A stretch of DNA of 64,000 bases from Symbiodinium natans (lineage: Eukaryota > Sar > Dinophyceae > Suessiales > Symbiodiniaceae). Positions within the stretch are counted from its first letter, which is position 1. Every line of letters starts with the position of its first letter. The notes under the pieces are model-generated. The model had not been told where the DNA came from, searched no databases, and worked only from the letters and a program-made list of their open reading frames with translations. The stretch is from positions 62,001-126,000 of the forward strand of contig CAJNDS010000060.1 of NCBI GenBank assembly GCA_905221605.1. The letters are read 5' to 3'. Both the position numbers and the translations under genes were made by a program. Shown here piece after piece: positions 1 through 64,000 of the stretch.

Positions 1-84
1 GAAAGCTCGCGTAGCGAAGCTGGAGTTTTATCTGCTTTAGCAGCAGGGGGCCGACCACGGCCAGAAAACAGCGTATTATTGACA

Positions 85-271
85 CTATCTTATTAGGGGG
101 GGGGTGGAGGGGGGGGGGGGGGGGGGGGGGGGTAAATTGATATATCACACGAATTCCTTGGTTTTGGAAGGGGGGAGGGGGGGGGTGGGGGTAAATTGAT
201 ACATCACACGAATTCCCTGGTTTTGGAGGGGGGGGGGTGGGGGGGGGGGGGTAAATTGATATATCAATACC
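85..271. repeat. G-rich tandem repeat, three ~59-bp units
   Basis: Long G runs are interrupted three times (about 133, 191 and 251) by nearly the same block, which begins gtaaattgatatatcacacg and continues with a ttggttttgg segment. The first two copies differ at only a few bases and the third is cut short. The G runs could fold as G-quadruplex or cause assembly slippage, so the true copy number may differ. Confidence 0.85.
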
Positions 272-637
272 TTAAGGGGAGGCGTTTTTACGTCAAGACC
301 TGACTCCGTCGCGTGTTGACCGCAGCGCGTGAGTCAGGCTCCCAGCACAACATGCGTCGCCGCCCATTAGATGTGTTGATTGCAACAAGCTAGTTGATTG
401 CAAGAAGCTAGTATCTACCCAACACTGCGACGGCTGAAAAGAAGACGCTGGCCCCTCAAGCATGCCTCCAACTGGGCCCTGCCCGCACTTTCTCTTGCAA
501 CTTTGCTCTTGCTTCCGGCCCCCGAGCTTTCGTCCTCCCTGCCTCCGGCCCTCAAGTTAGCATTTGTGGGCTTTTGGTCTTTCGATGTCTTTCGGTCTGG
601 CCGGCATGAGCTCACAAACTTTTGAGTCCTTAAGTCT

Positions 638-901
638 TTAAACCACACCAAAAGGCTTGCGCAATCTAACCGTTTCCAATTCTGCTATGACATCTTCTGA
701 CAAGTTCTGACATAAGAAACGGTCGTGCGGTCCGAAAAACTCTTTTGTCAGTGTGTGAATCACATGGAGCGCAGTTGCTGCTGAGTCCTCGGCTTTCCCA
801 ATCCCAACATAAACTTCACCTTGTTTCCGGCATTCTGCGTCGTTGATCGCGGGGATTGCAGTGTTTCTCAGTGGCGGGACATCGCCGTTGTACCCTTGCA
901 A
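638..901 (-). CDS. Candidate terminal exon, unknown protein
   Basis: An 87-codon open frame on the minus strand ends in TAA at 638-640. Its translation is mixed and protein-like, with segments such as GKAEDSAATALHVIHTL, and ends LRKPFGVV. The triplet before codon 1 is an in-frame TAG inside ctgtag, which would serve as an AG splice acceptor, so I read this as the last exon of a minus-strand gene. I could not find its upstream exons: the sequence above 901 is mostly repeats. No family is recognised. It could be a chance open frame. Confidence 0.4.
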   Translation of the reverse strand: MQGYNGDVPPLRNTAIPAINDAECRKQGEVYVGIGKAEDSAATALHVIHTLTKEFFGPHDRFLCQNLSEDVIAELETVRLRKPFGVV

Positions 902-1218
902 CTACAGGGTTTGCATCGTGTATTCGGCCGCGGTATACAGGGCATGTTTGTGGTCCAAAACTCGAGTGTTAAGCGCATTCATGTTTTTTGGGCTTCCGGA
1001 AACTACTTGTTTCAGGAGTAGTTTTCTTGGGAGTTATGGAGTGTTGAGGTTTTGGGCTTGCACTCTATGTTCAGGTTTTGGGCTTGCGCTGTACCGCTGC
1101 TTTTTGGGGGATGCCCTGAACACCCTACATCCCAAACCCTAAAGCCCCAACAGAGGTAACAGGCTTAGGCCACAGGGGTGTAATTAGGTCAGGGTTTACG
1201 GGCAGTTTGGGAGAGATC

Positions 1219-1510
1219 AGCTGAAGGGGGAAGAGGGCTTTGGGCTTGCACTGCTGTAGGATTTTGCCAGATGTTTTGAGGTTTTGGGCCACTGTCTAGG
1301 TTTCGGGTTTGGAAGAGTTGGGCTTAAGGGGGAACAGGGCTTTGGGCTTGCACTGCTGTTGGAGGTTTTGGGCTTGCACTGTCTGGGTTTGGGGTTTGGG
1401 ACAGTTCGGGTTAAGGGGGAAGAGGGCTTTGGGCTTGCACTGCTGTAGAATTTTGGGCAAGGTGTTTGAGGTTTTGGGTTTCAGGTTTTGGGGGCACTGC
1501 TGGTGGAGAT
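1219..1510. repeat. Tandem repeat of ~90-100 bp, three copies
   Basis: The block aagggggaagagggctttgg followed by gcttgcactgctgt recurs at about 1223, 1324 and 1412. Each copy is followed by a degenerate gaggttttgggc and gtctgggtttgggg tail. The tail resembles worn TTTAGGG telomere-type sequence. Open frames through it on both strands are repeat shadows. Confidence 0.75.
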
Positions 1511-1989
1511 TCACAACCCTCCCCCCTCCTCCCCCTTGCCACCCCCCCACGGAAAATAAAATCGGGCACTTCAAGGCCGATGCGCAAAGCAGAAGCCAAG
1601 CAACCTTCAACAGGAAACGCAAAAAACCCTGCAAAAAGCCACAAAACAAAGAAGTAGAGCGCGGAAAACAGAAAGTCGAAATTGAAAAAAAGACGAAACA
1701 AAGACCAAAACCATAAAAGCACACCACAAAACGGTGAAACATGCAAAAACCCAGGGAAACGGAGACATAGAGTCAAGAAATGAGGAAGGACAAAAGACAT
1801 AAGTGTAAACCGCAGTTGAAAATCGCGTGCTAGACAAAGTGGAGGAACTGTCGCAAATACCGAGGTAAAAGGCCCAACAAAAACAAGATTCACTGCGGGC
1901 GAATACACGCCCCATTCCAACTACAGTACGACGGTCTAAGTGGGGGGGGGGGTGGGGGGTGGGGGGTGGGTGGGGGGACAGATTTTTGT
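1511..1989. other. No gene seen; low-complexity DNA
   Basis: This stretch holds a C-rich tract, an A-rich purine tract (about 1600-1700) and a G/T-rich tract (1935-1975). Its open frames translate to Lys-rich or Phe-rich low-complexity peptides and I do not accept them as genes. Confidence 0.5.
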
Positions 1990-2195
1990 CGGGATATCAC
2001 TAGTCTGATAAGATCTTTATAAATTCTGTGTTCCAGTGCGAGAAAACTCCTGATATTCTATTGCAAAGCGAAGCGAATAACAGAGCGACGTAAAATAGCA
2101 GGGAGTGAATAAAATTAATGAGGCGCGTGGTTTTACGAAGTGAACGAAAATAAGATACTAATGCGCCCATAATAAATATATTGTAAGGGCGCACA
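1990..2195. other. AT-rich island
   Basis: About 200 bp is clearly richer in A and T than its surroundings. It contains gaagtgaacgaaaataag near 2137, whose reverse complement shares the core ttttcgttcac with a second AT-rich island near 26400. It might be part of a mobile element or an organelle-derived insert. No terminal inverted repeat, target-site duplication or transposase was found. Confidence 0.4.
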
Positions 2196-2216
2196 CATCG
2201 TTCTCTCCCAACATAG

Positions 2217-2531
2217 CCAGGACGCGGGCGATGCTGCCAGGGGCTCGTTCAAGTCCGAGGCCATCACTGGTCGGTTTCCTCGACTCCTTCAAATGCTTCG
2301 TGGGGTGTATTCTGCAGCCCAGTGGCCGCGAATAGTCCAGCGGCTTGCGAGGCCAAGCCATCGAAGCAACACAACTCATGGCATGAAACGCACAAAATCC
2401 TTGCCCCGACCCGAAGCCCTGAACAAAAGCCCGCTCTCCACCCGCCGGAGGCTCCGAGACTGGTGTCGCAGAGCACGGAGGCCGGCAGCAGCGAAACTTG
2501 CCTCGATCCCATGGGCAGCAGATATATCCAG
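2217..2531 (+). CDS. Exon 1 candidate of SHIPPO/PG-rich repeat gene
   Basis: An open frame runs from an in-frame TAG at about 2214 to beyond 2531. Its second half is hydrophilic and disordered-looking (…PTRSPEQKPALHPPE…) and ends MGSRYIQ at a phase-0 donor, cag|gtatgt. Joined in phase to the exon at 2707 it reads RYIQ|ELPGPGSYDP, the usual lead-in to a PG-rich repeat. The true 5' end is unknown: the start may be one of several AG acceptors or an upstream exon. Splicing is inferred. Confidence 0.45.
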
Positions 2532-2706
2532 GTATGTGTTGGATGTTGTTTCCTGCTTAAGCCTTCGCAACACTTCTCCAAGCAGCGAGTTCATGTAATG
2601 TTTAAAAGCCCCCTGTCCTGGTGACGTTCTCTGACATGTACACCTGCAGAGACTGAAATAAATTGGCACTAGCATTGAGAGGCACTAGCATACAGCTACC
2701 GGGCAG

Positions 2707-2782
2707 GAGCTTCCTGGGCCCGGCTCCTACGATCCCATCACGAACCCGGACTTCCGTGCCGGGTGGAGGCGCGATCGAGCAG
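2707..2782 (+). CDS. SHIPPO (sperm-tail PG-rich) repeat exon
   Basis: The exon opens right after gggcag in phase 0 and encodes ELPGPGSYDPITNPDF, a clear match to the PGPGxY core of the sperm-tail PG-rich (SHIPPO, Pfam STPG) repeat. Proteins of this family (ODF3/CIMAP and STPG groups) sit in the flagellar axoneme, some as microtubule inner proteins, which suits a flagellated alga. The frame meets TAA within 12 codons. A GC donor (gag cag|gcaaac) would end the exon in phase 1 and match the phase of the next SHIPPO exon at 3440. The motif is seen in the sequence; the non-canonical donor is inferred. Confidence 0.6.
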
Positions 2783-3439
2783 GCAAACGCAACATTCTCT
2801 AAACCTCAGGAGGCTGAAAGCCGAAACCCGAGCCTTTCAGGATTGCCAAGACAGAGCACGTGGGCTTCGGAGTGAGTGGCGCGCGGTTCGCCAGCCCATG
2901 TGGTCGCAACGAGTGGACAGGGAGCGTCGAACTTTGGCCTTAGGATGCTTTAGGGGTTGATGGTGTATGCAAAGAAGGGGCTGAGGAGAGGATTTGGCGT
3001 TCTTTGTTGTTTTTTCGGTGGGGGAGGGGTGAGGCCAAAAGCCAGGGATTCAGCCATCGCCAAAATCACTTTACCTGCAGGAGACATGTCAGGGGCGTAC
3101 ACAACTCTACCCGGGGCACAATGGCAAGTTCTAAGTTCTGCGGGCAGTTTTAGCTGTGTCTTGGTTTTTTGGGATTTCTCCTCGCTTGTGAGGTTCGAAG
3201 TGGGCTTTCGCGGATGATCACCCTGAAAGTCCCTACGTTCGGTTTTATCGGGGCTGCTGTGGACGATTGACGGCGGAAGTTGGGGAGGGATTGCTGAAAC
3301 CCATGAGTATCAAAAACTCCGCCAGGCCTACGTTGACGTAGTGAGGGTCCACCTCCATAGCTCAAGCTTACGTGCCCAGCTACGACCTGCGACCCGGAAC
3401 TGCTGGCATGGTCATTTCTCAAATTGAAAATGAACTCAG

Positions 3440-3545
3440 AAAGCTACCCTCAAGGCGAGGCAGCCGACGTGCCACCGCCTGGATCGTATGAAGTACTCCC
3501 CGAGATCGTCAAAGGCCGATTGTTGAGTCAGTGTCAAGCTGCCAA
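3440..3545 (+). CDS. Second SHIPPO-like repeat exon
   Basis: After the acceptor aactcag the frame reads SYPQGEAADVPPPGSYEVL, another PG-rich repeat core (PPPGSYEV) like the one at 2707. It takes a phase-1 junction, the phase left by the proposed GC donor at 2783, so the two repeats would join without a frame break. The 3' limit is uncertain: the frame stays open to 3642, but the later part turns Cys-rich and is probably intron. More repeats may follow; the open frame at 3750-4022 contains GPKWGSQREGLKGPG, which is only faintly similar. Confidence 0.5.
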
Positions 3546-3783
3546 GAGCAGCCGCACCATGGTTTTTCTATGTTGGTGCTGCAGAGTTCGCGGTAGTGTA
3601 GCACGTTTGATAGACATTGCGTGCAATACCGATTGCATGTGAACTCTGTGCCATGACAATAGCCCCGCCATGACAATAGCCCAGCGCTCGCAATCAGCTA
3701 GATTGCTGCAAAAACACATGCATGCTGCTAACAGAGTGGTGAACTCACATTGAGGGCGCCCGACCACTATGAGGGAACCCGTG

Positions 3784-3799
3784 TTTTTTTTTTTTTTTT
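3784..3799. repeat. Poly-T run, 16 bp
   Basis: A homopolymer run inside sequence read as intron or intergenic. Confidence 0.9.
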
Positions 3800-3959
3800 C
3801 CGTGCCTCCTTGTTGTTGGCCCCCGCTACGCGGCCATCGACTGGGCAAGCAAGTCGGGATGCGCAGAGACCAATCAAATTAAGTCAAGGCATTCACTACA
3901 CAGACAGCAAAACCAACAACGCGTCCCACCAGTCTTCAGCAAAAGAAATTGTAAACAAC

Positions 3960-4128
3960 GGTCCAAAGTGGGGGTCTCAACGGGAGGGTTTGAAGGGTCC
4001 AGGGCAGGGGGGCTTGTTCTAGCCTCAGAATATCTTGGATCAGCACTCGACGTGTTCACAACACGAATGGGTGTGTTCGGTGATCCCAATCTTCGACAAC
4101 CTTCATGGATGGTGTTACATCCACATCA
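3960..4128 (-). CDS. Candidate minus-strand exon, Pro/Thr/Ser-rich
   Basis: The minus frame is open from about 4128 down to 3874. Its middle is hydrophilic and protein-like (SPNTPIRVVNTSSADPRYSE, then PPALDPSNPPVETPTL). It lies directly downstream, on the same strand, of the open frame at 4157-4567, so the two may be exons of one gene. A weaker plus-strand frame overlaps it. No domain is recognised. Confidence 0.35.
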
Positions 4129-4156
4129 TCCTTAAAGAACAACCGCGTCTTGCACA

Positions 4157-4567
4157 TTACTCATCTTTCCATGCAATGCAAATCAAAATTCCGCAAAAAC
4201 TTATCACATTAATCTCCTCTTCCAAATCCACTACGTCGCATTTGGAAACAAAGTATGCCAAATGATTCGGTACATGAAATGGCACGCAAGTGCGCCAGTC
4301 CGTTTCGTTTTTCGGAACCGCCAACATTCGACAAACACACTGACAGGTTTGTCCTTCAGCAAAGACATGTGCCATCTGTGAGCGTGCGAAGTCCGTCGTA
4401 ACGGCGTCTTCTACTTCTTGACTAGGGATCACGCTGCGAACGCGGGTAGGAAGGTGCACACTCAAGCCTTTTCGATGCGGAGAGCACCAGCGCACCTGAG
4501 TCTGTGCATCGGTGTTCAACCTACTCTCATTCTCGACATCAAATCCCCCTCGGACAACGACAAACAT
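4157..4567 (-). CDS. Candidate minus-strand exon, unknown protein
   Basis: A 136-codon frame begins at an ATG (MFVVVRGGFDVENES…) just after an in-frame TAG that could be an acceptor (tactag). It carries a Cys-containing middle (EGQTCQCVCRML), an acidic helix-like segment (CDVVDLEEEINVISF) and stops at 4157. The composition is balanced and not repeat-driven. I recognise no family. It may be one exon of a gene that continues to 3960-4128. Transcript support is needed to separate it from a chance frame. Confidence 0.4.
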   Translation of the reverse strand: MFVVVRGGFDVENESRLNTDAQTQVRWCSPHRKGLSVHLPTRVRSVIPSQEVEDAVTTDFARSQMAHVFAEGQTCQCVCRMLAVPKNETDWRTCVPFHVPNHLAYFVSKCDVVDLEEEINVISFCGILICIAWKDE

Positions 4568-4569
4568 TC

Positions 4570-5530
4570 CCTGAAGTAGCTGCTAGTATCTTGGTCTTGT
4601 GGTCCAAGAAGCTGGGACTCCTAGAATCCAACTAGGGTTCAATCTTAAACTTGAAGAGCACCTTTCAGAATCTTATTCATTTTTTTCCCGTGCGTACCGC
4701 TGCGTACGTTTTAGACTCAGACTTGAATGAGTCATAATATAGGTCTCTCGCTATATACATATGTATACATACATATATCTATGCATGTACGACTGTTTGT
4801 TGTCCCACACCGTGAGTCCGTGAGCTGACGGAGTGAGTGAGCTGGGCCGCAGCAGCATACAAAAACTGCGCTGCACGAACTGCAAACGGCCAGCTTCTGA
4901 ACAAGATCCTACGACCCAGTTTCTTTCAAGCAGTGGTTCGGGTTTCAGGGATGCTTGAGGGTCGAATACCGGCCAGCTGTGAGCCCGGCCACTGCAACAG
5001 CCCGGAAGCAAAAGGGACGGCAAAAGGGACGTTTGAGGTTTCAATGTTGCAAGCCTTGGCCGTTCATGCACGCGACCGGCTAGTCACAAACCCTGGGTTT
5101 ACGAAGCTTGCGGGTGCCAGGCGGCTGCTACTCCTTCCGATCCACGGAGGCTGCGGAAACTAACTGGTCTGGCTGTTGCCTTTTGGAGCTTCCAGATTTA
5201 TCTAGCCCAGAGGTAATTCTAGCTTGGAGGTAGCTTTAGCAGTTATGACTTTCTAGCGCTTCTTTGTTTGGGTTAGTCAAAAGCAGGGGGCTGAATGTGC
5301 GCATGGCTGGCTATGTGAGGAGCCACCCGGACCATTTTTCACAATCTTCCGTGTAGGCCCAACATTGTAACACCTCGCTGCCACAGCTCAGCATCTGCAC
5401 AAGGCGCGTGGGTTGCCAATGCCAAAAGTGCCGCTCAAGGGCCTTGATCCAGGCTGCGAGACTGGTTGGCTTTGTGCATCGGTGCTGGCTGGAGCGGGGA
5501 AGTTTGGGGCCAGACAAACGGTTAATACTT
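4570..5530. other. No accepted gene
   Basis: A short TA-rich tract sits at 4755-4785. Frames at 4837-5163 (+) and 5311-5553 (-) are open for 80-108 codons, but I cannot favour either strand. Confidence 0.4.
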
Positions 5531-5531
5531 C

Positions 5532-5759
5532 GTGCAGACTCGTGCGCTTTCAATCATGAGGGGCGAAATGCAGTGTGGAATTCGAAGATCGGATGTGGCA
5601 AAATCGCTTGAAGCTCTGTCGGAGCAACGCCCGCTGGCTGTGCCCCACTTGAAACACCCTGGCGCACTATGCATACCTGAATTGTGCAGGCTCTTACGAC
5701 GTAGCGAAGAGTTTGGTGCGGAAGACCTTCAACACAAAGGAACCTTGGATTGCAGATAA
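5532..5759 (+). CDS. Candidate exon, helical unknown protein
   Basis: An open frame of 75 codons. From about 5549 it is amphipathic and protein-like (SDVAKSLEALSEQRPL, later CRLLRRSEEFGAEDLQ) and ends at TAA. No domain is recognised. It may continue to a further exon near 5880-5975 (NALLLQTPSDKRPPPRG), which runs into a poly-G tract that breaks the frame. Confidence 0.35.
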   Translation: MQTRALSIMRGEMQCGIRRSDVAKSLEALSEQRPLAVPHLKHPGALCIPELCRLLRRSEEFGAEDLQHKGTLDCR

Positions 5760-5974
5760 TGATGGCAGCGTGGTACTTGAGATGTCAAGCAGGAAAGGTG
5801 TTAACCCTTCAGCCTGCTGCCCCAAAGCCAAATAGCCATCCCCAGCAGGAAAAGGCCGCAAACTTGACAACTTGCGAAACCCTTAGGTGGAGGAAAATGC
5901 TCTCCTTCTGCAGACGCCCAGCGACAAGCGCCCGCCTCCACGGGGCCCCTTCCCGTGGGCCGAAGGCCCAAGGG

Positions 5975-5975
<1 letters not shown>

Positions 5976-6007
<32 letters not shown>
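5976..6007. repeat. Poly-G run, 32 bp
   Basis: An uninterrupted G homopolymer. Frames on both sides are open but shift relative to each other across it, and its length is unlikely to be exact in any assembly. Confidence 0.95.
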
Positions 6008-6159
6008 CGAATAGACTGGCCAGAAGGCAAATGTGGAATCTATGTGGGGTCTCGGAAATTGATGCTTTGCCAGGGCAATGAAGGCACAGCTGTTCTCTGT
6101 TGCAGGCCTGAGCTAGACGTATGTATCGCTTTTCTCATCTTAGAGGTCTAAATTAGACG

Positions 6160-7028
6160 CAAGCGCATGGCGTCGGTCACCTCGCCGTTTCCATGCACAC
6201 TGGCGTCTGTGCCATGGCTGCCACAGGTGACAATAGCCTGCGAGGTACCGCCTGGCCTTGAAGCAAGAAGCACCGAACTCTCGCGCAGTACGCTTAGACT
6301 AAACAGCTTCTTAAGTGGGATGCACGCGCGCCGCTTCTCCGTGCAAAGTTGCAGAACAGCCGCGACAGCCTCGAGATTTACTTAAAAGTCGGGAGCAGTA
6401 CATGCCAGGATCCACCTGGAGGCCGAGACAGGCGCTCGCCACTTGGCGCCTTCTTCAGCTTCCGTTTAGCTTCTTCAATAAGTAAGTTCATGCAATGGCA
6501 CCATGGTACCAAGCAACCATAGGCCTTAGGCCTGCCTGCTTTCTAGCTTTCTATTTCACTTCTCATGGCGTCACGTACCATGGCAGTTCCTTCCGGAGTT
6601 GGAGGATGCCTGTTGCTTTTGTTCTGCCGTTTCAGACTTGGTTTCGGTATTCCTAGATGCACACCTGTAGGTTGCGATCGGCCGTATGCGACCTGGTGCG
6701 AGCATGCTTGCCCACTGCTGTTCAATTTTGTACACACTTCCGTACAGCCGGATCAGGGGTCCAAGCATGCATCTGTGCAGCACGATGGATGGCAGAGGGT
6801 CCTGCCTGTAGCTGCTTACGCATGCGGCGATGCCACAGCGACTGTTCTACACGGGAAGGTGGAGCTTTGAGCTTCAACACTTTCCAGTCGCGCATCACCT
6901 CCAATGACAAATCCGTACAGGCTCTGCAACTTCGCGGCTGACGCAGGGACCAGGATCTACATGAATTCGAGCTGTCGGCCTATGTCGGCCCACCCTTCCC
7001 AGATCTTGGCCCCTTGAGCTCAGGATCT
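6160..7028. other. No gene seen
   Basis: Several open frames of 60-100 codons overlap on both strands (for example 6565-6870). None has a motif, charged helical composition or convincing splice sites. Confidence 0.4.
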
Positions 7029-7088
7029 ATCTCTCTCTCTCTGTCTCTCTCTCTCTCTCTCTCCCTCTCCATTCCTCTCCCTCCCCCC
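7029..7088. repeat. CT-rich pyrimidine tract
   Basis: A (CT)n run with interruptions, followed by ccctctcc and ctcccccctc. It lies immediately before a charged coding exon and would make a strong polypyrimidine tract for its acceptor. Confidence 0.85.
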
Positions 7089-7095
7089 TCGTTGA

Positions 7096-7230
7096 CTGCG
7101 CGTGAAAGTAGTTGCCGAACGCTACCAGAACGCTACCAAACGCAAGCCTCTTGACCAAGCTTCCCAGAGCAAGGCACAAGCTGCCTTGGAGGCGGACATG
7201 GAGGCAAAGGCTGATGCCAAGTCGGGCTGA
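7096..7230 (+). CDS. Candidate C-terminal exon, Ala/Lys/Glu-rich tail
   Basis: The frame follows an in-frame TGA at 7093 and reads KVVAERYQNATKRK, then SKAQAALEADMEAKADAK, ending SG and TGA at 7228. The Ala/Glu/Lys helix looks like a genuine charged C-terminal tail. Acceptors such as gtgaaag lie just upstream, after the CT-rich tract. It has no ATG of its own, so it must be spliced to earlier exons, which I did not identify. Confidence 0.45.
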   Translation: MRVKVVAERYQNATKRKPLDQASQSKAQAALEADMEAKADAKSG

Positions 7231-7457
7231 GAGCTTCGACTTCGCTTGGCTCCCGAGGTGGGTCGCCGGTCATAGCGGTGCATAGTCCTAGCCCTCCCTT
7301 CTGGTAGCATGATGGACAGTGTAGTTGAGAAGGCAGGTGCCGTCTAGGTACTGAAAGTAGGGGTTCTTTGTTTTGAGCCGGTTCGTCACTATGGAATGCG
7401 CAACTCGCCTGGTTTAGTAGCAGAGCTCTGGGTGCTAATCTGATTCGGCGGTAGAGG

Positions 7458-8336
7458 CTAACTTAGGCACAGGCTTGCGTCTTTAGCTGGTAGAGGTTCT
7501 GCTCTCATGGGCCGGCGAAAGAAGTTCTGCAACGCACCCGTTGAAATCAGTAGGATGCGCTGTGCTGCCTCCAAAACTGGACAAGCACGCCCGAAGCCAT
7601 CGCCAGAGCAGCTGCTTTCAATGCATCTCCTTTCCGAAGGAGCATTCACGATACTTTCTGGCAGTGGCAAAGAACATGGAAACGTGAAACCGCTGCCTAA
7701 GTTACAGCATAGTGCGAAGACGGAAGACGGCAGCTGCATGGCAAAGCCACGATTTTCATGATTAATTGTTTCATTCGGACCGCTTACGGCCGTATGACGC
7801 TGTGCACGCTGTTGCAGAACCAAAGATGGAACAAAGCAAAAGCTCGGCCTTTGTATTGGTGTTGAACATTCGATGGACGATACTTTCTGATGAAGGGTTC
7901 TGTCGCCATGCCTGGCATGCCAGCTTCTGCGGACGACATGGTCGCCCCGTGTCAATGTCTCTGTCAGGTTCATGTGCGCGACTACCCCCCAGCCTGCTTT
8001 CCAAGAAAGCAGCTGTACCATACTTGTCGCAGGGACCGTGGCATGACAAATGCTGTCTGGGCCAATAATGAAGACCCCAGCAGGCATGTAGCTTAAGCCG
8101 TAACCCAAAATACGATAATAAGCAGCCGTGCCCCCAAAAGGTGGGCATGTTGAGCCCAGTCGGAGCATTGGCTGAGTCCACGCTGCCAAGGCTGGCCAGC
8201 CTGCTCTTCTGAGAAGGGTTCGTGGGTTACTCCCTGGCAACCGAGTGCCAGCAATGTACACCCGAATGTTTAGGGGTAAAAGAACCAGCACCTTCTCATC
8301 CTCACCGTGGCGAGTGCTTGTGGCACAGCGCAACAA
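7458..8336 (-). CDS. Long minus-strand ORF, 292 aa, unknown
   Basis: This is among the longest frames in the window not caused by simple repeats, and a frame of this length is unlikely by chance in sequence of this composition. Against it, the translation is rich in Cys, Pro, Ser and Arg without clear domains, and plus-strand frames across it (7507-7761, hydrophilic) look at least as protein-like. It begins at ATG 8336 and ends at 7458. It could be a real gene, or the shadow of plus-strand exons. No family is recognised. Confidence 0.25.
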   Translation of the reverse strand: MLRCATSTRHGEDEKVLVLLPLNIRVYIAGTRLPGSNPRTLLRRAGWPALAAWTQPMLRLGSTCPPFGGTAAYYRILGYGLSYMPAGVFIIGPDSICHATVPATSMVQLLSWKAGWGVVAHMNLTETLTRGDHVVRRSWHARHGDRTLHQKVSSIECSTPIQRPSFCFVPSLVLQQRAQRHTAVSGPNETINHENRGFAMQLPSSVFALCCNLGSGFTFPCSLPLPESIVNAPSERRCIESSCSGDGFGRACPVLEAAQRILLISTGALQNFFRRPMRAEPLPAKDASLCLS

Positions 8337-9133
8337 GCTCCACCCAGCTTGTCATGTAGGACTGTAGGATATTGTAGGACACCTGAGTGAGCTCAGGGCC
8401 GTTGGCTAAAACATACGTCAAAGGCCCAGTTTCAGAAACCTCCTGGCATTTGTGCAATGAGGTGGCAAAAAAATCCTCCTGGGCCGCCGTTGTTTTGAAC
8501 TATTCCCTCCCTTGCTCGAAGGTTTTGCTCGGTTTTGTCGCTAGACCACTTCCGCGCTGCGTGATGGGCGTTGCAAGCAGGAGGAGATCATTGGGTGGGA
8601 TCTAGTATGTCAGTAAGTGTTAAGGTGTAAGTGCAAGTGTAACAGTGTGTGTGTGTGTGTGTGTGTGTGTTGCAATCTTGTGAGAAGCCGACAGCACTTG
8701 CACACATTACGGGGCCAGTGTGCGGCTCTGAGTCCGGCCAAAGTGCCTTTGTGCAACTGGCCATGGTCTGGGCCTTTGGGGCTTCTTGGGGGACCCGTTT
8801 TGATCCCTTGAGTGGAGTTTTCGACAGGGTGTTGTGGCTCAGTTTTGGAGGGTTTCCTTGAGCTCGTTCTGCTGCGACATCTTGGCATGGAAATTCCTTT
8901 CAAGGTTTCTTGGGCTACAGATCCTTTCCAGAGGCCCATGCCCAACCGCAATTGGTGTATCGACGCTACTTAGCAGCTACTTGCATGTGTAGCTGAGGGT
9001 CAAGAGTCGATAAAGGGTAAGACCAGAGACCGGGCATTGCTGTTGCCAGCTGCAATATTCCCCCGGCCGCTACACTCGCCTACCCGGAACACGCAAACCT
9101 TTGCTCTCCTGAGATTGAGAAGCGAGCCGTGCG
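8337..9133. other. No gene seen; (GT)13 microsatellite at 8645-8671
   Basis: A clean dinucleotide run lies in the middle. Flanking frames are short and unconvincing on both strands. Confidence 0.5.
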
Positions 9134-9385
9134 GTGGTAGACTTTCAAAAGCTTTTCGTGGAGCCCGTAAGGTGCAGCATGTACAACCCGCGTGCTTTTG
9201 TAAAATCCTTTTGCTACATCAAAGTCGTACGCTCGAAGCGCGCCTTCCCGACTGCCAAGGCCCTGTGCATGCAGCCGCTGTTGGGTGTCCTGGGCAGCGT
9301 CTGCGAGGCCACGGCGCAGCACCTCGGCGGACAGAAGTTGAAGACCTCACGGAGACGTACTCGTAGCAGTCGCAGCAGCTGCTAG
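9134..9385 (+). CDS. Candidate exon with Arg/Ser-rich end
   Basis: An 83-codon frame whose second half reads FPTAKALCMQPLLGVLGSVC, then ATAQHLGGQKLKTSRRRTRS, and stops at TAG with an RS-type tail (RSSRSSC). The usage is plausible for this genome, but an antisense frame (9080-9322) is also open. No domain is recognised. Confidence 0.35.
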   Translation: MVDFQKLFVEPVRCSMYNPRAFVKSFCYIKVVRSKRAFPTAKALCMQPLLGVLGSVCEATAQHLGGQKLKTSRRRTRSSRSSC

Positions 9386-9821
9386 CGATGTTTTGCCACG
9401 TCTGCCATGTACACCCTGCAAAACCGGTGTTTAGTCGTTTAAGAGTGCCGACCACGGGCGGCCTCGCCGCATCTATTGGCAAAGAGGATCTTGCCCTGAG
9501 GGTCAGTTGTCTTGAGAGAGACTCCTGTCGCATGTGCCCTGCATTCAGGGTGGCGGACGCAGAGGCCAGACATGGGCCACACATGGAGACTTGATGGTTT
9601 CGTTTGGAGGTCGTCAGGGCCAGAAGACTGCAGGAGGAGGCAGTTTAGGGGACTTTAGGGGATTCAGGACAATGGGCCGTCTGGAGTCATTTCTGTGTGG
9701 CCTTTTGCGGATTCGACCAATGCTCCTCTCATGCTGCTCTTGGAGCGACACTGCATCGTCCGGTTGGCTTTAGGCAGGGACCTTAGAGGTTCCAATGGTC
9801 TACAGTCTACAGCCGTCGTCA

Positions 9822-9908
9822 ATGGCAGAACCTGACAACGAGGTGGAGCGCCAGGCACAAGCTGCGCCGGAGTACGAGAAGTGGATCGCTGAGGCACTCC
9901 AGACTTGA
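9822..9908 (+). CDS. Short acidic/helical candidate exon
   Basis: A 28-codon ATG frame encodes MAEPDNEVERQAQAAPEYEK followed by WIAEALQT and TGA. The Glu/Gln/Ala helix is strongly protein-like for its length. It may be a first coding exon (ATG present) whose stop is really intronic, or a small ORF. It is too short to assign to a family. Confidence 0.35.
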   Translation: MAEPDNEVERQAQAAPEYEKWIAEALQT

Positions 9909-10686
9909 AATCCTACAGGCACATCGATGCAGTGCCGGCGAACAGACCCATGCAGAAATCACACATTATCCCGCATCGGTTTTATTGGGTTCGAGCCGCA
10001 CAAAAAAAACTCGCAGATCTTGAATTTTTTCGTGACTTTTGTCCTAAGCTGCATGTTCTAAACGGTTATCACTCGTTTATCGAAGCCGCATGCATAGACC
10101 GGCTACCAGAATCACAGAACCCCAGCCCGCCAATCTCAAGTCGACCCTCCTCCATGTGGAGGCATTGGCGGATGCTGACTCTGTCGACGGCCCGTTTTGG
10201 CTGCCTGGTTTTTGCTGTTTGTGTTGCTGCATTCTTGTGTCACAAGTATTTGTCCTGTTTGAGCACAGTCTACAGAGGCACCCGAGATTTTACGTACTTG
10301 CAAGGTGCTACACCTGACTTAAAGAGCTGCCGAACCTCTAAAAGCTCCGATTCAAAATCCCCAGATGAACCTTGATCTGAAATAAATCTGAGGCTGCCAT
10401 GCGTCCGAGACCAGCGCGATCCGCTAAAGTCCTGCTCAGCCTCCCGCATTCGATAGTGCTGTAAGTTGCTTTCACCATGCGTCTGCCTCATAGCGGGCAA
10501 AAAGCGCAAAAAGCACAACTTCTTCTGTCAGGGGCAGAGTTTCGGACAAGGTCAAGGTTTTGTGGTTCAGTTGTGCATGTAATGAGCCGCAACCGACAAG
10601 CATGTGACCGGAAGCATAAGTTCTCCCCTCCGGACAGCTAGGTGTTAGCTCGCTTCAAAAGGCTGTTTGTGAGCTTTGCTCCCCAG

Positions 10687-10764
10687 GCTTCGGCCAACCT
10701 CTCCTGGATCATGCAGCACTTCCTGTCACAGCTCTGCCAGGACTCTAGGGCCTCTAAGCTGTGA
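10687..10764 (+). CDS. Short candidate exon after a clean acceptor
   Basis: Directly after tgctccccag the frame encodes ASANLSWIMQHFLSQLCQDS and RASKL. It then meets TGA inside ct|gtgaga, which is itself a consensus-like donor, so the stop may belong to an intron. No family is recognised. Confidence 0.35.
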   Translation, partial: ASANLSWIMQHFLSQLCQDSRASKL

Positions 10765-11224
10765 GATCGGGGCTGGGCTTGTTCTTAAAGTATCAGAGTG
10801 CAGGTTCAGGTTTGACCAGTGATGGATTGCCAATCTGAGACTCTACTTGGCTTGGACTTGTATCTCGTAGCTGCGTCGTAGATCACACGGCCTAAACCTT
10901 CGAGCCTCCGTTTTTGAAGGACAGCCAGCAAAACAACAAGGAGAACGCGACGCCTCCGAACCAGCCTCGCGACACAGGTCCTGGCGATTCTCTCGTTGGG
11001 TTCGATGATGCTCTGCAAATCATCTGAAAATCCGTGTTGATTCAACGAGCACGTCCCTCAGCCTGAAAGGTGCACCATTTTCGAGCGGGCCCCTACGTGC
11101 AGCCAAGGCCTCAAGCTGCCAGCGGTCCATTTTGCTCTTGAAAGGTTGCATAGGATTCCGGATCGAGGCAAATCCCCAAACCTCCCCAACGGCCAGTCCA
11201 CTCAATTACTCAATGTTGCCCCAG

Positions 11225-11317
11225 GAGGATTCCCCACGGGATGTTGTGGAGCCCTCCGCGCTGCCCGGCTCTCCGCTGAAGCGCCCGCGGACCCGCCCCG
11301 GCCCCCAGGACTCTTAG
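11225..11317 (+). CDS. Candidate exon with basic, NLS-like tail
   Basis: Follows the acceptor gttgccccag. It encodes EDSPRDVVEPSALPGSPLKR and PRTRPGPQDS before TAG. The Pro/Ser/Arg composition with LKRPRTRP would suit a disordered nuclear tail. The next exon candidate begins only 18 bp later in another frame, so either a frameshift separates them or one of the two calls is wrong. Confidence 0.35.
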   Translation, partial: EDSPRDVVEPSALPGSPLKRPRTRPGPQDS

Positions 11318-11335
11318 GGCTTAGCTAGCAGCTAG

Positions 11336-11596
11336 GACAGGAACACGGCCAAGGCGCCCCAGGATGCCCTCCTCGAGCCCCTACTAAAGCAGAGTCCTCG
11401 AGAGTTCAGGGGGGCAGTATGCATAAAATCTACGTTGCACTCAGAAGCCGTGGTCTCTCGGTGCCAGGATTTCGCGAGCCCGCTGGTAGAGCGCATTGCC
11501 AAGGACAGGCTGCCGAAGCATTCAGGGTGTCAGGGTGTTCAAAAGCAGTACCGAACTTTGAGCATCTCCGACAGCAGGGCTAGGAGCCCTGTGTAA
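11336..11596 (+). CDS. Candidate 86-codon exon, unknown protein
   Basis: Open without an ATG from the acceptor cagctag to TAA. It contains helical stretches (KAPQDALLEPLLKQSPREF, SPLVERIAKDRLPK) and ends TLSISDSRARSPV. Composition is balanced and not repeat-driven. No domain is recognised. The real 3' end could be an internal donor before KHSGCQ. Confidence 0.4.
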   Translation, partial: DRNTAKAPQDALLEPLLKQSPREFRGAVCIKSTLHSEAVVSRCQDFASPLVERIAKDRLPKHSGCQGVQKQYRTLSISDSRARSPV

Positions 11597-11599
11597 ATC

Positions 11600-12785
11600 C
11601 GTAAAACCCCAAGCCTCCCCTTGCTAAGAGGCTCCCTCGCCAATCAGAGCACTTCAGCTGGGACCACGTCCAGGCAATGCATGTTTCTAAGGTGCAGTAG
11701 TTGTTTGGGAGGTGTTGGCACGTGCAGCAATGCTGAGAGGCAGTTACAAAATACCATTTGCCTTAGAAGTTTACCAGCGCGGCTGACAAAGTCAGTGAGC
11801 AGATAGTCCAGCAGGCACACCTTGCCCAGTTGACGAAGAAGCCGGAGGCAAATCAACGATTGCCAACTGTTGGGAAGATCCGGGAAGCTTTCTGATCTTT
11901 CTGTCGTTGGCAGGGAGTTCCTTTCCTCTGCATGTAGAAAGGTGAATAGTGAGGACATGTACATCATTGTACACCCAAAAGCAACTCAGCCTTTCAAGCT
12001 GCCGCTAGCAAAGGCAGCGCTCGCAATTGCACGCTGCCACCTGGGCCCTAAACCCGTGATTGAGAAGCGTGGGTTTGCAAGCTGCTCCTCTTCTTCAATG
12101 CTTCAGGAGTGATGCTCCAGCTCTGTGACATCTAACCATTCCGGAAGCTTATGACTGCCAGGCCAATCTCTGCCAGTACCCGCGTCAGAGACTCCAGCGA
12201 CAGAACGGGCGGCAGCCCGGCACACTGTAACTTGGGTCTTTGGGGTTTGCATGTTTGGGCCCTGGGCCTACCACACAAACTCCCCTCCAGAGGGCTTCGT
12301 GGCTTCGGACCTTGGGAAATCATGCAAGCCCACCCAGGTCATTGTTTAAGAGTTGACAGTGGATCGTACTGCATTCGTCAGGTTCGCCAGCAATTGCACG
12401 TGATAGGGTTTGACGCGTGCACAGATCCCCAGGCTCCCGTCGGCTCCAACTTCCAAGATTATCTGGCGAACCAAGTTGCTGCGCACTCTATCCAAAGCGT
12501 CTGCTCAGAGAGGAAAAGATTTGCCACAACGGTGGCCAGCGCTACTTGCGATGTGTGAATCTCAAACCTCCGCTTTATATACGCCCATGAGCCAAAGTCA
12601 GAACGCTCATGGCTGCCAACAGCAACTCTCGTTTCAAGCTTTTCTACACTAACCCCGATCTCAGCTGAATGCCGACGTGCAAAATCAGAGGCCTCCAGCT
12701 CTCCGGCCAAGCCGCCACCACGCGCGTTGCCTTCGCTGCCCCCAACTCCGGCTGAGAGGTTGGATCTCGAGTTTCAAGAGGCTGC
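11600..12785. other. Ambiguous; no accepted gene
   Basis: Open, protein-like frames exist on both strands: 11870-12112 and 12151-12558 on plus, 11644-11967 and 12459-12710 on minus (the last reads LEASDFARRHSAEIGVSVEK). The strands contradict each other and I found no motif to choose between them. Confidence 0.35.
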
Positions 12786-12876
12786 TTTACCACATGTCAC
12801 TATGTGGTGTGGGGTGTGTGGATGTGTGTGGATATGTGTGAATATGTGTGACGATGTGTGAATAGATGTGTGAATC

Positions 12877-12907
<31 letters not shown>

Positions 12908-12956
12908 CATGATATGTATACGTGAGCATGAGCGTGTGCGTGAGCGTGAGCGTGTG

Positions 12957-13003
<47 letters not shown>

Positions 13004-13275
13004 TGTGAGTGTGTGTGTGTGTGTGTGTGTGAGCTTGAGCGTGAGCGTGAGCGTGAGCGTGTGCGTGTGCGTGTGCGTGTGCTTGTGCTTGTGCGCGTGT
13101 GCGTGCGCGCGCGCGCGCGCGGATGTGTGTGTGTGTGTGTGTGTGTGAGTGAGTGTGAGTGCGAGTGTGAGTGTGAGTGTGGGTCTGGATGTGGGTGTGG
13201 GTGTGTGGGTGTGTGTGGGTGTGTGTGTGTGTGTGTCTGCATGATGAAACCTCTGGGTGGGTGAGTGTGTGTGTG
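12786..13275. repeat. Complex GT-rich simple-repeat block
   Basis: Interleaved (GT)n, a (TA)n run (12881-12906), gagcgt and gtgcgt hexamers, a (GC)n patch near 13108 and tgtgag units. Frames of 80-218 codons on both strands are Val/Cys or His/Thr repeats and are shadows. Confidence 0.95.
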
Positions 13276-14640
13276 CGTGTCTTGGGTTATTCTTTGTGTT
13301 GAGTTGTAATGCAATGTAGCGCTATGTGATTGAAGGCAAGGCAAGGCAACATGTACAAGCACACACAAAGAGCGTAATGCAATGTCGCTATGTAACTCTG
13401 AGTAACACTCAATCATAGTGTGCTTGTGCGTGTAATTATGCATGTATGTATGTAATATTATTATTGTTATTGTTAAGTTAAGTTATGATCATATTTATGT
13501 ATGTACCTATACACGCACATTTAATGTAGATGGGTAGGCAGGTGTAGATGCCGTCAGGCGTACGTGTCTGTATGTGCGCGCGTTAATCTGTGTGTTTATG
13601 CATGTGCAAGCATACAAATCGCAGGCAGAACATCACACTCAAGAGCAAACCCCAAACCCTGCGAAAGCGAGAGCGGGCATCAAAAAACCTTACGAGAGCC
13701 TAGAAGCCCTAGACAACCCGATTAAACCCCCAAAGAATGAAAGGAACCTCCCTGGAGGCCCGTGGCCACGGTCGTTGCGGCACAAAGAGCTGGGCCTGCA
13801 GCCCCCGCAGCGCTGGCCCAGGAGGGATGCGAAGGCTTAGCATGGTTGCTTTGGGGCCTTCAACTCAGGGGGCCTGGGCTGAAGCTGGGAGTCTTGCGAG
13901 CTCCCAGATTTTAAACTAATCAATTTTGCATGAAGTGCGCCCCTCATATGCTTTTTGCGCACGGAACTTCGCGACAAATGACCCAGGCGAAAGTGCGATT
14001 TGACGTCCGCTGCGCATCAATGTTTGGGATGGTTGTAAGGGCGTGCTTGCAGGGCTCACGTGGAGACACTGAGAGGGTCATGTTTCGCGAGTTGAAATGC
14101 GAACGAAGACGAGAGCGACCGGGTCTGCAGGAAACACCGAGAGGGCCAATCGGATTCACATTTCCAGGTCCTGCAAATGGGGCTTTCGCCTCGGTTCGCA
14201 TGGTCTTTGTGAAAGACCTCTCGTTGCTTTGGGCCCCCGCAGTCTTGGAAGTCTTGAAAAGTGCTCGCAGAGTGGTCTTGGACTGCCTTGATGATTGGGG
14301 TCATCTTGGAGCACTCTGAGCATCTCACTTCGGGCTTCAGGGCCAGTCCAGCCAGTTCAGCCAAGACCAAAGAGAGAGAGAGAGAGAGTCAAGGCTTGAG
14401 GTCCGATTGGCAACTCAGCGTTTGGGATCGCGGTGGGTTCGTTGGAATTGCTGTGGCTGCTTGAGTAGAGACCAGCTCGAGCAAAGCGGTGAACAAAGCG
14501 AGTCAGAACCCCAATAGGACTCCACCATCGAGCCGACCGACGCTTGGCCGATAAGGTTTACGAACTCAGCGCTTTACTATGCCAGGCCCTTGCTGCGGTA
14601 GGGCGACAGGTCAGTGCAAGACGCGACTGATGAGCACACA
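13276..14640. other. No accepted gene; small (GA)n at about 14371-14388
   Basis: Frames up to 129 codons (13930-14319) overlap others on the opposite strand without motifs. There is telomere-like ccccaaaccct near 13651. Confidence 0.4.
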
Positions 14641-14641
14641 G

Positions 14642-14767
14642 GAGGTGCTGGAGGAAGAACCGATCACGCAGGGCAAGTGGCTGCCCAAGAGGGGCGACGC
14701 CACTGTGGACTTGTCTGGGTTGAACCTGTCTGAAATGGGTGATGAGATGGGAGCCGAAGCTTCCTGA
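14642..14767 (+). CDS. Candidate acidic exon, possible C terminus
   Basis: Opens after gcacacag and encodes EVLEEEPITQGKWLPKRGD, then TVDLSGLNLSEMGDEMGAE, ending AS and TGA. The acidic, low-Cys, repeat-free composition is one of the more convincing in this part of the window. No family is recognised. Upstream exons were not found. Confidence 0.45.
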   Translation, partial: EVLEEEPITQGKWLPKRGDATVDLSGLNLSEMGDEMGAEAS

Positions 14768-15031
14768 TGCTGAGCATTTGTAGCTTTGACGGCCAAGAGA
14801 ACCAGGGTGTTTTGCTGGGCGTTGTCAGATAATGTATGCATGTTGCTGGTGATGACGTTGTGGGAGGTTAGTGGTTTGACACAGTGTCCAGAGCGTGGTT
14901 TCACGACGAAGGTGTCTTTGCCTCTGAATGCCAGGCTTGCTTAAAGGAGTGAGCCGCAAGCCAGCGACAGCTAAACCGGAAGCACAAAGGGGTTTGTTAA
15001 CATGCCCAACCCGTTCACATCCCATTCTTCC

Positions 15032-15103
15032 CGAGGAAGAGATCCACTTGCCGAGCCGGCCTGCCATTTCAATGGCGGAGTGGAAGTCCAAGGCCGTGTC
15101 GGG
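15032..15103 (+). CDS. Weak exon candidate
   Basis: After cttcccgag the frame reads EEIHLPSRPAISMAEWKSKA and VSG before Cys/Arg-rich sequence. Supported by composition only. Confidence 0.25.
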
Positions 15104-16021
15104 TTTGTGTAGCAGGCGAGCAATACGTAGCAGGTATGTGAGTTCGATTGAGTTCGTTTCTCGCTTCGTAGGTTTTTAGGAAGACGAAGAGCCCAAGCCG
15201 GAAAGGGGTCTCTAGGGGGCGTCCAGCCCATATAAGCCTGAATCGCCGAAGCAAGTGCATAGTTCCGTCTTAAACCCGCAGCATCCCGCAACCCAAAACC
15301 GATAGGCCTGAGAACAGACGCCTGGCCTACCTGAACCAAAGACAAGAAAATGTAAGAAGATTGACTCCTCGCACCCATGAAACAACGCTGTCCAGGCCTT
15401 GTTCGCGGTGCCGCCCGAGTCGCCGAAGGAAGCCAAGGCTCGAAGCAGGCCTGGACGCTGGCTCGAGTGAGGGAGGGTTCAGGCTTTTTTTTGGGTCAGG
15501 GGGCTTTGGGCTTATTGGTGGCTGAGGGGAGTCTCTGGGATGCTAAATGATCACTGTCTCGAGGGCCATCTGCTCCAAGCCCTTTTTGATTCTGTGTTTC
15601 CCTCTGACCAGGCTCCGACCCCCAGCCAGCGGCCAGCAAGCGTTGCGCAAGGAGCGCCAGCCAGGGGAGACCCAGGCGGGACCGGCTTTGCCAGGGTATG
15701 CCAGGAATGTGAGATGATGTGATCTGCACAGAGTCTTGAGATTTCCTGAGCGTTTCTGGAGCAGGGTCCACTGCACCTTCTTGAAAAGTTCAGGTGGAGA
15801 AGACCAGCCCGGATCGCAAGGACCAGCAGCCTGGCCCCGTTTGCAAGGTCTCGGATGCGTTGGGGGATGTTGGAGCACGTTTGGGGTCTAGGAGTGATCG
15901 GCAGTTTCAGGTTTCGTAGGCTTAGCAGTAGCAGGGCGGCCAGGGTCCAGGGAATCTTGAAGATTTAGCTGTGAAGCCTGCCGAGGGGGCCCGAAAGCTC
16001 CCAATAAACAGCGAAAGCTGA
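15104..16021. other. No accepted gene
   Basis: Two or three frames are open at once in several places (for example 15600-15720 and 15780-15900), so open length is not informative here. Confidence 0.35.
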
Positions 16022-16129
16022 AGCAATCCTGAGCTGAGGTCGACTCCCATCAAGGTCGCGGACCGCATCATGATGTTCGAGATGCTCAAGACCTGGACCC
16101 CGCAGACAGAGAATCTTGCATGCATCTAG
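16022..16129 (+). CDS. Candidate exon of an unknown gene (16-17.5 kb cluster)
   Basis: Encodes NPELRSTPIKVADRIMMFEM followed by LKTWTPQTE and meets TAG at 16127. The segment is balanced, with a plausible amphipathic helix, and follows AG acceptors (gctgaag or ctgag). It is the first of four plus-strand exon candidates within 1.5 kb that may belong to one gene. Confidence 0.4.
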   Translation, partial: SNPELRSTPIKVADRIMMFEMLKTWTPQTENLACI

Positions 16130-16335
16130 ATAGATCATATAGAAGGTTCGGGATGATTTGGGACAGTGGCTTAAGTTTTGGTGACGAGGAAGGCCCAATG
16201 CAACAGAGTTCCGCCCTCCCCCCAGGAAAGCAAACTGACTCGTGCCTCCTTGTGCCAGTTGAAGCAGCTGTTCACACTGAGATGGTTCTGCAGATCCCAA
16301 TGTTACTGTAGTGCCCTCCATACTGCACCACACAG

Positions 16336-16548
16336 TCTAGGGCCGCGGCCAGCAATGAGAGCGCCAAGCCTGCGTGCCCAATTGCACATCAGTCTCAGGA
16401 AGAGTATCTCGCCAGCTGTTCAGTGCAGCAAAGCTGGGACAGCGACTTCGAAGCACTGCGCAAGCCCTTGCCGGGTTTTGGGACTTCACAGGTGTGGCAG
16501 GCTCGCAGAAGTTTGGCTATTGGCTCTCTACAGTCTGTGTTGGGTTGA
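16336..16548 (+). CDS. Candidate exon of an unknown gene (16-17.5 kb cluster)
   Basis: Follows the acceptor ccacacag. It encodes SNESAKPACPIAHQSQEEYL, then QQSWDSDFEALRKPLPGFG. A GC donor after VWQ (gtggcag|gctcgc) would end it before the TGA at 16546. Composition is good; no domain is recognised. Confidence 0.4.
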   Translation, partial: SRAAASNESAKPACPIAHQSQEEYLASCSVQQSWDSDFEALRKPLPGFGTSQVWQARRSLAIGSLQSVLG

Positions 16549-16669
16549 GGGTTTTGAATACCAGTTAAAGAGACTGGGCCGAGCGAATCTCCTCTGCAAC
16601 TGCAGTAGTGCAGCCGGGGAACTCTTATAGAGCACGGGATCACTCCCGGCTTCTGCTAATCTAGCTCAG

Positions 16670-16884
16670 GCGTCCTCGGCACCAAGGATGCTCAAACCAC
16701 CAAGCAGTTTGACTCGAGGCCGGCACTACACAAGATCCGGAAAGCCCTTCAACTAAAGCAACACCTGAGGACCTTCTTGTGTCTTGTGTTGCGCTGTCGC
16801 ACGAGAGACAGCCCCAAGAAATGCCCAATCGGCTTCAAAGAGGGGCAGGCTCAAGAATGTGAAGAATGTGAGAAGAATGCGTAG
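16670..16884 (+). CDS. Candidate exon of an unknown gene, basic helix and Cys pairs
   Basis: Opens after ctagctcag and encodes a basic helix-like stretch (TKQFDSRPALHKIRKALQLK) and a Cys-containing end (KKCPIGFKEGQAQECEECEK) before TAG at 16882. A consensus-like donor (gaat|gtgagaag) lies 20 bp before the stop. No known Cys motif is complete. Confidence 0.4.
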
Positions 16885-17066
16885 GGTTGTGTAGGGTTGA
16901 GGGGAGTTGTTGGTCTGAGCCTGCCAGGGTTCTCCTGTAGATGATGTGGTCGGACGGGAAGGCAGAGAAACGGGTTCAACTACTCAAGGAAATCATGGGA
17001 CCGAAGCTCTCACGTCACTGTTTTGGACATTTAGTGACTCTCCGACAGACCTGAAGGGTTTGTCAG

Positions 17067-17477
17067 CTTGTCACCACGGAGCCAGATCTTCAAGAACTTG
17101 CTGAACAAGAGCCACTGTGCCTGACCCCAGCAGGCAGCGCCAGCACGGACCGCGGCTCCGCAAGCAGCGTTGCAGTCTCCCTCTCAGAGGAAGTGGGCTT
17201 GCAGAGCCAGGGTGTGCCCACATCCCACACCTCGAGTCCTCCGAGAAGATGTGATTGTTTCGGTGAATGTGAAACTGTCCAGTCTATTTGGGTTCCAAAA
17301 GGCGACAAACATGCTAACCGACAAACTAGCCCCTTTCAGCCTCAAAGCGCCCAAGCCCATGAAGGACCACGACCGTACAACCATTCTCCTCAAGAAGCCC
17401 TTTTTGGAACAATCCACCCCATGGGCCAATCCGACAAGCCTGAACCCCACATGAAACAGATGTTTGTTGGGAATTGA
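17067..17477 (+). CDS. Candidate disordered C-terminal exon, 136 aa
   Basis: Open from the acceptor gtttgtcag to TGA at 17475. The translation is Ser/Pro/Gln-rich, begins with an acidic segment (TEPDLQELAEQEPLCL) and ends in a polar tail (QSDKPEPHMKQMFVGN). It looks like an intrinsically disordered C terminus and would close the 16-17.5 kb exon cluster. A minus-strand frame (17184-17450) overlaps but is less polar. No domain is recognised. Confidence 0.45.
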   Translation, partial: LVTTEPDLQELAEQEPLCLTPAGSASTDRGSASSVAVSLSEEVGLQSQGVPTSHTSSPPRRCDCFGECETVQSIWVPKGDKHANRQTSPFQPQSAQAHEGPRPYNHSPQEALFGTIHPMGQSDKPEPHMKQMFVGN

Positions 17478-17830
17478 GTGAAGCTTTTTGCCTGCTTCGT
17501 CTCGAGAGTCCTCGTACCGACGACAGTTCCCGAAACCGCCAGGTCATGCCTTGTGCAAAAAGCCCAAATCGCTGGCCTTGAGTGCACAGTCCGAGATCAT
17601 GTCTGTAAACTTGAAGCTGAGTGTTGAGGCGTCTCGGATCAAGAACAAAATAAGCAATGAAAAGCCGAACATGCTACTTTCTTCAATCACCAAGATAAGA
17701 GGTCTGTTAGCAGTGGTTGTATCGGTGTTCGCTCTGCCCCCGCTTTAGGGATGACACGCGTTGTGTCGATGAGCTCTGTCGCAATCAGGCAATCTCATTG
17801 TAAGGTCTACAAAAATTCTGCACACTTTCA

Positions 17831-18127
17831 GGCTAGTGGCTGCGGTAACTCTTGATCAATCCCCTCCGTCAATCCCCTCTGCTAGCCACGAGTTCTGTCA
17901 TCACACGCTGGAGACGATGCTGGATGACTTCGTGGGCAGTGCAGGTGATTTCTGCTACCTCTGGTGAGCAGGCAGGCAGTGCTGTCGAGGCTCTAAGAAA
18001 TCCTGAGACTATCTCTTGGGCTTTGAGAAGTGCTCAGGTGGGTAACTATGAAGTGCCTCCACCGCCAGCTGGACTTTCGTCCTTGTGCGGGAAGATCGCA
18101 AAGCAGAAAGGCATTAGTGCAAACCAG
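17831..18127 (+). CDS. Probable upstream exon(s) of the ankyrin-repeat gene
   Basis: Two protein-like segments lie here in different frames: 17831-17945 (SHEFCHHTLETMLDDFVGSA, after an acttcag-type acceptor) and 17972-18127 (AVEALRNPETISWALRSAQ, ending CGKIAKQKGISANQ). The second ends at a phase-0 donor, aaccag|gtgggg, and joins in phase to GTC AAG TTG at 18215, the start of the ankyrin exon. The boundary between the two segments is unclear: they are too close for a normal intron and differ by one frame. Confidence 0.45.
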
Positions 18128-18214
18128 GTGGGGGTCCTTTTCTCATCTTAGAGTCTTAGGTAAGATGGCGGTCTAGCAGCACCCCCCCCCCCCTGCCCCC
18201 TTGGAGTAAATCAG
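18128..18214 (+). other. Predicted intron of the ankyrin gene, 87 bp
   Basis: GT…AG boundaries, phase 0 on both sides. It contains a C-rich pyrimidine tract (18181-18200) just before aatcag. Inferred from frame continuity. Confidence 0.5.
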
Positions 18215-19492
18215 GTCAAGTTGCTGCACGAAAATGCCATGGTAACACGATGGACGCCCTCAGCATCTTTGGCCGTGCCTCCTCCCACGCTTCAACTTCT
18301 GGTCGTTCCTCCGGAACATGCTTCCCGTATCCAAAGCGCGGAAGACCTTCTCAGTATGCTTGCGACGTATCCCTACCCCCAGAGGATCAATCAGATCAGC
18401 AGCATAGACTGGAGCGTCATTGGCCTGGACGTATCGCAGGTGCTGGCCAGAACCCTTGATGCGACAATTCAACGAAACTATCACAATCAAGTGAGCTTGC
18501 TTCTAGACAAGCGGGCCGAGGTCAATAGACAGAATGAGGTGGCACAGCCGCTTTGTGCAGCAGTAGCGCTTAATCATGTGGATACGGTGAGGGTGCTCCT
18601 AGATGCGAAAGCAAGCACGAGCTGCACGGATGAAGACGGCAGGACAGTTCTGCAGATCGCCGCTGCGGCAGGTATGAGTGCCATCGTCGGCATGCTGCTC
18701 GCGCATGGGGCCATCGTCAATAGACCGGAAGACACCGAAACTCCCCTCCATGGTGCGGCTGCTGCCGGCCACTTGCCCACGGTACATCTGCTGCTTTCTG
18801 CCCTTGCAGAAGTGAATCGGACAGGTAGAGGTGGGAGGGCAGCGCTGCACTTTGCGGCTGTATCTGGTGCCGGTGATGTTGTGGCAGCCTTAATACAGGC
18901 AAGAGCAGAGATCCATCAACAAGATCGGAACCGCAAGGAAGCCCTGCAGTACGCAGTTTCTAGCGACGAGGTTTCCTCGGTAGCCTCGTTGCTCAAAGCC
19001 GGTGCCGCCGGTGCAGAACTGAAGATCCGGGGTCGGATGCCATTGCTCCACTACGCACTGGTCGCAAGCACGGAAGAGATGGTGAAATATGTTTTGGAGC
19101 AGCGCGCAGACCTTTGCACAGTTGATCTCAAAGGTCGCGTGCCCATTTTGGTGGCCGCTGCAAGGTCGGATCCCAGCTTCGTGAAGCTGATTTGCCAGCG
19201 CGCGGTGCAGAGCAAGGAGGACATTGACCTCGCCTTGCACGTGGCAGCTGAGAAAGGCAATGCCGGAGTTGTGCAGGTCTTGCTCCAGAAGCGTGCAGAT
19301 CCTACCGCCCGAGTTGCTGAGACAACCGCTTTACATTTGGCGGCAGTCGGAGGTTACGACGTGGTCATCCGCGAGCTGCTGCACGCTAAGGCAGACTGCA
19401 GGTCCAAGGATGGCAAGTCTCGACTCCCATGGGATGTCTGCAAGAGCAGGAAGAACTTGGCTTTGGCAGAGCTGCTCAGGCCTGTGAGGTGA
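18215..19492 (+). CDS. Ankyrin-repeat protein
   Basis: One long exon encodes about 425 residues. After roughly 85 residues of non-repeat sequence containing a hydrophobic segment (TLQLLVVPP) come ten or eleven ankyrin repeats of about 33 residues, with typical cores such as TPLHGAAAAGHLPTVHLLLS, GRTVLQIAAAAGMSAIVGML and TALHLAAVGGYDVVIRELL. Several end with the RAEVN/KADC turn. Ankyrin arrays mediate protein-protein binding; no catalytic, kinase or channel domain is seen, so the partner is unknown. The first in-frame ATG is at 18239, but an upstream exon joins in phase. The apparent stop is TGA 19490-19492, yet it overlaps a perfect donor (gtgag|gtgagc), so the protein may continue in another exon. 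It is intact, without frameshifts. Confidence 0.9.
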   Translation, partial: VKLLHENAMVTRWTPSASLAVPPPTLQLLVVPPEHASRIQSAEDLLSMLATYPYPQRINQISSIDWSVIGLDVSQVLARTLDATIQRNYHNQVSLLLDKRAEVNRQNEVAQPLCAAVALNHVDTVRVLLDAKASTSCTDEDGRTVLQIAAAAGMSAIVGMLLAHGAIVNRPEDTETPLHGAAAAGHLPTVHLLLSALAEVNRTGRGGRAALHFAAVSGAGDVVAALIQARAEIHQQDRNRKEALQYAVSSDEVSSVASLLKAGAAGAELKIRGRMPLLHYALVASTEEMVKYVLEQRADLCTVDLKGRVPILVAAARSDPSFVKLICQRAVQSKEDIDLALHVAAEKGNAGVVQVLLQKRADPTARVAETTALHLAAVGGYDVVIRELLHAKADCRSKDGKSRLPWDVCKSRKNLALAELLRPVR

Positions 19493-19550
19493 GCCACTTC
19501 CTTGACTTCGGCGCCAAAATGTTGGCCAGACAGCCAAAACCCCAAAGCCT

Positions 19551-19814
19551 TTGCAGCGATTCCCCCTTGCGTGCTCGAATCGTGAGACACACCCTGTGCT
19601 GAAGCCATATGACGAACCCCAGAAGCCCGAAACCGAACCTATAATAAAGGGTCCAGCAGGCCCTCACACCGCATCCCAATGCCCGACCCTAAAGACCCAG
19701 GTGGACGGCAGTTCCCTCTTCACTCCAGTGCAGCACGCATGGGCGCGTGATGTGAAGCCCAAGGCCCTCTATGGAATCCAAAGCCGTGGGCACTTCAAAT
19801 TTTTGGTATCGTAA
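19551..19814 (+). CDS. Candidate exon downstream of the ankyrin gene
   Basis: After the acceptor agcctttgcag the frame encodes polar, Pro/Lys/Glu-rich sequence (LKPYDEPQKPETEPIIKGP) and ends GHFKFLVS before TAA. It lies 60 bp after the ankyrin frame and could be its next exon. Joined through the donor at the ankyrin stop, however, the phase does not fit this frame. Confidence 0.4.
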   Translation: MQRFPLACSNRETHPVLKPYDEPQKPETEPIIKGPAGPHTASQCPTLKTQVDGSSLFTPVQHAWARDVKPKALYGIQSRGHFKFLVS

Positions 19815-19909
19815 AGCAACCTAGCAGAATTCTAGGGCCGAGGGAGACGGGATACTTGCGGCTTAGGATCTCAAGTGGAGGTTGCATGAAGTATGGTCCA
19901 TATATGTAG

Positions 19910-20080
19910 CAAGTGAAGGAGCTCTTCCGCCACTCTGACCTTGCACCAACGCGGCCGCCCCTGGCGAAGGGTGCACGTAAGCCTGGCAGCTCGGTGCCTT
20001 CAAGGAAGCAGCGGTTTATTTTTCTTCTTGGACGTGACTTAAGTAGGTCAGAAGCATTTGCGCCGGCTTCAAGGCTTTGA
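19910..20080 (+). CDS. Candidate exon, basic Pro/Ser-rich
   Basis: Opens after tatatgtag in phase 0 and encodes QVKELFRHSDLAPTRPPLAK, then GARKPGSSVPSRKQ and a hydrophobic stretch before TGA. The first 35 residues look coding. The right-hand limit is uncertain. Confidence 0.4.
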   Translation, partial: QVKELFRHSDLAPTRPPLAKGARKPGSSVPSRKQRFIFLLGRDLSRSEAFAPASRL

Positions 20081-21890
20081 GCTCTCGATGTAGTAGTTTG
20101 CCACAGGGCTTTGGAACGGGAAGCTGCGGCAAGTGCTTACTCACAGGATTGCAGGGGCCCAACCTGCGTTTGACCCATGAACCGAGTTGTTCTTTCAGTT
20201 GGCTTCCGGGATTCTGGATGTAGGTTCCAGAGAAGCTTTCAGCAGAGGTTAGGCTGTCTAGGTTTAGGGGAACTTGGCGACCAGTGAGACTGCGTTAGGG
20301 CCAGGGACGACCTTTGGTTTGGCCAGCTTCTTGTCATGTCATGTCTGATCTCTTGTTTGTGGCATCATTGGCATCTTAACCTTCAGTCGAGAGCGCCTTT
20401 CTCATGGCATAGTGACACCTTGTGACACCTTGTGAAAGCCTGACCAGAAGCGACGTTTGGCGACCTAGGACCCACCACAGCGTTCGGCAGCACAGTGCCG
20501 TCCATTCCGGCCAAGCACGTCGTGGCCGCTTTTGACAGAAGTTGCGCAGCGTTCTGGGGGATGTTTTGGCTTGGAAAATGCTTGAGGGCTCGCGGGGCCC
20601 CAAAGGCTCTAAGACATTGGAGTCAACAGTGGGTTTGCCCAATCTCCACTGCCCAAAATGAATGGGATAGAATCCGGATAGAAACTGAAAGATACGTTAC
20701 GGACCAAGTGCGACTCGTCAGAACTACCGTGCTGCCACATTGGCACTTTTGAGGCAACTGCTGCGCATCCTGCTAGCGCACGCCCCTTGATTGCAGCTCT
20801 TAGTAGGTTTTTCAGTTTTTTCTGCAGAAGAATTACATAGACAGTTTACACATGTTGAGATATTGTCGTGCGAGGGGTTTCGTAGCAGCACGGTGGTCAA
20901 AGCCGCTGTGAGCGCAATTTTTCCCCAGCTCCCCACGCCCATTTCAGGAGCCAATTCAAGGGTTGAAGATGTGTATAGGGCTTAGAGATGTTGAGAGTTG
21001 AGGGCCTTTGAGGGGGGTCTTCAGCAAAAGCCAGGCTCCACGGAGGGCGAGCCTCCGGAAAGCGCGCGGAGCACCGAGGCTTTCGAACGGCTGGCTCTTG
21101 GCCAGAAGCGCCCCTTGGGCTTTGGACGTTGCAAGGTTTGCAGAGAATGCTTTGCAGGACAATGAATGCAAGAGGCGGACTGGACAGACAATTCCTTGTG
21201 ATTACAGAGCTGAACTTCAGTGCAAGCACCACATCACCAAGTGAGAGTTCGCAGCCAAAGCACTTGGATGGGTTTGGGTGGATTGCCATCAACGAAGAAG
21301 CATCCCAAAAGTAGATACTGTAAGGAGAGGACATCGCGAAGCCAAAGTCTCTGCGTGCGGCAGAACAGGCTCGACCGAAACATAACTCCGCAACGAAATC
21401 AAATTAAACAAAGGGATGTATAAACATATATATATATATATTACACATACATATACAGATATACACATATTTTTTTATGTCAAAGGATCAGTTGTGTGTG
21501 CAGCGCGAGTTGCAAGAAAAAACTGGCTTTCTTTGCAGCAGCCCAGAATTCGTGCAGGTTTTCATGCACGAAAGGTTTTTTTTTGCGCATGCTCTGGAAG
21601 CCGATCAGTTTTCTGCAAGCACCTGGCTTCCAGCAGCATCAAGTGAGCAGGATAAGGCTTTGGGGATTTTGTCGGGCCTTGGCAGAGGGTGCATGGCCTC
21701 AACTGGCGGCCCGCGGTCTCAATCCGCCTAGATCCGTGTGGGGGTTTGTGAATAGGTCGTACAGGACGATCCGAGACCTTCTGAAGCCACTCCCGTCAGC
21801 TACGCAGTCTAAACCATAGCAGAGGGACTTAGAAAAGGGGTCCAGAAACATGCTTGCGAAGCCTGTTGCCATGTCGAACTGTCTTGGCGC
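20081..21890. other. No accepted gene; (TA)n at about 21424-21442
   Basis: Frames at 20495-20752, 20540-20660 and 21477-21731 on plus are open, but minus-strand frames overlap the first two. A T-rich stretch with short TA repeats sits at 21415-21480. Confidence 0.4.
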
Positions 21891-21892
21891 AG

Positions 21893-21947
21893 GCCAAGCA
21901 GGCAGAGGAGAGACGCCTCAAAGAAAGGCAAGAGCGCGAGCAGGCAG
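21893..21947 (+). CDS. Charged coiled-coil-like exon
   Basis: Encodes AKQAEERRLKERQEREQA, a strongly charged Glu/Arg/Lys/Gln helix typical of coiled coils, after cttggcgcag and before gcag|gttcct. The length is short but the composition is hard to obtain by chance. Probably in the same gene as the exon at 22125. Confidence 0.5.
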
Positions 21948-22124
21948 GTTCCTTGAGATGTTTTTGGGCCACATCAAGGGGACCGATTCCTTAAGTTCAG
22001 AGCTCCACCGGCGCAACGGTCCTTACGCAATTGACATCAAGGCCCACCCAAACAATCCGACAGTGCATCTTCTCAATCTCCTTCAGCGAGCTAAGCTGCT
22101 TCTCAGAAACAGTTCTGCTGTCAT

Positions 22125-22202
22125 GAGGAGCGCGAGCGCGCGCGCATCGCCGCTGCCCAGGCTGCTGCAGCACAAGCGGCACAGGAGCCGAGCAAGAGGT
22201 AG
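22125..22202 (+). CDS. Charged/Ala-rich C-terminal exon
   Basis: Encodes EERERARIAAAQAAAAQAAQ then EPSKR and TAG. With the exon at 21893 it would form a Glu/Arg to Ala/Gln helical tail. The stop overlaps a possible donor (agag|gtagaa), so the gene might continue. The upstream acceptor is either ttctcag or atgag; the phase is unresolved. Confidence 0.5.
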   Translation, partial: EERERARIAAAQAAAAQAAQEPSKR

Positions 22203-22337
22203 AAATAAATAGAAAGCAATGCTTTTGGGGGGTTCAAGAAGACCTACGAGCAAGTCGCAGAAACCTAATTGCGCTTGAACGTATGATCGGGAAGCCACAA
22301 GGCACAAGATGGGCAGGAGTACTTTAGTCAGTCTGAG

Positions 22338-22534
22338 TTGAAAAATCGTGTCCAGACTTCGAGCCTGCGTGCTTCCTGCGGCTTGATTCGAGGCTTGGTT
22401 GGGCATCCGTTTACCATGCCTTAAATGGTCTCGCAAAAAAATTCTGGAGAAACCTCGAGGGTGGCAAGCCTCGCGATAGCTGTCAGGAGGCTCGGGCAAA
22501 GGCTGCCGCTGCGGCTCAAGGCATCATTGGCTGA
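22338..22534 (+). CDS. Candidate exon with Ala-rich tail
   Basis: Opens after cagtctgag. It encodes EKSCPDFEPACFLRLDSR, then NGLAKKFWRNLEGGKPR, ending EARAKAAAAAQGIIG and TGA. The tail resembles the Ala-rich exon at 22125, suggesting the same gene or a repeated module. No domain is recognised. Confidence 0.4.
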
Positions 22535-23636
22535 TCGTGCCTAGAAGCATGGTCTGCCATGTTTTGAAAGGAATAGCCACGCAAGCAGCCAAGCCCCCGT
22601 GCGCAATTTGTGCTTCGGGAGGAGCGACGTCCTGTCAAGTGACTGCAGCTAATGGAGCTGTCCTGGCGATGTACTGAAGATCCCAAAATCATTCGTTGAC
22701 ACTCCCGCGCCGAACTCCAAAATCCCAAATTCTCAGTTGCCTCCAGAGCAAACCCGCGTTGCAAGGCCCGGGGCCCAAGGGCGGCGTCGCCCAGAAGAGC
22801 CCCAGGCCTTGGGGCTTCGGGGTGTGCTGCTGCACAGGCATTAGGGGACCCTGGATGGCCTGCCACCCAACTCAGTAGCAAACTGGGGAGGCTCTCCAAT
22901 GAGCAGTTGCAGCACTTGCACTCTCCGGGATTCGCCCGCCATGCCTCTGTGCTCACCTCGGAATTGCTTCTGTCGGGCTAGTCACAACTTCGAGCAGCCA
23001 TGGACATGCAGGTTTTGTGCAGCGTGGCTTCGGCAACTGGCATGTGTCTCTGTGTGTGTGTGTGTGTTTACGGTCCAGGGTGCATGAAGTCTGGGTGCCG
23101 TTAAAAGTTCCACCGGTTCTGTCAGGCAGCATGCAGATGCCTTGCTCTCCGGCCGAGGCACCAGCCCTACCTTTGCAGGAACGTCCCGTGCAGGTGGAGA
23201 CGGTTTCTTGCCGCAAGATGGCCAACTGCCGCTATGCGCTTGTTTTATCCCCCGCGGGAGTTTTCACCCGAGCTATTGGACTGAATCTCGCCTTGCTGAT
23301 GGGTAAAGTAGCACTGCTAGTAGCACGGCTACAGCATCAGCTATCATCTGGCTTTGGATATCAAATCGGTCGCCAGCCAGCAATCTCAGCAGTCCACTTC
23401 CACATGCTCTGCACTCAAAGGTGGAGGACCACCAGCTGAAAAGGATGCCCTCCGTGCCGCTGTTCCGCGAGCCCTACCTGGAACTGCGAAACATCACCCT
23501 GTCGCCAAAGCATCCTGGCAGCTACCAGTAAGGAGCTTGTGAGCTTCAGCTTTCAGCTCTGCCCTAGAGTCGGGGGTGCGCTTCCAAGCGCAGGAACGTG
23601 CCTTGAGTATTCTACCGGTAGAGCGAGAGAGAGAGA
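22535..23636. other. Ambiguous; (GT)n at about 23050-23068
   Basis: From 22656 to 22981 two plus frames and one minus frame are open at the same time, all protein-like, so no call is made. The sequence just before the heptamer array (23540-23630) has no recognisable gene. Confidence 0.4.
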
Positions 23637-25815
23637 GACAAGAGACAAGAGACAAGAGACAAGAGACAAGAGACAAGAGACAAGAGACAAGAGACAAGAG
23701 ACAAGAGACAAGAGACAAGAGACAAGAGACAAGAGACAAGAGACAAGAGACAAGAGACAAGAGACAAGAGACAAGAGACAAGAGACAAGAGACAAGAGAC
23801 AAGAGACAAGAGACAAGAGACAAGAGACAAGAGACAAGAGACAAGAGACAAGAGACAAGAGACAAGAGACAAGAGACAAGAGACAAGAGACAAGAGACAA
23901 GAGACAAGAGACAAGAGACAAGAGACAAGAGACAAGAGACAAGAGACAAGAGACAAGACAAGAGACAAGAGACAAGAGACAAGAGACAAGAGACAAGAGA
24001 CAAGAGACAAGAGACAAGAGACAAGAGACAAGAGACAAGAGACAAGAGACAAGAGACAAGAGACAAGAGACAAGAGACAAGAGACAAGAGACAAGAGACA
24101 AGAGACAAGAGACAAGAGACAAGAGACAAGAGACAAGAGACAAGAGACAAGAGACAAGAGACAAGAGACAAGAGACAAGAGACAAGAGACAAGAGACAAG
24201 AGACAAGAGACAAGAGACAAGAGACAAGAGACAAGAGACAAGAGACAAGAGACAAGAGACAAGAGACAAGAGACAAGAGACAAGAGACAAGAGACAAGAG
24301 ACAAGAGACAAGAGACAAGAGACAAGAGACAAGAGACAAGAGACAAGAGACAAGAGACACAAGAGACAAGAGACAAGAGACAAGAGACAAGAGACAAGAG
24401 ACAAGAGACAAGAGACAAGAGACAAGAGACAAGAGACAAGAGACAAGAGACAAGAGACAAGAGACAAGAGACAAGAGACAAGAGCCAAGAGACAAGAGAC
24501 AAGAGACAAGAGACAAGAGACAAGAGACAAGAGACAAGAGACAAGAGACAAGAGACAAGAGACAAGAGACAAGAGACAAGAGAGATACAAGAGACAAGAG
24601 ACAAGAGACAAGAGACAAGAGACAAGAGACAAGAGACAAGAGACAATAGACAAGAGACAAGAGACAAGAGACAAGAGACAAGAGACAAGAGACAAGAGAC
24701 AAGAGACAAGAGACAAGAGACAAGAGACAAGAGACAAGAGACAAGAGACAAGAGACAAGAGACAAGAGACAAGAGACAAGCGACAAGAGACAAGAGACAA
24801 GAGACAAGAGACAAGAGACAAGAGACAAGAGACAAGAGACAAGAGACAAGAGACAAGAAACAAGAGACAAGAGACAAGAGACAAGAGACAAGAGACAAGA
24901 GACAAGAGACAAGAGACAAGAGACAAGAGACAAGAGAAAAGAGACAAGAGACAAGAGACAAGAGACAAGAGACAAGAGACAAGAGACAAGAGACAAGAGA
25001 CAAGAGACAAGAGACAAGAGACAAGAGACAAGAGACAAGAGACAAGAGACAAGAGACAAGAGACAAGAGACAAGAGACAAGAGACAAGAGACAAGAGACA
25101 AGAGACAAGAGACAAGAGACAAGAGACAAGAGACAAGAGACAAGAGACAAGAGACAAGAGACAAGAGACAAGAGACAAGAGACAAGAGACAAGAGACAAG
25201 AGACAAGAGACAAGAGACAAGAGACAAGAGACAAGAGACAAGAGACAAGAGACAAGAGACAAGAGACAAGAGACAAGAGACAAGAGACAAGAGACAAGAG
25301 ACAAGAGACAAGAGACAAGAGACAAGAGACAAGAGACAAGAGACAAGAGACAAGAGACAAGAGACAAGAGACAAGAGACAAGAGACAAGAGACAAGAGAC
25401 AAGAGACAAGAGACAAGAGACAAGAGACAAGAGACAAGAGACAAGAGACAAGAGACAAGAGACAAGAGACAAGAGACAAGAGACAAGAGACAAGAGACAA
25501 GAGACAAGAGACAAGAGACAAGAGACAAGAGACAAGAGACAAGAGACAAGAGACAAGAGACAAGAGACAAGAGACAAGAGACAAGAGACAAGAGACAAGA
25601 GACAAGAGACAAGAGACAAGAGACAAGAGACAAGAGACAAGAGACAAGAGACAAGAGACAAGAGACAAGAGACAAGAGACAAGAGACAAGAGACAAGAGA
25701 CAAGAGACAAGAGACAAGAGACAAGAGACAAGAGACAAGAGACAAGAGACAAGAGACAAGAGACAAGAGACAAGAGACAAGAGACAAGAGACAAGAGACA
25801 AGAGACAAGAGACAG
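23637..25815. repeat. ~2.2-kb array of a 7-bp repeat (CAAGAGA)n
   Basis: About 310 copies of caagaga. Because 7 is not a multiple of 3 and the unit contains no stop in any phase, all three plus frames read the same heptapeptide (ETRDKRQ) and the minus frames read SLVSCLL, creating 357-779-codon false ORFs. Deviant units are few and clustered between about 23957 and 24940 (a two-base deletion near 23957, and at 24358, 24484, 24583, 24647, 24781, 24859, 24938). The following ~870 bp to 25810 is essentially perfect. Confidence 0.98.
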
Positions 25816-26340
25816 AAATAGAAGATAGAGACAGAGATAGAGAGAGTAGTTTCGCTCACATGTGTTCCCATTCCCCGGCCCGGGCCCTGCAAAGTGCAGT
25901 TTGAGAGCTCAGGAAGCCAGAAGAATCTTGGTTGCGATTTTTGGTTTTCTCATACAGGTATCCACTTTGCCAGGCCCATAGGCAACGGACTTTCAGTAGT
26001 GCCAGAGTTGGGACAGACGGCGGTCCAAGAGCTGGCAGCCCTTTGACTTCTCAGATGGGAGCAGTCCTCAGGTCATTTAAGTTGAAAGTTTACCTAAGAT
26101 TCTGATTCTTGTGAATGTGAGTGTAGCTTCGCCATACCCACGGGCATCCTCAAAGATGCCTATGAACGTTGCAAGAGTTCGCCTGAGGGCGTCCTCTAGC
26201 ACCGCTGCGACAGATTAGGAGCCTTGGGATACCCCGAGCGAATCAAGTGCATAAAGAGTTCGGAAGCTGCAGCCACGGGCTGATTTCACATACTTTTTGC
26301 ATCAGTTCCACCCATGAAGGTGCGATAAGACAGTAAATGC
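25816..26340. other. No gene seen
   Basis: Degraded GATAGA/GACAGA units continue to about 25847. The rest has only short frames. Confidence 0.5.
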
Positions 26341-26680
26341 GTCCCAAGAAGAATATGGCGACACAGAAAAAAGACTAATCTAGTGCTGCGCTCGCTTTCT
26401 TTTCGTTCACTGCCTTCATACAAGTCATGCATCACGCTCACTGCGCTCACTTGCTCCTAAAAACTTAAAATTGTATTCGCTGGTGCACTATGAATATTAG
26501 TACAATTATGCCGGGAAAAAACTATATTCATTATGAGCCAAGCGGTAAAATACTAAGAATATAACACGGTGGGAGAATATTAAAACTAGTGTTTCGGCGA
26601 GACAAAATGTAGCTATCAAAAGAATTCAATATAGTGATTACAAACGAATGCAAGGAGTGCGTGGCTCAAGACATTGAGTG
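26341..26680. other. AT-rich island with short inverted repeat
   Basis: About 340 bp is markedly AT-rich. It contains atgaatat near 26490 and its inverse atattcat near 26527, and the motif ttttcgttcac near 26400 that is shared, inverted, with the island at 1990-2195. Possibly a non-autonomous element or organelle insert. No transposase or target-site duplication was seen. Confidence 0.4.
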
Positions 26681-26968
26681 AACTATGTCAGCCATTCTGT
26701 TTTCGTTTAAAGTTGTTTCTGATAGTACACTGAAGCCTGCCCGTATTCAAGCATGCGACCACACTTTTCTTGTGGTTCCAGACTGCAATTTGAGAACATC
26801 GTCGATTTGTGATTGCAGAAAGCAACCTTTCATCTCCCGAGTGCATGCTTGGAATAGAAGTCTTCAGGCAGTACCGTTAAGCTCATTGATCCCATCAGCC
26901 CCAGCTGTTGCCCCAAAAGGCTGTCATTTGCTAGCTTCACTTCTACCTGCCCTTCGGAGCTGGTTAAT

Positions 26969-27166
26969 TTGAACCATAGGGACTTTTCAGGGCCAAGGAG
27001 CCAAGAACCAAAGATCCCAGAAAAGGTTTGCGCCGATCTTGTCTCCCGGAACCGGGCCCGAGTCAACTATCTCAGGCCAGGTTATGAACAGTCAAAAAGG
27101 GCACTGCGGCATGGGGAACCAGCATGGGACTGGGGTCAAATAGTTGATGATGTTGACGCTTCTTGA
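26969..27166 (+). CDS. Candidate exon, polar unknown protein
   Basis: A 65-codon frame, convincing from about residue 8: RSQEPKIPEKVCADLVSRNR, then GYEQSKRALRHGEPAWDW, ending VDDVDAS at TGA. Charged and repeat-free. No domain is recognised. The ATG may not be the true start. Confidence 0.45.
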   Translation: MNHRDFSGPRSQEPKIPEKVCADLVSRNRARVNYLRPGYEQSKRALRHGEPAWDWGQIVDDVDAS

Positions 27167-27216
27167 TATGCATTCATGTTGTATGCATACAGTCAGGAGG
27201 GGTTGGAATCTTGAAC

Positions 27217-27722
27217 TCAGTCTTCTGAGTGCAAAGATTCAGGATTGCTAAGAACTCTGAAGTCCACTTCTTGGACTAACAGTACAAGCAGAAATGAATG
27301 CGTTCGCCCGCCTCGCAGCGGGGCCGGCCCCAAGCGGGCTGCAACTCCCTGGACGGCAAATTTCCGGTTGAGGGTTGGGAAGGAGGAGACCAGATCCTGA
27401 TCTGCTTGTTTTAGCTGTCTCAGTCGGAAGCCGGGTCGAACATGCAACTTAAGACGTAGTGGAGGGCGAAATCTGGAGCATGGAAGGTATGGAAGTCACC
27501 CTGCGAAAGCTCGGGCAGTGGACATGTGCTTCGAACCTCGAAAGGCCCTCCTTGTACATTCTGTATCTGCAATATATACGTATATATAGAGGTTTGTAAA
27601 TACTTCCTCTTCTCTTTCATGTTTGTGTCTTTGAAAGGCCAATGCACACCCCAATCTCCTGAGTTGGCAGCTTCTGCGGAAGTCAGTGGCACCCGAAGCC
27701 CAAACCTCCTGACTCTAGGCAT
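27217..27722 (-). CDS. Candidate minus-strand exon pair
   Basis: Two successive minus frames (27722-27420 and 27447-27217) are both protein-like: GGPFEVRSTCPLPELSQGDF in the first, RQLKQADQDLVSSFPTLNRK in the second. They overlap in different frames at the transition. They may be two exons or one frame-shifted sequence. A plus frame (27526-27750) also overlaps, so the strand is not settled. Confidence 0.3.
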
Positions 27723-27985
27723 TCAATCAAAAAACCGTGACCCAAGCTAAGGACAACTATGCCATCTCCGATTATGGTGGCGACTCCGAAGGCCCTCTTG
27801 GGCACTGAAGAATATGTGGCCTTTGGGGTTTAGTCCGCAGGGGAAGAGGGGATGGGTGGCTGAACGCCTTGAGCCCTAAATCATTCCAAATCTGTAACTT
27901 GCCCTGCAATGTGGCTTGTCTTCTCGGGTGGCAAAAGAAGTTGTAAGTTGGGCCTCAGAGCCAGGAGGCCGCGATATTTGCAGCT

Positions 27986-28228
27986 GTGTGGGTATTTCCG
28001 AGAGATGTTCAGAAGCTCTTGAATTTGCAGCTGGTGCAGCTTCGGCATGGGTCCCAGCAACTTCCTTCAGGTGAGGATGCGGCGGCACGAGAGAGGATGC
28101 GCCAGAAGAAGGCAGTGCCGAGGTGGTGCGCTCCATGGCCGCATTTGCGGGCCTCGGGCCTGGCTGGAGTCCTGCTTCATGCTCAGCAACAGGGGCGCAG
28201 GATGTTTGTGTTTGTGTGTGTCGAATAG
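27986..28228 (+). CDS. Candidate exon, Gln/Leu helix
   Basis: Encodes RDVQKLLNLQLVQLRHGSQQ, then GEDAAARERMRQKKAV, before turning Cys/Val-rich. A consensus donor (ccttcag|gtgagg) after QQLPS could end the exon near 28073. Looks like part of a helical or coiled-coil protein. Confidence 0.4.
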   Translation: MWVFPRDVQKLLNLQLVQLRHGSQQLPSGEDAAARERMRQKKAVPRWCAPWPHLRASGLAGVLLHAQQQGRRMFVFVCVE

Positions 28229-28371
28229 AGGTCGTAAAAGTGACGCTTGCTGGAGGTCACCTTAGATGGCGGTTGATAACTTGTGCTTTTGGGGTCCGGC
28301 TTTCGATAAGCGGACGCGTCCTAAGGCTTAGAAGGGATGAATGTTGTGTGTTGGGCAGCCCAGCGCAATGA

Positions 28372-28611
28372 GTGCCCGGACTGCAAGAGCACCAGTCGGA
28401 AATGCTTGAGGACAAGTATTTGCTGCAGATTCAGAAGCAGGTGGACGTCGAACCTCGGCCGTTGGTTAGTCGAGAATTGCTGTCAGTGCTAAGCCCCGAG
28501 CACATAAAACGGCACTCAATCCCACTATGCCCCACGTGTTCCCAGGATCCTGACACCATCTTCGGCAAGGTGCCGCGGTGTGTCGGCGACTCAGAGTTGA
28601 CCGCATCTTAA
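28372..28611 (+). CDS. Candidate exon, helical with Cys pair
   Basis: A 79-codon frame with SEMLEDKYLLQIQKQVDVEP, RELLSVLSPEHIKRHS and a CPTCSQDPDTIFG segment, ending at TAA. Composition is strongly protein-like. The single CPTC pair is not enough for a zinc-finger call. No family is recognised. Confidence 0.5.
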   Translation: MPGLQEHQSEMLEDKYLLQIQKQVDVEPRPLVSRELLSVLSPEHIKRHSIPLCPTCSQDPDTIFGKVPRCVGDSELTAS

Positions 28612-28766
28612 GGAAACCTATGATACTGCCCCGATGATACTTTTCCACGTGCACAGAGGCTCTTAAAAAGCGCGGCTGTCGGCAGCTCTTTTGCCCAGTC
28701 TAGAATCGCAAAGGTCGAGAACACGTCGCGAGCAAAGGAAAACTCGAAATTCGAAGTCAAGCGAAA

Positions 28767-29171
28767 TTGGACTCCATAAGAACAAACCTGTCAAAAGCAT
28801 TTAGGGCTAGGTGTGCTCGGCAATGTCGCGTGCTGACAGGCGTGTGGTTGTATGGAGTCTTTCCTTCAAAGCGAACCGAAACCCGAGCCAGTCATAGCCA
28901 GCCAAAGCAAAACCAGCCAAACCGATTGACCTTCAGTGTTCCTCGATTGTCCAATGTGACCCCCCTGGATGGACAAATGCTTGCCTGTGAGTGTGGCGTC
29001 GAACCAAGGGCACTTGCACCTGTCAGTGACAAAGCTCGCATAGGCCTCCTTGAAGGGCTCTGCTATGTTGCCAAGCCACCTTACTACAAATACCTCTGCG
29101 ACTCCAAGCCCGTGCCCATTCCACGGGCTTCAAGCGACTTCCATAACATTCCAAGCCATTTCCCAAAATAA
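28767..29171 (+). CDS. Candidate exon, 134-codon unknown ORF
   Basis: The frame reads TETRASHSQPKQNQPNRLTF, then LSNVTPLDGQMLACECGVEP and GLCYVAKPPYYKYLCDSKPV, stopping at TAA. Polar and balanced, not repeat-derived. No domain is recognised. It could be one exon or several short exons read through. Confidence 0.4.
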   Translation: MDSIRTNLSKAFRARCARQCRVLTGVWLYGVFPSKRTETRASHSQPKQNQPNRLTFSVPRLSNVTPLDGQMLACECGVEPRALAPVSDKARIGLLEGLCYVAKPPYYKYLCDSKPVPIPRASSDFHNIPSHFPK

Positions 29172-29354
29172 AGCTTTGACAAGCGGAGGTTCTGGACGAC
29201 ATGTTCCCCGACAGCGTGTACCGGCAGGCCTGGTCTAGTTTTCGGTTGAGTCACTGCTGAGACACCCAGGCCAGGGTGCATGTTGTTGTTAGAAGGCTTT
29301 CCTCCTTAACTACAGCGCCTACATCTGGAGCTTTAGATTAAAAGCCGACGGGGC

Positions 29355-29600
29355 GTGACTGTCGGACTTTCGAAGGATCGAGAATATTGGCAGGCCCGGC
29401 AGAAGAGACCAGCTCGCCGACGCGGTTCCTCTTGCCATGTGCTCAGTGGTAAGGACATGAGTGCAGCACTGAGGGACAGGCCCGAACAGAGTACAGCTGC
29501 GATGCACACGGACATAGGCGACTGGCGCCGTGACCGCCTCACTCGCAGCGAGATCCGTGCCTACAAGCAGCAGTGCCCGGGCCGAGCTTCAGATTTCTGA
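29355..29600 (+). CDS. Candidate exon, Arg/Asp-rich
   Basis: Encodes SKDREYWQARQKRPARRRG, then MHTDIGDWRRDRLTRSEIRA and ends GRASDF at TGA. A consensus-like donor (agtg|gtaagg) in the middle suggests it may be two exons. No family is recognised. Confidence 0.4.
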   Translation: MTVGLSKDREYWQARQKRPARRRGSSCHVLSGKDMSAALRDRPEQSTAAMHTDIGDWRRDRLTRSEIRAYKQQCPGRASDF

Positions 29601-30272
29601 TTTTCAGCGGGCTTTGGTGGCTGAATGTGGTGTAGGGCCAAAGAGAACACCCGAAGTTCAGTGCTCACACCAACTTCCGTTTTTGCATGTACAAAAGGGT
29701 TCTTGTCCAGCTGCACAGAGCGGAGTGTTACGGATCCGCACCGAGTCTACGCCATGCAAGCTTGTTGCGAAAGAGAGTGTTCTCCTCAACAAGTTATTCT
29801 GGTTTGCAGGGCATGTAGGCATGTAGGCATGTAGGAGGACAGCAGCTAGGGCAGAAAAAAAGGGACCGATGAATTGCCAGCCCCCAGCCTTGGCCCAGGA
29901 TGGGGCAGAAGCGAAGCTCCCCGGGCAGCAGATGCTTCAATAGTCTGGATAAGGAGTGTAGGTTTGGGATGGTTTGGGGTCGAGGTTGCACTGATGATCC
30001 TGCAGGTGGAGTCAAGTGTCGGGCAGGTCACTGCAAGGGGTACATGTTCCCTTTCACTGCAGGGCGCGCATCATGGCAAGTGGCCTTGGTGTTGCGCTCG
30101 TAGCTTCCAGTCGTGTGTTTAGGCTCTTCGAGTTTTGCCGCCACGTCGAAAGCTCACATGTACCCTCATGCTAAACTAAGTCTACTGACTGGAGCAAGAG
30201 AAGGGTCAAGGCAGGGTCAATACACTGGAGAAGCTGCAGCCGCATAACTTTCTCACACATTCATCAAAGTCG

Positions 30273-30941
30273 ATGTCGCTTTACGGTCTTCAAGTGGTCG
30301 AGCATCCAAGCATGGTGGGATGGACGGCCGTGGCTGTCCTTCTCGTGCTGACTGCCGCGAATGCCGACAATGCTACAGAGGCCGCAGCACAGCCGTGGCA
30401 GGGTCCCTGTGCCCGGATCGTGAGCTGCCCTGCCTGACGCCTCAATGCACTGCCCAGCGTGAAGAAGTTTCTGAAAGAACGTAACGGAGCGGATCTTTAT
30501 CCCATGGTGGAGGTGAGCTGGCAAAGGGGGCATGATCCAGAGATGGAGGTCTACACTTGCCATGGCCGACCGCCCAGCGCGGGCGTTGAGTCGGGACTGC
30601 AGCCCTCGGCACGCATTGCACTCTCGCCTTTCAGCACGGTGGACCTACACTTCTTGTTGCAGTGCCAGGACATCCAGCCCTTGCCCGGCAGCCAGGCGCC
30701 CAAGGCTATGTCCAAGGCCGATGCCTGCGGCAGGCTTCCAGAGGTCAGCACCTGGGACTGGAATCCTGCTTTGTCTTGGGGCACTGGAATCCTGCTTTGT
30801 CTTCTTTTTGCCGTCCCGATCTTCATCCTTTGCCGCCTGGCGCAGACCACCTCCGGTCCCCTTTTGCGCCACCGCCTGGGCCCGAAGGCCAAGTTGGATG
30901 ATGAGGAGCTGGAGACCTCGGCCCCGCCAGCGCCGGTCTAG
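30273..30941 (+). CDS. Selenoprotein M-like thioredoxin-fold ER protein (in-frame TGA = Sec), with C-terminal TM helix
   Basis: Read through one in-frame TGA (30435-30437), the frame runs from ATG 30273 or, more likely, ATG 30312 to TAG 30939-30941, 209 residues from the second ATG. Residues 1-18 from 30312 form a signal peptide (MVGWTAVAVLLVLTAANA). The TGA lies in ARIVSCPA-Sec-RLNALPSV, which aligns without gaps to the redox centre of SelM (CxxU, then LN and a VKxF helix). Downstream GHDPEMEVY and RIALSPFSTVDLHFLLQ match the SelM/Sep15 core (GADPE…, RIPLSE…). This family is a thioredoxin-like redox protein of the ER lumen. Unlike typical ~145-residue SelM, this copy adds a TM helix (LLCLLFAVPIFILCRLA, about residues 161-177), basic residues (RHRLGPKAK) and an acidic tail. 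No intron is needed. A 21-bp direct repeat, offset by 26 bp, precedes the TM segment. Confidence 0.85.
30435..30437 (+). other. Predicted selenocysteine codon (TGA)
   Basis: The TGA replaces the second redox residue of a CxxC/CxxU motif. Conserved sequence continues on both sides in the same frame, which argues against a true stop or an intron. Confidence 0.8.
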
Positions 30942-30999
30942 GGAGTCTAGCTGCGAAACTTTCCGCTTTCCTGCAGCACCAACTGCGAAATTCACAGTA

Positions 31000-31934
31000 T
31001 ATTGAAGGTTCCACATTCCACAGTACATTGCCATGCCCACATGATGCAGCTTGTGAAGTGCACGAGGTTTTTGTCCCGGACTGCTGCCCTTCGGCAATGT
31101 AAACGTAGTCTACTGTAGAAGTTTGCTGTCGAGCGTTCTTTTGCGGAGCTCTCCTAGAAGCTATGGGGACAGCCGTTAGCGACAGCTGCTCCGGGAAGGC
31201 CACTCGTGAGCTGATGGCTCGCGCCCTGTAGGCGTGGCTCAGTGTCGCTGAACCTTGCAACTTTAGAAGCTGCAAGGTTGTGCACACGATCTGTGGATGT
31301 CTTCGTTAACGAAATGTCTCACGCTTGGCAGCAGCGATTGCCGCGGTGAAACCTGGAGTTGCGCAGGTTGGCGGGACGCTGTCTAGCGATGGCTTCATGG
31401 GCTTTGCCACTTCTCGTCCTAGTTGAGAGAGATATTGTTCACTGAGTTGCAGGTAAGTAGAGATGCAGGTGCATCCGAGAAACCCTTGAATCCCTGGCGG
31501 TTAAGGTCGCAACCCCCGGGAAATAGAAGCCAACATCGGGAAAAAAACCAGAGACAGCCTCAACTGTGAATGGACCTGCCATGACCTGCTGGCATTCATG
31601 TGGTGACGTAAAAGCGCTCATGGCCTATGGCTCGCTGCTGTAAGGATGGGTTCGTCTTTGCTCAGGGGCAGGCCGTCCCAGGCTAACAGGCGTTGTCAGC
31701 CCAAGACCCAGAATCCAAAGCCCACATGGCGGAGTGTTGTTTTTGATGAAGCCGCTCCATCATCTCCTGGGGTGTGTTATAAGGGGATTCGGTCTACAGG
31801 GATGTTTCTGCGTGGGGTCAGTAGCCGCAGTAGCCGCGGTAGCCCACGGTAGCCAAGGTTGGGATGACGGCCACCTTGTGGACCATCGCCGCTGACCTGG
31901 TGGGCCCTGCGGTGCGGTCGTCTTTCCTCAAGTC
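31000..31934. other. No protein gene seen; SelM 3' region
   Basis: Frames here overlap on both strands without motifs. It contains the hairpin at 31242-31287 and a second small stem (aacctg / caggtt) near 31350. Confidence 0.4.
31242..31287 (+). ncRNA. Weak SECIS-like hairpin candidate in the 3' region
   Basis: About 300 bp after the SelM stop, TGA is followed by a perfect 9-bp stem (aaccttgca / tgcaaggtt) closing an 11-base loop that contains aGAAgc. GTGT/ACAC can pair below an internal loop. This loosely resembles a SECIS (TGA, helix, AA loop), but the 3' GA of the quartet is missing and the helix is short. Other RTGA sites down to 31640 gave nothing better. Confidence 0.2.
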
Positions 31935-32324
31935 TTGTTTTTCATGGCGGTTCGGCCTTTGTCAGGGCATCCATCTAAACTTGGCAATTGTAGTTACGGT
32001 ATTCAAAACAAGTACTGGTTGGACATCAGGCAACAAACGCACCGTACCAGGGCCTGTTGCGTGCCCTCACAGGACTTGGAGTTTTATCGATTTGGGGGTC
32101 TGAGTCAGAGAGCATCAGAGAGCGACAGCGTCAAGGCCTTCCCATTCGATCCAACCACCACACGTTCCCAGTACAACCAGCGTCCATATGCAAAAGCACG
32201 TGCAAAGTTGCACCCGGAACTGCTGAAGCCATGTAAAGTCAGCGGGCACGGTTTGGACACACGCTGTGTGGACAGGTTCATGGACATAGGCTTGTGGACT
32301 TTGGGGTGCTCCGGGAATTTGTAG
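31935..32324 (+). CDS. Candidate exon, polar unknown protein
   Basis: A 129-codon frame, best between about 32100 and 32240: ASESDSVKAFPFDPTTTRSQ, then RPYAKARAKLHPELLKPC, followed by a possible donor (cat|gtaaag). Minus frames overlap but are Cys/Leu-rich. No domain is recognised. Confidence 0.4.
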   Translation: MFFMAVRPLSGHPSKLGNCSYGIQNKYWLDIRQQTHRTRACCVPSQDLEFYRFGGLSQRASESDSVKAFPFDPTTTRSQYNQRPYAKARAKLHPELLKPCKVSGHGLDTRCVDRFMDIGLWTLGCSGNL

Positions 32325-32732
32325 TAGTTCAGTGAGTTCAGTGCTCGAGGTGGCAGTTGCACCCAGTTGCAAGACTCATGTTTCTGCGTGTGGAGGTGCG
32401 CACCTTTCTTTGAGATTCTGAGTTTGCCAGTGTCCATTGTTGGAGGTCGTTTGGCGTGGGCCGCTTTGAGTCTTGTCCATAGCAAAATAATTCAGAGCTG
32501 ACGGCAGCATGTTGCAAGCTGAGTGCTCACGGACTGTCGCCGGCTGTGCACAGCATCTCCATGGGCCAAGAATGTCGTGTGCCCGTTGATTTGTAACGCA
32601 TTTTCGGAGACAGTCCCAAATTCGAAGTGTCATGCACCAGGACTCCCATCTTCTGAACAGACCAAGATTGTCAGGAAGGTGTCGCAACACAATCCTGGAA
32701 GTCCGTTTCCATGCACGACTTTTGCATGCTAG

Positions 32733-33008
32733 TTGTTTCCCGACCCCGCAGTCTGCAGTCCAGCACGCAGACTGTTGAATCCAATGCAACCCACGGAAAA
32801 CGCCCGGCTGAGTGCCCGGATGGGGCCCGACTGGTTTCTCGATTTCCGACCTGACAGCCACACAAGCATAAAGGAATCTCCCCATCCCGGGCAACGGCTC
32901 AAGACTTCGTTTCTTGCCCCCCTTTTTTTATCTTTAAGCCATCCCAAGCCTTTAGAGGGGGTATGTCGGGTATGTCAAGACTCACCCGACCCATCAGCAC
33001 ACACCTGA
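32733..33008 (+). CDS. Weak exon candidate
   Basis: Contains MQPTENARLSARMGPDWFLD and FRPDSHTSIKESPHPGQRLK, then a hydrophobic stretch. A 172-codon minus frame (32376-32894) overlaps. Supported by composition only. Confidence 0.3.
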   Translation: MFPDPAVCSPARRLLNPMQPTENARLSARMGPDWFLDFRPDSHTSIKESPHPGQRLKTSFLAPLFLSLSHPKPLEGVCRVCQDSPDPSAHT

Positions 33009-33647
33009 AACCAAGCCCTGGCGTAGATGCCAAGTTGTCCGAGCAAAGAAGATTCAGGGGCGACTTGGCGGCCTGTAGTCACGTGACCCCTGAACTGGTC
33101 CTGAACAATTCTCTGCGAGACCTTAGAACTCTGTACCAAACGTGAAATCCTTGAACAACCCTGCAAAAGCCCTTAAGCCTTAAGCCCCACAACCCTACTT
33201 GCCGAATTGAGCCGTGCCGATGCGGGGAAGTGCATGTAGCTGTGGAGGCCGGCGGCAGGGTCTTTGGATTTAGGATCTGTGGGGCACAGAAGGATTGGGA
33301 TTGGGAGCGGCTTCTATTTCAAAAGCTAGACAGTGAATAAGGCACTTCGGATGACAAAAGTATCATCCATCACCATGAGCAGCAGCCGCTGCCACCAGCA
33401 GCATCATCCTCACTGCTGTCGTCGTCCTCATCATCATCACCATTTGAGCCGGTTGAAACCAAAGGCTCAGGTAATCTACCAAGCTTCGTCACCGCCGCGC
33501 CAGTGCACCAAAACGAAAGGGCAGCATAGTTGAAGGTTTCCAGGCCACCAGCCACCCAGAACGAAAGGGGTTCAGGTTTTCGGGGGTCCTACGTTTGTGC
33601 TGCGGGATTGTGCAATGGCTTCCTAGAACGCTTGTTGCTCGCCAGTC

Positions 33648-34022
33648 GTGAAAGCAGAAAACGGCAAACCTTGGCCTCGAAGCCTCACGACGTACTCAGC
33701 CATAGGCCATAGTAGCCATGTTTCGTCATTGTGCTGTGAACGTGCCTGGGTTTCGCATACATGTGTCATGCTAATCAGAGCGGTATCATATGACTCATAT
33801 CCTCCAGCCGAGTGGACAATTTGCCTGGCTCATGTTGCGCGGCAGGATGCTGGCATCGCCAGGGCCGCTGCCCCACTCGCCAATGCTCAGCCTCGTGGGT
33901 CCAGAGTGGAGGTATGCAGCCCCAACTCATCCAAGTCCAAGCGCGCAAAGCTACAAGAGGTAGCATCTCTGACAGTGAACCTACATTCCAGAAAATTGGC
34001 TGAACCCTGTAATCCAGTGTAG
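33648..34022 (+). CDS. Candidate exon(s), Ala/Ser/Lys-rich
   Basis: The convincing part lies at 33845-33960: DAGIARAAAPLANAQPRGSR then PNSSKSKRAKLQE. It follows cggcag and has possible donors gtatgc (after RVE) and gtagca (after LQE), so it may be one or two exons. No family is recognised. Confidence 0.35.
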   Translation: MKAENGKPWPRSLTTYSAIGHSSHVSSLCCERAWVSHTCVMLIRAVSYDSYPPAEWTICLAHVARQDAGIARAAAPLANAQPRGSRVEVCSPNSSKSKRAKLQEVASLTVNLHSRKLAEPCNPV

Positions 34023-34103
34023 CATGTCAGTCTTTGACTTGCGCATTGCCCAGAAGCCCTTGTCGCGAGTGAAAGCGGAGCTTCAATTCTGCACCAAAAA
34101 CAC

Positions 34104-34325
34104 ATGAGAGCAGAGCGGAAACAATCTTGCAGGGCTGGACCTCCGGCTGGGAGGCTGTCGCGGCCGGGCTCTGCACCGACACTAGGCCGGCGCAGGCCTT
34201 GCGGCTGGCAGTTTGAAGATTCCGGAATGTCTTCTCAGCATCAGTGTGCGCACAATGTGCAAAGAGCTGCTGGGAGCATTAGCCAGATGCTCAACATTCC
34301 TGAACATGCTTCTAAGGTTGAATAA
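34104..34325 (+). CDS. Candidate exon, Arg/Pro/Ser N part and helical end
   Basis: Encodes GRLSRPGSAPTLGRRRPCG, then HNVQRAAGSISQMLNIPEH and stops at TAA. The next plus frame (34354-34644) is also RPSSA-rich, suggesting a related disordered segment, but a minus frame overlaps it. Confidence 0.4.
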   Translation: MRAERKQSCRAGPPAGRLSRPGSAPTLGRRRPCGWQFEDSGMSSQHQCAHNVQRAAGSISQMLNIPEHASKVE

Positions 34326-34728
34326 GGGCGCAGAGGCGCAGACATAAAAGCTTTTGAGACGAAATCCAAGTCGGCCCAAGGTCTTCCCGAGTTTTCCTTT
34401 CGGGACCAAAGCACGGATCGTCAACTGCCAGTGCCGTAGGCCCTCCTCCGCTAGCTCGACGAGCCGGCCCCGGCCCCGTTCCCGGCCGAGCTCTGCACTG
34501 CCCACTGCTTCCACGGCAGCGACGGGACATCCAGCGCAGCCTGGACCATCGAGAGCTAATGGAGAGGGTGTCTCATGGGGTTTTGACAGGCAAAGCCGAG
34601 GAACCCGTATCTGGATGCTGGATGGCCCGTTGTTTCCCGGCTAGCGGCTAACCTTGCCCAAATCGGTGTGCAACAGCATGTTTCACTTCCGTGGATGTCA
34701 TGCTTTCGGTCACAGTCGCAGGGAGTGA

Positions 34729-35025
34729 ATGCCCAACACACGACCCGCAGTCTGCGATGCCTTGGCACCGCCGAAAGCCATGTCATTGCCACATGCAACC
34801 CTGAATTCTTTCGCTTTACATCCTTCTGACCTGAGGAGTGGAGAGGCACGGAGAGTCATGGAGAGTCCAGAGCCCCCTGAAAGAACCCTCCAATTTCAGG
34901 CGATCCGTGGTCACCTGCAGTCTTGGCACCTTCGGTTCCCGCCCCCTCTCGGCTCCTCTGCGGCGGAGCTCCTCACACCCAGCGGCGGTCCCAAAGCAGA
35001 GGCGCCCCTGGAGTCTGGCAAATAG
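34729..35025 (+). CDS. Candidate exon, unknown
   Basis: A 98-codon frame with GEARRVMESPEPPERTLQFQ and a Pro/Ser/Glu-rich end (SGGPKAEAPLESGK). A minus frame (34816-35292) overlaps it. No domain is recognised. Confidence 0.35.
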   Translation: MPNTRPAVCDALAPPKAMSLPHATLNSFALHPSDLRSGEARRVMESPEPPERTLQFQAIRGHLQSWHLRFPPPLGSSAAELLTPSGGPKAEAPLESGK

Positions 35026-36060
35026 GGAATTTCCAGAGCAAGCTACGCCTTCGACAACGTGTGAAGATTGTGCAGAGGGCATGGGCTGTGATGTGGTTAT
35101 CGCCTGCGGCCCCACTTGTCCCCCATAGTGATGCAAGTCTCCTTGAAGTGATGTCGTCAGGGCCAGACTTTCATTTATGCGACACGTGGAGCACAAGAAA
35201 TATCCCAGACCGGAAGGGAGCAAGTCAGCGGTCCCCCGCGAACTCCCACTGCGCAATTGGTAAGAGGGCCAATGTTTTTTTTCACGACTCACGCTCTCGA
35301 GCTAATTTCACTGAAGGCCGCAGTCGGCCGTGGTCGGGCGACAACAACATCAGCAACCCACAAGGTCGGCCGTGTGTGTCCTACTGTAGAGGAGAAAGCA
35401 ATCGGAAGCATGTAGACTCTAGGGGCGAACTTTCGTGGTCAGGTTGTCCATTTGGAGTTTCGAATATCGATGATGGCTTAAGGTTTATATCTCTCACCCG
35501 AGGTTTTGGAGACCACGTGCGGGACCAAAGGGCAACGTTGTCAGGATTTGTGCCGGCGATTGTGGAAGGGGTGTGAAGGTGGCGTGTGCGGAGGAACAAC
35601 TCACAAGGGCCCACGTCGCAGAACTCTGCTACGGCGGCAGTATGTGGCAGTTTTTAGTTTGGGCACCGTAATCTTGTTTGGTTATGCTGGACTGCAACGT
35701 GGATCAGGCCAGCCAAGCCGCCGGAAGTGCAACACGCAGAGCACTGCCCATGGAAGCGACAGAAGGCGAAGAAGCCGAAATGCACGGAGACTTGGGTTGA
35801 TCGAGCCCAGACAACCTCCGCAAGTTGATCCCTGAAACCACTCGGAGTCCCACTTTCCCGTAGAATGGCATGAATGCATCGAGAGCTTCGGGACTTGCAG
35901 CAATTGCACTCTGCATCACTCTGCGCTTTGAGAATGTTACCCAAGAGCATTGAGCGAGTGCTCATTGTCGACAAATAATCGACTCTTCGGAAAGCTCGGG
36001 CCACGAGAAGAGGTGCCATCACTAAATCTATATCTGGCCTCCAAAAGATGCCTAGAAAGT
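35026..36060. other. No accepted gene
   Basis: A 217-codon plus frame (34923-35576) and three concurrently open frames at 35640-35830 are present. The translations are Arg/Ser/Gly-rich without motifs, so no call is made. Confidence 0.35.
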
Positions 36061-36194
36061 AGATACATGTACATATGTATATATATATATATACATAGGT
36101 ATATATATATATATGTATACATATATATACATATGTATATATATATGTGTATATATATATATATGTATACATACATACATACATACATACATAC
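36061..36194. repeat. (TA)n / (TACA)n microsatellite
   Basis: Alternating TA runs with acata and tatgta interruptions, ending in (CATA)n. Ile/Tyr/His-rich frames across it are artefacts. Confidence 0.95.
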
Positions 36195-36424
36195 GATCCA
36201 CATTTTTATGTCTTCCACAAGAAAGGAACCCTTGACCTCAAAAGTGCGTGCTGTCCCAAACTTTTTCGCGTCTGGAATCAAGAAGATTGGGACAGAGCAG
36301 CATGCTTGCTGCCCCAGACCTAGGAAATGCTGTATTGTCCCCAAAAAAGCCAAGCAAGAAGCCCACACGCTAAGAAATTCTGCTCTGGGTCCGAAGCAAA
36401 TGCCAGACATAACTGTAAATTAAG

Positions 36425-36970
36425 AGGCCGCACCCAAAGATATCATCTTCTGCGCATCATTCGTCAGTAAACCTAAATCTGCTTAGAGTTATAGACCTGA
36501 AGGCCACGCCCTGTGAAATCCTCTTCCGGGGCCTTTTCATTACTATGAAGCCACTCCCTAAGAAATCCTCATCTGGGCCTCGTTCGTAATTGAACCCAGT
36601 TATACTGATTACAGTCATCGGCCACAGCCCAAGACATCCTCTTCTGCATAAGCCTCACTTGGAGTTACATGCAATGAAAATTAGATCTTAAAAGCCACAC
36701 CGTGAAATCCTCCTCTGAACCCCCGCTCGCAAGAAAATTGAATTGGAATCTTGTATTCAAAAGCCACACACTAAGAAATCCTCATCTGGGCTGCGTTTGT
36801 AGTTGTTGAATTTGATTAGAGCGATAGACTCAGAAATCACACCTCTATGACATCCCTTCTAAGCCATATTCGGAGTTATATATACTTAGAATTTTAAATT
36901 ACGAGACCACACCCGAAGACCCTAGGAAACACACCCTGAAGATATCCTCTTCTGTGCCGTGTTCGAAATT
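36425..36970. repeat. Degenerate ~70-bp tandem repeat, about nine copies
   Basis: The motif cacaccctaagaaatcctca or close variants recurs near 36431, 36503, 36550, 36624, 36692, 36763, 36838, 36906 and 36930. Copies are followed by variants of tctgggcctcgttcgtaatt. Copies differ by 20-40%, so this is an old array. Confidence 0.7.
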
Positions 36971-37183
36971 AGATTTAAGCAAGGATGGGGAGAATGGGAA
37001 GCTGGCTTCCCAACCCACCCTGGAAGCTTGAGAACGGGTACATTCTGTTTCGCACATGCCTACATCCCTTCATTCGCCCGCCTCACATACTGCTCGCAAG
37101 CATTCACAAGGGACTTGAAAACACTCAAAAAGTGTGGATCTTTGAGGGAGGGGGGTTGCAACATGGTAATATGCTCGTGACCT

Positions 37184-37393
37184 GTGCTGTTCCAGAGATT
37201 GCGAGACATTCGGAGTGTTGCCTGTTGTTTGTCGTCATTCTCGACTTTGCACTCATATGCACCGAAGAAAGAGAGCAACCGTGCAGCTGAGGAGAACGAG
37301 AATCAGGTTCCGTCATTGGCAGAGCTCCGGAGGGCTCACAACCAGAACGTGACCTGCCGTGTGTTGAGGTTTCCTTTCTCAGGCGTCGATTGA
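37184..37393 (+). CDS. Candidate exon, charged unknown protein
   Basis: Best from 37255: PKKESNRAAEENENQVPSLA then ELRRAHNQNVTCRVLR, ending FPFSGVD at TGA. A GT (cag|gttccg) inside may be a donor. A longer overlapping frame (36985-37290) is more hydrophobic and less convincing. Confidence 0.45.
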   Translation: MLFQRLRDIRSVACCLSSFSTLHSYAPKKESNRAAEENENQVPSLAELRRAHNQNVTCRVLRFPFSGVD

Positions 37394-38488
37394 CGAGTGA
37401 CTTCTAACGAGTCTAACCCGCAGCTCGTCGGCTCATCCCGCCGTGTTTTATTCCCGCTTGTGTGTCGCTTGTGTGTCTAACCGGGGTGCAGATAGACATC
37501 CGCAAGTTTTGAAATGGATCTGCGTGGCTTGTGGCCTCACCTCCACAGCCACTGTGGAACTCCGAGTCTTTGCGAGCTTGTGAGCTTGGCCCAGGCGCCG
37601 GGAAACTCGTGGCTGCAAGGGTCGTGCCTTGGGCTTGCCATCTTGTTTAGGAGAGAGGGCAACGCTGTAGAGTTTTGGGTTCGGATGTGCCGCGCCTGCT
37701 AAAGGGCTGTCTTGGCCTTTCCCGGTTGACACAGCTTCTGGTCGCTGTACACTGACCTTCTTTCTTCTGATGTCAACTGAGGCATGCCACTCAAGACATG
37801 TCCTCTACTGCGATCAGTGAGCAGACTACGGGCCTTCCATTGGAGCCTTGGTCCAAACAGCGCAGTAGACAGCATCCTGAAAACATGCCAACACAAGCTG
37901 GCTGACTGTGTCCAGGATTTCAGTCGTTCATTTTTGCAGCCTGAAGCCCAAGCCAGCGCGCTGAACACAAAGCCTAAACCCTGAACTATAAACTTTGTAG
38001 ATCTTGAGTCAGGATTCTCGTGATCTCAGCCTTGCCAGCGTCCTGGACCCCTCTTGGCTGGAGCTGTTGCGGCCTCCAGGTCGGACGGGACGATGCGTTT
38101 CTGTGTATTGGCGGCCATTGGGGCTTAGCGGCAGCATCATCTGACGATTCAGACTCGCGCGTCAGCTTGCTGACATAGCAGTCTTCGAAGGTAGGTGGAC
38201 ACGTCGGGCCAGCAGTTCCGGTTGAACTCATCGACTAGCAGGCGTACTCACAAGCCGGCAGGGAAGCGAGAGCAACACATGCCGGACCTTTTCAGACCCT
38301 CCGAAAACAGGTTCCCCTACCCGCCAGACATACGGTGGCCAGGGGGCGGCAAATGATTTTTAAAGCGTGCCGCTGGGATCTATTCTTCCCCCCACCAAAC
38401 CCCCCAGCAAAGCAAGAGCAATTCGACATGTATAAGCCAGCGATCTTCTCTCCAAACGCATGAGCTTGGCAGAGCGTCGCATGAGTCT
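37394..38488. other. No accepted gene
   Basis: Frames of 60-94 codons occur on both strands without motifs. Confidence 0.4.
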
Positions 38489-38716
38489 GTGAGCGTCAGC
38501 CCGAAACATTGGCCAAGACCATCCAAGACCCTGCAAGGCGAGCGTGAGAAGGAGCCCAAGGACCAGGTCAAGCCTGGGCCGCCCTCCAGCTTTCACACGA
38601 TGTGGGGTTCAATTTTTCGGGGCGCGCTTGTTCAGGTGTTCCGCTTAGTGTTCGAAGGGGTTGCCCAGCTCGTCACTGTTGTCAGCACTACCACATCCCG
38701 CCCCGTGCCACTGTAG
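38489..38716 (+). CDS. Candidate exon, charged then hydrophobic
   Basis: Encodes RPSKTLQGEREKEPKDQVKP followed by a hydrophobic, Val/Phe-rich segment (ALVQVFRLVFEGVAQLVTVV) and a stop. It could include a membrane-associated helix. No family is recognised. Confidence 0.35.
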   Translation: MSVSPKHWPRPSKTLQGEREKEPKDQVKPGPPSSFHTMWGSIFRGALVQVFRLVFEGVAQLVTVVSTTTSRPVPL

Positions 38717-39811
38717 TGCGTGCTTTCATGCCGAACAGACCGAACAGAGACTCTCGTCTTCTACTTGCAAGGAGTGTGTAAGATACCTTCGCTAAGCTAC
38801 TCAAAGCCCCGCAAGGTCCGCTTCAAGCAGCGGAAGCCCTCACCTGAATTCCCTGCGTGCGTCGCAGCCCAGTTAGGTACCCGAGCAGTATGCAGTAGTC
38901 GCTAACTTAGCCGAATGGAGATTATAAACCTCTCAGCCGTAGGGCGCGACAAGCCAGCACCAAAAACACAGCCCTCAAACCCTTTCTAAACGCTATTTCA
39001 AAGTTGTGAAAGCCTTATTAAACGATCACAATCTGAACAGCAGCACTCGGCGGGGGGGGAAAAGCACAACGCCCCATAAACATGTTCTTGGCTGTGAGGT
39101 TGTTCCCTCAGTGCGAAGCCTGCAGGAAGCGTATGACACCAGGCCCTGGGGCTCGGGCTTTGTTCAGGCTTCTGTCTATGCGTGAGACGTAGAGAGACCG
39201 GCTTTCGCTCTTTTGCTTGTGGCGTTGGACTGCAGTAAACGTAGACGCAAGAGAGTGTGACACGCCTAAAACGCCGGAGTGGCAAACTAGACATAGCACG
39301 GGTCTCAGCCCGACACCGCGCAGCGAAATCTGACACAGACTGTAGACACTTCGTAGACACTTCCAGGCCTGGTCGTGCAAACTGCGTTGCAGAGCCGCAT
39401 TCAGCATCGCGGGATATGTGCAGTTTTTGCAGTCCAAGCGTTAACCTCTAAGATAGCATGACCCGGCCAGCTCTAGGAGAGCGTGGGGCGTGGGGCTTTT
39501 GCAGTCAAGGTACGATGGCAGAAGAGTGACAGCAGACTTGGACGACAAGCAGGATGGAAGCGCGGGTGTGTAGACTATGTTTGAGGCACGTCATGAATTT
39601 TGGCTAAGGGCCATGGAGGTCAGGGCTTGAAGCTCAGGACATATTTTTATCGAAAGTACTACGAGGATGAGCGAGTTGTGCGAAATTCAAGACTGCTTCT
39701 CTCACCTGGCCTTCACATTGTCCTATTTTCGTCCTGCGGGAGTTTGGATTCGGGGTTGTTGTGATCCAAACATGAAGGTGACCTCGCACTCCGCGCGCGG
39801 TCACTTCATGC

Positions 39812-40048
39812 TTGCCAAGCGTTGTGTTGCCGTTGTATTGTTCTGTTCCGACCACCGCTGCAGTGCTTCCTGAGAACCCCAATGATTCACTGCTCACATC
39901 CTATTGCCTCCAGGAACGAAGAAAGCGTTGGCTATTCAAGGCGAAGACAACGAAGGAGGCGTGCAATGAATCAAGTGCGGGAGGGCTTATGGTTTCGGAA
40001 GATGCGGCTGCCCGAGCTCGGGGAGCAGGGGCTTCGTGGTGCAAATGA
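39812..40048 (+). CDS. Candidate exon, unknown
   Basis: The convincing part starts at about 39865: NPNDSLLTSYCLQERRKRWL, then KAKTTKEACNESSAGGLMVS, ending GASWCK. Two other plus frames overlap, so confidence is limited. Confidence 0.35.
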   Translation: MPSVVLPLYCSVPTTAAVLPENPNDSLLTSYCLQERRKRWLFKAKTTKEACNESSAGGLMVSEDAAARARGAGASWCK

Positions 40049-40286
40049 AGAATTTGCATTGATCTGCATTGACCCATTTCGGCTTTCATTTTGCTTCTTG
40101 CTCCGCGCTCAACCCAAGGCCCAAGAAATGAGCGATTGAACTGAAGAGCTGTACTTCTTTTCAACTGCAAAGCGCGAGATGCCTCCAAGAGTTCCCTCGA
40201 AAAGCGAGCTTCACGATGGCCCAAGCTTCAAACCTCCGAAACCCTAAAACGCTGGGCCCTGCACAGCACCAGGAAGCAAAGTTGCT

Positions 40287-40481
40287 GTGCCGGCCGTGCC
40301 TGGGATCTATAGGGGTGTTGAGGAGTTGAGGTCCTTTCTGCTCCGGTCCACAGGCCAGCAGGTTCCTGGGCTTGGCAACTTGCAGGCCCTCGGCTTTCTG
40401 GGTATGCCAGTGGCATGCATCCCATACGTGCCACTATGCGCCACTCCAGACCGTACATGCCGACATCTTGAGAACAACTGA
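40287..40481 (+). CDS. Candidate exon, unknown
   Basis: Encodes GIYRGVEELRSFLLRSTGQQ, VPGLGNLQALGFLGMPVAC and ends TCRHLENN at TGA. Composition is good and repeat-free. A minus frame (40307-40774) overlaps. No domain is recognised. Confidence 0.4.
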   Translation: MPAVPGIYRGVEELRSFLLRSTGQQVPGLGNLQALGFLGMPVACIPYVPLCATPDRTCRHLENN

Positions 40482-40858
40482 GAACCGAAGCTGCCAATCA
40501 GGTCAAAGAGCAATAAGCTGCTGCGGGCATCGACGACCAAGATCTTCCAAGATCCAGAATATGCGTCCGGGTCCTGGGGCAGTGTCAGGGCTGTGCTAGT
40601 CAGTCCAAGTATATGAAGCATGCTGACCAGTAGCATCTGCTTAGCTGTGTCTACTTCAGGGGTCTTTTGTTCTTTGGCATGGGCAGGATTGAAGGCTCTT
40701 AGAAAATTTAGGTTATGCAGATTGGTTTGCTTTGCGGGGCACAACAGGCGTAGAATCGTGTACTCAACATCCATGTTCGCAGTATGGGCCTGCTAAAACA
40801 AAGTTTGTTGTTGCAGTGGACAGAGCTTTCATTTTGCCTGGGGCGGGTTTTCCTTTAA

Positions 40859-41236
40859 GCTGGCACAGTAGTCGAGCATAGGAAACCCCTCAAGCCGCCT
40901 ATCTGTCGATTCCCTGAACCTGACAAGCCAAATGCGCTGGACGTGTCGAAAGATTCAACCGACTCCCAAGCGGCTTGCATCGAATCGTACCTGCAGGAGC
41001 TGGGGTCAGGGTGTGCTTTCATCACTGCGCGACGCTGCCCCAAAGGATGCTGCTTGACTACAGCAGCACGCTTTCACTTTAATCAGCATGGATGTACCAC
41101 CCACCTTCTGCCTGCTCTCGCTAAACAGAATCACGCAACGGCCCCAAACTACTCCGCAAGCCAATGTCACTTCTCCGTCTCTAGGGCCTTTACTTTGAAT
41201 GTGTACCATGCGTACCTTGGATGTTCATTTGTTTAA
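40859..41236 (+). CDS. Candidate exon, 125 codons, unknown
   Basis: Open from an in-frame TAA at 40856 to TAA at 41234. The first half looks coding: VVEHRKPLKPPICRFPEPDK then DSTDSQAACIESYLQELGSG. The second half is Cys/His/Ala-rich and may be intron. The ATG at 40943 lies inside the convincing part, so the real start is upstream or in another exon. Confidence 0.4.
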   Translation, partial: AGTVVEHRKPLKPPICRFPEPDKPNALDVSKDSTDSQAACIESYLQELGSGCAFITARRCPKGCCLTTAARFHFNQHGCTTHLLPALAKQNHATAPNYSASQCHFSVSRAFTLNVYHAYLGCSFV

Positions 41237-41417
41237 AGGAGTTCAACTCTTGAGGTCTGATCTGTTTGGGAAAGACTTTCTTTAACACACGCTGGGGTTG
41301 CTTGTTTTCGTGTCTGAGGGGTACTTGCGCGACAGGGATTTTGTGCTCTCTCTTTTTTCAACGGAGCCTGGGCAGGGGCAAGCCCGGTGAAACTTCCTAC
41401 CTTTCTAGACTCCACTT

Positions 41418-41609
41418 ATGGCGGGCAATGTAAGGGTTGGGCTGGACCAATCCTACAACAGGCCTTCCGATGCCCAAACAGGCCTCAATAGGCTAAGAAG
41501 GGGATATAGCCCCTCACCCCCCCGATCAAGCAGGTCAAATAAAAACTTACCTTCAAGCGGAAATGGCGAACATGTGGTGCATCTAGTATGCCATGCCAGT
41601 CCTAGTTGA
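41418..41609 (+). CDS. Candidate exon, Arg/Ser/Asn-rich
   Basis: Encodes VGLDQSYNRPSDAQTGLNRL then RRGYSPSPPRSSRSNKNLPS. It has an RS/SP-rich flavour like disordered RNA-binding tails, but no RRM is nearby. Confidence 0.35.
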   Translation: MAGNVRVGLDQSYNRPSDAQTGLNRLRRGYSPSPPRSSRSNKNLPSSGNGEHVVHLVCHASPS

Positions 41610-42199
41610 TTCCATGATGGAGACCTGAAGGCTTGCTAAAGTTTCGCTTGATCTTTCGCCGCATGTCCGTAAGTTCTTGCGGCCATAGGTTTGGGGCCGT
41701 GGTTGGTGGGAGGCCTAGTTGGACGCCCGAGTTGCGACGGCGCGCCTGGAAAGCTCCCCAAAGCCCTGTGCCTCAACATGGTAACCCCACAGTCGAAGTT
41801 TAGAGTCCAGGGGTGGGGCTCCTGAACCCTAAAGAGTCTTAATCGCTGGAGCATGTCTTGCCAAGGCGATGGAGCGATTTAAGGCAAAGGTGCAAGTGCC
41901 TTGGCTTTGACAGGTTCCGCGACAGTTCGGCACGCCCGTCCTTAATTCAAGATGCTTTCGTTCCCCTGGCCTTCCCCAGGCGGTGGACGAGCAGCTCAAA
42001 GTTCTGGAGGTGGGCGAAAAAGGCTTATAACAATTAACAACTTCAATGGGTTCGTCCAACCTCAGAGCGCAGAACACAGATTTGGGGAGATGCCTATCAA
42101 AAAAATGCAAACTGGAATGATCAACTTGCAAGCAACAAATATAATCAGCAACAAATATATAATCAGCAAAGAAAAAAGCTGGATGTTGATTCTCTCCTT

Positions 42200-42560
42200 T
42201 GTAATCTGCCGCCAGCTTTGTTTTTTGTTTGTTGTTTGCTTTTCTGCTTCTCGCTATCATGAACTTGCTTTCGCTTCTGCGTCCCGCTTCTTTGTGCCGC
42301 TTTCTGTACGTACTTGCTTTTTGCTTTTAGCGTTTTTTTAGATTTTCGCTTCTTGCTTTCTGCTTTCTGCTTTCCACTTTTTGCTTTCGGCTTTCTTGCC
42401 TTCTTGCTTTCTGCTTCTTGCTTTTGCTTTCGACTTGTTGCTTTTTGCAATCTACTTTGCATGTTTCTTTGTGTCGCCGGTTCATTCTGTTTGTCTGCTG
42501 TTTTTTCTTCTTGCCTTAAACTTTTCCTTTGTTTTCTGCTTCTTGCTTCCTTTGGAGTCG
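42200..42560. repeat. Pyrimidine-rich tract of TGCTTTC-like units
   Basis: Degenerate repetition of tgcttt(t/c) and gcttct on the plus strand. The minus translation is a Lys/Gln/Glu low-complexity peptide and is an artefact. Confidence 0.85.
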
Positions 42561-42566
42561 CATAGT

Positions 42567-42660
42567 GTATATATATATATACACCGCAAAGTTCTTTATA
42601 TTTTCCGTGCATATCATATCATATATACATATCTACATATATATATATATACATATTACA
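42567..42660. repeat. TA-rich microsatellites
   Basis: Two TA-rich runs (tatatatatatatac, then tatcatatcatatatacata and more TA), followed by a GTT/GGT-rich segment to about 42790. Confidence 0.85.
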
Positions 42661-42826
42661 TCTCCTTCATACAGGTTGTCGTTGTGGTTTTGGAGCTTCT
42701 TGTTGTGGTTGGCACTTGGCGCTTGGCGCTTGGTGCTTGGTGGTTCTTGAACGTTGTTGTTGTGATGGTTGTGGTTGTGGTTGTGTTTGCGCTTCACATT
42801 TGCGACCAAATCTCAACTGAGTATAT

Positions 42827-43015
42827 ATGCAGGACCAATTGGCAAGATTGCGCATGTCGAAACATGCGTGGTCCCCCTACCGAGACATGCCGTCTCCCAT
42901 TGCGCGGAGCAGGATGCAGCGTCCACAACCTCAAGTCCATCTATGGATCAGGATGCCCCTCGTCTGTTGTTGGGCCTTGGCCCACCTTGGCCCTGAGCCT
43001 GCTGAGGGGCCCTGA
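42827..43015 (+). CDS. Weak exon candidate
   Basis: An ATG frame encodes MQDQLARLRMSKHAWSPYRD then MPSPIARSRMQRPQPQVHLW. All three plus frames are open here, so the choice is uncertain. Confidence 0.3.
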   Translation: MQDQLARLRMSKHAWSPYRDMPSPIARSRMQRPQPQVHLWIRMPLVCCWALAHLGPEPAEGP

Positions 43016-43739
43016 GGGCTGCAAAGGGGCCTTCACTACTTCATTGAGTTCAAGAGATCCGGGTAGATATGGCAAGAAGATTCGCAGGCAACATGTGACA
43101 AACTCTATGTCGTATGCTTGGAACTCACGAACACATTGGAGATGCACAAAAGCGGAGAAAGTGGCAGTTTGCATCAGCCGTGCATCCGCTGCCTACTGTA
43201 GGACTTGGAAGACCTACCTCCACCGCCCGTCCTCAGGCGGAAGGCTTGCATGGGATTTCAGATCTTGTTTTTCTCAAGTAGCCTGATTGGGAGCGCGCGT
43301 GTTTCTGCAAAGTCAATACTAAAGGATGAAAAGTTGCGGTGTGCCGTTGCAGAACAGTGCATCAGATGTTGTAATTGTACCGTCTGTCCTGTAGTGATGC
43401 AGGCCTGTGCGACTTGCTGCCGGTTTATGTGGCATAGGTTTTTGCCATGCATGGGAAGACAGAGGAGAGCGTCTCCATGGTGCGGCGTTTCAGCAGACAA
43501 GTGTCGGACGATGAGCCTGAAATCGTGGCCGTGCGACTAGGCGGGCCGGGCTCAGCGTGCGGCATCGAGCATTTGCAACGGACAGGGGAAATCAGCTTAG
43601 GTTTGCCGAAGGGTTTCTATCCTGCTGAATTGCAGTTTGCCTGGCACTTGAGAGTCAATGCCTTCATCTCGAACAAGTGTGGCAAAGATTGCAGATAGAG
43701 AGCACGTTGCCGCTGGACCTGCGCCCGAGAGCACCAGTG

Positions 43740-44472
43740 CACTGAAAGCCTTGGTTCATTGAAGGCTCTCGGAAGGCGGTCACCGCCAGCGACTTCGACG
43801 TCCGCGCTCGTAGTACCTATGCGTGTGTTTAGAATTCCTGTGATTATCGAGCTTTGTTGGAGCCAGTTGGACAGGATATCAACTCGAGGTTGCAGCTGCA
43901 CGTTGGTGATACTGTAGGTTTCGTCTGGAGGGCTGACAACCGGCATGGAGAATTGATTGGGGTTGGGGCGGTTGGGGGCCCTGGAGTAGGAGAGCAGCTA
44001 TGGTCCAGTACTTCTGTGTCCAAGCCTTGAAATCCTCCACAGAGGCAGGTATGTGAGAGACAGCACGGGTGACCCAACGCATGGCCGTGAACAACGGGTC
44101 CAACTGCCACGCCGCGACGGACTCCTGAACCCGGAGGCTCCAAGCGCATGCTCGGTGCCGGCAGAAAGCACCACCCAGGCCTCACGTACTTTGCCCGCCT
44201 CCCCTGAGTAACGAAACTCCCGGTCCTGATCATCATTGATCATCCATCCATGAGCTTGCCCAAGCATCTGCGGGTGATCCAGTGTGGATGATGCTGTACG
44301 TTTTGAACATGATGTTCTGCGGCAGCTTTGTCAAGTTGACAAGCTCTGCTGAGGGGCCCTGAATCCAAGGCGAATCCTTCGATTCGGTTTCGCGCATCTC
44401 CTCCAAGCCGGGGGCGCCTTGGCACTGCCACATTTTGAGAGCTGCACCTGTGCAAGCGGTATGTATTCGCAT
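43740..44472 (-). pseudogene. Frame-broken coding remnant on the minus strand
   Basis: Four protein-like segments follow one another on the minus strand in different frames with almost no gap: ESKDSPWIQGPSAELVNLTK…FKTYSIIHTGSPADAWASSW (to ~44245), DDQDREFRYSGEAGKVREAW (~44230-44130), FTAMRWVTRAVSHIPASVED…FKAWTQKYWTIAALLLQG (~44100-43990) and VVSPPDETYSITNVQLQPRV…ILSNWLQQSSIITGILNTR (~43950-43800). The first shift falls in a short ATGG/GATG tandem repeat, where slippage is expected. I read it as one ancestral coding sequence with frameshifts (retrocopy, element or degraded gene), or poor sequence quality. No family is recognised. Confidence 0.5.
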
Positions 44473-44498
44473 GTTGAGGCCTCTCGTCTAGAGCAAAG

Positions 44499-44516
44499 CC
44501 CCCCCCCCCCCCCCCC
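44499..44516. repeat. Poly-C run, 18 bp
   Basis: An uninterrupted C homopolymer just upstream (in minus-strand terms) of the frame-broken remnant. Confidence 0.95.
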
Positions 44517-44639
44517 AAACAGCACCCAAACTCTCGAAGCCCAAAAGATCTCAAAAGAAAGTGCGCTCTGCAAAAGCCTGAGGCCAACAACCCAAGCGTC
44601 GCCGGGCACCGCCCGTCGCTGACGAAAGAGCTGGACCCA

Positions 44640-45985
44640 GAGATCGGTTAAGCAGTTCACTACGCCAGCACGCACTGAAGCAAGTGAACAGACATACCTC
44701 CCCTTCCCGTGACCTGAAACACTCCTGGCCGAAACGGCCTAAACCCTCTCAAGTTCTGATGGCATCCTTTGGGTAGGATCAGCTCATGGAGAATTTGAAG
44801 AAGGATCCCACAGAGGCCTGGGACGCCTTATAGCCTTCTGGACATGTCTTGAGGCTGAGGGCTTCTAGGGTTTGGGGCTTCAGGCTTTTACGCAGCCATG
44901 CGGACTGATGTCAGCCTATTGAAGGGCTGTATCAAGGCCAACTGCCCCCAAGAGTGCATGAACAAGAAGAAACCCGAAGCGCTTATCCTTACATCTAAGG
45001 ACTCTTGTGAGTGTGAGCGTCACTAGCGTCAGTTCCTGAAGTCGAAAGCGGCCCCGAGTCACAATTTTAACAGCTTAGAAGGCTTAGAAATTAGGGGGCT
45101 TCTGTGGGTGTGGTGGGGATGGCTTGGAGTAGTTTACAAACTCCCTCAAACATTCCCGAAGTTCTCGAAGCTCATTCTTGCGAAGCAGATCTTCAAAGCA
45201 CAAGCGTAGAAGCGTGAGATTGCGCTGCAGAAACCACTCCACAAGCTCTCCCCGAGGAGGGCTTCACGCAGTCCGAAGTCTCGCGGCTCTACTCGAGCTT
45301 CCGGTGCCTTGCTTCAAGCTCTGGTTTTTGGGCCTGTTGCTCGCTGTGCGAAATCTCCTTTGTTTTTGGGGCATGTCGCTACAGTGGATTTGAAGCTCGT
45401 GCGCTTTCATGAGCTGCTTCTAGCCGATGTCACATTTTGACTCCAGCTGTGACTGCTGCTGCAACCGTGCCGGGGCAGCCAGGGTCTTCCTGCCACTTGT
45501 TGCTGACTCCCTTCCACTCCCAAAGGCAAAGTTCGAGGAGGGCTTAGCACCGCTGCCCGAAGGTCGCGTCATCATGCCTAAAGTGCCTAAAGTGCCTAAA
45601 GTGCTCATCCTTTCTCGACCCGAGGCGCTTCGTTATGCCTGGGAGCATCGATGTTCACAAAGATGCAGCTCGGTCTCACAGCGCTAGGCTAGTCTTATTC
45701 GTGTGGATGGGAGATTCTATTGTGCGACCTGGTATCAAGTTATGTCACATTGTACTGTGTTGTATTTATTGTACGGGTAGTGTCTTTGAACTAGTTAATC
45801 TAGTTATATGAAGCTGTATCTAGTTGTATCGTATTAGGTTGAATTGCATTTCCTTATCTATACACGTTTTTTTAAGTATATGATGCTACAGAACATTTTT
45901 CATTTTCAATAGTTGCAGTTCGGTAGTTGCAGTTCGGCTCCTGCGGCTTGCGAGCCGCAGGCTGTCAAGCTGCATTTCCACTGTG
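44640..45985. other. No accepted gene
   Basis: Contains short frames at 45178-45393 and 45427-45687 without motifs, a 9-bp tandem repeat (cctaaagtg, about 45578-45601) and an AT-richer stretch at 45720-45915. Confidence 0.4.
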
Positions 45986-45989
45986 TCAG

Positions 45990-46058
45990 GACATCTTCGA
46001 GTTACTGACATTTTTGGGCTACATCTTCCTCAATCCGGTGGAGGTTCGTGCGCTGATG
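45990..46058 (+). CDS. EF-hand exon: helix F
   Basis: After ctgtgtcag the exon encodes DIFELLTFLGYIFLNPVEVR then ALM and reaches gttgct, a GT donor. The ELLxxLGY…EVRALM spacing is that of the second helix of an EF-hand and the start of the linker. Confidence 0.45.
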
Positions 46059-49000
46059 GTTGCTTGGTGCAAGTTAACACGCAGAGTACTGCCGTCTCTG
46101 CGGATCAAGCTTATTTGGCCGGGCGTGCCCGGGGCTGGACTTGGGTGGCAGGTTGTATACAGAAAGGGGCAACTGAACCTCGAGGAGCTACAACTAAAGT
46201 TCCTCATGTTAATATTAACTACCCCTGTTCGCCCGAAGCAACCGTGCGTCCACCAGTGGAAGAGTCGAAAGCAACTCAGCTGTACCCCACACCCAGGACA
46301 AGGCAACCAGGTATGACTACATGGGCTTTGACGACTTCGAAGGCTTCATGGCCGCTCGGCGCCCTCGTCCTTTCCCCTGCGAGAGACCCTGAGCCCCATG
46401 ATGTCTCTTCGGCGGGGCCAGGAGATGTTTCACGGAAGTTACATGCAAGTCGCCAGACCCATTCCGGTTCCCAAGGGCCAGTACACGCAGTACTGCCAGC
46501 AGCAGCAACGTGGATGCAGGTCGCAGAGTGGACATCTAGCGGCAGAAGCCATCCATTCTGCTTATGTTTTCGGTGTGGTGGGGCATGGCATTGCAAGGGC
46601 ATGCTGAGCGACAGATGGCGTGCTAAAGACGTATGTGTGATGACTGGCAAGGGTATACGGTATACGGTAGCAGTGTGACATCTGAGGTATTTGGTGTCTT
46701 GGTGCGAAATATGCAGGGTTGAGTCAGGGGCTGTTGTTTAGGCGAGAACACCTTACATTGGCTGACCTTGCACCTGCTAAGGTGATCTTCAATCGATTTG
46801 ATGAAGATAGTTCTGGCACGATCTCGATCGAGGCCGGATAGAAGAAGCGCGGCAGGGGATCCTTAGGGGTTTTGGCATGTTTTGGGTTGAGCCGTTCCAG
46901 TTCAGCGGCGACCGCTTTCTGCGCTTTCAAGGGCTTCGTAGGCTTGGCTAGACTCCTATTCTAGAAGAGCTCCACAAGCCTCAACTCTCCTTGGCAGAAT
47001 GTGGGCAGTGCCCTCTTTTTTCAAAAAGGAGCTGCGAGAGATGCTCCACTACCTCGGCTTCATGCCGAACCGGCGGATGATCGAGGACTCACTCAGCAGA
47101 CCCGAGCTGGGCTGTAAGGGCAGCAGTCGAGTCCCTTTGTGAAAAAGATCCCATGGGATTTCGGCGCGTGGCGTATATAGGGGTCGCGAACCCCAAGAGG
47201 ACAAGCTCTGCAGGGCGACGTCTAGTTTGTATTTCTGAAGCCCCCAAGCGTTAGATTCGTCGACAACACAGCGGTTTTCCAGAACGGGCATCAGATGCTG
47301 GCCTGCCTTGGTGAGAGTCGAAAATCATCAACAAGCTTGGGATGCGGATATGGGTTCCGCATCAGGTGCTGTTGGTGTCACCCGGATTGCAGGGCTCTAG
47401 CCCGGAACGCTGTGCGCTAACCGGAGCCTGAATCCAGTTGAAGGAAGCTCTCTCTGCCATCACCGCCGGTGGCAGGGATTGCCTGGATCCTTGGCTCGAA
47501 GTTCCTCCTTGCAGTGTAGGGCCGTCCAGGGTGCAAGGGCCGGCGGCATAGCCGACAGAGTTCGCGAAGTTTTTGGGCCCGGAACTTGAAGGCCCCAAGC
47601 TTGCCAAGGGAGTACGAGGCGGTATTAGGCGGTTCTGTGACTCAGGTGCGATCAGCATTGTGACAATGCCATGCACGAAGCCTTGTTCATTTTGTTTTGA
47701 ATCCGAGGATTTCGATCAACTCGTGCTGTTTCTGCTAGTCTACCGCCGCAGAGAGGGCTTCGTCCGTGCCGAGGACGTCTTTTGCGCATTTTCTCCCCTA
47801 GCAATGTTCTGAGTGTTCAAGAATCACATGGCATGAGCTCGTTGCAACTTTGGTGGGGCCTCTCATTGTGTTAATGACATGTGAAATTGTGCTCTGCTTG
47901 CTTGATCTGCACTTGGGGTGCCTTGATCCTAACCTCGAGCTATCCACGTGGCCCTGCGAAGAGGTCGCAGAGCTGCAGCAGATTCATGCCGCTCAGCTGA
48001 ACTGTCGCCTGCAAGCCCTTGTTGGCCCGAATGGGAAAGACACAGGAGTGTCAGATTGGAGATATCAGAGCTTGCGAGTGAGCTTAAGGCTTAAGGGACC
48101 GGAACCCAAGGCTCTTTACAGCGAGGGTGATCCTCCCCTGATGCCGGTGTCCATGCTCGGAGCCTTGGTAGCATGCTCTGCAGGCTGTTGTCTCACGGTC
48201 TGGTAGTGGGCAGGTTTCTCATGGGTTGCGATTTGGGACGTGGAGCATCATGAGCCATGCACCGCTATCACGTGAGCCGGGCGGTTGGGAGGAGGCCAGC
48301 ACCTGTGAGACTGAGGTGCGGCGCTCAAGCAGGCTTTTGGCCGCCAGGTGGGCGCTCTAGGACATTTCTGTGACAGGGAATGAACTTCGGACAAGCGCAA
48401 GTTGCAAGCGAAGAAGCTGCTGAGCATAGAATTGCGTACGGAGGGACAGTTCTTGGAAGGTGGCCCACGTTGCTGCCGAAGTCCAGGAACAATTGCAGAA
48501 AGGCCGCCCGGCATGTAGAGACTCACAGCGAGACCCGCCATTGGAAGCCACTCAGCTATTGGTGTAGGATGCTGTAGGACAGTTTTTGGCATGCGTGTTT
48601 TCAAATGAAGGCCAGATCTATCGTTCGCGCACTTCTGCCCCCGATCCGGCCTCGGCCTCAGCAAAGACGTAGCGCAGCTGCCCGGGTGTTGTGCTATTTC
48701 ATCGAAGACAGCCCGTGACTTGGGCTGCATGTTTCTAGGGTTAAGGGTTTAGGATTTAGGGTTATAGTTCAGCGTAGCCGGCTGCCATCCAATGTTCAGC
48801 CTTCGTCGGGTGGACCACCGGCCCTTGAACATGGACCATGCTCCTCATCGTCATCATCATCATCATGATGAGTATTAGGTGTGTGTGTGTATCTATACTA
48901 CAGTGCCCCGCTTTGTGGTAGGGTCAGACGACTCCGCCCTGCAATGTTTGTTTGTTTTAAGGGAAGGCCCTTGTCAACATCTGCAGGAGTGTTGCCTAGA

Positions 49001-52000
49001 CTGCCAGGACTACGAGCCTGAGAAGCTGCGCTTGTCTGACTTCTTGATCATCTGCCGGCCTCTCTTCTGCCCAGCGCCACGTAAGCGCCACATGTAAGTT
49101 TAGGGCTTACTGCCTGAAGCTTGGGAGTGCTCCCGAAATCATAGGGACTTCTCTTAGCGAGAGCTCTGTGCGAGGAACTGCCGAGAGCAGCTCCACAAAG
49201 AGATGGATTCGATCTGGCCACCCAGTCGGGAGTCTGACGCGGAGAAGTCTGTAGCTCGTCTGTATTCTTGTAGGCCTGAACCTGAATACTTTGCTGTCAT
49301 GCAAATCGCCAGTGCTCCATTGCATGTTGCGGCTCGGAAATCGGCCGGGGGTCACTGAAGATGGAGCCCACCATCGTGATGATTCTGGCCTGCCAGGCGC
49401 AGAAACCAAAGCACGCAGCTGCTCTCTGGCAGCGTTTCCAGAATCCACTGAATTGTACGATTTTTTGTCGCCATCGCCATGGTCATTGTCGTCAACATCA
49501 TTGTCACCACCACCGTCGCCACCATCACCACCATGATCGCCATCATCATCTCGATGATACGAACACATGCGGACCACGATGATGTTAGTGGTCATGGCAG
49601 TGACGATGGCAGTGATTATGGTGATTGTCCGATGATGATGGTGGTGACAGCGATGATGGTGCTGCCTTAGGTGCCCACATTCATCAGCTCTGTTTTTGCG
49701 CCCCAGCCTGGCCTCGGCTGTGCCTCGCTTGTCGCTTGGCTTGCCCAGGAGCAAGCCCTGCCGTGGGAGCACATGCCTCCGTTGCAGACGGAGCAGTAAG
49801 GATACTACTGCTGCCACGAATGTGTTTTAACAAACGCTGTCAGTGTGCTTCGGCAACATGGATGTTTTATTGTTCATGGTCAGAGATGGGTGCATTGACA
49901 GGTGGGGAGCAACCCTTGCGGGATTTTACCTTGAACTTCATGGGGGTGGCGGTTTGCGGACACTTCTGCCCTGTTTTCTGCGTTTCCGCCTTCAAGCAAG
50001 CTTGAGCTCCCTGAGGCAGTTCAGTGTTTGTTTACCCATTCTAGGCATGCCCAACGCGCTACTGAACCTCAACTCAACTTGTAGGCCCGAACCCAAAAAA
50101 CTCGTGAGTCTATGTTTGGGCCGGGGTTAATCTCGAGTCTGCTCGGGGCATCTCTGAATCGCAGGCAGGTCCTTGTCTTGTCTTTCCGCTTGATGCTGCC
50201 GTCTCAATAGCATGTACTGTATCTAGTTAGTTACCTTGCGAAGCGGACGGAGTGGACGGACGTTTCAGCAAGGTGGGAGGTAATTGCAAAAGCTCGAATC
50301 CCTTCTGGCCCTACTTATATCCCTAAATTCCTAAACCCATAGCAGCTAGACTCGACCAGACTCAACCAGGAAGAGGACCGTGGCCTCGCCATCAAGTGCA
50401 ACCCACATGGCGAAGGCCCCAAGGGCCCTTGGAGCTCAAGTCGGTCCGGGTTTCATGGACCCAACCTGCTTTGCTGGGCAGATGCTTTCTGAGAAGGAAT
50501 TCTTCTGGCCGAAAGCACAGCCTTGTGAAAGTGCTGTGTCAGGTTTCGTGCGGCTTAGGATTTGGAGGGGGATGAATCCATGGTGGATGCAAGAAGGGAA
50601 GAAACAGGCTGTCGAGGTTGTGTTGGGTTTCAGTTGAGGCATGTTCCCACTAAGCAAGGGCATTGGATGGAAAGGTTTGAACTTCTTGGGGTCTTGGTGT
50701 GATTGGGCCTACCTCAACCCAGGAGACAATTGCAGACAAGGTTTTAGACCTCAGGCATCAAGAAACCCGGAACATACTGTGGCGGCCAAGAAGCTCATGC
50801 AGCTAATGCTTCTGACTCCCAGACCGCAAAGTCTGGGGCTGCAGTTGCTTGGGAGAGTGCACAAGAAAGCACAAGAACTTCCGAACTCTCAAAGCTGTTG
50901 TTCCGCTCCCCGTGGTATCCCCTTGCAAGGCACCATCTGCGACGAGGAGTTGCGCACAGCCCTACAGGGCATCTTTGCTTGGCCAGATTCCACACACGAC
51001 CTAAGGGACGAAGACTTGGGGTTAACATTCCGATATCTTATACATCATGCAAGCGGTGCTCTACATTTCGTCGTGGAGCAAAGGTTAGAAGTCGTTTTCG
51101 TTTGGTGTTTTGAGCTTCAGCATGTCCTACTACATGCCGCTTGCAGTGCCTGTCCCGAAAGCCAAACAAGCCCTGCCCTGCTGAGCCCTGCTGCCTTGCC
51201 CCGAAAAGTTTCTCCTCTTGGCGACCTTGTTGTTCTAAGGCATGGGCTACGTGCCGCTGCATAGCTGCAGTTGGGTCCCGTATGATTTTTGGTACACCGT
51301 ACACCCTTTCATGTCGAAAGCAGTTCGATCTGCGGCCTGTGGCCTCCTGAATAAAATTGGCGGCCTTTCAACACTGCACCAGGTACTCGTCTGTTGGGCT
51401 AGTTTAGGCTGAGAGCCTCGGGGTGCTTAACAACTTGTCATACCGAGCCTCGAGCCCAAACCCGGCCGAACCCACGAAGCTGCTCACAGGGTGTGTTCTG
51501 CCCCCCCAAGTATGCAGCAGTATGCCTCCTGCACCAAGCGATCCACCCTGAATCCACACTGTGCATCGAGGCTGACGAAAGCGGTTCTGGACATCTACTG
51601 CCAGGTGATCGGCAGCCCCATCCCGCGAGCGGCTGGGCGCCACCTGAGCTCGAGTACGCTCGAGTGCACCCGAGTACGCGCGAGTACGCTTTTTCGCAGT
51701 CGCTGTTTCTCGTCACAGTGCCGATTTTGTGTACTCTTTTTTGTTCTCCTTCCCTCCCCCTCTCTTTGTCGCTCGCTCGCTCTCTCGTTTCGCTCTCTCT
51801 GTTTTTTTTTTTTTTTTCTCTCTCTCCCTTTCTCTCTTTCTGTCTCGTTTTCTCTCCCTGACTGTGGCGCCTTGCAAGTGCTTCGAACGAGAGCTCTGGC
51901 AGTTTTTTGCACTGAGGATCTCGACTATGATGCCGCCTGGACAAGTTAAAGAAGCGGAGTGTGGTCCAACATCGCAACAATGGCAGAAACAACAGCAACA

Positions 52001-52200
52001 ACAGCGTCAACAGCAACAGCAAGAACAGCAGCAACAACAACGACGACAACGACGACAACAACGACCACCACCGCGACCACGACCCCGACCACAACCACCA
52101 CCACGATCACCACCACGGCCGCCGCCACAACCATCACCACGACCACCACCAACAGCAACACCAACAGCAGCACCAACAGCAGCAGCAACAGCAGCAGCAA

Positions 52201-52240
<40 letters not shown>

Positions 52241-55200
52241 GGCTGCGGCAGCGGCTGCGGCACAAGCATAAGCACCAGCACAAGCACAAGCCAGTCACCA
52301 GATGAGGTCGACGTACAATGAAGTTTCTGATGATGGTCATGCTCATGGGTGCTGGTGGTAGCAATGCTGAGATCATGATGATGATGATGACGATGACGAT
52401 GATGATGACGATTGTGGTGCTAATGGTGATGATGAGGAGGAGGATGATGATGATGATTCTGATGATGATTCTATAGTGCGATCTTGTCTGTGTCTTTCGA
52501 GTGTGGCGGAAATTGCCCAAGAGATGACCAAATTTTGCTTCGCATCCTCTGTGTGCTGTTTCTCACAGATGTGCAACCTCTGGCCCAGGAATTCTTCGAC
52601 TTCGTGTGGATTTTCAGGCAGACTGTTGAACATGCTTTGCCTGATTAAACTTCATTCAGGTTTGAGGCATGAGCTTTCTACTGTCATGCAACATGTTTTG
52701 ACCTTAGTCAACTCATTCTCAACTGTTGTTACTTCATGGTGAACTTAACACTGGAATTGGCAACCCGGCCAGATGGAGCCATGTTAGCTTGGACGTTGGG
52801 AATGTTCAGTGGTTGGTGTTGCATGTCTTGCAGCTTCGTACGTGTTAAAACCTTTTCTGCGTCAGGAGAAACTGCGGGTTTTCCAGCGAAGAGCTGGAAG
52901 ATATTCGCTCCTGAGCAGAACCGCCTTTAGGGTCGTTGCATGTCGTTGAGCTCGGTAGTGACCGGTATAAGTAGTCCGCAAGGTTTGGTTCATGACGCTG
53001 TAAAGCCGAAGCCCCAGCCCCAAGCTTCAAGGTGAGCTCTTCGAGCGGAGCGACGCAGCCCAGCTGGTTACAAGCATTTGGGAGTGTGTGGGTTACATTG
53101 GGTTATTGGTTACCGGGTTCAAGACGTACAAGGTGTGTGGTAGGAGAGCAGTCACTGGGATGCAAAGAGTTGAGTGGGCACCAAAGTTCTCCCCTCAAGC
53201 TTGAGGCAGGCACCAGTGGGCTCCGGCATGTCGCCCCATTGTCCGGCAGCAGCATGTGTCAGCGCGCACGAGAATCCCGAACCCTTGGCCCAATCTGCAG
53301 AGAGCGAGGAGGATGGCTCCGGCGAGATCTGCACTACGGAGTTGGGCCAGATCTTTCGCGCTCTGGGCCACTTTCGTGGCAGTTGCAGGGTCCCAGGTGA
53401 TGAGCTGGACCTTAGGCTCTTGAGATGGACTTCAGGGATTGAGGATGGTTGAGGCTTGAGGGAGCACGGAATCGAGAGTCACTCCAGGCAATTGGGGCCA
53501 TCTCGGTTGACGGCTTAACTTAAACGGTTTCGACGCTTAGTGGCGTGCTGCACGGAGCATGGTCTCCGAGACAGGTTTCTCTGAAGCCGGTGCCCTCCGT
53601 TTCCCCAACTGAGTCCTACTGTGCATCCCTCAAGTGGTGCGCAGCTGCGCCAGGTTACAAGGCCAACATGGAAGAGATCACTGGACTCTTGGCGCCCCTG
53701 GCGGGAGACAGGGAGCTTTGAAGCTTGGGGTAGTGGGCTGATGGCAAAGAAGGACAAGAAGCACAACACGCACAAGACGCACAAGAAGTGTAAGAAGGTG
53801 CAATAAGCAAGTGTTGGTGATGTTGCACAAGTCGGTTCGGGACTCAGAGACAAACTCTTGCTGCTGAGGATTTGCAAAGTGCTCCGAACATAGTCTGTAA
53901 GAGAGTTAAACCTCAAAGTCCCTCGAACTTGGAGGAATGGTGCTTTGATTGTTGTGATGCTTTGCTATTAGCTACTCCGCTCTAGCGATGGGTTTGGAAC
54001 ATCTGGCATCCTTGTGGTTTGTCAGCACAGCCTCCTCGCTAGTGCTAGTGTCTTGTGGGGAGTCCGATCGAAGCCTTACCTGCCTTGCGCGAGTGTAGAG
54101 CCTTGCTGCTTGGCTGGAAACTTGAAGAGAGCTGTGTTTCGAGTCGGGGTCCATATCGGACGGGATCGAGGGTCTTGAGAGTCTTTTACTCTTTTTGCTC
54201 CATGACTCCAAGGATTGCTCCTCGACGTCGACTTTGACGAGCTTCCTGGCCCACATATGCCAGGGCTGGTGTGAACCTGCGACCAAGTCACGTCCGCTCA
54301 ACCCTCAAGACGCAGCCTGGTCCCGATCCAACCTGTGGGTGCATGTCACAGACATTCACAGACCAGCCCTTCGAAACCAAGTTTCTTGCAGGGCCTTTTA
54401 GCATGATGGTGCACGAAAACATCCAAAGTCTAAAACCGGGCAAATGCAGCCACCTGGCCAGGAGTGGCTTCCTGAGCATGACGGAGTTTGTGCCCTTCCT
54501 CTGCATGACAGCTTTTCGATGCCCTGTCAAGCCTTGGATTTTGTTGCCCGATACGCCTTGCAGCATCGGCAGTGCAGAATGGCAGCTGAGGACACTCATG
54601 GGCTACTTCCGCACGCTGGACCGTGGCACTTTTCGTGCAGAGTGCGTGTCATCGTTTGAGTGTCATTTGCAACCAGGTTTTCGCTCGTCAATCGGCAGAA
54701 AGTCGGGAAATTTCAGAAGGGCTGCTATTGCGCCGTCGGGGATGCTAGCCCTAAGCTTGAAGACATATTTTCATGGCCCTCTGGCATGCTGGGATCATCG
54801 AAGGAGTTATTCTGGCCACTCAATGGACCGCGCCAGATGAAAGTTTAGTTCTCTAATTGCATAGCGCCCATAGAATGCTGCTTGAAGACCCAAGCTTGCC
54901 TTTCGATGAGCCTGACCCTGAGACACACGAAGAAAAGAAACTCGGGACACCGTTTTCCCTCAAAACGGTCTCCAAGCGCAGCGGATACATGAAAAACAGT
55001 CCAGAGATGCTTGCTACAAAAACTATGTCAGACAAGTTCACAGGCTATGTGGGCTGTTTCAGTGCATGAAACTTGCTTTGACGCCCCGAGCCCCCCTCGG
55101 GCACCACCTCTCACAGCACCCCCCAAAGCGGGAGGAGCTGAAGAAGATTCAGGACGTCTTTCAGGAGACGGCGGTGGAAGGAACTTTGACCTTACTTACG

Positions 55201-58200
55201 GCAACAACGTTACATAAGAAAGCAGTCTCCCGAGGTAAGGTATCCTTCAGAATTTCCATGTTCCCTGTACCTTGGGTCAGATTCAGCTTCTTCAGAGAGC
55301 GCAGTTTCGATCCAAAAGCAGGGGGTTGGGCTCGTCATTTCGCTGACTTCCACTCGATAACGGCAAAGTGAGGATCCGCAGGCCCTTCAGCAAAGGCCAG
55401 CACGACCAGTCGCAGATCACGACCCCAGAACTTGCTCTGAAGCCCACTGCGAAGAACTAAATTGTAAGAAGCTGGCCACCCACACTAGGCATAGGGTCAA
55501 CTGGCTGAAAAGCAACTGCAAATTGCCCGCAACTCCCCTGCACGAGGGCTTGCGGTTTGACGATCAACGCCTGTAAAGAGAGCTTGAACTTTTGAACCCC
55601 GCGTTCTTTGGCAAGTTGTCTGGAAGGATCGGGTCGTTGCTCCCATGTCTCGGCCATCATGGCGTCTTTCCGCTTTGTTAGTGTAAAGATTCCCCGACAA
55701 CCCATTGCTGGACCTTGGAAGTTTGATGATCGGACATCCTTTCCGTGACCCAGGCTATCTTCACGTGGATGGCATCAAACAAGCGCGGCTCGGCCGAGCC
55801 TCCAAAACAGCCGGGGGATCTTCAGGAAATTCAAGTCTAATCTGGTTGCAGGCCAGAAGCGGACACTGCTTCGGAACGCTGCAGCTCCTAGCCCTGCAGC
55901 CTCAATGCAGTCTAGGCCCCTTACGGAACATGGGGCGAGCTAAATATGGAGCTGGTTGCGTTGAAGAATCTTGAAGAGGAAATCTCACATGCGAAGGTGC
56001 AAGATGCTGGGCAAGCACATGCTAGAGACGCCAGAAGAGGAGGATGGATTGTCGCGTGCCCGTGTAGTTCGGCTAAGTCAGTATCAAAGGGGGTCTCTGG
56101 AACTTACTACTTACTGCTGTGCTCCCCGTGCAGAGTATCAGGGCGCTGTTTTCGTAGAACCCTGAAGCTGGAGTGCGTTTCAGTCAGCACACAGGATGAC
56201 GAGCTGGACTTTGAAGACTTCGTGGACTGGGTCGATGAGAGCAGGCCACGGACTCGACCAGGGCTCGGCATGCGGTTCTTGACCTAGTGGCTTTGATATG
56301 TGTATATATATATATATGCACATGTATATATATATATATATATGCTAAACCCTACGCTCGTCCACTTGTTTGTGCTTGGGAGGCACAAGAGCATGATGCA
56401 CGAGCGGAAGCTGGCTGGATTCGGTTACTGGAAGGCCTTCGCATGGAGCTTCTAGCGTGTAAGCCGCGTTGCTTCTTGCGGTGGCGCTGAGCCTGCGTGT
56501 GCTTCAAGTTGACTCGACATCTTGCTGTAGGCTTCGATTCGATAGCCTGCGACGCATACTGAACTTTATCATCCGAAGCAGTTTGTTATACCTGGGTCAG
56601 CTTTCGCTGAACTCTGAAGCCCTGTGGCAGGTAGAGTGCCTCCGCGAGCTGCCAGTGCCTAAGGGGCTTCTACCAGAGTTGGGAAGTAAACTCCTGGAGG
56701 CTGCGGTTACCCGAGTTGTTTGAAGGCTCTTGGCTGGCAGTTGAAGGCGCGCCCCAAACGGTATTCTCCTGTCCGTTGCACTTAGTCGAGCTGAAGCGAC
56801 CCTGAATGGGGAAAGCAATCTCAGCCTGACAGTGGGGCACACCTTGCTACAGCTGTTGCTTCCGGCCAGCTCCAAAATTGACTTAGCGAAGTTGAAGCTT
56901 GGCAGCTCCCTCAAGCGTGCCCTAGCTCGCTGGACCTTCGGGATCGCATGGCAGAAAGAGAGAGTGGTTCAACGTGACCTGAGTCTGGATTCCGGTCGGC
57001 GGCTATGGCCCCCGAAAGATTCATCCCTAAGGTTCAAGGAGTTCGACAGAGAGGAAAAGGGATTCTTGGCCTCTCGGCTGAGATTGAGCTTCAGTTCCCC
57101 TTGTCCGTCCCGAAGCAGGAGTTGGTTGTACCTACTATGCAAGCGTTGCTTTCTGATCTCGGGGCATCTTACAGAAGTCTGAGCAGTTAACTATCAACAG
57201 CAAACCTCGAGTTCAGCTGATGCTGCAGAGCTTCTGTACTGGTGAGTCGGCCTTTGGAAAGCCGAACCATCATGAACCATGCGGTTCTCTGAGAAACGTC
57301 GGGAAGGTGAACATGCTAGAGTGGCCTTGCAGAGCTCTGATCATCTGAGGAGATTCAAGCACTGCCCCTCGGCTGGATTCGTGTATGACCAGTTGCTAAA
57401 AACCATCGCTTTGGACAGCTGCACTGTATTGGTTTGTATCATGCAGGTTGCTTTTCAGGCTAACGCGTCGTGGCAGTGGCTTCACAGAGAGCCCTTCATG
57501 CTTCTTGAGCTTTGGGAGCATCGAAAGCAGTGGCGGAGATCAGCTCTTTAGCACCTCGCGTCCTGTCGGCTCATGTCGGCCCCATTTCGCTTTCGCAAGG
57601 ACAAAGCTCCTGCAACACCTGGAATTCATTGATGCTCCCCGCTCGCGAATGGACTCTTGGGCCTCGGTTTAAGAAATCCGGGTCTTGGCTGAGGCTTCAG
57701 GCCCAAGCTCTGTGAGGGCAGCGCCTGATGTGCCTGCACCGCACCTTGACCCCACCCTGCTGGTGACATTGTGTGAGATTTAGATTTTGTAAATGATTAT
57801 GTTCACGTGTGAAGCGGCCTTTCCATGGAGTTCGTGTCGAATCCTGACCCGGCGTCGGCCGAGGAGCAGAAGACGCTCTTGCGTCAGATCGAATCTGCGC
57901 GGAAGCACGCTTACGAATCTGGTGTTCGGGCGGCTTGGTTGAAGCTGCTACATTGTTGGGCACCCTGAGAAACATCATCAGTTCCAAGCCCACGCAGCAT
58001 CAATCCGAATGCGGAACACAGGTTGTTCCAAACAAAGCGTTAGGACTAGAAAGGACGCGCTGCAGAGATGTACTGTGGGTGCCAGGAGTCAATCCTCGAG
58101 CAGGACCACAACGTCACGTTTTGGACTTTCGTCGCTTTGCTACGAGGGCAGGGGGAAGGATCACAACATGCTACAGCCCAAGAAGCCAGTCCTATGCGTG

Positions 58201-59879
58201 AGCTAGTTTGAGTTCATGGAAAACGACATCCTCGACCCCAAGAGCTTGCTGGAGCCCGCCAAGAAATCTCAAACCCACTTCAACCTCTTCAATCGCCAAG
58301 GTGCAGCTATGTCGGCTGCTCCAGTCCCACCGCGAACGGTGGCATGCCTTGACGTTCTCACGTTTGCGTCCCAAGCGAAGGGCCAAGGGTGGGTCAGGGC
58401 TGAGCTGATCTCAGAATCCGAGCCCCACAACCAAACTACAAGGAACCATGCTAAACAAATGCCATGAAGCCGAACCTGCCAGGCCATACATGACTACGCA
58501 GGCGAATGTGGGATGGGTTTCGGTGGTTTACCCAAAAACGGGCCTGCGAAGGTTGGAAAGCAAGAAGACCTCGGATCTCATGGCGGAGCTGAAGTTTACG
58601 AAGTTCGAGGCTCCAGAATTTTAAGCTGCTGCACTCTGTCTCTCTCTCTCTCTCTCTTTCAAGGGTCTGCTTCGGACTTGCGAAAGCACCCTGCTGCACA
58701 TGTCCGCGATATCCAGCTCTTATGCGGGTTTGTGCACAAATCAGCCTGTATGTCCGGAGCTTCCAGACAAGGTGGAGCAATTCCGTCACGTTTTTGCCCA
58801 GTGGGCAAGATGGCAACCGGATGGGGAAGACTCCACGCGTGAGAGCCTGGCCTGACAGTCTAGAGATAATGGAGTGGTGGAAGCAGAGTGTTCGGGCTGC
58901 AGGGCGGCCAGCTCGCGTAGCAATTAGCTGAACGCACTCTGCAATACAGGGCCAAGGACATAGCCCCGAAATCGGTAACATTGTGGCAAGCCCCCCAGGC
59001 CAATGCACAGTTCTCGGCGTCTCGAGCTCGTGCCAAGAAAACACAGGCAGACAGAGCAGTCGAGCGGATAAACCTGAGGGGGTAGGATTGGTGGAGCTGG
59101 CGGCGCATGGTAATTACTTCTATATGCTGCTTGTAGACTAGATGATACAGGTTTTCCCCTCGACCACTCACAACACCCATCATTACGGTTTAGACCCAGA
59201 ACCCTCAGCAAAAGACGGTAGCATGCTTGATGCTATCGTGATCCGAATCCAAGGATTGACACAACAACGGAAACCTTGTCGCAGGACCCCCGAGGATGCA
59301 CAGGTCACTTTAAGTAGGCTCGTGCAGGCGCTATGAGCATCGTTGTGCAGTCTTTACGTCATGACAGTTGTGGGCAGCATCGCGGTCCAGATCAGCGTTG
59401 CATCATCAGCCGTGAGAAATCTGTGCAACTTCGCATTCGTCACCCTTTGCAAGGAGCAGGTCTTTCGAGTGTTCCGCTCCGCAGGCGCCTCGCTGGCTGC
59501 CAGGCCGCAAAGCACGTCTGGACCTGCGAGGCCTAAACCCAAACAACTCTCTCATGGGCCCTCTATTTATGTACTTCCAAGAATTTGCCTGCCTCGTCGT
59601 TGTGGCTTCCCTCGGTCTAGGGTCCAGCGCTTTGCGCATCCCAGGCCGGCCATCGAATGAGCGTGCTGCTCTGGGCCCTGGAGCCTTTGCAGGAGGGCTT
59701 CCGCCATCCGGACAGCAGTGGCTGTTGGTAACCTTTGATTTCTTTACGGGGTTCAGGCTCGCTCCAAAGCCTACTTTGCTGCTGGAGCCGTGACAGCCTT
59801 CAATCTGGAGCACTGAGGCAGACTGAACTTCCACAACTTCCTGAGGCTCATGCGCTCCTTGGCACCACAAGAGGACAAG
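45990..59879 (+). CDS. Multi-exon EF-hand gene region (about 16 EF-hand-like exons)
   Basis: Across 14 kb of the plus strand I find short exons whose translations are halves of EF-hands: helix E plus loop, or loop end plus helix F. The pattern FDxDxSGxI…EL..LL..LG / LDFxEF…RREGF is typical of dinoflagellate multi-EF-hand, calmodulin-related Ca2+-binding proteins. The best exons are listed separately. Several have consensus donors (GTAAGC at 49081, GTAAGG at 55235). One pair joins perfectly across an EF loop (46742 and 47029). Some loops are degenerate and probably do not bind Ca2+. It may be one long gene or two. Start, stop and complete exon order are unknown, and exons without EF signature surely remain unseen. 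The entry marks the extent, not a continuous CDS. Confidence 0.6.
46163..46199 (+). CDS. EF-hand exon: loop end
   Basis: After ggttgtatacag the frame gives KGQLNLEELQLK: loop positions 5-12 (KGQLNLEE: G6, L8, E12) and the first turn of helix F. Boundaries are tentative. Confidence 0.3.
46311..46366 (+). CDS. EF-hand exon: second-hand helix F
   Basis: After aggcaaccag the frame encodes YDYMGFDDFEGFMAARRP, matching the xLDFDEFxxFM signature at the end of an even-numbered EF-hand. A GT donor follows (cctc|gtcctt). Confidence 0.45.
46742..46831 (+). CDS. EF-hand exon: helix E and Ca2+ loop
   Basis: Opens after gttgtttag and encodes EHLTLADLAPAKVIFNRFDE then DSSGTISIE. The loop DEDSSGTISIE has Asp at positions 1 and 3, Ser 5, Gly 6 and Ile 8: a canonical calcium-binding loop lacking only position 12. 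That position is supplied by Glu, the first residue of the exon at 47029. The frame reaches TAG after IEAG, so a donor just after GAG is required. The only candidate dinucleotide is GC (gag|gccgga). Confidence 0.75.
47029..47113 (+). CDS. EF-hand exon: loop end and helix F
   Basis: Opens after tcaaaaag with GAG, encoding ELREMLHYLGFMPNRRMIED then SLSRPELG. It ends at a consensus donor (gggct|gtaagg). It completes the loop of the exon at 46742 (…TISIE+E) and supplies a standard helix F with LxxLG. Confidence 0.7.
47708..47776 (+). CDS. EF-hand exon: second-hand helix F and linker
   Basis: After aatccgag the frame encodes DFDQLVLFLLVYRRREGFVR then AED before gtcttt. (L)DFDxLV…RRREGF is the usual helix F and connector between EF pairs. 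The loop preceding DFD must lie in an upstream exon I did not find. Confidence 0.6.
48734..48770. repeat. Interstitial telomere-like (TTTAGGG)n sequence
   Basis: Reads tagggttaagggtttaggat then ttagggtta: four or five imperfect TTTAGGG units inside the EF-hand region, presumably in an intron. Confidence 0.7.
49008..49080 (+). CDS. EF-hand-like exon, degenerate loop
   Basis: After agactgccag the exon encodes DYEPEKLRLSDFLIICR then PLFCPAP and ends at a consensus donor (ccac|gtaagc). KLRLSDFLIICR fits loop positions 7-12 and helix F, but the calcium ligands at positions 1-6 are not conserved. Confidence 0.45.
49440..49670. repeat. CAT/CAC/GAT trinucleotide-rich tract
   Basis: Imperfect catcat, caccac and gatgat units on the plus strand. 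The 236-codon minus ORF (49107-49817) with poly-Asp/Gly and poly-His is driven by it. Confidence 0.8.
50930..51020 (+). CDS. EF-hand-like exon: loop end and helix F
   Basis: After ccccttgcaag the frame encodes GTICDEELRTALQGIFAWPD then STHDLRDEDLG. Gly 6, Ile 8, Asp 10 and Glu 12 of the loop and the first half of helix F are in place. Splitting at Gly 6 is common for EF-hand introns. The frame continues open to 51264, so the end is uncertain. Confidence 0.45.
51740..51860. repeat. CT-rich pyrimidine tract
   Basis: ctctct, ctcgct and a 15-T run in a long pyrimidine stretch. Ser/Leu/Phe and Glu/Arg/Lys frames are artefacts. Confidence 0.85.
51965..52275. repeat. CAA/CAG/CCA trinucleotide block
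   Basis: About 300 bp of imperfect caacag, cgacaa, ccaccg and cagcag units. All frames are open as poly-Gln, poly-Thr/Asn or poly-Leu/Val. It lies between EF-hand exons and is treated as intronic, although a poly-Gln exon cannot be excluded. Confidence 0.85.
52375..52475. repeat. GAT/GATGAC trinucleotide repeat
   Basis: gatgatgatgatgac units with interruptions, 100 bp downstream of the CAG-type block. Confidence 0.85.
53301..53396 (+). CDS. EF-hand exon: Ca2+ loop and helix F
   Basis: After ccaatctgcag the exon encodes SEEDGSGEICTTELGQIFRA then LGHFRGSCRVP. The loop EEDGSGEICTTE has acidic positions 1 and 3, Ser 5, Gly 6, Ile 8 and Glu 12, followed by a standard LGxIFRALG helix: a strong EF-hand. 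Helix E must come from the previous exon. A GT donor (ccag|gtgatg) follows. Confidence 0.7.
54462..54525 (+). CDS. EF-hand-like exon: loop end and helix F
   Basis: After acctggccag the frame encodes SGFLSMTEFVPFLCMTAFRC then P and reaches gtcaag. Ser 5, Gly 6, Leu 8, Glu 12 and the aromatic helix F match an even-numbered EF-hand. Confidence 0.45.
54578..54645 (+). CDS. EF-hand-like exon: helix E, degenerate loop
   Basis: After ggcagtgcag the frame encodes EWQLRTLMGYFRTLDRGTFR then AEC before gtgtca. The helix fits EF helix E, but the loop has lost most ligands. Confidence 0.35.
55129..55234 (+). CDS. EF-hand-like exon with consensus donor
   Basis: After accccccaaag the exon encodes REELKKIQDVFQETAVEGTL then TLLTATTLHKKAVSR and ends at gag|gtaagg. 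Helix E (EELKKIQDVF), Gly 6 and Leu 8 and a helix F are recognisable. Positions 1 and 3 are Glu and Ala, so calcium binding is doubtful. Confidence 0.55.
55971..56165 (+). CDS. Candidate exon between EF-hand exons
   Basis: Encodes MRRCKMLGKHMLETPEEEDG then RARVVRLSQYQRGSLELTTY, charged and helical. RLSQYQRGSLEL could be a worn EF-hand (Gly 6, Leu 8). It lies between the exons at 55129 and 56195. Confidence 0.35.
   Translation: MKRKSHMRRCKMLGKHMLETPEEEDGLSRARVVRLSQYQRGSLELTTYCCAPRAEYQGAVFVEP
56195..56238 (+). CDS. EF-hand exon: second-hand helix F
   Basis: After cagcacacag the frame encodes DDELDFEDFVDWVDE, a clear xELDFxDFxxWV end of an even-numbered EF-hand. The frame reaches TAG 16 codons later. 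The donor is unclear, or this may be near a C terminus. Confidence 0.6.
56306..56344. repeat. (TA)n microsatellite
   Basis: Two TA runs separated by gcacatg, located between EF-hand exons. Confidence 0.9.
57032..57078 (+). CDS. EF-hand exon: helix E end and loop
   Basis: After tccctaag the frame encodes FKEFDREEKGFLASR: loop D1, E3, K5, G6, L8. The missing position 12 (Glu) is the first residue of the exon at 57119. No GT donor lies at the required place (tctcgg|ctgaga), so a non-canonical donor or a slightly different junction is needed. Confidence 0.5.
57119..57186 (+). CDS. EF-hand exon: loop end and helix F
   Basis: After cccgaagcag the exon begins with Glu: ELVVPTMQALLSDLGASYRS. This supplies position 12 and helix F (ALLSDLG) for the loop at 57032. 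Confidence 0.5.
57825..57921 (+). CDS. Candidate first coding exon, acidic helix
   Basis: An ATG follows gtgtgaag and ggcctttcc. The frame encodes MEFVSNPDPASAEEQKTLLR then QIESARKHAYESG up to a GT donor (tctg|gtgttc). The Glu/Gln/Lys helix is strongly protein-like. The next candidates (57935, 58216, 58415) are all on the same strand. Confidence 0.45.
57935..58201 (+). CDS. Candidate exon, unknown
   Basis: Encodes MVEAATLLGTLRNIISSKPT then QVVPNKALGLERTRCRDVLW. Balanced composition in the first 45 residues; later Arg/Gly-rich and possibly intronic. Confidence 0.35.
   Translation: MVEAATLLGTLRNIISSKPTQHQSECGTQVVPNKALGLERTRCRDVLWVPGVNPRAGPQRHVLDFRRFATRAGGRITTCYSPRSQSYA
58216..58467 (+). CDS. 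Candidate exon, unknown
   Basis: Begins with ATG: MENDILDPKSLLEPAKKSQT then HFNLFNRQGAAMSAAPVPPR. Convincing to about 58380. It overlaps the next candidate in another frame, so the real exon probably ends before 58415. Confidence 0.4.
   Translation: MENDILDPKSLLEPAKKSQTHFNLFNRQGAAMSAAPVPPRTVACLDVLTFASQAKGQGWVRAELISESEPHNQTTRNHAKQMP
58415..58624 (+). CDS. Candidate C-terminal exon, 69 aa
   Basis: After gctgatctcag the frame encodes PTTKLQGTMLNKCHEAEPAR, then WVSVVYPKTGLRRLESKKTS and ends MAELKFTKFEAPEF at TAA 58622. Charged and repeat-free: one of the better unnamed exons. No domain is recognised. Confidence 0.45.
   Translation, partial: NPSPTTKLQGTMLNKCHEAEPARPYMTTQANVGWVSVVYPKTGLRRLESKKTSDLMAELKFTKFEAPEF
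59818..59879 (+). CDS. EF-hand exon: second-hand helix F
   Basis: After gagcactgag the frame encodes GRLNFHNFLRLMRSLAPQED then K and reaches a GT donor (gacaag|gtttgc). G6, L8, F10, N12 and FLRLMR are textbook for the end of an EF-hand. It suggests that the EF-hand gene, or a second one, extends to 60 kb. Confidence 0.6.
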
Positions 59880-60049
59880 GTTTGCACTGAGCTGATCACC
59901 TGCCTCGCGAAATCCTGCGGTTTCTCCTTAAACTCGGAGCCTGAAGTGTATAGACCCCGTAAAGCTATGCAACAATTCCTTGTGTTCATGTAGTTTCGCA
60001 AGGTTGGTATTAGCAGCGACAATAATACACGAAGGTGCGGAAGGCTCAG

Positions 60050-60189
60050 CATTAAACTTAGACATCTCCCAAACTGACAGGCTGGGTGGTCGATACGGAT
60101 TTCGCCGGATTGGGCAGCGGCCTAATCACAGCAAAGTGCCCCTCGGCGCACAGTTTGGCGAGGGCAATCCCAGGCAGATGGTTTTGCAG
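60050..60189 (+). CDS. Candidate exon with consensus donor, unknown protein
   Basis: After gaaggctcag the frame encodes LNLDISQTDRLGGRYGFRRI then KVPLGAQFGEGNPRQMVLQ and ends at ttgcag|gtgagt, a near-perfect GT donor. No stop intervenes. The family is not recognised. Confidence 0.5.
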
Positions 60190-60512
60190 GTGAGTTGCAC
60201 ACAGTCCGGTTTAATGGCGCAGGCTTTTACTGAAGGGTTTTTTGTCGAAACGATGAGGCGCTAAACCCGGATCATGAATCATGACTGATGGCGCAACCTA
60301 AGTCCATATTCCATAGCACTTTCTGCATCCCCCTGCTGATCGGGATTGGCCCCAAGCAACATGACTCACATTAGCAACTTTAGGCCGTTCGTGGTTGATC
60401 ACACTTAGATGAAGTCACATGCACATAACATGGTACATTTTGTTCGGTGTAGAGACACTGAAGCAGAACCTGGTAACATCGGCCCCATGCACTTGGGCTT
60501 TGATCTTCATGA

Positions 60513-60773
60513 ATGATTGCCCCGTTTGTGGTCTCTCTATTGCATGTGCTTCGTGGGTTTGTAGGGGCCAATACTTTAGGCCTAAGCCTGACCCAGGAAG
60601 ACATGCCGGACGCCGCAGATGCCGCAGCTAGACGTCCCATGGGAGGATTTTCGTGCGTTTTGGGTTTGAAGAAAGTTTACTTTGAACGCTACGCGACCCG
60701 CCTCGGCCGGGGCCTGCACAGCTGCGTGGCGCTTGCCGTCGAGAGGACATTACCCTTAAACCCAGGGTTGTAA
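60513..60773 (+). CDS. Candidate exon, possible C terminus
   Basis: The frame contains LTQEDMPDAADAAARRPMGG and, after a possible acceptor (tttgaag, 60673), KVYFERYATRLGRGLHSCVA and LAVERTLPLNPGL before TAA. Two exons or one. No domain is recognised. Confidence 0.4.
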   Translation: MIAPFVVSLLHVLRGFVGANTLGLSLTQEDMPDAADAAARRPMGGFSCVLGLKKVYFERYATRLGRGLHSCVALAVERTLPLNPGL

Positions 60774-61019
60774 ACAGGCTCTGAGGCGAACACGGGCCCC
60801 CGCATGGTCTTAATTAGATCTCCTGCGTTCTCTGGGGCATATCCATGGTAGCTGGGGTGTGTGGGTGGATGTAGTCGGTGTATACTGTTGGGTCATCCTG
60901 CTTGGGCTGGTGGACTTGCCCCGGGGGTCAAACAGTTATGGGCCCCTTCAGAGTGGAACCTACCGGAGCCCTGCCTGCTTCTGCTAGCGCGAGAGGCGTG
61001 AGAGTCGAAACCCCAAATC

Positions 61020-61100
61020 CCAAAATCTGAACCCTAAACCTGTCGAACAAAGGGTTCCTAACCTAACCCCAAACCCTAAACCCTACGCCCTGAACCCCAA
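61020..61100. repeat. Interstitial telomere-like (CCCTAAA)n sequence
   Basis: Degenerate units such as gaaccctaaacc and ccccaaaccctaaaccctac. CCCTAAA/TTTAGGG is the telomere repeat of dinoflagellates and plants. The array is short and mutated. Confidence 0.7.
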
Positions 61101-61346
61101 AGCCTTGAAGAAAGGAAGGCAAGTAGTTGGGGTCGGGGTCAGTCCCAGGCTGGCGCACATGCAGTTCATGCGCGATGGGGGTGCGGGGGTGGTAGAGTGG
61201 GAGGGTGGCCCCTATATGGTCAAGCCCAAACTGCCCTTCGATCCCTGCCACCGAGCCGCCCAGCCAATTTCTTTGTGATGTCAACACTCATCTGAGACCC
61301 TGCAAGAAACTCCATAAACCCTGTCGCCTTAAAACTTACTAACCCC

Positions 61347-61646
61347 ATGTTCGTGTATCACCCTGATCCGCCGAGGCCTCGGGCTGTAGGTGTACGGGTA
61401 GCCCAAAGCAGTCCCACCTCTCCCAAACACGTCCATGCTCGCATTGCACGACAGTTGACTCGGAGAGACGCTTTTCCAGATGCGCCGGCAACCGGCCCCG
61501 AAGAATATAAGTTAAAGGCCTTGGAGAGCTCTGAGCTGCCAGCGCTACGCAGACTTCAGATTTCATGCTCTGCTCTGAGGTCGCCATGTCTCATGGTCGG
61601 TGCGCAGAGCCCTTCCCAGATGCCTGGCCCCTTCGCGATGAACTGA
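61347..61646 (+). CDS. Candidate exon, unknown
   Basis: The convincing part is 61437-61560: HARIARQLTRRDAFPDAPAT then EEYKLKALESSELPALRRLQ. The start ATG at 61347 may not be used. A minus frame (61339-61587) overlaps. Confidence 0.35.
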   Translation: MFVYHPDPPRPRAVGVRVAQSSPTSPKHVHARIARQLTRRDAFPDAPATGPEEYKLKALESSELPALRRLQISCSALRSPCLMVGAQSPSQMPGPFAMN

Positions 61647-62087
61647 TTGTTTGCCTGGATGCAAAGGGCAAAAGGGTTTGCCCACGATGAGCGCCTCTGG
61701 CCTGCATTCTGTGGCTGCCTGCATCTGAGGTTTAGCCCTGCAGAGCTGCGAAGCGGCTCTGCCTTTGTGAGTTGGCAATGGGAGGCATGCCGACCTAGGC
61801 CTCCAATAGTCCTCCAATCAACACCTAGCAGCTCCAAAGAGTCGTCTCCAGGGGTCCACCTTGTGCCCATGTCATGGATCCTGTCGTGGTCAACTCTTCA
61901 CTGGAAACGGGTTAACGAAAGCAAGTCTTGGGAGGGGCACTGGTGGTGCACTCGAACTTCCATGTCGGATGCATCCGTCGAATGCCAGCGGGGTGCCTCG
62001 CGCGTCTCGTGCCTTTTGCCTTTTCGTTTAGGTGGTGCCGGCGCGTTCGCATCAGTTCGCACTCGCTGCGCCGTGCACCAGCTGTAG
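61647..62087 (+). CDS. Candidate ORF, 146 aa, Trp/Ser/Cys-rich
   Basis: An open frame (the listed start codon at 61647 is TTG) with FAHDERLWPAFCGCLHLRFS, LQSTPSSSKESSPGVHLVP and ESKSWEGHWWCTRTSMSD, ending at TAG. Minus frames at 61556-61870 overlap. No domain is recognised. Confidence 0.3.
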   Translation: MFAWMQRAKGFAHDERLWPAFCGCLHLRFSPAELRSGSAFVSWQWEACRPRPPIVLQSTPSSSKESSPGVHLVPMSWILSWSTLHWKRVNESKSWEGHWWCTRTSMSDASVECQRGASRVSCLLPFRLGGAGAFASVRTRCAVHQL

Positions 62088-62133
62088 GTTTGCGCGAGTT
62101 TGCGCTGCAATGTTTCAGCTTGGACATTGCCTT

Positions 62134-62457
62134 TTAAGGAACCTCTGCCGCAGCTGAGTTAGCTTCTTCGGCTAGGTCAACCCATTTTTCAAGACTGCTG
62201 TTGTCAAGTCTACTGAGCTGTAACGACTCTTTGTTTCTGCAGGGCAGGCAACCTTCGCAGGATGTCCTGAACACCAGGAACATCCGCTGAATGTGGGCAA
62301 GCACGCGTAGCTGGCAGAGTTGACGCCTGAAAACCTGTGGCGTTGATAGCAAAACAGCTCCACGACTCCGAAGTACACGTTGCTTGAGTGAGGTGGTTGG
62401 ACAAGTGAGTGAGCAGTCATAGGTTTTTGGAAACATGGGCTTGAAGGGAAGGCACAA
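62134..62457 (-). CDS. Candidate C-terminal exon on the minus strand
   Basis: Ends at TAA 62134 with a strongly protein-like acidic tail: KESLQLSRLDNSSLEKWVDL then AEEANSAAAEVP. Upstream it reads LSTPQVFRRQLCQLRVLAHI. It points away from the thioesterase gene, so the ~450 bp between them, with the TATG repeat, would be a divergent intergenic region. No family is recognised. Confidence 0.45.
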   Translation of the reverse strand: MCLPFKPMFPKTYDCSLTCPTTSLKQRVLRSRGAVLLSTPQVFRRQLCQLRVLAHIQRMFLVFRTSCEGCLPCRNKESLQLSRLDNSSLEKWVDLAEEANSAAAEVP

Positions 62458-62651
62458 CCACGCAACTTCAAGAACAAGATGTATGGGGACCCGTGCCAGT
62501 GCGTTGTTCGAACATAGTGACCTAGTGGTTGCGTGGACAGCATCAAGCCTGAGCTTTTTGTCATAGCTGATTTGTATACGCTTTACTCAGTCGGATACCC
62601 TAAGCAAGCCGCACAGGTATGTAATATACATATGTAAAAAATAAATAAAAG

Positions 62652-62790
62652 AATATATATATATATATATACATGTATGTATGTATGTATGTATGTATGT
62701 ATGTATGTATGTATGTATGTATGTATGTATGTATGTATGTATGTATGTATGTATGTATGTATGTATGTATGTATGTATGTATGTATATAA
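62652..62790. repeat. (TATG)n microsatellite with TA flanks
   Basis: A (TA)n run from about 62655 to 62670, then about 28 nearly perfect TATG units. Ile/His/Thr frames across it are artefacts. Confidence 0.97.
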
Positions 62791-62899
62791 TATACATATA
62801 CTTCTGACATATACACACAATCTCAGACAAGCAGCCAGCATTGCCTTTTGTTGCTGACTTTCAAGAGCTTTGGCGGCATTTTGCCGCAAGTGGTAGGCA

Positions 62900-63796
62900 A
62901 TGACGTTTCGAGGCACGGCGTCGGGCCTCGCATACCCCTTCGACATCACCCAGCGCGAGCATGAATACTGGGTACAAGCTTTGAATCAACAGGACTTGGA
63001 TCGTCATCTCTGTGTGGCCACCAGCAGCCTCTTCAAGTGGATGCAGGCTGCTCGAATGGAGCTTGCATGGCTGCAGGCAGGCTATAAAAATCTGTCCTAT
63101 ATCGAACCGCAGTTGCCCCGACGCCTTTTGGTGGCCTCTCAGGGCATTAAGATGATCCGGCCGGCAGCGCTGTCCGAAGCTCTGCACAAGTCGGTCCTTA
63201 CCCGGGTGAGCATCGGAAAGGTCGGCAAGACCTCCATGGAGTTCCGCTATGAGATCTTTTTTGATGGCGACAAGGTTGCGGATGGCTGCACCGTCATGAT
63301 CTTTGCAACCGGACGATCTGGGAGCTTCACTCCAACACCTGTCCCGGATGATCTGAGAGCCTTGGCGGTGGATGGCCTTAACGCATCGCCTGCGGAGCTG
63401 TCCCGGTCAGTTTCTGATCAGATGCCACAAGTTCCCCAAGCTTTGCTCAACAGTCCTGCAAATTCTGGAAATTCTCAAAGTTTGCAACATGTGTACCGGA
63501 CGCGGGCTTTCGTGCGCTTCTCGGATGAGGACCTGAACAAGCATGCCAACCACTCGGCGCAGGCGCGGTTCTTCGAGGATGCGCAGGAAGAGTTGGCCGC
63601 TGACGCTGGGGCTCCAGATGAGCTGCGCAGACTTGCAGCTGGCCACATCGAAGCGATTGCCATCACCTACATGGCTGAGGCACATGCTCTTGACGAGCTT
63701 GAGATTTTCTTGGCCCCCAGTGCGGCTGCACATTCTCTGGATGTTTGGGTCCATCGGATGAGACCCGACCGGCGGCTGTTGGCAAAAGGACTGTGA
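62900..63796 (+). CDS. Double-hotdog acyl thioesterase-like protein
   Basis: A single 298-codon frame with two hotdog (4HBT/acyl-ACP thioesterase-like) halves. The first (about residues 12-125) contains NQQDLDRHLCVATSSLFKWM and a beta-rich end (FFDGDKVADGCTVMIFATG). The second (about 195-298) contains FVRFSDEDLNKHANHSAQAR, then FFEDAQEEL, matching the D-x-D-x-N-x-H-x-N helix of YbgC/FatA-type thioesterases, and VWVHRMRPD near the end. Such enzymes hydrolyse acyl-CoA or acyl-ACP thioesters; the substrate cannot be told here. No transit peptide is obvious. An in-frame TAG lies just before the ATG (gtaggcaATG), so either this is the true start or AG is an acceptor. The frame ends at TGA 63794; the family often has a few more residues, so a further exon is possible. 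Confidence 0.85.
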   Translation: MTFRGTASGLAYPFDITQREHEYWVQALNQQDLDRHLCVATSSLFKWMQAARMELAWLQAGYKNLSYIEPQLPRRLLVASQGIKMIRPAALSEALHKSVLTRVSIGKVGKTSMEFRYEIFFDGDKVADGCTVMIFATGRSGSFTPTPVPDDLRALAVDGLNASPAELSRSVSDQMPQVPQALLNSPANSGNSQSLQHVYRTRAFVRFSDEDLNKHANHSAQARFFEDAQEELAADAGAPDELRRLAAGHIEAIAITYMAEAHALDELEIFLAPSAAAHSLDVWVHRMRPDRRLLAKGL

Positions 63797-64000
63797 AGGC
63801 TGTGCAAAATAGCCCCCATAAGCCGCCGTACTCTGCTTTTGTTGCTTGTTCTGGTCCTTGGGTCCTTTCAGTCGAGCAGCCCACGCCGAGCCAAATCTCC
63901 CCGTACGTACCCGTAACTGTAAGATGCGACTTTGAGCCCTCGACAGCAATGCATCGGCTCCGTTGCTCAAGCAGGACGGATCTGCCTCAGCGAGCTCCCA
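63797..64000. other. No gene seen; downstream of the thioesterase
   Basis: Short overlapping frames only. The minus frame 63407-63970 is the antisense shadow of the thioesterase. Confidence 0.5.

Follow-up and report, generated by a model that had tools for sequence, protein, structure and literature searches.

A probable SelM-type selenoprotein gene with an in-frame TGA in the dinoflagellate Symbiodinium natans

SelM selenoproteins are already known from algae and from Amoebophrya, and the gene described here is a further example. In the available part of a survey of 137 algal species, SELENOM is counted among 42 selenoprotein families (PMC7539508); the same part gives two figures, 29 and 26, for the selenoprotein genes of Symbiodinium minutum and describes SELENOM fused with pVHL or ShKT domains in other algae. 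The syndinean Amoebophrya sp. ex Karlodinium veneficum, a relative of core dinoflagellates, carries selM according to the available part of PMC6394959, where a SECIS is given for selT only. That selM resembles the present gene in having one UGA that is likely Sec, a likeness of the published description rather than of aligned sequences (PMC6394959, in part). A partial search of the literature on dinoflagellate selenoproteins and SelM returned no account of this very gene.

We analysed positions 62,001–126,000 (forward strand) of contig CAJNDS010000060.1 from the S. natans assembly GCA_905221605.1, a stretch of 64,000 nt referred to as the window. It contains what is very probably a nuclear, apparently one-exon dinoflagellate gene for a SelM-type oxidoreductase, in which the UGA at 30435–30437 is read as Sec. 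With SELENOM the gene shares the PF08806 domain, a CxxU motif in register with the SelM sequence 2a2p and a signal-like N-terminal segment, while differing from it in a predicted C-terminal transmembrane helix with a tail, and in a scored match confined to profile positions 1–46 of 75. Sep15 (SELENOF) has the same Pfam redox domain, and its 2a4h sequence matches about as weakly as 2a2p. Sep15 also has a Cys-rich N-terminal region, for which the protein encoded here has no room. Moreover, SELENOF of algae and animals has a CxU motif (PMC7539508, available part), whereas the gene here has CxxU, which makes SelM the better name. The features of the gene, in window coordinates, are as follows.

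30273–30941, forward strand: SelM-like selenoprotein coding sequence in one exon; 222 residues, of which residue 55 is TGA, with TAG as the stop.
30294–30368, forward strand: N-terminal hydrophobic segment, signal-peptide-like; residues 8–32 (Kyte-Doolittle).
30411–30554, forward strand: scored part of the Sep15/SelM redox domain; residues 47–94, profile 1–46 of 75 (PF08806).
30426–30437, forward strand: CPAU active-site motif of the CxxU type; residues 52–55, in register with CGGC of 2a2p_A.
30435–30437, forward strand: in-frame TGA, proposed Sec codon (translation, Pfam read-through, genome search).
30759–30857, forward strand: predicted C-terminal transmembrane helix; about residues 163–195, followed by a polar tail (Kyte-Doolittle).
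30942–32000, forward strand: 3′ flank and expected SECIS region, none recognised (Rfam and six kinds of custom scan).

Translation of 30273–30941 confirmed that a SelM-like gene with an in-frame TGA is present. As the preliminary description had stated, the frame is broken by a single stop, the TGA at 30435–30437, and runs for 222 codons to the TAG at 30939–30941. Upstream of the gene, a TGA in the same frame lies at 30186–30188, and in a whole-genome profile search the open frame enclosing the Sep15_SelM match measured 250 aa. In simulations that kept the dinucleotide composition of the locality and considered a single frame at a single place, no more than one stop fell within 222 codons in 13 of 4,000 sequences, and the 167 codons beyond the TGA were free of stops in 14 of 4,000. 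Frame length by itself is therefore modest evidence, being uncommon rather than striking. The GC content at the third codon position is 0.65 upstream of the TGA and 0.73 downstream, compared with 0.51–0.56 in three flanks, each read in an arbitrary frame, and the composition on either side of the TGA is of the coding type. These properties count against one alternative, which we consider improbable, namely a decayed SelM pseudogene in which a Cys codon has mutated to TGA and translation terminates after residue 54: all 167 codons beyond the TGA remain open and retain a coding-type composition. Standard gene annotation would probably break up a selenoprotein gene of this kind or leave it out.

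The decisive evidence for a putative SelM gene is homology across the TGA. The read-through translation matched Pfam Sep15_SelM (PF08806) over residues 47–94 with an E value of 2.4e-10 and 40.7 bits, above the curated cut-off of 26, and the whole-genome search returned the same locus at contig positions 92411–92554 with 36.8 bits. The part after the TGA alone scored 26.6 bits and the part before it gave no Sep15_SelM match in Pfam, so the unbroken read-through match runs through the TGA itself. This continuity again argues against the pseudogene, as does the fact that its sole defect would be a TGA at the one Sec place of the family. A PDB sequence search with matches accepted up to E 1 returned only two distinct sequences, those of the family's two structures, both weakly: SelM 2a2p (E 0.67 with the whole protein, 0.19 with the domain) and Sep15 2a4h (0.4 and 0.21, respectively). 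Both alignments place the TGA residue, entered as C, opposite the template motif's second Cys, and the spacing of CPAU equals that of CGGC in 2a2p, in an alignment that is in register though weak. Both the assignment to the Sep15/SelM family and the placing of the TGA where SelM carries Sec, made in the preliminary description from the letters alone, are thus upheld, and its naming of the gene as SelM is supported by these sequence comparisons. Its further claim of SelM/Sep15-like sequence downstream of the TGA holds for the part scored to residue 94; the match ends at profile position 46 of 75, so that RIALSPFSTVDLHFLLQ, cited as part of that sequence, lies outside it. In the encoded protein, Cys52 and Sec55 would form a redox pair acting in thiol-disulfide exchange.

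The course of the domain match also bears on whether the TGA could be intronic and removed by splicing. Dinoflagellate splice donors may be GT, GC or GA, and with such permissive donors the tested stretch formally allows 73 in-frame excisions, each 30 nt or longer. The 12 listed of these 73, however, would delete the CPAU motif together with part of the domain that Pfam aligns unbroken, and we regard splicing as very improbable.

Hydropathy bears out the signal-peptide-like start previously proposed upstream of the TGA: within residues 8–32, Kyte-Doolittle windows of 19 residues exceeding 1.4 begin at residues 8 and 11–14. An alternative start, ATG 30312 (Met14), may replace Met1. A second hydrophobic segment, at residues 163–195, is absent from the preliminary description; it is stronger than the N-terminal one, reaching a Kyte-Doolittle maximum of 2.54. 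The single-sequence structure model was too poor for use (mean pLDDT 46), also with regard to the thioredoxin-like fold expected of SelM, apart from the C-terminal helix, in which two ten-residue blocks had pLDDT values of 87 and 85. The putative signal peptide would bring the SelM-like protein into the ER and the predicted C-terminal membrane helix would retain it there. Animal SelM is a soluble ER protein, so a C-terminal anchor would set this SelM apart. The word 'transmembrane' is absent from the main text of PMC7539508.

The genome that contains the window (759,417,921 bases in 2,543 contigs) was searched for signs of Sec decoding. It is a dinoflagellate genome by its spliced leader, of which exact copies numbered 205 genome-wide (104 forward, 101 reverse; none for the reversed control), and within the 64-kb window the leader was not found with up to three mismatches allowed. 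The tRNA-Sec model gave five genome matches, all five of those listed lying above the gathering score. Because the same model also matched 14 of 14 control genomes, exceeding the cut-off in 5, the five were examined further with ARAGORN, with alignments and with Rfam. They lie at the following positions.

L003, 1501–1588: tRNA-Sec locus (tRNA-Sec model).
L004–L007, around 1501–1586: tRNA-Sec loci (tRNA-Sec model).

Two kinds of tRNA-Sec are present, a divergent one (L003, 76.3 bits) and four that are nearly identical (L004–L007, 62.8–63.3 bits), each of the latter with a tRNA-Ser(AGA) nearby. The anticodon loop is CUUCAAA in L003 and CUUCAGU in L004–L006, as read from the alignments, and in L007, as read from the DNA; the anticodon is therefore UCA (TCA in DNA) in all five. 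ARAGORN called a tRNA-Sec for two of the five (L003 and L007) and no gene at the other three places. SepSecS gave no genome match in an exon-by-exon search, which is insensitive in an intron-rich genome, and its absence is accordingly weak evidence.

Other genes of this genome have TGA codons of the Sec type. The selenophosphate synthetase (SPS) at L022:1315–2598, on the reverse strand, contains a single in-frame TGA, which lies within KGUGCKV, presumably at the Sec position of Sec-type SPS. Separately, a second selD match (L023, 194.2 bits) contains an internal TAG. SelO matched with 248.7 bits over profile positions 9–463 of 466, nearly whole in one open frame (L016), and ends at 3040–3063 with MSU-SS-stop, the TGA being in frame at what we take to be the C-terminal Sec place of SelO; it is likely to be another selenoprotein gene. 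An Rdx-family exon at L008:1501–1779 is SelW-like (41.1 bits) and carries CGGU with TGA at the U, and its upstream part seems to be split by an intron. GPX gave one genome match, to profile positions 54–81 only and without a stop, and none of the four AhpC/PRX matches contains an internal stop. The search for SelK, with no genome match, was uninformative, as nothing matched in the controls either. Taken together, the tRNA-Sec genes and the TGA codons at the presumed Sec sites of SPS and SelO indicate that the host decodes Sec.

These data weigh on two of the alternatives. Against a pseudogene stands the presence, in the same genome, of further genes with Sec-type TGA codons, for SPS, SelO and a SelW-like protein. 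Genome-wide reassignment of UGA to another residue, such as Trp, in place of Sec here, has a precedent in that all three stop codons are reassigned in Amoebophrya sp. ex Karlodinium veneficum (PMC6394959, available part). The S. natans genome, however, has a tRNA-Sec with a TCA anticodon. The TGA codons of SPS and SelO also sit at what we take to be Sec sites, and domain-containing frames of 423 aa and 298 aa in the window lack TGA, a weak argument since these frames were listed under a code in which TGA is a stop. We judge reassignment extremely improbable. From the domain match across the TGA, the CxxC register, the tRNA-Sec genes and the Sec-type TGAs of SPS, SelO and the SelW-like exon, the TGA at 30435–30437 most likely specifies Sec. 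The ribosome would decode this UGA as selenocysteine, aided by a SECIS on the 3′ side and by the factors that bind it.

No SECIS was recognised in the 3′ flank, a point in favour of the pseudogene. Rfam SECIS models gave nothing at the gathering threshold in the whole window or at permissive thresholds for the SelM gene, nor did they recognise an element for L008 or the SelO 3′ flank. None of the six kinds of custom scan rose above background. The strictest found no TGA-core candidate in 30273–33200, against one or more in 16 of the 17 background stretches, each 3 kb long. In energy-based scans of the SelM flank, shuffled sequences attained equal energies; one of the shuffle-compared scanners recovered a synthetic consensus SECIS. 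The best SelM scores in a scoring scan were 10 and 13 with a TGA core and 16 with a GGA core, and 16 was attained by 14 of 72 (TGA core) and 18 of 72 (GGA core) background stretches of 1.4 kb. Another scan returned a candidate in 60 of 72 background stretches and so lacks discrimination; for SPS it gave no TGA-core candidate, for SelW five, and it missed the hairpin near SelO. That hairpin (L016:3117–3181), about 54 nt past the stop, is a weak SECIS candidate with a score of 19 (attained by 4 of 72 background stretches) and a z of -1.09, and the SelW candidate at L008:2166–2205 is compact (z -1.01). Two hairpins in the SelM flank are not claimed as SECIS elements, one at 31242–31287 (z -1.23), which lacks a G.A tandem, and one with a GGA core at 31800–31867 (z -2.21).

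Since the scans gave no clear SPS or SelO element either, the missing SECIS weighs little against the SelM gene. Tentatively, and with more doubt than confidence, we suggest that the product is a SelM anchored by its C-terminal helix in the membrane of the ER or another secretory compartment, and that its UGA is recoded by an unusually shaped SECIS that standard models miss. The SelM gene, SPS, SelO, the SelW-like exon and the tRNA-Sec genes offer a starting set for defining the dinoflagellate SECIS.

The SelM gene appears to stand alone in the searches made. Sep15_SelM yielded one match in the genome from four scored candidates, and a SelM protein query one from eight. No Cys-containing SelM copy was seen in the genome searches, from which introns could hide one; a second copy that would show another codon at residue 55 was not found, a point in favour of the pseudogene. 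Within the window, the best candidate for a further SelM copy had an E value of 0.64. In a search for relatives, stretches fitting a pattern numbered 16 in viral contigs and 121 in prokaryote contigs, none of them confirmed. The gene that we read as a SelM selenoprotein adds one more selenoprotein in algae important for coral reefs.

Elsewhere in the window, positions 23634–25814 hold an AGAGACA tandem array of 312 copies with 98% matches; on both strands several reading frames run through it without a stop, which makes it a source of long spurious ORFs. An ankyrin-repeat ORF of 423 aa (Ank_2, E 2.8e-50) occupies 18221–19492 in one open frame. At 62900–63796, a thioesterase-like ORF of 298 aa, likewise in one open frame, matches 4HBT at residues 44–125 and 4HBT_2 at residues 205–273, and so perhaps comprises two hotdog domains.
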